Shown piece by piece: positions 1 to 38,209 of a stretch of 38,209 nucleotides of DNA (the stretch's first letter is position 1; every line of letters starts with the position of its first letter). Source of the stretch: Gammaproteobacteria bacterium (GTDB lineage: Bacteria > Pseudomonadota > Gammaproteobacteria > Tenderiales > Tenderiaceae); the NCBI GenBank assembly GCA_021731365.1, contig JAKFXL010000067.1, positions 1 to 38,209 of the forward strand. Direction: 5' to 3'. The notes below the pieces were generated by a model. The model saw nothing but the letters and a program-made list of their open reading frames with translations. It was not told the origin of the DNA and did no database searches. The position numbers and the translations under genes were made by a program.

Positions 1-4
1 GCCA

Positions 5-1306
5 ATGCAACCGCCCACCCCACCCCCAAACTCCAGTCGACGAGAACGCACCGCATGGTGCATGTACGACTTTGCCAACTCCGGCTACACCACTGTCATC
101 CTAACCGCCATCTTCAACAGCTATTTTGTGGGCGTAATTGCCGCCAGCAATACCGAACCGGGGCACTCCACCCTGCTCTGGACCATCACCATGGCAATCG
201 CCAACGCCATCGTCTTGCTCTGCGCCCCCATCCTCGGGGCCATAGCCGACTATTCAGCGGCAAAAAAACGGTTTCTCCTGATCAGCACCCTAGGCTGTGT
301 ACTCTTCACCGCCACCCTCAGCCTCGTTGGCCCCGGCGACACCGCCCTGGCGATGATCCTAGTCATCCTAGCAACAACCATGTACGCCACCAGCGAAAAT
401 CTGATTGCAGCCTTCCTACCAGAACTCGTGCCACCAGAAAAGATGGGGCGACTCTCCGGGTACGGCTGGGGCATAGGCTATCTGGGTGGACTGCTTACAC
501 TAGGCTTATGCCTACTATATATAGTATGGGCAAAGGCAAGAGGGTACGATGCCAGCCACTACGTGCCCATCACCTGCCTGATTGTCGCAGCAATCTTTGC
601 CCTGGCGGCAACCCCCACCCTACTTTGGCTACAAGAGAGAGCCCACGCCAAAGAAAAATTAACACCCCGTGGTTACATGCACGCAGGCTATCAACGCCTA
701 CGCCACACCCTAAAACATACACACCAGCACCCAGATCTATTCAGGTTTCTGCTCACCCTCATCGTCTACCACTCCGGCATCAATACCGTCATTGTACTGG
801 CCGCCATCTATGCCCAAGAGGTCATGGCATTCAAAATAGAGCAGACACTCATCCTGATACTCGTCGTCAACGCCACCGCAGCCATCGGCGCACTCATCTT
901 TGGTCATCTGCAAGACCGCATCGGCTCCAAACAGAGCCTGGCACTCACACTAGTCATATGGATAATCTCCATCTCACTCGCCTACAGCGCCACAGAGCCA
1001 CCCCAGTTCTGGCTATCCGCCAACCTCATTGGTCTGGCCCTCGGTGCCAGCCAATCCGCCGGACGGGCCATGATCGGACAACTCATGCCACCAGAACGGA
1101 ACGGGGAATTTTTTGGCCTATGGGGCATGGCCATTCGGCTCGCCGCGATAATAGGCCCCCTCAGCTACGGCGGTATCACCTACTACACACACGGCAACCA
1201 CCGCATCGCCCTGCTTTCCACCCTGCTCTTCTTTATTACCGGATTATTAATGTTGATAACCATCAACGAACAGCGTGGCAAGCAGGCCATATGCGAAAAA
1301 TCATGA
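5..1306 (+). CDS. MFS transporter, UMF1/Atg22 family
   Basis: A 433-residue inner-membrane protein with about twelve hydrophobic segments. It opens with the family-typical stretch RRERTAWCMYDFANSGYTT (about residues 12-30), which is characteristic of the UMF1 (Atg22-like) branch of the major facilitator superfamily. Other landmarks are a cytoplasmic loop rich in His and Lys near residues 215-240 and a Gly-rich repeat of the first half in the second (ALIFGHLQDRIGSKQSLAL, a motif-A-like loop). Bacterial members are annotated as UMF1 transporters or permeases of unknown substrate; the yeast relative exports amino acids from the vacuole. The start lies four bases from the window edge, so its ribosome-binding site and any upstream partner are not visible. 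Codon use is markedly C-rich in third positions. Family assignment is firm; the substrate is unknown. Confidence 0.88.
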   Translation: MQPPTPPPNSSRRERTAWCMYDFANSGYTTVILTAIFNSYFVGVIAASNTEPGHSTLLWTITMAIANAIVLLCAPILGAIADYSAAKKRFLLISTLGCVLFTATLSLVGPGDTALAMILVILATTMYATSENLIAAFLPELVPPEKMGRLSGYGWGIGYLGGLLTLGLCLLYIVWAKARGYDASHYVPITCLIVAAIFALAATPTLLWLQERAHAKEKLTPRGYMHAGYQRLRHTLKHTHQHPDLFRFLLTLIVYHSGINTVIVLAAIYAQEVMAFKIEQTLILILVVNATAAIGALIFGHLQDRIGSKQSLALTLVIWIISISLAYSATEPPQFWLSANLIGLALGASQSAGRAMIGQLMPPERNGEFFGLWGMAIRLAAIIGPLSYGGITYYTHGNHRIALLSTLLFFITGLLMLITINEQRGKQAICEKS

Positions 1307-1482
1307 TAAATTCACGCCCCCGGCACAAATCGTACTTTCATTAATTAAATTTATTTGGTATAAATAGCGGGTGAGAAAGTGTAGCTAAGATTTGGCAGCA
1401 TTAAATATCAACTGGGGTAATTGTGGTATTTAGGGTAAGCGGTCATGGTGCAACAGTTCAAAAAGACCAGGGAGACTTAACA

Positions 1483-2466
1483 ATGAAATCATATAGAATT
1501 GCAAGCTCGGTAGGGACAGTAGCATTGCTGCTGGCTGGAGCGGCACAAGCAGAACCATCAAAGGCCAGTTTTGATAACTGGACCGTAACCAGCGGTACTA
1601 TCAACGCGGGCTGCGCCACGGGGGCTGGAAACTTTACCTCTTGCGGTACAGCAATAAGCGAAAAAGGGTTTTTCAGCCGCTTAGTTGTTGATCAAGCCAC
1701 TGGCAAACAGTTTTTCCAGACCATCGTCACCATGCCTGATGCCAATGCGGCAAATCCAGCGGCTTTAGACAGCCTTGCATTTGCTAATGAAAACTTTGTT
1801 AGTTTCAGTGGCAGTAACGGCATTATCGACAAACAGCGCATTTTTCAGGCGCAAGTTGTGCCAGGTGTAGGGACGGGTGCCGCACATACAGTTAATTTCA
1901 CCAACGCATCTCTCATCGGAACAGGTTGGGCAAAAGACTTTGTCGAATTGACCCAGTCTATTACAGACCCCGTGGTAACAAGAGGCGATGGCTTTGAAAC
2001 CCACTTTCTTTACAAACAGGTCGGTTACAACGACCCAACCACCAGCAGAGTACCTACTGGAAAAGGGATGAAAATCACATCCTTCTCTCCTATTGGCTCA
2101 ATACCGACCGATGGACAAAACTTCGTTTTTGTTGATAAACAAGGTGATTACGTTGTGCAGCCGGCAACACCAAACACCATCGTCTTGACTGGACCGACTG
2201 GCGGCACCCTCACTTGGGTAGGAGATAGCGCTCCAGGTGTCAACACCGGTACACGTGGTGCAAACATTCAAGCCATTTACATAGGACAGGACTCTGCAAC
2301 CGCTGGGCTTGGATTTGGATTTAACGCCTACGCGAACATGACAGTTAATCCGGTCAACAGGATAGCGGTGTTTGACTTGGTTAAGTCGGCTCCTGTGGGC
2401 TGGACTGATGCCATATGGGGTACCACCGTTACCAAAGGCCCAATCACAGATATATTCCTGCCTTAG
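1483..2466 (+). CDS. secreted protein of unknown function
   Basis: A 327-residue protein that I do not recognise. I chose the ATG at 1483 because an AGGGAG ribosome-binding site lies just upstream (1469-1474) and because it gives a clean signal peptide: a basic start (MKSYR), a hydrophobic core (VALLLAGAAQA) and likely cleavage after AQA at about residue 23. An in-frame ATG 60 bases upstream would put a polar tail before the signal. The mature part is rich in Gly, Thr, Asn, Ser and Val, has few charges and only two cysteines (in GCATGAG and FTSCG near residues 44-54) that could form a disulfide. The composition suggests an all-beta extracellular or cell-surface protein. It stands alone between a transporter and nudF and has its own strong terminator, so it is a single-gene unit. 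No enzyme motif is visible. Confidence 0.75.
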   Translation: MKSYRIASSVGTVALLLAGAAQAEPSKASFDNWTVTSGTINAGCATGAGNFTSCGTAISEKGFFSRLVVDQATGKQFFQTIVTMPDANAANPAALDSLAFANENFVSFSGSNGIIDKQRIFQAQVVPGVGTGAAHTVNFTNASLIGTGWAKDFVELTQSITDPVVTRGDGFETHFLYKQVGYNDPTTSRVPTGKGMKITSFSPIGSIPTDGQNFVFVDKQGDYVVQPATPNTIVLTGPTGGTLTWVGDSAPGVNTGTRGANIQAIYIGQDSATAGLGFGFNAYANMTVNPVNRIAVFDLVKSAPVGWTDAIWGTTVTKGPITDIFLP

Positions 2467-2487
2467 TAATCGGTTTGTACCATCCAT

Positions 2488-2520
2488 AAAGAGGGGCCTT
2501 GTGCCCCTCTTTATATTTTT
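2488..2520 (+). terminator. Rho-independent terminator after the secreted protein
   Basis: A perfect 10-bp stem (AAAGAGGGGC at 2488-2497, GCCCCTCTTT at 2503-2512) with a 5-base loop, followed by ATATTTTT. It sits 22 bases after the stop of the 1483-2466 gene. Because nudF ends on the other strand at 2539, it may also serve that gene. Confidence 0.9.
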
Positions 2521-2538
2521 GGGTATATTATCTCACGC

Positions 2539-3165
2539 CTATAACCAAATACTGACAACCCTGCTTTTGTTCAGCGCCAGCCACTGCAATGCCATAATCG
2601 GTGCGGCAGAATTTATGCGTCCGCTCTCAATCCACTCCAGCGCTTCTGATAGTCCTACCGTAAAAACCCGGATATCTTCATTCTCTTCAGCTAGACCATA
2701 AGTACCACCAATGGTGCTGGCATCTACGCGGCCACAAAACAGCATAATGGATTCACTGCTCCCGCCGGGGCTTGGGTAGAACCGGTAAATGGGTAACAAC
2801 TCATCAATGTGGCAACCTGCCTCTTCCTGTGCCTCACGTTGAGCCACCCCTTCTGCTGTTTCATCCGCAGCCACCATGCCTGCAACTATCTCGGTTAGCC
2901 AGGGACCTTGTGAGTCATTCAGTGCGCCGATGCGAAACTGCTCTATCAGCACCACTCTGTCCAACACAGGATCGTAGAGTAGTACTGCCACAGCATGACC
3001 CCGCTCAAAAAGCTCCCGGCTCATGATCTGGCTCATGCCGCCAGCAAAAAGAGTGTGGCGCAAGCGGAATTTTTCAAGGCGAAAAAACCCTTGAAAGCAG
3101 ATTATACGGCTCTCTATCTCAACTTCACCATAATTCATTATTTTATCCATTAGTTTGGTGGCCAT
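2539..3165 (-). CDS. nudF: ADP-ribose pyrophosphatase (NUDIX hydrolase)
   Basis: A 208-residue cytoplasmic enzyme that hydrolyses ADP-ribose to AMP and ribose 5-phosphate, preventing build-up of reactive ADP-ribose. The complete Nudix box runs from G96 to C118: GMVAAD, E102, seven residues, then REAQEEAGC, matching Gx5Ex7REUxEExGU. The flanking blocks FERGHAV, VVLIEQFRIGA, SPGGSSESI, LAEENEDIRV and APIMALQWL are those of the NudF subfamily. The length is normal for this family (about 209 in Escherichia coli). The first ATG has no clear ribosome-binding site and other in-frame ATGs occur at residues 6 and 10, so the true N-terminus may be a few residues shorter. In enterobacteria nudF sits next to tolC and cpdA; here it is isolated, transcribed away from lon, and shares a terminator region with the secreted protein. 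Confidence 0.93.
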   Translation of the reverse strand: MATKLMDKIMNYGEVEIESRIICFQGFFRLEKFRLRHTLFAGGMSQIMSRELFERGHAVAVLLYDPVLDRVVLIEQFRIGALNDSQGPWLTEIVAGMVAADETAEGVAQREAQEEAGCHIDELLPIYRFYPSPGGSSESIMLFCGRVDASTIGGTYGLAEENEDIRVFTVGLSEALEWIESGRINSAAPIMALQWLALNKSRVVSIWL

Positions 3166-3269
3166 TCAATTTGCTGACTATACTGCCAGCTCATCGGTAG
3201 AAAAAACAAAAGTATTGCCTTTGACAGCCGATGCAGTGAGTCAGGAACTCATTCAATATAAACACTATT

Positions 3270-3284
3270 TGACCAATATGGTCA
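3270..3284. promoter_or_regulatory. inverted repeat upstream of the Lon-like gene
   Basis: TGACC-AATAT-GGTCA is a perfect 5-bp inverted repeat around an AT centre, 41 bases before the preferred start of the protease gene. Its placement suits an operator, but I cannot assign a regulator. No convincing sigma-32 promoter was found in the 3166-3297 interval, although a TTGACA hexamer lies at 3221-3226. Confidence 0.35.
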
Positions 3285-3324
3285 CACTACACTCCAGTTG
3301 AAGAAAAACAGCCAGGGAATGACT

Positions 3325-5730
3325 ATGCGTAAAGACCTTGATGATCTGCTCGAGCCAGAACTTCTGAACAATGAAGAAGATATATTTTCATCAGACCTTG
3401 CTCTGACAAACCAGGCACTGCCCCAGACACTCTACATTTTACCGCTGGCGGAGCGCCCTTTTTTTCCGGCGCAAACACTGCCCGTTCTGATGGCCGAAGA
3501 TCCCTGGTTAGATACGGTTAAAAAGATCGGAGAGACTCCCGCTCAGGTGGGGGGATTGTTGTTGGTCCGCCCTAACGAAGAGGAAGGTGCCAAGGCTGAT
3601 GATTTTTACCCCATTGGCAGTGTGGTGCGTTTGCACCACCCGATGCGCTCCGATGGCAAAATCCAGTTTATTGCCGAGGGGTTGCAACGTTTTCAGGTGG
3701 TGGAGTGGCTCTCAATGACCCCCCCCTATCTGGCACGTGTTGAATACCCTGAAGACAAAAGACCTGCCAGTGGCCAAACCAAGGCCTATGCGATGGCTAT
3801 CATCAATACCCTCAAGGAGCTGGTACCTCTCAACCCGCTGTATAGTGAGGAGTTACGCTATTTCCTTGACCGCTTTGGCCCTAATGAACCCTCACCACTG
3901 ACCGACTTTGCCGCGGCGCTCACCACGGCGGAAAAGGAGGAGCTACAGGATATTCTTGATACTGTTGATATCCGCCGCCGTATGCAGAAAGTCCTGATTC
4001 TGATTAAAAAGGAGCTGGATGTCGCCAAACTACAGGCGCAGATCCGGCAATCAGTGGAGCGCAAGATCAGCGACCATCAGCGCAAATTTTTCTTGCGTGA
4101 ACAGCTCAAGGTGATCCAGCAGGAGCTGGGTATCTCCAAGGATGATCGTCAGGCCGACATCGACAAGTTCAGTGAGCGACTCAGTACGCTGAAAATACCC
4201 GTTAAAGCACGCAAGGTCATTGATGATGAGCTGGATAAGTTACGCATCCTCGACTCAAGCTCGCCCGAATACGCGGTCACCCGCAACTATCTGGACTGGA
4301 TAACCACCATCCCTTGGGGGGTCTACTCCAAAGACAAATTCAATCTAAAAGAGGCCCACGCCATCCTCGACGAAGACCATGACGGACTGGCCGATGTTAA
4401 AGAGCGCATTATCGAGTTCCTGGCGGTGGGTAGCCTGAAAGGTGAGGTTTCCGGCTCTATTATCCTGCTGGTGGGCCCGCCCGGCGTTGGCAAAACCTCG
4501 ATCGGTCGCAGCATTGCCCGCACCTTGGGGCGCAAGTTCTACCGTTTCTCCTTAGGTGGTATGCGCGATGAGGCGGAGATCAAGGGGCATCGCCGCACCT
4601 ATATTGGTGCCATGCCAGGCAAGATGGTACAGGCACTTAAGGATGTAGGCACCGCCAACCCCATCATTATGCTGGACGAAATAGACAAGGTTGGCAGCTC
4701 ATACCGGGGCGACCCCGCCTCTGCCATGCTTGAGATGCTCGATCCGGAACAGAATGCCGAGTTCCTTGACCACTATCTGGACGTGCGCCTCGATCTCTCC
4801 AAGGTTCTGTTTATCTGCACAGCCAATACCCTCGACACCATTCCCGGTCCGTTGCTTGACCGCATGGAGATTATCCGTCTTGCCGGTTACATCACTGACG
4901 AGAAGGTGCAGATCGCCAAACATCACCTCTGGCCACGACAGCTGGAGAACGCCGGGCTGAAAAAGAATCAGCTAAAGATATCCGATGCCGCCCTCAGCTA
5001 TGTGATCGAGGGGTATGCCCGCGAGGCCGGGGTGCGTAATCTGGAGAAAAAACTGGGCCGCATGGTACGCAAGGCGGTGGTTGAATTTGTCACCAAACCC
5101 AAAACAAAGCGCCAAAAGAGCATCTCTATCAAAGATGTACAGAACTACCTTGGGCAGCCCTTTTTTAAACAGGAGAAACCACCCGCCGGTATTGGCATTG
5201 TCAACGGCCTGGCCTGGACCTCCATGGGCGGGGCCACGCTCACCCTGGAGGCGAGCCAGATCCATAGTAACAACAGGGGCTTCAAACTCACCGGCAACCT
5301 TGGTGATGTGATGAAGGAGTCGGCAGAGATTGCTTACAGCTTTATCGCTTCCCATCTTAAAGAGTTTAAATGTAGCAGCGACCACTTTGATAAGGCCTTC
5401 ATCCATGTCCATGTGCCGGAAGGGGCGACCCCCAAGGATGGCCCCAGTGCCGGAGTGACCATGGCCACCGCCCTGCTCTCCCTGGCGCGTAATCAAAAAG
5501 TACCTCGTCTGCTGGCGATGACGGGGGAATTGACACTCACCGGCCAGGTGCTGGCCGTAGGTGGTATACGTGAAAAGGTGATTGCCGCCCGTCGCATCCG
5601 CATCATGGAGGTGATTCTGCCCGAGGCCAACCGCAAAGACTTTGATGAGTTGCCAGCCCATATCCGCACAGGTATGACTGTACATTTTGCCAAGCAATAC
5701 AAAGATGTCGCTGCGGTTGTCTTTGGCTGA
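3325..5730 (+). CDS. lon: ATP-dependent Lon-type serine protease
   Basis: A cytoplasmic AAA+ protease that unfolds and degrades damaged or regulatory proteins. With the ATG at 3325 it has 801 residues. Order: an N-terminal substrate domain (about 25-220), a coiled-coil linker (VERKISDHQRKFFLREQLK), the AAA+ module with Walker A GPPGVGKTS (about 384-392) and Walker B IIMLDEIDK, then the protease domain with catalytic Ser708 in DGPSAGVT and Lys751 in GGIREKV. The 43-residue spacing of the dyad equals that of E. coli Lon. I prefer 3325 because AGGGA (3314-3318) lies six bases before it; ATG 3319 and TTG 3298 are in-frame alternatives. The N-domain (LPLAERPFFPAQTLPVLM) differs from classical Lon, and clpX is not adjacent, so this may be a second, divergent Lon paralogue. 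Confidence 0.93.
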   Translation: MRKDLDDLLEPELLNNEEDIFSSDLALTNQALPQTLYILPLAERPFFPAQTLPVLMAEDPWLDTVKKIGETPAQVGGLLLVRPNEEEGAKADDFYPIGSVVRLHHPMRSDGKIQFIAEGLQRFQVVEWLSMTPPYLARVEYPEDKRPASGQTKAYAMAIINTLKELVPLNPLYSEELRYFLDRFGPNEPSPLTDFAAALTTAEKEELQDILDTVDIRRRMQKVLILIKKELDVAKLQAQIRQSVERKISDHQRKFFLREQLKVIQQELGISKDDRQADIDKFSERLSTLKIPVKARKVIDDELDKLRILDSSSPEYAVTRNYLDWITTIPWGVYSKDKFNLKEAHAILDEDHDGLADVKERIIEFLAVGSLKGEVSGSIILLVGPPGVGKTSIGRSIARTLGRKFYRFSLGGMRDEAEIKGHRRTYIGAMPGKMVQALKDVGTANPIIMLDEIDKVGSSYRGDPASAMLEMLDPEQNAEFLDHYLDVRLDLSKVLFICTANTLDTIPGPLLDRMEIIRLAGYITDEKVQIAKHHLWPRQLENAGLKKNQLKISDAALSYVIEGYAREAGVRNLEKKLGRMVRKAVVEFVTKPKTKRQKSISIKDVQNYLGQPFFKQEKPPAGIGIVNGLAWTSMGGATLTLEASQIHSNNRGFKLTGNLGDVMKESAEIAYSFIASHLKEFKCSSDHFDKAFIHVHVPEGATPKDGPSAGVTMATALLSLARNQKVPRLLAMTGELTLTGQVLAVGGIREKVIAARRIRIMEVILPEANRKDFDELPAHIRTGMTVHFAKQYKDVAAVVFG

Positions 5731-5744
5731 TCAACGCCTGTTGT

Positions 5745-5778
5745 AACATCAGCAGAGTCTGTAGACTCTGCTGATGTT
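5745..5778. terminator. perfect 15-bp hairpin between lon and the kelch gene
   Basis: AACATCAGCAGAGTC (5745-5759) and its exact complement GACTCTGCTGATGTT (5764-5778) flank a TGTA loop. It starts 15 bases after the lon stop and ends 21 bases before the next ATG. No T-tract follows, so it may be an mRNA-stabilising or Rho-linked structure, or a DNA operator, rather than a classical terminator. Confidence 0.6.
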
Positions 5779-5799
5779 CACCACTTTGCAGTCAACACC

Positions 5800-6876
5800 A
5801 TGTTTAAACAGTTTGCCGTCCCTGTTCTCGGCCTTGGCCTGCTCATCCCCCTTATCATATGGCTGGTCAGTGGCTCCTCAACCCAGCCCGCCACTCACGC
5901 GTGGCAAAGTGGCTGGAGCAGCGAAACCGCCTTTCACTACGCCCGCCGCGCACCTGCAGCGGTGGTATATAACAACCACCTCTATCTCATTGGCGGTATT
6001 GATGGCGATGGTCACTATGTACAGACGGTGGAGTACGCACAGATCAATGGCAATGGTCGGCTTGGCCCATGGCAACTCAGCAGCAACCTGAATCAGGGGC
6101 GTTTCTACAATGCTGCCGTCGCCAGTAACGGCTACCTCTACACCCTTGGCGGTGGCAGTGGTGAGCGTGGCCATGAGAACTATCCACTCGACTCGATCGA
6201 ACGTGCCCCCATCAACAGAGATGGCTCACTGGGGCCGTGGCAAGTGGTCAGCCATATGACCACCGCACGCCGTGGCCTCAAGCTGGTGTTGCACCAAAAC
6301 ACCCTCTACGCCATTGGTGGTTACGATGGCCAGTTCCTCAAATCCAGCGAGCGCGCAGTGCTGAATAGGGATGGAACCATTGGCGAATGGCAGAAGGAGC
6401 AGTACGAATCACTTATCGATCGCTACATCCATGCCGCCGCTCGCCACAAAAACAGGCTCTACCTGCTCGGCGGCCACATGCGTGATCCAGGCCAGGCCAG
6501 CTATGGTGACGTGGAATCAAGCCAGATTCAGCCAGACCAGACCCTCTCGCCCTGGCAGATAGACCCCCACCCCCTGCTCACACCACGACTGGTCGCGGAG
6601 GCGTTTGTCATCAACCAGCACCTTTATATCGCCGGTGGCCACACTGGCAACAGCCGCCTCAACAGCGTTGAGGTCACACACATCAACACCGACGGTACGT
6701 TAGCGCCCTGGCGTTACACCACGCCACTGCCACAACCGCGCAGCGCCTATGCCGTGGCCGTGGCCACCGATAAAAATCGCGTCTATGTGCTGGGCGGTGG
6801 TGGTGATGAGTTACCGCTCAATACCGTCCTGATGGCCACAGCCAACCATCGTGGTGAACTGGGTAACCCCGATTAA
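5800..6876 (+). CDS. membrane-anchored kelch-repeat protein
   Basis: A 358-residue protein with one hydrophobic N-terminal segment (residues about 5-24, VPVLGLGLLIPLIIWLV) and then a beta-propeller. Six kelch motifs are visible, each with the Gly-Gly pair: LYLIGGIDG, LYTLGGGSG, LYAIGGYDG, LYLLGGHMR, LYIAGGHTG and VYVLGGGGD. Between them a second periodic motif, N-x-DG-x-(L/I)-x-x-W (for example NRDGSLGPWQ, NRDGTIGEWQ, NTDGTLAPWR), closes the blades. The N-terminal segment lacks a clear cleavage site, so the propeller is probably tethered on the periplasmic face. Bacterial kelch proteins of this type have no single function; protein or sugar binding is usual. It follows lon after a hairpin and is probably a separate unit, ending in its own terminator. 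The biological role is unknown. Confidence 0.8.
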   Translation: MFKQFAVPVLGLGLLIPLIIWLVSGSSTQPATHAWQSGWSSETAFHYARRAPAAVVYNNHLYLIGGIDGDGHYVQTVEYAQINGNGRLGPWQLSSNLNQGRFYNAAVASNGYLYTLGGGSGERGHENYPLDSIERAPINRDGSLGPWQVVSHMTTARRGLKLVLHQNTLYAIGGYDGQFLKSSERAVLNRDGTIGEWQKEQYESLIDRYIHAAARHKNRLYLLGGHMRDPGQASYGDVESSQIQPDQTLSPWQIDPHPLLTPRLVAEAFVINQHLYIAGGHTGNSRLNSVEVTHINTDGTLAPWRYTTPLPQPRSAYAVAVATDKNRVYVLGGGGDELPLNTVLMATANHRGELGNPD

Positions 6877-6975
6877 AAATTTACATTTTTTCTGAAATAC
6901 GACTCATGCTTACCCCAACGCAGCCGTTACAACCTGTGAAGATTGAATGATTTAACCACCTATTTACCCCCCCCT

Positions 6976-7015
6976 GAAGACGGGCCGACACAAGGATTGA
7001 GTCGCGCCCGTCTTC
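6976..7015 (+). terminator. terminator after the kelch gene
   Basis: A 10-bp stem (GAAGACGGGC 6976-6985 with GCCCGTCTTC 7006-7015) is extended by CGAC/GTCG with one bulged base and an 11-base loop, followed by CCTTTAT. It lies about 100 bases after the kelch stop. The rest of 6877-7072 holds no gene that I can support. Confidence 0.65.
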
Positions 7016-7072
7016 CCTTTATGCTCTACCCCATAAGAGTCGGCCACCACCCCCTGCACAACGGGGCGCTGT

Positions 7073-7274
7073 ATGGCTCAATCAGATCAAACATTGGCAA
7101 AGGGGTTAAATAGCTATCGACCTTCCATACGGTGAGCTGATCCATACGCAGCAGACAGCTCTTCAAACCATCGATGTATATCAAAGTGGCACCCTGCGGC
7201 TACTGCGAACCGACGCCCACGCCACACAGAGCGCCATTGATCTGGCAACCCCATACACACTGCTTCTGCCTTAC
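7073..7274 (+). other. coding 5' part of the spermidine-synthase-like gene, start unclear
   Basis: The frame of the next gene is open back to 7110 (after TAA at 7107-7109), and its translation matches the normal N-terminal part of spermidine-synthase-like proteins: IDLPYGELIHTQQ, then TIDVYQSGTLRLLR, then IDLATPYTLLLPY. There is no in-frame ATG, GTG or TTG between 7110 and 7275. A good Shine-Dalgarno sequence, AGGGG (7101-7105), stands 4 bases before ATA 7110 and 10 before ATC 7116. A separate short frame begins with ATG at 7073 (MAQSDQTLAKG) and ends at 7135. Its reading would join the long frame only after a +1 shift near 7109. So either the start codon is non-standard, or the gene carries a frameshift (real or a sequencing error). 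Confidence 0.6.
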
Positions 7275-7904
7275 ATGCCAGTGATGATGGTCAACCTGCT
7301 CTTTCAGCCGGCACCACGACGCTGCCTGCTGCTGGGGCTGGGGGGCGGGGATCTGGTCCGCTACCTCCATCACCAGCTACCCAGCTGCAACATCACAGCA
7401 GTGGAGCTGGACGCGGGGATGGTGGATATCAGTAAACACTATTTTGCCCTGCCCGAGGCCAACAACATCCAGTTGGTCGTAGACGACGCCGGCCACTTTA
7501 TCGCCGCCAGCAAACGTCCCGTCGATACGCTGCTAGTGGATATTTACAGCCACAACGGTATGCCAACGTTACTCCTGGAGGATGACTTCTACCGCCACTG
7601 TTATCGGGTACTCACACGAGAGGGGGTCATGGTGATCAACCTGCTAATTAACCATGGCCAGGAGTTGCACACCCTTTTAAGAAAGATTCGTCAGCAATTT
7701 CAGCAACTGACGCTCTGCCTGACGGTAACCGGATATAAAAATGTGATTGTGGTTGCCTTTTGCCAGCCACCCAGCACGCTTGACCGGGCCGGGCTGATGC
7801 AACGGGCAGCAGAACTCAGCCCAAGGTTTGGGCTGAGTTTTGAGGCACTGGTAGAGAACCTGTTTCGAACCAATCCATTGGCGGGGGGGGAGCTATTCTT
7901 TTAA
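7275..7904 (+). CDS. spermidine-synthase-like SAM-binding protein
   Basis: The listed span covers the 209 residues from the first ATG, but the protein really begins upstream (see 7073-7274). The Rossmann-fold core is clear: LLLGLGGGDLVRYL is the nucleotide-binding motif I, ITAVELDAGMVDI carries the acidic residue that holds the cofactor ribose, and DDAGHFI and DTLLVDIYSHNGMP follow in the order seen in spermidine synthase-like aminopropyl- or methyltransferases. These lone SpeE-like proteins without speD are common in gammaproteobacteria and mostly uncharacterised, so polyamine synthesis is not proven. The ATG at 7275 lies inside a conserved element (LLLPYMPVMMVNLLFQP), so a protein starting there would lack its N-terminal strand domain. 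It ends one base before the convergent YjfB-like gene. Confidence 0.78.
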   Translation: MPVMMVNLLFQPAPRRCLLLGLGGGDLVRYLHHQLPSCNITAVELDAGMVDISKHYFALPEANNIQLVVDDAGHFIAASKRPVDTLLVDIYSHNGMPTLLLEDDFYRHCYRVLTREGVMVINLLINHGQELHTLLRKIRQQFQQLTLCLTVTGYKNVIVVAFCQPPSTLDRAGLMQRAAELSPRFGLSFEALVENLFRTNPLAGGELFF

Positions 7905-8117
7905 CTATGCCTGAACATCCACGTTACTGCCAAGATGGGGGGCCAGCTTCTCACGCGGAACCTCTTGTGTAGGGCTGGCAACGCTGTTAATTAACTCTTT
8001 AGCGGTTTTAGCCTCAATATCGAGCGCCTTGTTCAGGATCGCGATACTTACCTCCTCTCCCGTTTTGGCGCTACTGGCCTGAGTCACTGCTGTACTACTA
8101 ATGCCACTGATATCCAT
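7905..8117 (-). CDS. YjfB-like putative motility protein
   Basis: A 70-residue soluble protein. The start at 8117 has AGGAG eight bases upstream and yields the family opening MDISGISS; an in-frame ATG 33 bases upstream would begin inside the leader. The pattern (a short Ser/Thr/Ala-rich start, then an amphipathic helix VSIAILNKALDIEAKTAKELINSV, then a Pro-rich tail) matches the small YjfB family (PF14070), described as putative motility proteins in flagellated bacteria. The molecular role is not known. A candidate sigma-28 promoter lies about 70 bases upstream, which fits the motility label. It converges on the spermidine-synthase-like gene with no space between the two stop codons. Confidence 0.72.
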   Translation of the reverse strand: MDISGISSTAVTQASSAKTGEEVSIAILNKALDIEAKTAKELINSVASPTQEVPREKLAPHLGSNVDVQA

Positions 8118-8190
8118 TGGACACACTCCTATCGTCGAGGGGCCCAACACTCCTTATTGTCCCGTAGGTAAAAACTACACGTACATTGGG

Positions 8191-8218
8191 GTATCGGCAA
8201 AGGGCACTAATACATTTA
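8191..8218 (-). promoter_or_regulatory. candidate sigma-28 (FliA) promoter for the YjfB-like gene
   Basis: On the minus strand, TAAA (8215-8218) is followed after 16 bases by GCCGATAC (8191-8198). This matches 7 of 8 positions of the flagellar sigma-28 -10 element GCCGATAA; the spacer is one base longer than the usual 15. Transcription would begin near 8183 and read into the motility-type gene at 8117. Confidence 0.5.
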
Positions 8219-8224
8219 ATATTA

Positions 8225-9586
8225 TCAACTCCACGGTAACGCTATGCGCACCGACGCACCTCCAATCTCGGCACGACGAATCTCCAGACGCCCATGGTAA
8301 AGCTCAACGATGTCACGCACCAGAGCCAGCCCCAAGCCGTGGCCACTCACCTGGGTATCCAGCCGCCCGCCACGTGCCAATACGGTGGCAACCTTCTCCG
8401 GCTCAATGCCTGGGCCATCATCCTGCACCTCAATCAACAACGCTGCGCCGGGCAGGACAGTAATCACTTTGTCGATACGTACCACCACCTGACTCGCTGA
8501 CCACTTAAAGGCGTTATCGATCACGTTGCCCAGCAGCTCCATCAGATCCCCTTCGTTGTAATGAAAATCCAGTGCTGGGGCCACCTCCACCCGGCTCTGC
8601 ACCCCTTTTTCGGCATACACCTTATGCAGCGCCTTCACCACTTTTGCGGTGATCGCCGCCACATCCACAGGGGCCAGTAGCGCGGTACGACCCGAAGTCG
8701 CGGCACGCTGCAGCTGATACTGAACAATCTGGTCCATACGCTGAACCTGCTCTTCCACCGTGGCACACAGACTTGGCAGTGACTGCCCGGGCACCTCAAT
8801 CACCCCCCTCAACACTGCCAGCGGCGTCTTCAGGCTATGTGCCAGATCACCCAGGCTAGCCTGATAACGCTCTTCATGTTCACGATTACTGCGAATCAAG
8901 GCATTCAGGTTGTCCGTCAGCCCGCGCAACTCTTTGGGATAACGGCCAAGCAGCTCCGAGTGACGCCCGGCCTCAATCTCTCGCAGATCCTCCGCCACCC
9001 GCCACAGTGGTGCCAGTCCCCAACGCAAAATAATGGTCAGCATCACCAGCAGCACAACGGTCACCCCCGCCAGCCAACCCCACAGATTTTGGCGAAACTG
9101 TAAAACCTGTTGATTCAACCGGTCCTGGCTCTCCGCTACAACAAAGGTATAACCACCCTTAATCTTATCGCTATCACCCCACGTCACCCCCAGGCTATAG
9201 GCAAGTACCGGGGTACCCTCGGAAGTTTTAAGATCCTCATACAGCGACTCACCACGTCCCAACCCGGCATACACCGGAATGGTCAGCTTCCCCAGAGAGG
9301 GGGAGACCCAAAGAATATTGCCATTGTTGCCCAGAATTTTGGCATAGAGCCCAGAACCTTCAATAAAGAAACGTGACTCTGGCAAGGCGTAAACCAGTTG
9401 CAGCGAGCCATCTTCACGAATATCAGCAGAGGCAATCACCGCCGTCAGGTGGACCCGCAGCCGCTCTTTTAAGGCATCTTCGGCACTGGCAACAAAGGAG
9501 CGCTCCAACGTCATCCCGGTAATGCCCAAAAACCCCACCAGAACAATACCCGCAACAATCAACATGCGGCTGTTAATGGAGATCAC
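8225..9586 (-). CDS. sensor histidine kinase, PhoQ-like
   Basis: A 453-residue inner-membrane sensor. TM1 is at about residues 8-26, a periplasmic sensor domain at 27-168, TM2 at 169-188, followed by a short HAMP-like linker. The phosphoacceptor is His250 in LGDLAHSLKTPLAVL, the N box is NVIDNAFKWS (354-363), the G1 box DDGPGI (389-394) and the G2 box GHGLGLALV (415-423), so all catalytic parts are present. The layout and the H-box sequence resemble PhoQ-type kinases, which sense divalent cations, acid or antimicrobial peptides in enterobacteria. The acidic patches used by E. coli PhoQ are not obvious here, so the signal is unknown. Its ATG overlaps the regulator's stop by four bases (ATGA), which implies translational coupling. 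Confidence 0.9.
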   Translation of the reverse strand: MISINSRMLIVAGIVLVGFLGITGMTLERSFVASAEDALKERLRVHLTAVIASADIREDGSLQLVYALPESRFFIEGSGLYAKILGNNGNILWVSPSLGKLTIPVYAGLGRGESLYEDLKTSEGTPVLAYSLGVTWGDSDKIKGGYTFVVAESQDRLNQQVLQFRQNLWGWLAGVTVVLLVMLTIILRWGLAPLWRVAEDLREIEAGRHSELLGRYPKELRGLTDNLNALIRSNREHEERYQASLGDLAHSLKTPLAVLRGVIEVPGQSLPSLCATVEEQVQRMDQIVQYQLQRAATSGRTALLAPVDVAAITAKVVKALHKVYAEKGVQSRVEVAPALDFHYNEGDLMELLGNVIDNAFKWSASQVVVRIDKVITVLPGAALLIEVQDDGPGIEPEKVATVLARGGRLDTQVSGHGLGLALVRDIVELYHGRLEIRRAEIGGASVRIALPWS

Positions 9587-10266
9587 GTTTCACTCCGCTG
9601 CAACGTAAAGCGGTAACCTCGTCCACGGAGTGTCTCTATCGGTTGTAAAACATTGTCTGGATCGAGCTTGCGCCGCAGACGCCCCACAAACACCTCGATC
9701 ACATTGCTGTCCCGGTCAAAGTCCTGAGCATAGATATGGTCCGTCAAGACACTCTTGGAGATCACCTGCCCGGCATTCAGTATCAAGTACTCCAGCACCT
9801 TATACTCATACGCCGTCAACTCCAGCAGCGCCCCCGCCACGGAGACCTCTTGTGTCACCGTATTCAGGCAGATCGGACCAGAACACAATATCGGTTGCGC
9901 CACCCCCGCCGCACGGCGCACCAGCGCCTTAATACGGGCCACCAGCTCTTCAATATGAAAAGGCTTCACCAGATAGTCATCCGCGCCAGCATCCAGCCCC
10001 GAGACCTTATCCTGCCAGCGACCCCGAGCCGTCAATATCAGCACGGGAAAGGTTTTACCTGCCGCCCGCAACTGCTGCAACAGCTCTATCCCTGACAGTT
10101 TGGGCAGCCCCACATCCACCACCGCGATATCAATGGGGTATTCAGTCGCAAAATAGAGCCCCTCTTTGCCATCGGCAACAGCGTCCACCGCATACCCCTC
10201 CTGGGTAAACCGCTCGCGCAGCTGCTGCCGCAACTCATCCTCATCCTCAACAATCAATAAACGCAT
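9583..10266 (-). CDS. OmpR/PhoP-family response regulator
   Basis: A 227-residue DNA-binding response regulator. I chose the start at 10266 (MRLLIVEDEDELRQQL) because the receiver domain begins there; the upstream extension of 42 residues is not part of the family. The receiver has the acidic pair in VEDED, phosphoacceptor Asp51 (VVDVGLP), Thr79 (LTAR) and Lys101 (LVKPF). The winged-helix output domain ends with SNVIEVFVGRLRRKLD and TLRGRGYRF, typical of OmpR-class proteins and closest to PhoP. It forms a two-gene operon with the kinase downstream. Two copies of ATATTTCC lie in its leader at about 10285-10320, but I cannot assign them to autoregulation. Confidence 0.9.
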   Translation of the reverse strand: MRLLIVEDEDELRQQLRERFTQEGYAVDAVADGKEGLYFATEYPIDIAVVDVGLPKLSGIELLQQLRAAGKTFPVLILTARGRWQDKVSGLDAGADDYLVKPFHIEELVARIKALVRRAAGVAQPILCSGPICLNTVTQEVSVAGALLELTAYEYKVLEYLILNAGQVISKSVLTDHIYAQDFDRDSNVIEVFVGRLRRKLDPDNVLQPIETLRGRGYRFTLQRSET

Positions 10267-10356
10267 CACCACACCGGTCAATATTGGAAATATAGGGCCG
10301 AACAGCATAACCGGAAATATCAGATGAAGGGATACAAAACTACAAATCCTGGACGT

Positions 10357-10400
10357 AAAAAAGCCCGGGGGGTCGAGTGAACCTCGACACACCCCAGGCT
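10357..10400 (-). terminator. terminator after the small cytochrome c gene
   Basis: Read on the minus strand, AGCCTGGGG pairs with CCCCGGGCT (with an inner GTCGAG/CTCGAC arm) and is followed by six T (10357-10362). It lies 31 bases after the stop of the cytochrome gene and separates it from the response regulator. Confidence 0.8.
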
Positions 10401-10430
10401 ACATAAGTACCTAACTACAACGAGTGATGC

Positions 10431-10751
10431 TTACAGGCCAAGAATGAAGTCAGCCAGCTTGCCGATATCGGCATCAGCAACACGTGGTGAGTACGGAGGC
10501 ATTGGCACACCACCAGTCACCGCAGTCCAGCTACCCTTGCTACCTTTAGCAATAGAGTTCACCAGAGTGGCCTTGGCATCAGCCTTGCCTTTGTACTTGG
10601 CAGCAACATCTTTCCATGCTGGACCAACAACCTTGGCATCAACACTGTGGCACGCCAGGCAGCCGCTCTTCTTGGCCAGATCCAGGTCGGCCATAGCAGG
10701 GGCCGCAACAAATGCAGAAGCCATAACAGCAGCAGCAATAATACGTTTCAT
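10431..10751 (-). CDS. class I cytochrome c, c551-like
   Basis: A 106-residue periplasmic monoheme electron carrier. The start at 10751 has GAGGAG just upstream and gives a classical signal peptide (MKRIIAAAVMASAFVAAPAMA, cleaved before Asp22). The heme site is CLACH at residues 31-35. The sixth ligand is Met84 in VPMPPYS, and the block VGPAWKDVAAKYKGK is diagnostic for the cytochrome c551/c8 group, which feeds electrons to terminal oxidases, nitrite reductase or peroxidases. The mature size of about 85 residues is as expected. It is monocistronic, with its own terminator, and is not physically linked to the multi-cytochrome operons further right, but it is a plausible partner for the di-heme peroxidase at 16169-17215. 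Confidence 0.92.
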   Translation of the reverse strand: MKRIIAAAVMASAFVAAPAMADLDLAKKSGCLACHSVDAKVVGPAWKDVAAKYKGKADAKATLVNSIAKGSKGSWTAVTGGVPMPPYSPRVADADIGKLADFILGL

Positions 10752-10922
10752 ATTGAGTTCTCCTCTTTCAATTTCCTGATCAACCATCGCTGGTTGACCC
10801 CTCTCTATTTTCACTCGCACCAACAGGTTCGAATAAAAAATCTTTCCCACGGGGTTAACGTTACGCCAGTGAAACTGAATGAAAGCTGAATAATAAAGTG
10901 GTTTTTAGGCTATCAAGAGAGA

Positions 10923-10945
10923 CTGGCGACCAGCACGGTCGCCAG
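10923..10945 (-). terminator. hairpin after htpX
   Basis: CTGGCGACC (10923-10931) and GGTCGCCAG (10937-10945) form a perfect 9-bp stem with a 5-base loop, 17 bases after the htpX stop. The following minus-strand run TCTCTCTT is only moderately T-rich. Confidence 0.65.
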
Positions 10946-10961
10946 CGATTGGGAAAAAGGC

Positions 10962-11843
10962 TCAGGCGTTGCGACGCAGCGCCTCAATACGCTCATCCAG
11001 TGGCGGATGGCTCATAAACAGTTTTTTCAAACCACCGCCCATACCACCGGCGATACCAAAGGCCGCCAGACGATCGGGCAGAGGCTCCGTCACACCCTGT
11101 TTAAGGCGCTCCAGGGCCGAGATCATCTTCTGACGACCAGCCAGGCTGGCACCCCCCGCATCAGCACGGAATTCACGCTGGCGACTGAACCACATCACAA
11201 TGGTGGAGGCCAAAATTCCCAAGACCAGCTCCGCTACAATAGTAGTAATCATGAAGCCGATACCGTGGCCACGTTCATTTTTAAGGATCACCCGATCCAC
11301 AAAGTGGCCAATAATACGCGCAAAGAAGATGACAAAGGTATTCACCACCCCCTGGATCAGCGCCAGGGTGATCATGTCGCCATTGGCCACATGGCTAATC
11401 TCATGGGCCAATACCGCCTCCACCTCATCCTTATCCATGGCACTCAACAGACCCGTGCTCACCGCCACCAGTGAGGCGTTACGACGGGCACCGGTAGCAA
11501 AGGCATTGGGCGAGGGTGAATCAAAGATCGCCACCTCGGGCATACCAATCCCCGCCTTCTCTGCTTGACGACGCACGGTATCCAGCAGCCACTTCTCGGT
11601 GGCGTTGCTGGGCTGCTCGATCACCCGGGCACCGGTTGAACGTTTGGCAACCCATTTGGAGATCAACAGGGAGATAAATGAACCCCCCATGCCAAACACG
11701 GCGGCAAAGACCATCAATGAGTTCATATTGAGGTTGCCACCCTGCTCATCAAGGATGCTATCCACCCCCAGCAGCCTCAAGGTGATGCTCAGGACAACAA
11801 TAATGGCCAGATTGGTGGCCAGGAATAGCAGTACACGTTTCAT
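10962..11843 (-). CDS. htpX: membrane metalloprotease HtpX
   Basis: A 293-residue zinc endopeptidase of the inner membrane that degrades misfolded membrane proteins together with FtsH. The length equals E. coli HtpX. Two N-terminal membrane segments (about 4-24 and 40-62) precede the catalytic motif HEISH (147-151), within [15 protein letters not shown]. Two more hydrophobic segments follow, then the third zinc ligand region ([10 protein letters not shown]) and the closing [13 protein letters not shown]. The ATG has a GGAGG ribosome-binding site seven bases upstream. A strong sigma-32 promoter (11898-11924) is positioned to drive it, as expected for a heat-shock gene. It lies downstream of parC on the same strand but is separated from it by the promoter. 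Confidence 0.96.
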
Positions 11844-11897
11844 TTATCCTCCAAAATCACAGGTAACCATCTTGAGGCAGGGGCCTCGGCACATTAG

Positions 11898-11924
11898 ATG
11901 TGGGGTCATTATTAAGAGTTCAAG
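11898..11924 (-). promoter_or_regulatory. sigma-32 heat-shock promoter of htpX
   Basis: On the minus strand CTTGAA (11919-11924) is followed after 13 bases by CCCCACAT (11898-11905), close to the sigma-32 consensus CTTGAAA-N13/14-CCCCATNT. Transcription would start roughly 45-50 bases before the htpX ATG. Known heat-shock control of htpX supports the reading. Confidence 0.7.
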
Positions 11925-11981
11925 GGGGACAAAAGAAAAACCCTACACAGCGCTTAAAACCAACTCCACACCCCCACTACA

Positions 11982-12004
11982 GCCCACAGAGAACCCCTGT
12001 GGGC
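11982..12004 (-). terminator. short hairpin after parC
   Basis: GCCCACAG (11982-11989) pairs with CTGTGGGC (11997-12004) around a 7-base loop, 17 bases after the parC stop. No T-tract follows on the minus strand, so its role as a terminator is uncertain. Confidence 0.4.
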
Positions 12005-12020
12005 CGATCTACCCGCTCAA

Positions 12021-14276
12021 CTACTTCTCCCCAGGCACTGCCCGGTCAACCCGCTGAAAGCCACGGGGCAGTTTGTTACCACGCACTCCACGTTCACCAC
12101 GATAGTGGTCAAGATCAGTGGCCTTGAAGGTGGTGTGGCGTTGGCCACAGTAGAGTGTCAGGCTCTCGCCCTGGGCGACGGTATTAAGTGTCACCACATA
12201 CTCTTCACGGCTGGCAACCCGTGCCGAGGGGATCGAGATGATCTTATTACCCTTACCCTTGCTCAGCTCCGGCAGGTCAGAGAGCAGACAGACCAGCATC
12301 CGCCCTTCCGTGGTCACTGCCACTACGCTGCCAGTGGCAACATTGGTGATGGCGGCGGGCGGCAGCACCTTGGCCCCGGCGGGCAGGGTCAGCAGGGTCT
12401 TGCCATTTTTGTTACGCGCCATCAGGTCACCGAGTTTGGCGACATAACCGTAACCGGCATCACTGGCCAGCAGGTAACGGTCCGCTTCATTACCCATGAT
12501 CACCGCCACAAACTCTGCTCCTGATGGGGGTGTCAAACGGCCGGTCAACGGCTCGCCCTGACCGCGGGCCGAAGGCAGCGTATGGGCCGGTACGGCGTAG
12601 CAACGACCGGTGGAGTCGAGGAACACCGCCAGCTGATTGCTGCGACCGTGGGCCATGGCACGATAACCATCACCCGCCTTATAACTCAGCGCCAGTGGAT
12701 CGATGTCATGACCCTTGGCGGCACGCACCCAACCTTTATCAGAGAGCACCACAGTGATCGGCTCGGCCGGTGTCAGCGCCGTCTCATCCAGGGCGCTGGC
12801 GGCGCCACGGCTGACAATCGGTGAACGGCGGTCATCTCCATACTGCTCGGCATCGGCCAGCAGCTCGTTGCGGATCAAGGTTTTCAGGCGCTGTTTGGAG
12901 CCGAGGATCTTCTCCAGCTGATCACGCTCTTTGGCTAGCTCATCCTGCTCGCCGCGAATCTTCATCTCTTCCAGCCGCGCCAACTGCCGCAGTTTGGTAT
13001 CGAGGATGTAATCGGTCTGCTCTTCGGTCAGCTCAAAGCGCTGCATCAGCACCGCCTTCGGCTCCTCCTCGGTACGGATGATGTGGATCACCTCATCAAG
13101 ATTAAGGAAGGCAATCAGCAAACCTTCCAACAGATGCAGGCGGCGGTTGACCTTGCCGAGGCGGTATTCAAGCCGTTTACGGACCGTCTCGGTGCGGAAC
13201 TCCAGCCACTCGGTGAGCATGTGGCGCAGATTTTTCACCTGCGGCCGGCCATCGATACCGATGACGTTAAAGTTGACGCGATAAGAACGTTCAAGATCGG
13301 TAGTGGCAAAGAGGTGCAGCATCAGCGCCTCAACATCCACCCGGTTAGAGCGTGGCGTGATCACCAGACGAGTGGGGTTTTCATGGTCCGACTCGTCACG
13401 CAGATCCTCCACCATTGGCAGCTTTTTGGCATTCATCTGCGCGGCGATCTGCTCCAGGATCTTGGCGCCAGAGACCTGATAGGGCAGCGCGGTGATGATG
13501 ATATCAACATCCTCACGCTCGTAAGTGGCGCGCATACGGACACTGCCATTACCACTTTCGTACATCTTGATCAGGTCAGCCTTGGCGGTGATGATCTCGG
13601 CTTCAGTTGGATAATCCGGGCCAAGGATATGTTCGCAGAGGCTGGTGACGGAGGCGTTTGGTTCTTCCAGCAAGTGAATGCAGGCACTTACCACCTCGCG
13701 CATGTTGTGTGGTGGGATGTCAGTGGCCATGCCGACCGCAATGCCTGTCACACCGTTTAACAAGACATTGGGCACTCGCGCCGGCAACACTGCTGGCTCT
13801 TCCAGCGTGCCGTCAAAGTTGGGGACCCACTCCACCGTGCCGTGTGCAACCTCGCTTAGCAGCAGTTCCGCATAGGCGGTCAGACGCGATTCGGTATACC
13901 GCATTGCGGCGAAGGATTTGGGATCATCGGTCGAACCCCAGTTGCCCTGTCCGTCCACCAGCGGATAGCGGAACGAAAAAGGCTGGGCCATGTGCACCAT
14001 CGCCTCGTAACAGGCGCTGTCGCCGTGGGGATGGAACTTACCCAGTACGTCACCGATGGTACGGGCCGACTTCTTGAACTTGGCCGTCGCCGAGAGTCCC
14101 AGCTCCGACATCGCGTAGACAATACGGCGCTGCACCGGCTTCATGCCATCGCCAATGTGTGGCAATGCCCGGTCGAGAATGACGTACATGGAGTATTCAA
14201 GGTAGGCCTTCTCAGAAAAACTCTTGAGAGGCAGGCGCTCGATGCCATCATCAGGGCGCGGTTGTGTATCACTCAT
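12021..14276 (-). CDS. parC: DNA topoisomerase IV subunit A
   Basis: A 751-residue cytoplasmic type II topoisomerase subunit that, with ParE, separates linked daughter chromosomes. The N-terminal breakage-reunion domain contains [27 protein letters not shown], cut here to its core [18 protein letters not shown] (27-44), and the catalytic Tyr127 in AMRYTESR. The quinolone-resistance region reads [10 protein letters not shown] (82-91), with Ser87 and Glu91 equal to E. coli Ser80 and Glu84, so it has the drug-sensitive wild-type residues. The C-terminal half is a beta-pinwheel. Its length matches ParC (about 750) rather than GyrA (about 870), and it lacks the GyrA box QRRGGKG. A Shine-Dalgarno AGGA lies before the ATG. 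parE is not in the window. Confidence 0.95.
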
Positions 14277-14343
14277 GGGGATTCCTACTGCTCGCTATCA
14301 ACTCAAAGTGCTGCATTATAACCATGCCAGCGGCAGAAGCAGT

Positions 14344-14383
14344 AAAAAGAGAGGGCACGGAGAAAATCTCCGCGCCCTCTCTT
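14344..14383 (-). terminator. terminator of the peroxidase-cytochrome operon
   Basis: AAGAGAGGGC (14347-14356) pairs with GCCCTCTCTT (14374-14383), with an inner CGGAG/CTCCG arm; on the minus strand it is followed by TTTTT. It lies 21 bases after the stop of the last di-heme cytochrome gene. Confidence 0.88.
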
Positions 14384-14403
14384 AAGGCAAACAAACGTCC
14401 GTT

Positions 14404-15084
14404 CTATTCTGTAGGGGGTATCACCAGAATGGTCCGAAGATAGGCCACCACATCATTAATCTCGTCAGCACCCAGCTGTTCGCCCCAGACCGGCATCACC
14501 TCTGAACGGCCCATTGCTGCACCACCCAGCGTGATGATCGAACGTTTATATTCGTCGTTCTTGTTGCTACGTGTCAGGTTGGCTGGGGGTGGATCATACA
14601 GCTCTGAGGCACGCCCCTTACCGTCACCATTCACCCCATGACAGAGGATACAGTTCGTTTTAAAGACCACCTCACCACGACGCACCGGATCGGTGACCAA
14701 CGACAGGTAGATCACTACATCACTGATCTGCTCATCGGAGAGTTCATCATCCCAGGTGGGCATAAAACCAGAGCGCCCTACACCCTCACCACCTTTGCGA
14801 ATAATATCTTCGTAATAGGTATCTTCCTGTTTTCCAATTACCAGATTTAATCCACTATGGAGTTTGGCAATTCTGGCAGAGCCATCGCCATGTAAACCGT
14901 GGCATAACACACAGTAGGTTTTATAAACCAGGCCACCACGTGTCGCCTGGCGGGTTTTGGCCTTGGCCTGTTTCATGGTGTCGCGCACCTCATTGCGACT
15001 TTCACGCTCCTCGCTTGCATAAGCAGAACCCGTAAGGTAGCTGAACACTGCCAGCACCAACACCAAATTTTTCAGTTTTCTCAT
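14404..15084 (-). CDS. di-heme cytochrome c, paralogue 2
   Basis: A 226-residue periplasmic protein with a signal peptide (cleavage near SAYA, residue 24) and two class I cytochrome c domains. Heme sites are CVLCH (58-62) and CILCH (145-149). Likely Met ligands are Met108 (SGFMPTW) and Met197 (SEVMPVW). It is a tandem duplicate of the neighbouring 15152-15808 gene: the second domains are nearly identical in motifs (FKTNCILCHG, LYDPPPANLTRS, MGRSEVMPVWG). AGGGA lies eight bases before the start. It is the last gene of a minus-strand operon with peroxidase, cupredoxin and its paralogue, and is followed by a strong terminator. Function is inferred to be an electron shuttle; the exact partner is unknown. 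A short charged stretch (about residues 25-48) precedes the first heme domain. Confidence 0.88.
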   Translation of the reverse strand: MRKLKNLVLVLAVFSYLTGSAYASEERESRNEVRDTMKQAKAKTRQATRGGLVYKTYCVLCHGLHGDGSARIAKLHSGLNLVIGKQEDTYYEDIIRKGGEGVGRSGFMPTWDDELSDEQISDVVIYLSLVTDPVRRGEVVFKTNCILCHGVNGDGKGRASELYDPPPANLTRSNKNDEYKRSIITLGGAAMGRSEVMPVWGEQLGADEINDVVAYLRTILVIPPTE

Positions 15085-15151
15085 CTGTGTTATCCCTGTC
15101 TTTTATTCTGCTACATGCAATACGGAACATCGTTCCATTACACCAGAAGAA

Positions 15152-15808
15152 CTAAAGGTCCATGACGATAGTGCGAAGATAAACAACCACATCATCTATC
15201 TCCTGCACTGTTAATTGTTTGCCCCATACGGGCATCACCTCAGAACGTCCCATTGCTTTACCACCCATGGTGATGATCAACCGCTTGTAATCATCATTTT
15301 TATCACTGCGTGTCAAATCGGCCGGTGGCGGATCATAAAGCACGGCTGCCCGCCCCTTTCCATTGCCCTTAATGCCATGACAAAGAATACAGTTAGTCTT
15401 AAAAACCGCCTCACCACGTTTTTCCGGTGAACCAACAGCGCTTAAATAGACCGCCACATCTTTTATCTGCTCATCCGTAAGCTCATCCTTCCAGGCTGGC
15501 ATAAACTTCGACAACCCAACACCCAGACCACCCACTCGAATGATTTTTTCATAAAACTCACTCGATCGCTCCATGATGACCAGGTTCATCTGTCCATAAA
15601 GCTTGGTTGCACGGGCCACTCCATCGCCCGCTTCACCATGACACATCACGCAGTATGATTTAAAAACAACAGCACCTCGAATTAACGGCTGTGCCCTTAT
15701 CTCTTCCACATCCTGGCGCCGTTCCCTGGCAGCCTCTGCCACATTGACAAAACCAAACATCGTCAACAGAAATGCTATTCCGAACCGGGAACAGCACCAA
15801 TGCAGCAT
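15152..15808 (-). CDS. di-heme cytochrome c, paralogue 1
   Basis: A 218-residue exported protein with two c-type heme domains: CVMCH at 53-57 and CILCH at 140-144, with Met103 (KFMPAWKDEL) and Met in SEVMPVW as probable sixth ligands. The signal peptide is MLHWCCSRFGIAFLLTMFGFVNVAEA, unusual in holding a Cys pair at residues 5-6 and having only one basic residue. Its ATG overlaps the stop of the cupredoxin gene by one base (TAATG), so the two are translationally coupled. The 15152-15808 and 14404-15084 genes clearly arose by duplication. The c4/c5-like double-domain plan suggests a carrier between a quinol-linked donor and the peroxidase or an oxidase; this is inference. Confidence 0.88.
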   Translation of the reverse strand: MLHWCCSRFGIAFLLTMFGFVNVAEAARERRQDVEEIRAQPLIRGAVVFKSYCVMCHGEAGDGVARATKLYGQMNLVIMERSSEFYEKIIRVGGLGVGLSKFMPAWKDELTDEQIKDVAVYLSAVGSPEKRGEAVFKTNCILCHGIKGNGKGRAAVLYDPPPADLTRSDKNDDYKRLIITMGGKAMGRSEVMPVWGKQLTVQEIDDVVVYLRTIVMDL

Positions 15809-16143
15809 TATTTAACCGTAACCTCCAGCAGCATGTCCGGATGAATGGCGCACTCAATTTCCGCCACGCCCGGCTTGTCAAACTTCACTGACTTTGACTC
15901 ACCTGCCGGGTATGAACCCAAATCAAATGTTTTCAGGTCAGAGAGCGAAAAAATATTATGAAAAAATGGATCTTCATTTTTGAATGAAATTGAGTCACCC
16001 GCTTTAATGCTTAGCTTCTCAATTTTTGCACCATCTTTTTTAAAGCTTTTACTATTCTGCGCCACCACCACTTCCGCAGCACCTGCCGCCACCGAAAACA
16101 TGGCAACAACCAGGCCAGCCACAACAGTCTTTGTATTCAACAT
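15808..16143 (-). CDS. periplasmic type 1 copper protein (cupredoxin)
   Basis: A 111-residue small blue-copper protein. The signal peptide ends at about residue 23 (VAAGAA before EVVVAQN). The beta-barrel has the classical type 1 copper ligands: His62 (FFHNIFS), then Cys98, His101 and Met104 in ECAIHPDM. This C-x2-H-x2-M spacing is plastocyanin/amicyanin-like. The mature size of about 88 residues is typical. A GGAG ribosome-binding site precedes the ATG. It sits between the di-heme peroxidase gene upstream and the two di-heme cytochromes downstream, overlapping the next gene by one base. It is therefore probably a soluble electron carrier for this module, as amicyanin or pseudoazurin is for MauG- or peroxidase-type enzymes. 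Family is firm, partner inferred. Confidence 0.88.
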   Translation of the reverse strand: MLNTKTVVAGLVVAMFSVAAGAAEVVVAQNSKSFKKDGAKIEKLSIKAGDSISFKNEDPFFHNIFSLSDLKTFDLGSYPAGESKSVKFDKPGVAEIECAIHPDMLLEVTVK

Positions 16144-16168
16144 AATGATCTCCTTTTCCTATCCAATC

Positions 16169-17215
16169 TTAATTAACCGGCAGCTGTGGGAATGTAAGTG
16201 CCAATGGATCCCCGGTCAGCGCCTTCAAAAACTCAACCAGATCCTGCTGCTCTGCCTTGCTAAGATTCAGCGGTTTCATATTGGGGCTAAGATGACCAGG
16301 ATTTTTGTCACCACCACGATTGTAGTGGGCTACCACATCTGCCAAAGTGCTGTACTGGCCGTTGTGCATATAGGGGGCAGTGAGGGCAACATCACGCAGG
16401 GTTGGGGTCTTGAAGGCACCCTTCAGCACCGCAACCTTTTTAACCCGGTAGCGCCCATCGTCCTTGCTATCGGGTAGACCGATGTTGTGAAAGCCGTTGT
16501 CGCTGAAATTAAAGCCACTGTGGCAAGCTACGCAATTGGCCTTGCCCTTGAAAATTTCAAAGCCACGTTTGGCGGGGTCACTCATCGCCGTATCGACCCC
16601 TTTCAACCAACGGTCGAAGCCGGAATCGGTTGCGACGATAGAACGCTCAAAGCTGGCGATCGCCTTACCGATCCCCTCCTTGCTCACCCCTTCGCCGGGA
16701 TAGGCGGCTTCAAACATCTGCACATACTTGGGGATGGCCTTGATCTCCGGAATCAGTTCGTGCATTGGCTGCGCCATTTCGCCGCCATCCTCAATAGGAC
16801 CGAGGGCCTGCTCCTCCAGGGAACGGAAGCGACCATCCCACATCATGAGGGATTGGTAGGCGGTATTCAGTATCGTTGGTGACGAACGCGCTAACTGTCC
16901 CATACCGTGGCCAATCGCCGTCGGCTGGCCGTCAGACCATCCCATGGATGGGTTATGACAGGTGGCGCAACTGATAAAGTTGGAACCCGACAAGCGCGGA
17001 TCAAAAAACAGAAACTTTCCCAGCTCAATTCGTTCCGGTGTCATCATGTTGTCAGCGGGTTGTGGCACGGCTGCGGGGCGCAGATATTTTGTAATATCTT
17101 CCTCAGAGGGTTTGAGAGTCCCGGCAGCAATGACACCAAACGCCATCGAAGCACCCATCACCGCTACGGCAATCTGTGTTGTTAGTTTTTTTACAGCAAA
17201 AGGTCCCATCTTCAT
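16169..17215 (-). CDS. di-heme cytochrome c peroxidase / MauG family protein
   Basis: A 348-residue periplasmic enzyme; the start at 17215 has AGGAG nine bases upstream (a TTG six bases earlier is in frame but less likely). After a signal peptide (cleavage near IAAG, residues 29-32) come heme motif 1, CATCH (83-87), then GWSDGQ, the RSSPTILNTAY block and WDGRFRSLEEQA, and heme motif 2, CVACH (228-232). The last conserved blocks are FKTPTLRDVALTAPYMHNG and LADVVAHYNRGG. This is the CcpA/MauG fold: a high-potential heme passes electrons to a peroxidatic heme that reduces hydrogen peroxide or oxidises a protein substrate. It is the first gene of an operon with a cupredoxin and two di-heme cytochromes. 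Which activity it has cannot be decided from sequence alone. Confidence 0.9.
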   Translation of the reverse strand: MKMGPFAVKKLTTQIAVAVMGASMAFGVIAAGTLKPSEEDITKYLRPAAVPQPADNMMTPERIELGKFLFFDPRLSGSNFISCATCHNPSMGWSDGQPTAIGHGMGQLARSSPTILNTAYQSLMMWDGRFRSLEEQALGPIEDGGEMAQPMHELIPEIKAIPKYVQMFEAAYPGEGVSKEGIGKAIASFERSIVATDSGFDRWLKGVDTAMSDPAKRGFEIFKGKANCVACHSGFNFSDNGFHNIGLPDSKDDGRYRVKKVAVLKGAFKTPTLRDVALTAPYMHNGQYSTLADVVAHYNRGGDKNPGHLSPNMKPLNLSKAEQQDLVEFLKALTGDPLALTFPQLPVN

Positions 17216-17268
17216 TATCAAAGTCTCCTGTACATTACAAAATATTGTTTAACTGTTAATAGTTGGTA

Positions 17269-18900
17269 TCACAGCTTGAACTTATCCACGATCTGACCCA
17301 AATCGGCTGCGGCCTCATTAAGACTGGCGGATAAAGAGTGCAATATCTCCGTCTGTTTGCTGGTTTCAGCACTCAAATCAAACAGCCCGTTTACCGATTT
17401 ATTAATTCCACCCACTGCCTGCTCCTGCTCACCCATCATCCTCACAACCTGATGCATTACATCACGCAGATAAACTGCCTGATCACGATTATGTACGGTC
17501 TCCTGCACCACCTGTTTCAACCCCGAAATATTTTCACTGGATTCGGCCACTGAACGGTCTAGCAACTCCACCGCATTGTTAACACTGGACGAGATGGTTT
17601 CGACCAGTGTCGATATTTCTGAAGTGGCTGATTCAGTACGGGTGGCCAACTGCCTGACCTCATCCGCCACCACGGCAAAACCACGCCCTTGTTCGCCGGC
17701 ACGGGCCGCCTCAATCGCTGCGTTCAGTGCCAGCAAATTGGTTTGTGATGAGATGTCGCGAATAGTTTTGGTGATGGCGGTAATATTTTCCGCTTTCCGT
17801 GCAAGGTCACGGGTCACTTCCGCCGTGCTTTCCATCTGATTCTGGAAGCGCTCAAAACCTGCTGTTGTTTTGCTAAGTGTGCCAACGGTTGATTCGGAGC
17901 TGTCTGCTGTCTGTTGAGCACGCTCAGCCGCCTGCTCCAACTCATGCGCCGCGTTATTGGTGGTTGACATCACCATGTCGGCATCGTTTTTAATACCTTT
18001 TACACCTTTATGTAAATTATTAGAGACACTGTGGATTTTATCGGCAGCACTGGCCACATGACCCGCCTCACTGCTCAACGTATTGGTACCACCCTGTATT
18101 TTTGTGACAATGGCATGCAGATCTTCGACCGTGCTATTCATCGCCTTGACCATACGCCCCACTTCATCGCGACCGGCATCACCCAGTTTTACCTGTAGAT
18201 CACCGGTGGCCAATGCCGCCATTGCCCGTTCCAATACGAACATCGGCTTCACCGCAAACCTTGCCAAAACTAGGCTTAAAATAATACTGACAAACAGGCC
18301 AACACCCACAAAAATCATTAATACATAAACCGTCTGTTTGCCTTGCTCTTCAATATCCACCAGATACTGTTTTGTCACCAGGCGTTGTTCATCAATAATG
18401 GTGGTGGCCAACTCATCAACACGTTTAAACACTGGTACCATTACCTCAAGGGCACCCAGCGCTTCATCATCACGGTCACGCCGTGCCAGGGTAATCACCT
18501 GCATGCGCCGTGGTTTAAGATCTTGTACCAGCTTTTGCAACTCCTTCACCTTCATGTCATCTGGCAATGCTTCATGCAGGTTATGCAGCTTCTCCTCCAG
18601 GTCAGCGGCCGCTCTGATGGCGGTGACTGATGCCTTTTTAATCTCCGCCACATCGACATGTGCAATCACTTCCGCCTGCGCTGTCCCCATTCTCAGCAGC
18701 GCAAACTGCGCCTCTTCGATGATTTGCGTCCGCGCTGTCGATTTGGCATTCTGTTCTTTAACATCCTGACTCAGTTTGAGAATGGAGTAGGCACCCATGG
18801 CACCCACTGCCAGTGTGCCAAGAGCAAAAATACTGGCTAAGCCTAATATTTTGGCCCTCCAGCTATACATCCCCAGTAACTTCTCAAACGACTTAACCAT
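17269..18900 (-). CDS. methyl-accepting chemotaxis protein
   Basis: A 543-residue chemoreceptor. The start at 18900 has GAGG eight bases upstream; a longer frame begins 21 bases earlier. TM1 is at about residues 20-40, a periplasmic all-helical sensor (about 41-185, rich in Glu, Lys and Ala) follows, then TM2 at about 190-212, a HAMP domain ([22 protein letters not shown]) and the cytoplasmic coiled coil. The hairpin tip is the conserved block [19 protein letters not shown] and [15 protein letters not shown], which binds CheA and CheW. The sensor resembles a four-helix-bundle (4HB) type, so the ligand is not predictable. A candidate sigma-28 promoter lies upstream. No che genes are in the window, so the receptor must act with a cluster elsewhere. 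Confidence 0.92.
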
Positions 18901-18998
18901 CCCTGCTTCCTCTTCAACCACAAAAAAGATGAAACCTTAGCTTTCACCAATACCCTTGCAACAAAACTCTATTGGTGCTGTAGCACTGCTCCCCCTAG

Positions 18999-19025
18999 AC
19001 AACGGCACAAATTTAAAACTCTTTA
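18999..19025 (-). promoter_or_regulatory. candidate sigma-28 promoter for the chemoreceptor
   Basis: On the minus strand TAAAGAGT (from 19025) is followed, with the standard 15 bases between TAAA and the -10, by GCCGTTGT (18999-19006), which matches 5 of 8 positions of GCCGATAA. It is about 100 bases before the chemoreceptor start. The rest of the 18901-19233 gap shows nothing else I can support. Confidence 0.4.
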
Positions 19026-19233
19026 GAGAAAGGAGAGAGCATCCATATAACGGTTAATCTCACACCATACGATTGACCAGACGACCATCAGTTATCAAAC
19101 AATGTGCCGTCATACTATCGGTAAGATATTGAATAGATTCCTGATGGTTTTAAAATGAATCGCTGTGGATCAGGGGTTTACCGTACTGAAGCACACATCT
19201 GCGGCGGTTAATTACTGGAGACTTATCAAGGCA

Positions 19234-20373
19234 ATGTCCCTCCCCCCCGCCACAACAGCCGGGCACTATCAATTGCAGCCTCTCACATCCGGAGGGGCTG
19301 TGTTGCAACTGACGGGGGAGTGGCTGTTACAGCGGGGCATACCCAGTATCCAGCCACTTTTAGAACAGCTCAGCGATTACCGCTCGCTCCATTTCAATAC
19401 CCAATCCATGGGCCATTGGGACTCATCACTGACTGCTTTTTTATTACAACTCCAGAGATACTGTCTGGCAAATGGGGTGAGTGTGAACTACCAGGGGTTG
19501 CCATCCGGTGTACAGCGACTACTGACACTGGCGATGACGACCCACCAACGTGATGACCCAAATCTCAACACTGCACCGGGGTCACTGCTCAATCAGGTGG
19601 GCGAAAGCACTTTAAATTTATGGTATGACGCGCCACAGACACTACGTTTCATTGGTGGTAGCGCGGTTGCCCTGGCGAATACAGTGCGTGGCCGTGCCCA
19701 TTTTCGCCGTGAAGACATTGGCCTGCTGCTGCAGGATGCCGGCCCTCGGGCGTTACCCATTGTCTCTTTGATCAGCTTTTTGGTCGGCATGATCCTCGCC
19801 TACATGGGGGCAAGCCAGCTGGCGCTGTTTGGGGCGGAGATCTATATCGCCGATCTGGTCGGCATCGGCATGGTGCGTGAGGTGGGGGCGCTGATGACGG
19901 CGATCATCATCGCCGGACGTACCGGTGCCTCATACGCCGCAGAGATCGGTACCATGCAGGTAAATGAGGAGATAGACGCCCTGCGGACACTCGGAATATC
20001 ACCCATTGAATATCTGGTATTACCCCGGCTGATCACACTCATCATCATGGTGCCACTGCTGACGCTGTATGCCGATCTGGTAGGCATTCTGGCGGGTATG
20101 ATGGTTGCCGTCACCGCGTTTAATATCAGTGTCTTTGAGTATTACGTACAAACACTGCACATTATGGATATCAACCACATACTGGTGGGGCTAAGCAAGG
20201 CACTGGTCTACGGCATCTGCATCGCCATCGCCGGTTGCCTGCGTGGCATTCAGTGTGGACGAAGCGCCGCCGCCGTTGGCCAGGCCACCACCTCCGCCGT
20301 GGTGACCAGTATCATCTATGTGGTGGTAAGCGCCTCCGTGATGACCGTCCTCTACCAAAAGCTGGGGATTTGA
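19234..20373 (+). CDS. mlaE: MlaE-type lipid ABC permease with N-terminal STAS domain
   Basis: The permease subunit of an MCE phospholipid transporter, 379 residues from the ATG at 19234; a GTG at 19165 would add 23 residues. The N-terminal part (about 10-100, with LQLTGEWLLQRGI and LHFNTQSMGHWDSSL) is a STAS-like domain. In E. coli the STAS partner is a separate protein, MlaB; here it is fused. The rest is the MlaE fold with five or six membrane segments and the conserved block EVGALMTAIIIAGRTGASYAAEIGTM and EIDALRTLGI, given here in parts. The stop is followed after one base by the ATPase gene at 20375. Start is the least certain point: neither candidate has a strong ribosome-binding site. 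Confidence 0.9.
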   Translation: MSLPPATTAGHYQLQPLTSGGAVLQLTGEWLLQRGIPSIQPLLEQLSDYRSLHFNTQSMGHWDSSLTAFLLQLQRYCLANGVSVNYQGLPSGVQRLLTLAMTTHQRDDPNLNTAPGSLLNQVGESTLNLWYDAPQTLRFIGGSAVALANTVRGRAHFRREDIGLLLQDAGPRALPIVSLISFLVGMILAYMGASQLALFGAEIYIADLVGIGMVREVGALMTAIIIAGRTGASYAAEIGTMQVNEEIDALRTLGISPIEYLVLPRLITLIIMVPLLTLYADLVGILAGMMVAVTAFNISVFEYYVQTLHIMDINHILVGLSKALVYGICIAIAGCLRGIQCGRSAAAVGQATTSAVVTSIIYVVVSASVMTVLYQKLGI

Positions 20374-20374
20374 G

Positions 20375-21139
20375 ATGGGTATATATGTAGAGCAATCCCC
20401 ACACATCCAGGTACGTCACCTCAGCACATCTTACGGTGAGCATATTGTTCAGCAAGATCTTAACTTTAGCGTTCAGCGTGGTGATATTTTTATCATCATG
20501 GGCGGGAGCGGCTGTGGCAAAACCACACTGTTACGCCATCTTATCGGACTCAAGCGCCCCCTCCAGGGGGAAGTAGTGATTAATAACATAAACTTCACAG
20601 ACGCTGCCGCAGAACAGCAGCGCCAGATCAAACGCAGTATGGGGGTGTTATTCCAGAGTGGCGCGCTCTTCAGCTCCATGACACTGGCAGAGAACATCGC
20701 CCTGCCGTTAAAAGAGCATACAACGCTGAGTGATGGTGAGATGTCGGATCTGATTGCCTACAAACTGGCCTTGGTCGGACTGGCCGGCTGTGAAGAGCTC
20801 TACCCCGCCGAGATCAGTGGTGGCATGCAAAAACGGGCCGGGCTCGCCCGCGCCATGGCCCTTGATCCAGAGATACTCTTTTTTGATGAACCGAGCGCCG
20901 GGCTGGACCCTCTCAATTCACGCCGACTGGATGAGCTGATACTGGAGCTGAGAGAGAACCTCGGCACCACCATTGTCATCGTCTCCCACGAACTGGCCAG
21001 CATCCTTGCCATTGGCAATAACGGCATATTTCTCGATGCCGAAAGCAAAACCATGATCGCCAGCGGCGGGCCCGCTTATCTCAAACAGCACTCTAGCGAC
21101 AAGCGGGTACGTGCCTTTCTTAACCGGGGGGGGGATTAA
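20375..21139 (+). CDS. mlaF: MlaF-type ABC transporter ATPase
   Basis: A 254-residue cytoplasmic ATPase that powers the MlaE permease. Walker A is GGSGCGKTT (43-51), the Q-loop FQSGALFSSMTL (93-104), the ABC signature ISGGMQKR (147-154), Walker B ILFFDEP (167-173), the D-loop SAGLDPL and the H-loop His205. The FQSGALFSSMTLAENIALPL stretch and the GGMQKR form of the signature are hallmarks of the MCE-system (MlaF/Ttg2A) ATPases as opposed to other ABC proteins. It starts one base after mlaE and is followed by the MCE protein gene after four bases, so the operon is compact. All residues for catalysis are present. Confidence 0.94.
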   Translation: MGIYVEQSPHIQVRHLSTSYGEHIVQQDLNFSVQRGDIFIIMGGSGCGKTTLLRHLIGLKRPLQGEVVINNINFTDAAAEQQRQIKRSMGVLFQSGALFSSMTLAENIALPLKEHTTLSDGEMSDLIAYKLALVGLAGCEELYPAEISGGMQKRAGLARAMALDPEILFFDEPSAGLDPLNSRRLDELILELRENLGTTIVIVSHELASILAIGNNGIFLDAESKTMIASGGPAYLKQHSSDKRVRAFLNRGGD

Positions 21140-21143
21140 AACG

Positions 21144-22190
21144 ATGGCACGCCGCACCAATACCACCCTGATTGGCCTCTTCATTGTCGGTGCCGTTGCC
21201 CTCGCCGTGGGGGCGGCACTGCTGTTTGGCAGCGGCATGTTGCGCGAAAAGTCACGCTTTGTCATGTTTTTTAGTGGCTCGGTGAAAGGACTTGCCGTGG
21301 GTGCCCCGGTCAACTTTCGGGGGGTTAAAATAGGCAGTGTCACCGACATTCGCCTGCTGCTCGACCCCGATACCCAACGGGTACAAATTCCCGTCTATGT
21401 TGAACTTGAACCCGACAGCATCTCGCTTATCAGTGGCGAGGAGATGAATGCACTCAAGATGAGGACCATGAGCGACATGGTACAGAACGGACTGCGTGCC
21501 CAGTTACAGATGCAGAGCCTGCTGACCGGCCAGCTTGCCGTGCAGCTCGACATGCACCCGGACAAACCCGCCACACTGGTCGGCAGCGGCAAACACATTA
21601 CGGAAATCCCCACCATCCCCACGCCGATCCAGGAGTTCACACGCAAACTGGAGGAGTTTCCCATCGACCTGCTGCTGCATGATCTGGCCAGCGCCGCTGC
21701 CGGGGTCGACAAACTGTTTAATGGTCCCGAACTGCTGCAAACAATCAAACAGTTTGACCAGACCCTGCAGGACTACTCCAGGCTCAGCCAGCAGTACAAC
21801 GGCCTGGCCGACAAATTTGACCAACGCAGCCAACAGATCACCCAGGATCTCAATACCACACTCACCACACTGAATATCACACTCCAGTCAACACAGGGGT
21901 TGGTCAGCAGCGGTACCCAACTGGTGGGCAACTCCAACGACCTGATACAGCAGCTGCGTGCCAACGCCGACCAGATCACCGCAACCACCACCGAAACACT
22001 CAACGCCATAAAAACCACCAGCCACAGCGCCAACCAGCTCATGGCCGAAGACTCACCCTTCCAGCATCAGCTCAACAAAACCTTGCAAGAGATGGCCAGC
22101 AGCGCCCGTGCCCTGCGCATCCTCGCCAACACCCTGGAAGAGAATCCGGAGTCACTGCTCAAAGGCAAACCACAAGAGAGGGACCACTGA
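21144..22190 (+). CDS. mlaD: MCE-domain lipid-binding protein (MlaD-like)
   Basis: A 348-residue protein with one N-terminal membrane anchor (about 8-28) and an MCE domain (about 38-115, FSGSVKGLAVGAPVNFRGVKIG, quoted here by its parts SVKGLAVGAPV and FRGVKIGSV). Unlike E. coli MlaD (183 residues) it has a long C-terminal extension (about 130-348) rich in Gln, Thr, Asn and Leu heptads, with likely coiled coils, as in the PqiB/YebT-like or Mycobacterium-type MCE proteins. It could form a periplasm-spanning tube or needle for lipid passage. The start is preceded by a G-rich ribosome-binding stretch. Its stop overlaps the next start by one base (TGATG). Confidence 0.88.
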   Translation: MARRTNTTLIGLFIVGAVALAVGAALLFGSGMLREKSRFVMFFSGSVKGLAVGAPVNFRGVKIGSVTDIRLLLDPDTQRVQIPVYVELEPDSISLISGEEMNALKMRTMSDMVQNGLRAQLQMQSLLTGQLAVQLDMHPDKPATLVGSGKHITEIPTIPTPIQEFTRKLEEFPIDLLLHDLASAAAGVDKLFNGPELLQTIKQFDQTLQDYSRLSQQYNGLADKFDQRSQQITQDLNTTLTTLNITLQSTQGLVSSGTQLVGNSNDLIQQLRANADQITATTTETLNAIKTTSHSANQLMAEDSPFQHQLNKTLQEMASSARALRILANTLEENPESLLKGKPQERDH

Positions 22191-22786
22191 TGCAACTCCG
22201 CCACCCCTGGCCACTGCTGCTGACACTGCTGTTAACCATCAGCGGCTGCGGCACCAGCCAACCCTCAAAATTCTACCTGCTCAACGCCAGTAACATCGCC
22301 ATTCAGAGTAGCGGCCCCTCACTCACACTGGGCGTGGGCCTTGGCCCGATTAAATTCCCCACCTATCTGGAGCGCAATAAAATATTGGTTCGCACCAGCA
22401 ACAACAGCTTCAAAGCCGCTGAGTACCACCGCTGGGCAGAACCGCTCGACACCAACTTCACCCGGGTATTGGCACAAGAGCTAAACAGCGCCCTGCCCAA
22501 CGCCAGCATCACCATCTACCCCTGGCGCAGCGGTAAAAAGATCGAGACCCAAATTGTATTAGAGGTACTCAGTTTCGATAGTGACAACCAAAACCAGGCC
22601 AGTCTGACCGTACGTTGGGAGTTAATCGACGCCAATAAAAACAGCCTAGTCCCACCCAAACAGTACACCTATGCCCAGCGCGCCAATAAAAGCGACTACG
22701 ATGCACGGGTGGCCGCGATGAGTGGTTGTGTTACCCAGCTGGGGCAGGCGTTGGCGCAGGAGATTGCCCGAATCCACACGCCGTAA
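22190..22786 (+). CDS. PqiC-like ABC transport auxiliary lipoprotein
   Basis: A 198-residue lipoprotein. The signal peptide ends in the lipobox TISGC, with Cys20 the lipidated residue; the residue after it is Gly, which does not give an inner-membrane retention signal, so the outer membrane is likely. The sequence FYLLNAS, then LGVGLGPIKFPTYLERNKILVR and WAEPLDTNFTRVLAQEL matches the PqiC/YmbA (DUF330) family, which partners MCE proteins and accepts or hands over lipids at the outer membrane. It takes the place that mlaC and mlaB hold in the E. coli mla operon. It is translationally coupled to the MCE gene and is the last gene of the four-gene operon. Confidence 0.88.
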   Translation: MQLRHPWPLLLTLLLTISGCGTSQPSKFYLLNASNIAIQSSGPSLTLGVGLGPIKFPTYLERNKILVRTSNNSFKAAEYHRWAEPLDTNFTRVLAQELNSALPNASITIYPWRSGKKIETQIVLEVLSFDSDNQNQASLTVRWELIDANKNSLVPPKQYTYAQRANKSDYDARVAAMSGCVTQLGQALAQEIARIHTP

Positions 22787-22829
22787 AAACCGCTAACCCC
22801 CTCACCAACCACATCCCAAACAGCACTGC

Positions 22830-24419
22830 TCACGGCCCACGTAAATCATTCACGTATCCCAACAACGCCCCGTCGCGCCGCACCTCAATGGTGGCAGGCA
22901 GCCGGGGCGGCGGGCAGATATTGCCGGTAATGCCTACTTCGAAATCAGCGTCGCCCTGCTCACCGATCCAGCGGGTTGTCCACTCCGGCTCATGGTAATA
23001 GAGTGCCGCCTCCGGCGCGCCGCACAAACGGATACGCCACGGCTGGTGCAGCGCCGCCTCCCCTCCGTTATCACGTAAGTACTGTTTAAGGGCAGTGTAA
23101 AGTTCACGCTGGGAGGTGCTCCAATAGTCCAGTTCAAAGCGCTTTTCCGCCCCCTTAACCCCACCAACCAGTGGGTTGTAATAGATGTACTCATAGGGGT
23201 GGAGCCGGACAAGGGTGGCCACATGGAGGCCGAGATAGATCACCACCATCAACAAAACCGCTACGCGCTGTATGGGAGCACGACGTTGCAGGTATCCCCA
23301 CACAAGATCGCCCCCCACCCCTGCCAGTATCGCCAGCGGTGGCAACAGAAACAGGAAGTGGCGCATCTCGTTATACATGCCTGGAGAACTGACTATCGCG
23401 TAGAGCAGTGGCAAAAAGAGCGCAATCACCACCACTGCCCACGACAACCAGCGTGTATCACCAGCAGATTCAGGCTGCCGTGCCCAATGCACAATACGCC
23501 CGGCAAAGAGTGGTAATACCGCCAACAACAGCAGCTGTAACAGGGGGAGTTTGATCGCCATCATCAACGGCAGATAAAAAACCGGCAGGGCGTCAGAGTT
23601 GATCCAGACCCCATCTACCTGGGTTGGAATAATCACCGGAAAATGGGAGAAGGTTGTCATCGCTTCATAGGGGTGGCGCAGCGGCGAGCTAAGTGCCCAT
23701 GGCCAGACCGCCACCATCACACCATAGGCCACAACAGCGGCCAGCAGCAGTTTTGGCAGCAACGCCACACTGTCATGCAGCAGTGAATGGCGCGCTGCGG
23801 GTCGGCAGAGTGTCGCCAAAAACCAGAGCATCAATGCCAGCCCCAGATAACCAACGATCAGCACACCACCAATACGCATCCCCATTGCCATACCGCCACA
23901 CACCCCAAAAAAGAGCCAGTCACGCCAGCTGGAATCAGGCAGATGGCGCGCCAGCCGCGCCAACGCATAGCTGGCCCAGACCATCGTTGTGGCAAACGGG
24001 ATATCTTTTGGGTTGATAAACAGGTGGCCATACCAGCCCGGCATGGTGATCAATAACAACGCGGCAAAAAAACCGGCCCGTGATCCCGCCAGCAGCCGCG
24101 CCAACCGCCACGTGCCCACCAGCCCCAGCAGGCCGGTGGTCGCAATCAGCAGATGGCGACTCTCCGCCAGCTCAAACGGCAACCACTTTGCCAGCAGCGC
24201 CACCGGGGCATCAAACAGACCGCCGTAGAGATAGAGGTTGATGTAACTGAAGGCCGAGCTATCCGCCCCGCCACTGGTGTAGTAACGCAATAGCCGCTCA
24301 CCATATTCGATATGAAACGGCTCATCCCAGCTCAGGCCGTAATCACGAAACGTCAGGGCAACCAATGCCGCGACCAGGAGAAAAAGCAGATACGTGAGGC
24401 GATCCCAGATCTGGGTCAT
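22830..24419 (-). CDS. polytopic glycosyltransferase, GT39/PMT-like
   Basis: A 529-residue inner-membrane protein with about ten or more membrane segments. The first periplasmic loop has the acidic motif LSWDEPFHIEYGERLLRYY, where the Asp-Glu pair is the usual catalytic site of GT-C enzymes such as ArnT and protein mannosyltransferases. A second loop contains INPKDIPFATTM and the third HFPVIIPTQVDG. A soluble C-terminal part (about 430-529) follows. I prefer the ATG at 24419: a longer frame starts at 24494 but its first codons lie inside the terminator hairpin of the neighbouring MFS gene. The substrate (lipid A, glycan or protein) is unknown. It stands alone, converging on the MCE operon. 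Confidence 0.78.
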   Translation of the reverse strand: MTQIWDRLTYLLFLLVAALVALTFRDYGLSWDEPFHIEYGERLLRYYTSGGADSSAFSYINLYLYGGLFDAPVALLAKWLPFELAESRHLLIATTGLLGLVGTWRLARLLAGSRAGFFAALLLITMPGWYGHLFINPKDIPFATTMVWASYALARLARHLPDSSWRDWLFFGVCGGMAMGMRIGGVLIVGYLGLALMLWFLATLCRPAARHSLLHDSVALLPKLLLAAVVAYGVMVAVWPWALSSPLRHPYEAMTTFSHFPVIIPTQVDGVWINSDALPVFYLPLMMAIKLPLLQLLLLAVLPLFAGRIVHWARQPESAGDTRWLSWAVVVIALFLPLLYAIVSSPGMYNEMRHFLFLLPPLAILAGVGGDLVWGYLQRRAPIQRVAVLLMVVIYLGLHVATLVRLHPYEYIYYNPLVGGVKGAEKRFELDYWSTSQRELYTALKQYLRDNGGEAALHQPWRIRLCGAPEAALYYHEPEWTTRWIGEQGDADFEVGITGNICPPPRLPATIEVRRDGALLGYVNDLRGP

Positions 24420-24468
24420 GATGGGTGTGACATCGTAAGGGTTAAAAACATAGGGGGCGAAATGCCAT

Positions 24469-24490
24469 AAAAAGCCCGCCCATGGCGGGC
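24469..24490 (-). terminator. terminator after the yajR-like gene
   Basis: GCCCGCC (24474-24480) and GGCGGGC (24484-24490) form a 7-bp GC stem with a 3-base loop; the minus strand continues with TTTTTA. It ends the MFS gene (stop at 24510) before the GT-like gene begins. Confidence 0.88.
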
Positions 24491-24509
24491 CCATACTATA
24501 TATATTGGG

Positions 24510-25910
24510 TCACGACTGTTCTGAGACAGAGAAGCGGTTCAACGCCTCAAAGTCTGTGGCGTGTTTATCCACCTTCAGATAGGCAACACCATCTTCAGGG
24601 ATCACCACCGCCTCGGCCACCCCTTTAATCTGGGTCAGCTGTGTCACCAGATGGCGGGCCTCAGCCTCTGTCATATCCCCTACATTCAGCATGTGGCTGC
24701 TCAGATAACGTGGATTTTTCATCGTCACTGCCAGCAGCACCCAGATGGCCGCCGCGATGGAACCAAACAGAAAGACACTCTCGCTGCCCACATGTTGATA
24801 GAGCCAGCCACCACTCACACCGCCAACAAAGGCCCCCATAAACTGGGAGCTGCTATAGACCCCCATGGCAGTCCCTTTTTTATCAGGCGGCGCAATCTTG
24901 GAGACCAGGGATGGCAACGACGCCTCCAGCAGATTAAAGGCCAGAAAAAAGAAGAAGAGGCCAATCACCATGCCCGTCAGCGTACTCTCCATATAGGCCA
25001 TCTCCCACAGCGCCAGCATCAGCACCACAATAGCGCCACTAAAGATCTGCTTCATACGGCGCTTTTTCTCGGCGATGATGATAAACGGGATCATCACGAT
25101 GAAGGCCAGCACCATCACCCCCAGGTAGACCATCCAGTGGTCCACCGCTGGCAGACCAATCTTCTGCACCAGCACCAGCGGCACCGCAACAAAGCTGGCC
25201 GTCAGGATAAGATGCAGGGCAAAGACGCCAAAATTCAACCGCAGCAGTTCACCGTCCGCCAGCACCTGTTTGAACTGTGCAGGGACGGGCTGGGTATCAC
25301 GGTGGTGACGACTGATCACCGGCGTGGGCACAGCCACCGCCAGCAGTACCATCGCCAGCAGTGCCATGCCCGCAGTGATCCAGAAGATACCGTGAATACC
25401 GACCCAGCTATTAAATACCGGGCCAATAATCAGCGACAGGGTGAACGACACCCCCATACTCATCCCCATAATCGCCATCGCCTTCAGGCGGTGCTCTTCA
25501 CGGGTCAAATCCGCTGCCAGCGCCATCACTACCGCAGCAATCGCCCCCGCCCCCTGCAAGGCACGACCGATAATAATCCCGGTGATGCTGTCAGACATCG
25601 CTGCCACCGCACTGCCGAAGGCAAACATCACCAAACCGCCATAGATAACCGGCTTGCGACCAATGCGGTCGGACAGCATACCCAGAGGAATCTGCAAAAT
25701 CGCCTGGGTCAAACCGTAGATGCCAATGGCCAGGCCAATCAGCATCGGCGTCGCCCCTGGCAGATGCTCCGCATAGAGGGCAAACACCGGCAATATCATG
25801 AACAACCCGAGCATCCGGGTACTGAAAATTCCCGCCAGTGAGAAGGCGGCACGTTTTTCAGTAGCGGTCATGCCCTGACCAAAGCCAGGACGGTCTGCAG
25901 ATTGTTTCAT
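24510..25910 (-). CDS. yajR: YajR-like MFS transporter with C-terminal YAM domain
   Basis: A 466-residue inner-membrane drug-efflux-type transporter. The first part has twelve membrane segments, with the motif A loop [11 protein letters not shown] (about 77-87) between TM2 and TM3 and [13 protein letters not shown] near TM4. Past TM12 there is a soluble ferredoxin-like domain of about 70 residues ([15 protein letters not shown] to the end), the YAM domain that defines YajR. The gene is divergent from uvrA with 80 bases between the starts, as in Pseudomonas, where an MFS gene precedes uvrA. No clear ribosome-binding site precedes the ATG at 25910; another in-frame ATG is at 25871. It may share a bidirectional promoter region with uvrA. 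Substrate unknown. Confidence 0.88.
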
Positions 25911-25924
25911 GGCTTAAATCGCTT

Positions 25925-25954
25925 TTGCTTGGAGTGGTAAAAACGCCGTATAGT
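25925..25954 (+). promoter_or_regulatory. candidate sigma-70 promoter of uvrA
   Basis: TTGCTT (25925-25930), an 18-base spacer and TATAGT (25949-25954) put the start of transcription near 25961, about 30 bases before the uvrA ATG. No LexA box (CTGT-N8-ACAG) is visible in the 80-base gap, so SOS control is not supported by what I can see. Confidence 0.55.
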
Positions 25955-25990
25955 AGCAGGTTCGATAACAGACATAAAAAGTAAAGAATT

Positions 25991-28855
25991 ATGGATACCA
26001 TCCAGATCCGCGGTGCCCGCACCCACAACCTCAAAAACATCGATCTTGACCTGCCCCGTGACAAGCTGATTGTCATCACCGGCCTCTCAGGCTCAGGCAA
26101 ATCATCACTCGCCTTCGATACCATCTACGCCGAGGGGCAGCGCCGCTACGTTGAATCACTCTCCAGCTATGCACGGCAGTTTCTCGCCATCATGGAGAAA
26201 CCTGACGTCGACCATATTGAGGGGCTATCACCCGCCATCTCCATCGAACAGAAGTCAACCTCCCACAACCCCCGCTCCACCGTCGGTACCGTCACCGAGA
26301 TCTACGACTACCTGCGGCTACTCTTTGCCCGGGCTGGCGAACCACGCTGTCCGGAGCACGATGTGGTGCTGGAGGCACAGACCGTCAGCCAGATGGTTGA
26401 CCATGTACTGGCCCTGCCCGAAGGCAGCAAACTGATGCTGCTGGCACCGGTGATTGATGGTCGCAAAGGCGAACATCTGCAGACACTGGCCGAACTACGC
26501 AGCCAGGGGTTTGTGCGGGCCCGTATCAACGGCCAGATTATTGAGCTGGATCAGGTACCGGAGCTGGATAAAAAGAAGAAACATACCATCGAAGCAGTTG
26601 TCGACCGTTTCAAGGTACGCGCCGACATGGCACAGCGACTGGCAGAGTCCTTTGAAACCGCCCTCAATCTGTCCGATGGAGTTGTCCGTGTCGCCTGGAT
26701 GGACGATGAGACAAACACAGACAATAGCGATATGGTCTTCTCCGCCAAGTTTGCCTGCCCCCACTGCGGCTACAGCATCGCTGAGCTGGAACCACGCCTC
26801 TTCTCCTTTAACAATCCATTTGGTGCCTGCCCCAGCTGCGATGGATTGGGCGTCAAACAGTTCTTTGACCCAGCAAGGGTGGTACACAATAGCGACCTGA
26901 GTCTGGCCAGCGGGGCAATTCGCGGCTGGGATCGTCGTAACGCCTACTATTTTCAGCTCCTGCAATCCCTCGCCACCCATTTCAAATTTGATCTCGACAC
27001 CCCCTTCAACGAACTCTCAGAAAAACTGCAGACAACACTTCTGTATGGCAGCGGTGATGAAGTGCTTGAGATCAGCTTTTTTAATGATCGCGGTGTGCCC
27101 AAGACCAAAACCACCCCCTTTGAAGGGATCATCCCCAACATGGAACGGCGCTACCGCGAGACCGAATCCAACGTGGTGCGTGAAGAGCTGGCCAAATATC
27201 TCAGCACCCAATCGTGCCCAAGCTGCAGTGGTAACCGGCTGCGTATCGAGGCGCGCAATGTTTTTATCGCCAGCCATACACTGCCCCAGATCACCTCCAT
27301 GGCCGTCGGTCGTGCCCACGATTTTTTTGGCGAGCTGAAACTGCCCGGCAAACGTGGACAGATTGCCGACAAGATCGTTAAAGAGGTGCAGGCACGACTT
27401 AAATTTCTGGTCAATGTCGGGCTCGATTACCTGAGTCTTAACCGCAGTGCCGATACACTCTCGGGGGGCGAGGCGCAACGCATCCGCCTTGCCAGCCAGA
27501 TCGGTGCCGGACTGGTTGGCGTCATGTACGTGCTTGACGAACCCTCCATCGGTCTGCACCAGCGCGACAACGAACGACTACTCGAAACCCTCACCTACCT
27601 GCGTGACCTCGGCAACACCGTGATTGTGGTGGAACACGATGAAGATGCCATTCGCATGGCCGACTATGTGCTCGACATCGGCCCCGGTGCTGGCGTACAT
27701 GGCGGCAACATCGTCGCCGCCGGCACCCCCGAGCAGGTGATCAGCAACCCCGCCTCAATCACCGGCCAATACCTCAACGGCACACGGGCGATTGAAATCC
27801 CGGCACAACGTACCGCCAACGATCCAGAGCGGCAGCTCCGCATCTGTGGTGCCAGTGGCAACAATCTCAAAAAGGTAGATGTCAACATCCCCATCGGCCT
27901 GATGACCTGCGTCACAGGGGTCTCCGGTTCCGGCAAATCCACCCTGATCAACGACACCCTGTACCGCAACGCCGCCATCATCATCAACGGTGCCGGTGAA
28001 GATCCCGCCCCCTGCACCGAACTGGTGGGACTCGACCAGTTCGACAAGGTGGTGGATATCGACCAGAGCCCAATTGGCCGCACCCCCCGCTCCAATCCTG
28101 CCACCTATACCGGGCTGTTTACTCCGATTCGTGATCTGTTTTGCGGCACACAAGAGGCCCGCACCCGCGGTTATGGGCCGGGCCGTTTCAGTTTTAATGT
28201 CAAGGGTGGACGCTGTGAAGCGTGTCAGGGGGATGGTGTCATCAAAGTTGAAATGCACTTTCTGCCTGACATCTATGTGCCGTGTGATGTCTGCAAGGGT
28301 AAACGTTATAACCGCGAAACCCTCGACATCAAATATAAAGGCAAAAACATCTTTGAAATCCTGGCCATGACGGTAGAAGACGCGCTGGAGTTTTTCAGCG
28401 CCGTGCCCGCGCTCAAACGCAAGCTGCAAACGTTGATGGATGTTGGCCTGAGTTACATCACCCTCGGCCAGAATGCCACAACCCTCTCGGGCGGTGAGGC
28501 ACAACGGGTCAAACTGTCACGCGAACTGAGCAAACGCGACACTGGCAAAACACTCTATATCCTTGACGAACCCACCACCGGCCTGCACTTTCACGACATC
28601 GAACAGCTGCTGCGGGTGCTGCATCAACTGCGTGACCACGGCAATACCATCGTCATCATCGAACACAATCTCGATGTCATCAAAACCGCCGACTGGCTCA
28701 TCGATGTCGGTCCTGAGGGTGGTGACAAAGGCGGTACCATCGTCGCCATTGGCACCCCGGAAGCGGTGGCCGAGAACCCCGACTCCCATACCGGGCGCTT
28801 CCTCAAACCACTGCTGGAGAGAACTGCACTACGCAATGCACAACGGGCCTCGTAA
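25991..28855 (+). CDS. uvrA: excinuclease ABC subunit A
   Basis: A 954-residue DNA damage sensor that, with UvrB and UvrC, starts nucleotide excision repair. It has two ABC-type ATPase halves. Walker A1 is GLSGSGKSS (31-39); the first zinc module is CPHCGYS with CPSCDGLG; the first signature is [16 protein letters not shown]. In the second half, Walker A2 is GVSGSGKST, the second zinc finger CEACQGDG with CDVCKGKRY, the signature [12 protein letters not shown] and Walker [16 protein letters not shown]. All eight zinc cysteines and both nucleotide sites are intact, and the length is within a few percent of E. coli UvrA (940). It is single and divergent from the yajR-like gene. A weak Shine-Dalgarno sequence precedes the ATG. 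Confidence 0.97.
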
Positions 28856-28971
28856 CGGGGGCTGTGTCTCACTGATGCATCTCAACCTATTGGCCACGCT
28901 GGCACTCTTGCCGTCGGATCAAAAACATCGCCCATCCAGTATCGTGCGCCTAGTCTCGGCACGGCTGCTAT

Positions 28972-28997
28972 AAAAAAAGGCCGCTCATTGAGCGGCC
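28972..28997 (-). terminator. terminator of the DUF481 gene
   Basis: GGCCGCT (28979-28985) pairs with AGCGGCC (28991-28997) around a 5-base loop; the minus strand continues with seven T (28972-28978). It is 26 bases from the DUF481 stop and also lies between that gene and uvrA. The rest of 28856-29022 shows no gene. Confidence 0.9.
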
Positions 28998-29022
28998 CGG
29001 AGATAGGTCTATCTTGGCTAAA

Positions 29023-29748
29023 TTAGAAGCCGTAAACCAGCATCACGCCCGTTTCACGATCAACCTTTTCTATACCTACCGGCACATCTGAAGTGTGTTT
29101 GATAGTGTGTGCGATCTTCATCGACAAACTGCCGTTGATCTGTGTTTTCAGACCCGTCACAGATTTAGAGATCGTGGTATCACTACCAATTTCAGAGGTC
29201 AGCACCTGAGAGAAACTTGAGGTCTCACTCACCTTCCAGTCAAGATTACCCGCAACGCGGAACATGCCTTCATTATCTCTGGTGCCATTATTCAAACGGC
29301 TTTGACGCGCACCAGGACCCGCTTCCAGATCGAGGGTCAAATTCGGTTCTTCTATCGCACGATAACCGTAACCCAATACTTCACTGGCACGCCAATCATA
29401 ACCGCTGAAACGATCATCCTCATAAGCAGCCAGACCAAACGCATAGTGACGTGGCTTAAATTTATAGTTGCTCTGTCCTGACAACAGATAACGTTCACCC
29501 GTCGTGATATCGCTGGTTTCAGTATTAAGCGCCTCAATAGCCGCCGAATGACGCCACATATCACGCTCATTCACCGCTTTTGCCTTGGCATTAATCGACT
29601 GCGTTTCGGTATTGCCCGATGTCATCACAAAACCAAGAGCGGCTTCACCCGTCCAACCGTTTTTGTCTGCCGCCATCGCTGTCCCTGCCAACAGCCCACC
29701 GATTACAAGTGCGACTGCTTTTGCCATATTTTTATTTTGTTTCATCAT
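29023..29748 (-). CDS. DUF481 outer-membrane beta-barrel protein, YdiY-like
   Basis: A 241-residue protein. The signal peptide MMKQNKNMAKAVALVIGGLLAGTAMA is cleaved before ADKNGW. The mature protein shows alternating polar and hydrophobic strands and the family landmarks GEAALGFVMTSGNTET, YGYRAIEE, LDLEAGPGARQ and the terminal Phe in MLVYGF, as expected for an outer-membrane barrel. It belongs to DUF481, which includes the acid- or salt-induced YdiY; the function is not established. A GAGGAG ribosome-binding site lies close to the first ATG; the second ATG (29745) has a better distance. It is a monocistronic gene with its own promoter candidate and a strong terminator. Confidence 0.87.
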   Translation of the reverse strand: MMKQNKNMAKAVALVIGGLLAGTAMAADKNGWTGEAALGFVMTSGNTETQSINAKAKAVNERDMWRHSAAIEALNTETSDITTGERYLLSGQSNYKFKPRHYAFGLAAYEDDRFSGYDWRASEVLGYGYRAIEEPNLTLDLEAGPGARQSRLNNGTRDNEGMFRVAGNLDWKVSETSSFSQVLTSEIGSDTTISKSVTGLKTQINGSLSMKIAHTIKHTSDVPVGIEKVDRETGVMLVYGF

Positions 29749-29774
29749 GCATCTCCTCTGAATGATAGGGGACT

Positions 29775-29804
29775 ATACTACTGACTAACACATGGGGCTG
29801 GCAA
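29775..29804 (-). promoter_or_regulatory. possible sigma-70 promoter of the DUF481 gene
   Basis: Minus strand: TTGCCA (29799-29804), 18 bases, TAGTAT (29775-29780), about 30 bases before the ATG. Hexamers are moderate matches only. Confidence 0.35.
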
Positions 29805-29911
29805 CCCATAACGGCTCAAGAGGCTGAAATTAGATGATTTTTTACAATTCAATCGCCTATACAAACCTACACAATACGGCCCTATTTACCAGAATTTATG
29901 ATGGCACGTGA

Positions 29912-30436
29912 TCAATCATTCCAGCTCTCCGCTCCCAATACTCTGATTTCGTTCTCGGCATAAGAGCCTTCATTTGCTTTCTGATGACACAACTCACACT
30001 GGCCGAGACTCTTTATCTTTTCATTACCTCTTACTCTGTTGGCCACCTCACGGTGTTCACGAATAAAATAGGGCACTTGGGAAATGCGCACCGGGGTATC
30101 CACCTTACGGATTGAGTGAAGCATCTGTGCTGAACGTTTATAGTTAGCGCGCTCAGCCGAGTTGTTCACCAGATACTCAAGCAACACCGGCTGATCAGCC
30201 GTCGGCAGCTCCGCATTATCACCAAAATGGTCATGTAAATTTTCCATCACCTTGCGCCATGACCGTTCCGGCAACAGCCCCGGCTGATAGGCCAGATGGC
30301 AGGCACCACACTCTTTGGCATATTTAATATTTGTCACCGCTGCAAAATCGGTATTAGGTGCACCGGCCAATACATAACCACTATTTACCAACAACCATGC
30401 AATCCCGGCAACCATTGCCCATATTCTGTTTTTCAT
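29912..30436 (-). CDS. di-heme cytochrome c (DHC family)
   Basis: A 174-residue periplasmic di-heme protein. The start at 30436 is favoured because GGGGA lies six bases upstream; earlier in-frame ATGs (30442, 30457) lack spacing. After a signal peptide (cleavage near VLAG, residues 23-25) come CGACH (43-47) and CELCH (147-151), with the DHC-specific block HLAYQPGLLPERSWRKVM and later TPVRISQVPYFIREHREV. It is a paralogue of the C-terminal half of the cytochrome b fusion protein at 30900-32087. DHC proteins act with SHP-type cytochromes and a membrane cytochrome b in a small electron-transfer chain known from Rhodobacter sphaeroides and Shewanella. Third and last gene of this operon. Confidence 0.87.
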   Translation of the reverse strand: MKNRIWAMVAGIAWLLVNSGYVLAGAPNTDFAAVTNIKYAKECGACHLAYQPGLLPERSWRKVMENLHDHFGDNAELPTADQPVLLEYLVNNSAERANYKRSAQMLHSIRKVDTPVRISQVPYFIREHREVANRVRGNEKIKSLGQCELCHQKANEGSYAENEIRVLGAESWND

Positions 30437-30470
30437 CACCATTCCCCGTCTCGACAAAATATTTGGAACG

Positions 30471-30878
30471 CTATTGCCCCTTCAGGTATTCAAGAAAGTC
30501 ACCTTTCTCCTGGGGTGTGCACTCCCGACCCAATACCTGTTTACAGTTACGCAAAAACCATTTGTTAACAAATTTGATATCTGTCAGCCGCTCTTTATTG
30601 ACCGAGGGTGCCAACGGATCAATCACCTTGCCGGTCTTTTCATGTTTGCCCGATTTTTTCAAATCGTCTGTATGACAGGTCTGGCAGCTGAACTCTTTAC
30701 CGGACTCAGCATCTTTATGTTTTTCAACCCACATCTTCTCTCCTTTAGCGGCACTGAAAGGACCCGCACCTGCCGTTTTGTACTCTTGCTGGAGTGTATC
30801 AACCACGCTCGCCTGGGCAAGCCCAGCCAACGTTGTCATACACCCCATCAAAATCACCGCTAAGAATCTCAACTTCAT
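30471..30878 (-). CDS. DUF1924 (SHP-like) monoheme cytochrome c
   Basis: A 135-residue exported cytochrome. The signal peptide is MKLRFLAVILMGCMTTLAGLAQA. One heme site, CQTCH (65-69), is followed by TDDLKKSGKHEKTGKVIDPLAPSVN and LTDIKFVNKWFLRNC. The Asn in FVNKWFLRN and the Cys pair of NCKQVLGREC (113 and 121) are features of the sphaeroides-heme-protein (SHP) group, in which a displaceable Asn ligand lets the heme bind oxygen or other small molecules. It lies between the cytochrome b fusion gene and the DHC gene, all minus strand, with gaps of only a few tens of bases. The family match is firm; the in-vivo role of SHP is unsettled. Confidence 0.88.
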   Translation of the reverse strand: MKLRFLAVILMGCMTTLAGLAQASVVDTLQQEYKTAGAGPFSAAKGEKMWVEKHKDAESGKEFSCQTCHTDDLKKSGKHEKTGKVIDPLAPSVNKERLTDIKFVNKWFLRNCKQVLGRECTPQEKGDFLEYLKGQ

Positions 30879-30899
30879 GACATTGCTCCTTGATCAATA

Positions 30900-32087
30900 T
30901 TATTTATCTTTACCGCCTAAAATGGCTTTCAACCACTCAATGCCATCAAAAGCATTCTCTCCTGGAATACGCATATCAGCATCTTCAAAGGTGCCCTGTT
31001 TGGCATCGAAATGACAAGCCCCACAATTGGCCCTGTTTTTAATCTCATTACGTTTCCAAACCTCAGCATCTACCTCTTCATGTTTACGTTTCCAGTAGCT
31101 CACATCGGTAATACGCAATGGAGTCTCACTGCTGGGGATGTTGCTGTTCATTCGCCAAGCGGGTTCCGTCTGCTCTAAATCAGCGGAATTTTTCTGGGCA
31201 TATGCCAGCAATTCATTCACGGTCTTTTCGTCAAGGGCCAGATCATCACCAAAATGGTCCGCTTGCTGTTTCAATATCTGTTGCCATGAACGCAGTGGTA
31301 ACAGCGAAGGATGGAAGGCAAGGTGGCACTCACTGCACGCCTCAGTCCAGGGATCATTCATCACCAGATGTGGCCCCTGAAACGGCAGATAGGGCTTCTC
31401 TTTGGTGGCGGTGAGATAACCACCAAAAGTAGCAATCACATAGGCGGCCACCACCGCAATAATGGTTGCCCCGACCAGACGGTGAGGACGAACACCCAGT
31501 GTTGCAGTGGCAACCGACTTAGTCCCCCTGAACATGGAGCCAACCAGATTTTCACGATGAAAAAAACTCTCAACCAACACGCCGCACACATGTACAAATA
31601 CCAGCAGCAGCAACGTGTAAGCGACAAACTCATGTGTCTCGCGGAACGGCACACTCTGACGAAAACCCACAATCCCCGCCAAGGGTCCGTGGCGCTCCTC
31701 CCCGCCCAAGACAAAAAGCCCGGATACAGTTAATACCAACCCCATGGCAATCAGGGCAAAAATCGCCCACGCCCCGGCGGGGTTGTGACCCACGTAACGA
31801 CGCATATCGTCACCAAAGAGTCCTTTGATATAAGCGATCGCGTCACCAGGCCCATAGCTAAACTCACGAAAGCGTGCGTAATGGGTACCAAAAACACCCC
31901 ATACCAGGCGAAAAATTAACAATCCCAAAAAGGTATAACCGGCAAACGTATGTACATCCAGATAACGGTTGTCCTCGTAGCTCAACCACGCCATGGCAAA
32001 CGCTGTTACCAACAACCAGTGGAAGAGCCGCACCGGCAGATCCCATACCAGCACCGACCGATCATTTTTTTGATTCCTGTCTATCAT
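30900..32087 (-). CDS. cytochrome b561 fused to a di-heme cytochrome c domain
   Basis: A 395-residue inner-membrane protein. I place the start at 32087 because GGAG lies six bases upstream; a TTG 51 bases earlier is in frame but weak. The N-terminal half (about 10-225) is a four- or five-helix b561-type domain with likely heme ligands His23 (RLFHWLL), His46 (DVHTFAGY), His152 (THEFVAY) and His166. After the last helix the periplasmic part (about 235-395) carries CSECH (251-255) and CGACH (355-359), homologous to DHC. So quinol-linked heme b and periplasmic heme c are fused in one chain. With SHP and a second DHC it forms a complete quinol-to-periplasm electron route. It is the first gene of the operon. 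Confidence 0.9.
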   Translation of the reverse strand: MIDRNQKNDRSVLVWDLPVRLFHWLLVTAFAMAWLSYEDNRYLDVHTFAGYTFLGLLIFRLVWGVFGTHYARFREFSYGPGDAIAYIKGLFGDDMRRYVGHNPAGAWAIFALIAMGLVLTVSGLFVLGGEERHGPLAGIVGFRQSVPFRETHEFVAYTLLLLVFVHVCGVLVESFFHRENLVGSMFRGTKSVATATLGVRPHRLVGATIIAVVAAYVIATFGGYLTATKEKPYLPFQGPHLVMNDPWTEACSECHLAFHPSLLPLRSWQQILKQQADHFGDDLALDEKTVNELLAYAQKNSADLEQTEPAWRMNSNIPSSETPLRITDVSYWKRKHEEVDAEVWKRNEIKNRANCGACHFDAKQGTFEDADMRIPGENAFDGIEWLKAILGGKDK

Positions 32088-32317
32088 GCCCTGCTCCAGA
32101 TCGTATCGAACACCATTGCTTGTCACTGTAGTCGACAAGTCTTAAACAATCCTGAATCAGGCGGCACCCATGCCTCCAGACACCGATCACTCATATTGTG
32201 TGTCACGGTACGATCAAGACTGTTTCAGGTTCTCCTGTATCTAAAAACAGGCAGTGACGGCCTCATCGCCCGAGTATCAATATTTACCAGCAATTCTGTA
32301 AGTGCTAGCATCCCCCC

Positions 32318-32812
32318 ATGACAAAAGATCACGTAGATTTTGTAATAGAGCAGTGGCATGACGAACGTCCGGATATCGATCCTTCACCGATGGCCGTTAT
32401 CGGGCGACTGGTGCGCTTAAATGCCATCATCAGCAATGAACTACAGCAGGTTTTCTCACAATATGAACTCAACTTGGGTGAGTTTGATGTACTCGCCACC
32501 CTGTTACGTTCCGGCAAACCGTATGCACTAATGCCCAATAACCTGTTCAAAAGCCTGATGCTCTCTTCGGGGGCCATGACCAACCGGATTGACCGGCTCG
32601 AGTCAAAAAACCTGGTGCAACGTAGACCCGATTCGGCCGATCGCCGCAGCATTATTGTGTCGTTGACACCCGAGGGGCTGGATTTAATCAACATTGTGAT
32701 TTCACATCACGTCAACAAGGGCAGTGAGCTATTAAGCGGGCTATCCAAAGACGAACAAGAGACTATCGCCGGATTACTGAAAAAACTGTTACTTCAACAT
32801 TCGCAAAACTAA
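32318..32812 (+). CDS. MarR-family regulator, PecS-like
   Basis: A 164-residue winged-helix dimer that usually represses genes and lets go of DNA on binding a ligand or on oxidation. The recognition region is KSLMLSSGAMTNRIDRLESK, followed by the wing VQRRPDSADRRSIIV. The upstream helices (VIGRLVRLNAIISNELQQVF and GEFDVLATLLRSGKPYAL) are closest to the PecS/HucR branch of MarR. PecS regulators normally stand divergent to a PecM (EamA) efflux gene; here the EamA gene is next door but convergent, with the coding ends overlapping by four bases. The likely operator is the 28-bp palindrome at 33829-33856. There are no Cys residues, so thiol sensing is unlikely. Confidence 0.85.
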   Translation: MTKDHVDFVIEQWHDERPDIDPSPMAVIGRLVRLNAIISNELQQVFSQYELNLGEFDVLATLLRSGKPYALMPNNLFKSLMLSSGAMTNRIDRLESKNLVQRRPDSADRRSIIVSLTPEGLDLINIVISHHVNKGSELLSGLSKDEQETIAGLLKKLLLQHSQN

Positions 32813-33711
32813 CGTCTAACATCCATACCATTAAGCGTTACAACCGCCACCTCTGTTTTTATCCACTGGGCCAATACAATGGATATCACAATCACGACCC
32901 CGCCCAACATCTGCAGATAGGTAAAACCTTCGCCCAAAACAGCAAACCCCAACACCGTCGCAGCCAAAGGGCTGAACAGTGCCAAAAACGAAACGGTGAC
33001 CGCAGGCAATCGACCAATCCCCCTGAACCAGATCAGATACGCCAACAACGTACCCACCAGACTCAAGTAACCAAAACCAATCCAGTTGGCCATGGTAAGC
33101 GGGGCAGGAAAAGACTCTGTCATCAACGCTACAGGGACGAGCATAAGACCCCCGGCAGTGAGCTGCCAACCCGTAAATGTCACTATCGATACCCCTTCAG
33201 GACGCCCCCAACGTTTGGTTAAGACAATCCCGGCTCCCATACTAATAGCCCCTGCCAGTCCCGCCAAAATGCCTAATATATTCAACTTAACAGAGGGCTG
33301 TAATACCAGCAGTGCAATACCCACCATTGCCAGCAGACACGCCACGACTTGAGATATCTTGATTTGCTGACGCAACAGCAACAACCCAAGCAGTAGCACC
33401 ACCATGGGCTGACACGACATCACAAGTGCGGCAATACCGCCGGGAAGCAGATACGCCGCAACAAACAGAAAATAGAAAAATGCCCCGATATTCAGCACCC
33501 CCAACAACATACCCTTAAACCACCAGACCCCTTGCGGCAATTTGGGCTGAAACAGGAGCAGAATAAGACCCGCAGGCAATGCCCTGATGAGCGCCGCCCA
33601 TAACGGGCTGTCAGGCGGCAATAACTCCGTTGTCACCACGTAAGTACTGCCCCAGACAATGGGGGCAAGGGCCGTCAACAAAACATCCATCACCGTTCGA
33701 TGACTCTTCAT
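32809..33711 (-). CDS. EamA/DMT exporter, PecM-like
   Basis: A 300-residue inner-membrane protein with ten membrane segments arranged as two EamA repeats (about 10-150 and 155-290). The start VLLTALAPIVWGSTYVVTTELLPPD (cited by its parts LAPIVWGSTYVVTTE and RALPAGLILLL) is typical of PecM-like drug/metabolite transporters. Members export pigments, amino acids or other metabolites; the substrate here is unknown. It overlaps the PecS-like gene by four bases tail to tail. No strong ribosome-binding site is visible at 33711; an ATG at 33690 (MDVLLTALAP) is an alternative and would match relatives in length. The palindrome at 33829-33856 lies about 120 bases upstream. Confidence 0.88.
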   Translation of the reverse strand: MKSHRTVMDVLLTALAPIVWGSTYVVTTELLPPDSPLWAALIRALPAGLILLLFQPKLPQGVWWFKGMLLGVLNIGAFFYFLFVAAYLLPGGIAALVMSCQPMVVLLLGLLLLRQQIKISQVVACLLAMVGIALLVLQPSVKLNILGILAGLAGAISMGAGIVLTKRWGRPEGVSIVTFTGWQLTAGGLMLVPVALMTESFPAPLTMANWIGFGYLSLVGTLLAYLIWFRGIGRLPAVTVSFLALFSPLAATVLGFAVLGEGFTYLQMLGGVVIVISIVLAQWIKTEVAVVTLNGMDVRR

Positions 33712-33828
33712 AACAGAGACCCAACAACAGTAGAGCCATCGTTACATAGAACAAAACCATCCATAGCCACCCATCCTTTTAAAAAAACATCATCGTCAAA
33801 GCTTTATGAATCAACTTAATTGGCATAG

Positions 33829-33856
33829 AAAAGTATCTTTATATAAAGATACTTTT
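33829..33856. promoter_or_regulatory. 28-bp perfect palindrome, probable MarR-type operator
   Basis: The halves AAAAGTATCTTTAT and ATAAAGATACTTTT are exact complements. The site lies in the AT-rich gap between the PecM-like gene (start 33711) and the porin gene (start 34029). Size, symmetry and the TATCTTTATATAAAGATA core suit a dimeric winged-helix regulator such as the neighbouring MarR protein. A partial third half-site, AAAGATAG, follows at about 33862-33869. Confidence 0.6.
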
Positions 33857-33934
33857 TGTAAAGATAGTTTCATAAACACTTGAGGTCAAGAATATTCATG
33901 TTAAATATTTGTCATCTCTCAAATCGAAATGCAA

Positions 33935-34010
33935 ATAACAATAATTATCACTTGCATCATAAGATCTCGCCTTGTAACATCAGAACCAATCAATAATGAT
34001 TCTCATTAGC
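33935..34010 (+). promoter_or_regulatory. Fur-box-like sites before the porin operon
   Basis: AATAATGATTCTCATTAGC (33992-34010) matches 15 of 19 positions of the Fur consensus GATAATGATAATCATTATC. A weaker copy, AATAACAATAATTATCACT, lies at about 33936-33954 (12 of 19). The good site ends 18 bases before the GTG start of the porin gene, so Fur-iron would block expression. Confidence 0.65.
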
Positions 34011-34028
34011 AAAGATAGGAGCTTTCCC

Positions 34029-35156
34029 GTGTTCAAGAAAAAACCCTTAGCCATCAGCATGATTACCGCCCTGCTCAGCACCCCGGCGTTGGCCAATACT
34101 GATATCGAGTCACTACAACAACAGCTCAAAACCCTGCAATTACAACTCGAACAGACCAGCAGCAGTGTTGATAACCTGATGCAGAAGGGTTCCGGCCGGA
34201 GTGACACCACAATTGGTGGTTATGGTGAGATGCACTACAACAACCTAGACAGCGGCAAGGAGATCGACTTTCACCGTTTTGTACTGTTTTTCAACCATGA
34301 GTTCTCCGATCGCCTGCGCTTCTTCTCAGAGCTAGAGCTGGAACATGCCCTGAGCGGCGAAGGCCAACCGGGCGAGGTGGAGCTGGAGCAGGCCGCCATC
34401 CAGTTCGACATCAACAACAATTTGGCGGTCACTGGCGGTCTCTTCCTGCTGCCTGTTGGCATCATCAATGAGACCCACGAACCCGCCACTTTTTACGGCG
34501 TGGAGCGCAACCCGGTGGAAAAAAACATCATCCCCACCACCTGGTGGGAAGGTGGCGCGATGATTTCGGGCAAACCCGCCCCGGCTTGGCGCTATGACGT
34601 TGCCGTCACCTCCGGCCTGAGTGTGTCGACCAGTGGCAGCAAGGCCTACAAGATTCGCGATGGCCGTCAGAAGGTGGCATCAGCGCCCGCTGAAGCGCTG
34701 GCCGTGACTGGCCGCCTGCAGTGGCAACCGCAGGCAGGCACACAGATTGGGGTGACGGCGCAGCAGCAGGACGACATCACCCAAAGCACCACAACAAAAG
34801 CCAGCGCTACCCTGCTGGAGGCCCACGCCACCCTCCAGCAAGGACCGTTTGGGCTACGCGCCCTCTATGCCGCCTGGGATATCAACAGCACTGCCGCCGA
34901 GGCAATTGGCCGCAACGAACAGACCGGCTGGTATGTCGAACCCTCCTACAAACTCTCGGAAAAATGGGGGGTATTTGCCCGCTACAACGTTTGGGATAAC
35001 GAGGCGGGAGATAACAGCGACAGCGTCCAGAAGCAGGCCGACATCGGCATCAACTACTGGCCCCACCCCAGCGTGGTGGTCAAGGCCGATCTTCAGAACC
35101 AGCACGGCACCATCGGTAATGATGGTTTCAACCTGGGTCTGGGTTACCAGTTCTGA
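34029..35156 (+). CDS. outer-membrane porin, phosphate-selective OprP/OprO-like type
   Basis: A 375-residue porin. I chose the GTG at 34029 because AGGAG lies seven bases before it (34017-34021) and it gives a proper signal peptide (FKKKPLAISMITALLSTPALA); the ATG at 33996 is inside the Fur box. After the signal, a short coiled coil (IESLQQQLKTLQLQLEQTSSSVDNL, cited as IESLQQQLKTLQLQLEQ) is followed by a 14-18-strand barrel with alternating residues and the terminal Phe of GLGYQF needed for BAM insertion. Such coiled-coil porins occur in many proteobacteria. It is the first gene of an operon with FMN-binding and PepSY genes and overlaps the next start by one base (TGATG). Iron-regulated uptake is inferred from the Fur box. 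Confidence 0.82.
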   Translation: MFKKKPLAISMITALLSTPALANTDIESLQQQLKTLQLQLEQTSSSVDNLMQKGSGRSDTTIGGYGEMHYNNLDSGKEIDFHRFVLFFNHEFSDRLRFFSELELEHALSGEGQPGEVELEQAAIQFDINNNLAVTGGLFLLPVGIINETHEPATFYGVERNPVEKNIIPTTWWEGGAMISGKPAPAWRYDVAVTSGLSVSTSGSKAYKIRDGRQKVASAPAEALAVTGRLQWQPQAGTQIGVTAQQQDDITQSTTTKASATLLEAHATLQQGPFGLRALYAAWDINSTAAEAIGRNEQTGWYVEPSYKLSEKWGVFARYNVWDNEAGDNSDSVQKQADIGINYWPHPSVVVKADLQNQHGTIGNDGFNLGLGYQF

Positions 35157-35710
35157 TGCCGGCAGTGTCACCAAAATCATCGCTGGTACCATCATTGGCG
35201 ATGCTGTTGTTCGCCCTGGCGTGGCTGCTTGCCGCCACGCCAGCGGCGGCACGTGGCACCTATCTACCACCCGCCGACTTCATTCAACAGAGCTTTGCCA
35301 ACCAGCCACCCGCACCAAAACTGCTATGGCTGGATAAAGAGCTACAAAAATCGGTGAACACCATTCTCGGCCATGACTATCCGGCACTGCGGCTGCGCTA
35401 CTGGCGTCAGCAACAGCGCAGCCTCTGGGTGCTGGAAGAGATCGGCAAGGAGCAGCCCATCACACTCGGCATCGTGGTCAACGCGGGAGCCATTGAGACA
35501 TTTGAGGTGCTGATCTTTCGGGAGAGCCGTGGTAGTGAAATCCGTCACCCCTTTTTCACCCGCCAGTTCGACAAGGTGAGTCTGGATCAAGACGGCCAAC
35601 TGAGCAGCACGGTTGATGGTATCTCTGGCGCCACACTCTCGGTCCGGGCCGCCACCCGTCTGGCACGCCTGGCGCTGCTGTTCCATCAACAGGTAGTCAA
35701 CCGGCCATGA
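35156..35710 (+). CDS. periplasmic FMN-binding domain protein
   Basis: A 184-residue protein with an N-terminal signal or anchor (about 10-33, cleaved near PAAARG) and an FMN_bind domain at about 85-175. The covalent-attachment motif is DGISGATLS, with Thr160 the likely FMN acceptor; the same SGAT motif is found in NqrC and RnfG, where ApbE adds the flavin. Family members carry electrons on the outside of the membrane. It overlaps the porin gene upstream (TGATG) and the PepSY gene downstream (ATGA), so the three are coupled. No apbE is in the window and one must exist elsewhere for this to work. Signal-type start and domain are clear; its electron partner is inferred. Confidence 0.87.
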   Translation: MPAVSPKSSLVPSLAMLLFALAWLLAATPAAARGTYLPPADFIQQSFANQPPAPKLLWLDKELQKSVNTILGHDYPALRLRYWRQQQRSLWVLEEIGKEQPITLGIVVNAGAIETFEVLIFRESRGSEIRHPFFTRQFDKVSLDQDGQLSSTVDGISGATLSVRAATRLARLALLFHQQVVNRP

Positions 35711-36468
35711 GACGTCGCACCCCCTTCAGGGCACAACTGCGCCCCGCCCCACTGCACCGCCGCGTTGGCATAGGCGCGGCACTCTTTATTATTGTGTTGG
35801 CAGTGAGTGGTCTGCTGCTCAACCATACCGATACCCTGAAACTGGACCAGCGTCAGGTCGACTCCAGCCTACTGTTGCAGTGGTATGGCATCGACATGCC
35901 CGACCAGGCCAGCCACTACGACAGTGGCAGCCACCGCATCAGTCAGCTCGGTGAACAGATCTACTTCAACAGCCAGCCGTTGTTAAGCAGTAAACAGCCG
36001 CTGATCGGCATCACCAGCAATGAACAGCTGACGATAGTTGCCCTGAGCAACACTCTGCTGCTGCTTTCGCACGAGGGTGAACTGGTGGAACGGCTCGATA
36101 CCCTGCCACAAGGCATGCATAAGATCGACGCCATCGGCAGCGACACTGACGGCAACGTCGCGATCCGTCAGGGTGAGCGGATGGTAGTCGCCGATCAAGA
36201 GCTGCTCAGCTGGCAGGCGGCAGCTCCCCAGCTGAACATCAAGTGGTCACAAGCCAGCCAGGTGGATGCCGCCTACAGCAAAAACCTGCTGTCAAACTAT
36301 CGCCAACAGACACTCGATTACGAACGGGTACTGCTCGACCTGCACAGTGGCCGTCTCTTTGGCCAATGGGGTCCTTATGTGATGGATGCGGCCGCTGTGG
36401 CCATGGTGCTGCTGGCGCTCACCGGCCTCTGGCGCAGCCTCAAAGGCCGCGCCAGAAAGCGGTGCTAA
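35707..36468 (+). CDS. PepSY-associated membrane protein
   Basis: A 253-residue inner-membrane protein with two membrane helices: one at about residues 18-40 (ALFIIVLAVSGLLLNH) and one at about 225-245 (AAAVAMVLLALTGLW), joined by a periplasmic domain of about 180 residues. The His-Arg-Arg-Val start of helix 1 (LHRRVG) and the GLLLNHTDTL block after it are typical of the PepSY_TM family. In that family helix-borne His residues can bind heme and pass electrons, and some members are ferric reductases. Here it is coupled to the FMN-binding gene by a four-base overlap. Together with the porin this suggests electron transfer or iron reduction at the envelope. Which metal is served is not certain. 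Confidence 0.82.
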   Translation: MRRRTPFRAQLRPAPLHRRVGIGAALFIIVLAVSGLLLNHTDTLKLDQRQVDSSLLLQWYGIDMPDQASHYDSGSHRISQLGEQIYFNSQPLLSSKQPLIGITSNEQLTIVALSNTLLLLSHEGELVERLDTLPQGMHKIDAIGSDTDGNVAIRQGERMVVADQELLSWQAAAPQLNIKWSQASQVDAAYSKNLLSNYRQQTLDYERVLLDLHSGRLFGQWGPYVMDAAAVAMVLLALTGLWRSLKGRARKRC

Positions 36469-36490
36469 AGGCATCCACTGATTGACTACT

Positions 36491-36523
36491 CCGTTCATGG
36501 TTCGACAGGCTCACCACGAACGG
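36491..36523. repeat. interspersed palindromic repeat, also a possible bidirectional terminator
   Basis: CCGTTCATGGT (36491-36501) pairs with ACCACGAACGG (36513-36523), one mismatch, around TCGACAGGCTC. This sequence type (CCGTTC...GTTCGACAGGCTCACCACGAACGG, given in parts) is a widely scattered bacterial short palindrome. It lies exactly between the convergent PepSY and RND genes. Confidence 0.65.
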
Positions 36524-36541
36524 AGGCGTCGATCAGCTTTT

Positions 36542-38209
36542 CTAAGCCATACGTTTACGCATAAAGGCGTAGTACATCACCGGAATCACCACCAGCGTCA
36601 GCAGGGTGGAGACCAGGATGCCAAAGATCATTGAGATCGCCAGACCGTTAAAGATTGGATCATCAAGGATAAAAAAAGCCCCAATCATCGCGGCCAACCC
36701 GGTGAGGATGATGGGTTTGGCGCGCACTGCCGCCGCCCGGACCACCGCCTCTTCAAATACCATTCCCTCTCTGAGCTGCTGATTGATGAAGTCCACCAGC
36801 AGGATCGAGTTACGAACGATGATGCCCGCCAACGCGATCATGCCGATCATCGAGGTAGCAGTAAAGTTTGCCCCCAGCAGCGCATGGCCGGGCATGACAC
36901 CAATAATCGTCAGCGGAATCGGCGCCATGATAATGATCGGCACCAGGTAAGAGCGGAACTGCGCCACTACCAGCAGGTAGATGAGGATCATGCCAACGCC
37001 ATAGGCAATACCCATATCGCGGAAGGTTTCGTAGGTCACCTGCCACTCGCCATCCCACTTGAGACTGTAGAGATAGGGATTTTCCGGCTGGCTGATCAAG
37101 GTCTGCTGCACCAGTTCGCCGTTGATGGGTGTCTCTTTCAATTGGGCAAAGATATCAAACATACCGTAGAGCGGACTGTCGGTATGGCCCGCCACGTCGG
37201 CGGTGACAAATACCACCGGCAGCAGATCCTTGTGGTAGATGCTGTACTCAACACGGCTCTGTTCGATGGTGACTATCTCGGAGAGCTGCACCAGACCCTT
37301 ATGGCCCCGCACCTTAAGATCAAGCAGCTGCTGCACATCGGCCTTGTTGGCCACCGGCAGTTCAATGCGTAATGGCAACGGATACTTCACGGTAGTGCCG
37401 TGCAGGTAACCGATATCCTCACCACCGAGTGCGGCGGCCAGGGTCGCCACCACCGTCTCCTGCGCCACACCGAGCAGGGCGGCGCGCTGACGATCAACCT
37501 GCATGATCAGGCGCTGGGCAGGGTGTTCGACACTGTCATCCACATCCACCACCTCAGCAGTCTTTTCGAAGAGGTTGCGCACCTGTTTGGCAACGGCAAT
37601 CTGTCCGGCATAATCGAGACCGTAGATCTCCGCCACCAGTGGTGGCTGCACCGGTGGGCCGGGCGGCACTTCAACCACCTTGACGTTGGCACCAAATGGC
37701 CGACCGATCTCCTGCAATTTGGCGCGCACTGAGCTGGCGATCTCATGGCTCTTACGGTCGCGTTCATGTTTATCAACCAGATTGACCTGCATATCACCGA
37801 CGTTGGCACCGCTACGCAGGTAGTACTGACGCACCAGACCGTTGAAGTTGATCGGCGCGGCGGTACCGGCATAGAGCTGGTAATCGGTCACCTCCGGCAC
37901 GCTGGCGATATGGAGTGCCAACGCCTGCAATACCCGGTTGGTCTGTTCGACGGTAGTCCCTTCCGGCATATCAACCACCACCTGGAACTCCGACTTATTG
38001 TCGAAGGGCAGCATTTTCATGATGACCAGTTTGAAACCGGCAAGACTCACCGCCAGCAGGATCAACACCATCACACCACCGAAGAGCAGCCAGCGCGACT
38101 TGCGGCCACCATCGCCTTGCAGCAGCGGGGCCATGATGCGATGGAAGAAACGATGAAGCCCCCCCTCTCCCTCAGCCCCCCCCTTTGAAAAAGGGGGGTT
38201 GGGGGGGAT
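36542..38209 (-). CDS. RND-family efflux pump, C-terminal half (partial)
   Basis: The end of an AcrB/CzcA-type inner-membrane pump of the RND superfamily; the N-terminal half is beyond the window. Visible are the linker before TM7, TM7 (WLLFGGVMVLILLAV), the second periplasmic porter loop (LPFDNKSEFQVVVDMPEG), and TM8-TM12 with AGIIVRNSILLVDFI and RAKPIILTGLAAMIGAFF, so the final third is complete. The first ATG in frame is at 38134, but the frame is open to the window edge and reads LHRFFHRIMAPLLQ, as expected for the linker, so that ATG is internal. Before it the frame runs through a C/G-rich palindromic repeat. Substrate class (metal, drug or other) is not decidable from this half. Confidence 0.88.
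   Translation of the reverse strand: MPPNPPFSKGGAEGEGGLHRFFHRIMAPLLQGDGGRKSRWLLFGGVMVLILLAVSLAGFKLVIMKMLPFDNKSEFQVVVDMPEGTTVEQTNRVLQALALHIASVPEVTDYQLYAGTAAPINFNGLVRQYYLRSGANVGDMQVNLVDKHERDRKSHEIASSVRAKLQEIGRPFGANVKVVEVPPGPPVQPPLVAEIYGLDYAGQIAVAKQVRNLFEKTAEVVDVDDSVEHPAQRLIMQVDRQRAALLGVAQETVVATLAAALGGEDIGYLHGTTVKYPLPLRIELPVANKADVQQLLDLKVRGHKGLVQLSEIVTIEQSRVEYSIYHKDLLPVVFVTADVAGHTDSPLYGMFDIFAQLKETPINGELVQQTLISQPENPYLYSLKWDGEWQVTYETFRDMGIAYGVGMILIYLLVVAQFRSYLVPIIIMAPIPLTIIGVMPGHALLGANFTATSMIGMIALAGIIVRNSILLVDFINQQLREGMVFEEAVVRAAAVRAKPIILTGLAAMIGAFFILDDPIFNGLAISMIFGILVSTLLTLVVIPVMYYAFMRKRMA
38160..38209. repeat. C/G-rich palindromic repeat inside the RND coding frame
   Basis: CCCCCCTTT (38178-38186) pairs with AAAGGGGGG (38190-38198) around GAA, flanked by further C and G runs to the window end. 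Short elements of the CCCCCTTTTTCAAAGGGGG kind are scattered in many bacterial genomes, mainly between genes. Here the minus-strand frame through it has no stop and would encode NPPFSKGGAEGEGGL. Confidence 0.75.

Follow-up and report, generated by a model that had tools for sequence, protein, structure and literature searches.

Does the joining of a cytochrome b561 domain to a diheme cytochrome c (DHC) in a single reading frame, with an SHP gene and a second, separate DHC gene behind it, set this locus apart from other SHP operons, and what would two DHC modules do side by side? The window analyzed here is the whole stretch of 38,209 nucleotides from the gammaproteobacterial contig JAKFXL010000067.1. 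Open reading frames, Pfam assignments and PDB matches agree with a preliminary description of the locus in that the fusion, SHP and a second DHC are all present, and the three minus-strand reading frames were confirmed in the order fusion, SHP, separate DHC (Table 1). The intergenic gaps are approximately 21 bp between fusion and SHP and 28-34 bp between SHP and the separate DHC, depending on the ATG chosen, and the expected heme motifs are all intact across the three genes. A CytB/mDHC chimera, SHP and sDHC, closely spaced on one strand, make up the layout of Rhodobacter sphaeroides, and we consider it very probable that we are dealing with an SHP operon of this layout, a quinol-fed supply of electrons to SHP.

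Table 1. Genes of the SHP operon in the window and the evidence for their assignment.
Feature	Position	Strand	Evidence
cytochrome b561–DHC fusion (CytB/mDHC)	30900..32087	-	Pfam, PDB matches of C-terminal part, hydropathy, His conservation
SHP (DUF1924)	30471..30878	-	Pfam, PDB 1dw0, motif
separate diheme cytochrome c (sDHC)	29912..30442	-	Pfam, PDB 3u99/2fw5, CxxCH + further His

The fusion protein comprises 395 amino acids counted from the in-frame ATG at 32087, while the open frame 30900-32138 reaches upstream to a TTG at 32138. Within this longer frame Pfam assigns Ni_hydr_CYTB to residues 31-205 (E 7.6e-23) and DHC to residues 264-384 (E 5.2e-37), and the fused DHC matches PDB entry 2fw5. 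Hydropathy analysis yields five hydrophobic segments near residues 12-35, 45-71, 101-131, 150-178 and 197-228, and as this is an odd number, the C-terminal DHC would be located across the membrane from a cytoplasmic N-terminus. Histidines 23, 46, 152 and 166, in the cytochrome b561 family (PF01292) the putative ligands of two b hemes, are retained in 40, 40, 41 and 41 of 41 fused proteins, with one gap each at the first two positions. Both CxxCH motifs and two further histidines are found in every one of the 41 fused DHC domains (PF09626). The complete fusion is 79, 74, 59, 51 and 47% identical to five other records, and a structure prediction from a six-row alignment was low-scoring (mean pLDDT 47, pTM 0.35).

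SHP is a protein of 135 amino acids with a leader and one CxxCH motif, assigned to DUF1924, the SHP family, with an E-value of 1.5e-38 and matching the solved SHP structure 1dw0 with an E-value of 1.4e-20. Its distal motif WFLRNCKQVLGREC aligns with the Trp84/Asn88/Cys89/Cys97 region of the R. sphaeroides protein (numbering as given in PMC2909971), and by this alignment the Asn ligand, the nearby Trp and the cystine pair are conserved. The asparagine for which the preliminary description had proposed heme spectroscopy is thus retained at the position of Asn88, and the alignment to 1dw0 together with the motif reveals the features that define the family, a single c heme, Asn as sixth ligand, a Trp close by and a cystine pair after the ligand. 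The separate DHC (frame 29912-30457, E 1.3e-34) has an N-terminal leader; its ATG is at 30442 or 30436, and the listed start is a TTG at 30457. Two CxxCH motifs and two further histidines occur in both DHC domains of the operon, which are 34% identical to one another, and in 83 of 83 non-fused DHCs. Note that in one other locus (L133) SHP and DHC share an open frame of 337 amino acids, and that the length of the SHP frames of L090 and L110, 540 and 434 amino acids, may come from overlapping long frames or from fusions of another kind.

From the conserved histidines and CxxCH motifs, the predicted carriers are the SHP heme, a pair of b hemes and two pairs of c hemes, one tethered and one soluble. 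Quinol, the presumed donor, would pass electrons to the b-heme pair in the membrane domain. With the fused DHC brought into the periplasm by the fifth helix, its c-heme pair would receive them there, and the soluble DHC, acting second in the order we infer, would hand them on to SHP. Reduced SHP would then lose its Asn ligand and bind O2 or NO at the heme, and the protein may serve in the periplasm as an oxygenase or in the detoxification of NO, or else, under metal or redox stress, as the final acceptor of electrons. Such a route from quinol through cytochrome b, tethered DHC and soluble DHC to SHP was put forward in the preliminary description, and it does fit the conserved ligands, but it is not new: the path from quinol via CytB and the DHCs to SHP was proposed in 2010 for this type of operon in PMC2909971. 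For R. sphaeroides the same paper reports reduction of SHP by DHC, O2 binding by SHP and an NO dioxygenase activity of SHP. For the further suggestion that the doubled DHC would suit 'long-range' or 'branching' transfer we find no support in the analysis. A literature search joining diheme cytochrome c, cytochrome b561 and SHP returned no paper.

The surroundings of the operon consist, according to Pfam, of a downstream gene for a DUF481 protein, a divergent MarR gene (32318-32812, across a gap of 230 bp) and an EamA transporter; the sensor kinase/response regulator pair that is usual in other SHP operons does not adjoin it. A role of the MarR protein as regulator of the operon was considered, and the specific link is unsupported, with a MarR homolog in no other locus of the search set. 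A scan for promoters and terminators gave nothing convincing: 5 promoter-like sites compare with 3.4 expected from shuffled sequences, none of them in the 230 bp between MarR and the fusion, and 6 terminator-like sites with 2.6 expected, one of which, a weak one, lies directly after SHP (30480-30465, minus strand). Elsewhere in the window, at 33996-36468, genes for porin-like, FMN-binding-domain and PepSY-TM proteins (Pfam) stand close together on the plus strand and may constitute a further module for redox reactions or metal uptake.

How common the layout is was assessed in 369 genomes drawn evenly from the window's class. SHP matches were present in 58, of which 57 exceeded the Pfam cut-off, and the locus of the remaining genome (G108) was left out of the neighborhood count. 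All 60 above-cut-off SHP places in these 57 genomes were inspected with flanks of approximately 4 kb, cut short at several loci by the end of the contig. The fusion adjoins SHP in 18 of the 57 genomes, and in 17 the separate DHC is present as well, so that 17 of the 18 class genomes with a fusion retain it. The statement that cytochrome b, SHP and DHC are separate elsewhere consequently holds for most of the species surveyed in PMC2909971, but not for R. sphaeroides nor for these 17 genomes, and fusions with a second DHC are both common and already studied in that paper, the very circumstances that the preliminary description had named as counting against its reading. Within the window's own family SHP occurs in 8 of 11 sampled genomes; the stretches fetched from these eight contain the fusion in four (G000, G001, G005, G007), an unfused CytB in three (G002, G003, G010) and neither in one (G006). 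Outside the class, the phylum sample was restricted to loci whose DHC lies in an open frame of at least about 350 amino acids, giving 19 loci of 18 genomes and hence lower bounds: the fusion is found in at least 17 of these 18 genomes, chosen for their long DHC frames, and together with SHP within approximately 3 kb in at least 11. Six genomes of one family (f215; L183-L188) have a fusion with neither SHP nor a separate DHC within approximately 3 kb, so that SHP may not be the only possible partner of the fusion and another may take its place there.

An unnamed membrane protein of about 185 amino acids, with no significant Pfam match, is located between CytB and SHP or just before SHP/DHC in 16 other fetched loci (examples are L136:4453-5013, L109, L141, L138 and L015:7286-7834). 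In the window's own genome, such a protein and a lone extra DHC are found on another contig away from SHP (G000 contig C8, L190:4506-5677).

The presence of two DHC domains in one operon raises the question of their relationship, and we calculated trees of DHC and CytB domains, leaving out DHC domains shorter than 95 and CytB domains shorter than 140 residues and dropping L016 and L017, whose DNA is the same as that of L140 and L107. The tree, calculated from 124 DHC domains, contains a branch with a support of 98/95 that keeps all 41 fused domains together on the same side. One extra row, L020, joins them there; its CytB and DHC occupy two overlapping frames, and judged from these it looks like a split fusion. 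When Ruegeria and Caballeronia are included, a quick tree of DHC domains still has two label changes, the extra one likely being L020, and no starred branch forces a split. As the 98/95 branch parts fused from non-fused DHCs, the two DHCs of the operon are, on the evidence of this tree, old and distinct lineages and not the product of a recent duplication.

The CytB tree (85 rows, among them no named alpha fusion, the Ruegeria fusion row being absent) is less simple: its fused rows are not one clade, with four label changes, two of them forced by starred branches. In this tree one group with a support of 99/97 takes in 37 separate CytBs, and a further six are nested among the fused ones in a clade of their own (100/98; its placement 92/81). 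By an alignment-based count, a fifth hydrophobic helix follows the b561 core in 39 of 41 fused, but in only 6 of 45 separate CytBs, and these six are exactly the clade nested among the fused proteins. Where the DHC tree includes a neighboring DHC of these six, that DHC belongs to the separate type. On the unrooted CytB tree, the six may be fusions that have lost their DHC or may represent a stage before the fusion. We are evenly divided on whether in the sampled Pseudomonadota all fusions carry one old DHC lineage gained once together with the fifth helix, the one group of CytBs with an orphan helix being former fusions or relics of the time before. If true, a single gain would, at least within Pseudomonadota, depart from the 2010 interpretation (PMC2909971), by which the CytB-DHC chimera arose more than once; the Campylobacterota chimeras are outside the sample. 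The single DHC lineage with its fifth-helix correlate is the modest addition of the present work; it appears in no paper of our literature searches and goes beyond the treatment of the chimera in PMC2909971.

Three other explanations of the locus were weighed against an electron supply to SHP through both DHCs. That two genes were joined artificially by an error of assembly or frame, as the overlapping CytB and DHC frames of L020 might suggest, is refuted for practical purposes by the recurrence of the open fusion in 41 proteins from many genomes. It is also rather improbable that the fused DHC alone feeds SHP and that the separate one is a redundant, recent duplicate. Both are DHC domains with the sequence identity given above, and two loci possess fusion and SHP with no separate DHC in the 4.5 kb that start at a contig end (G077) or in the 4.9 kb at hand (L178). 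The copy is nevertheless old, as the DHC tree parts fused from non-fused domains, and where the fusion occurs in the class the separate DHC is nearly always kept, with all its heme ligands intact. On the tolerance of its loss, a partial answer comes from a relative only: a mutant in the Shewanella oneidensis DHC gene SO_4485, annotated 'for energy production', has a complemented fitness phenotype in the data of PMC3219624.

Somewhat less improbable, but still unlikely in our estimate, is a service of the module in electron transfer to periplasmic or extracellular metals or minerals, with SHP as relay or sensor instead of oxygenase. In Allochromatium vinosum the cluster Alvin_0020-0023, which encodes SHP, two DHCs and cytochrome b561, ranks with the genes of strongest induction on pyrite relative to sulfide in the expression data of PMC11267869; on a Caballeronia plasmid SHP-DHC-CytB adjoins copC, copD and a heavy-metal P-type ATPase; and SO_4485 of S. 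oneidensis reaches a higher level on an electrode compared with Fe(III) citrate, as reported in PMC3271074. However, methyl orange reduction by S. oneidensis fell when SO_4485 was overproduced (as described in PMC8524038), the operons of A. vinosum and Caballeronia are annotated without a CytB-DHC fusion, and the clues from A. vinosum and S. oneidensis come from operons unlike the fused one in the window. Moreover, the window SHP retains the Asn ligand and the cystine pair that characterize SHPs able to bind O2, and Pfam searches identified no metal genes directly beside its operon. A literature search for chromate together with these cytochromes found no paper. The preferred reading remains a quinol-fed route to SHP. 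Its tethered and its soluble diheme carrier belong to lineages that parted long ago, and their joint retention suggests that the two DHCs do different jobs.

Among known systems, the SHP clusters of A. vinosum and Shewanella contain CytB, SHP and DHC of the same families, but in the cluster descriptions of PMC2909971, PMC11267869 and PMC3219624 CytB is not fused to DHC and regulator or metal-efflux genes are included. The plasmid of Ruegeria sp. YS9 (NZ_CP102411.1, L192) encodes a CytB/DHC fusion, 31% identical to that of the window over 89%, a DUF1924 protein and a diheme cytochrome c in the same order, but ahead of them are genes for PepSY, a response regulator and a histidine kinase, which the operon of the window lacks. 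Fusion, SHP and DHC follow one another in the same order in Sedimenticola selenatireducens DSM 17993 (L019; fusion 47% identical) and in the Gallionellaceae MAG Bin_58_16 (L015; 79%), the latter with an additional membrane protein of approximately 182 amino acids and a third DHC downstream. This MAG holds the closest operon found, nearer than those of two genomes of the window's own family (74 and 59%), a closeness that may be due to gene transfer or to a misnamed MAG. The first SHP operon to be described, that of R. sphaeroides, consists of CytB/mDHC chimera, SHP and sDHC, and its account in PMC2909971 lists five further species with the chimera, most species having CytB unfused. The window shares with it the three genes, their order, the fusion, an SHP with Asn ligand and cystine pair and the absence of kinase or regulator genes from the operon, and differs in the divergent MarR gene, none being mentioned in the operon description of PMC2909971. 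The operon of the window is thus an ordinary case of a fused layout that is both published and common.
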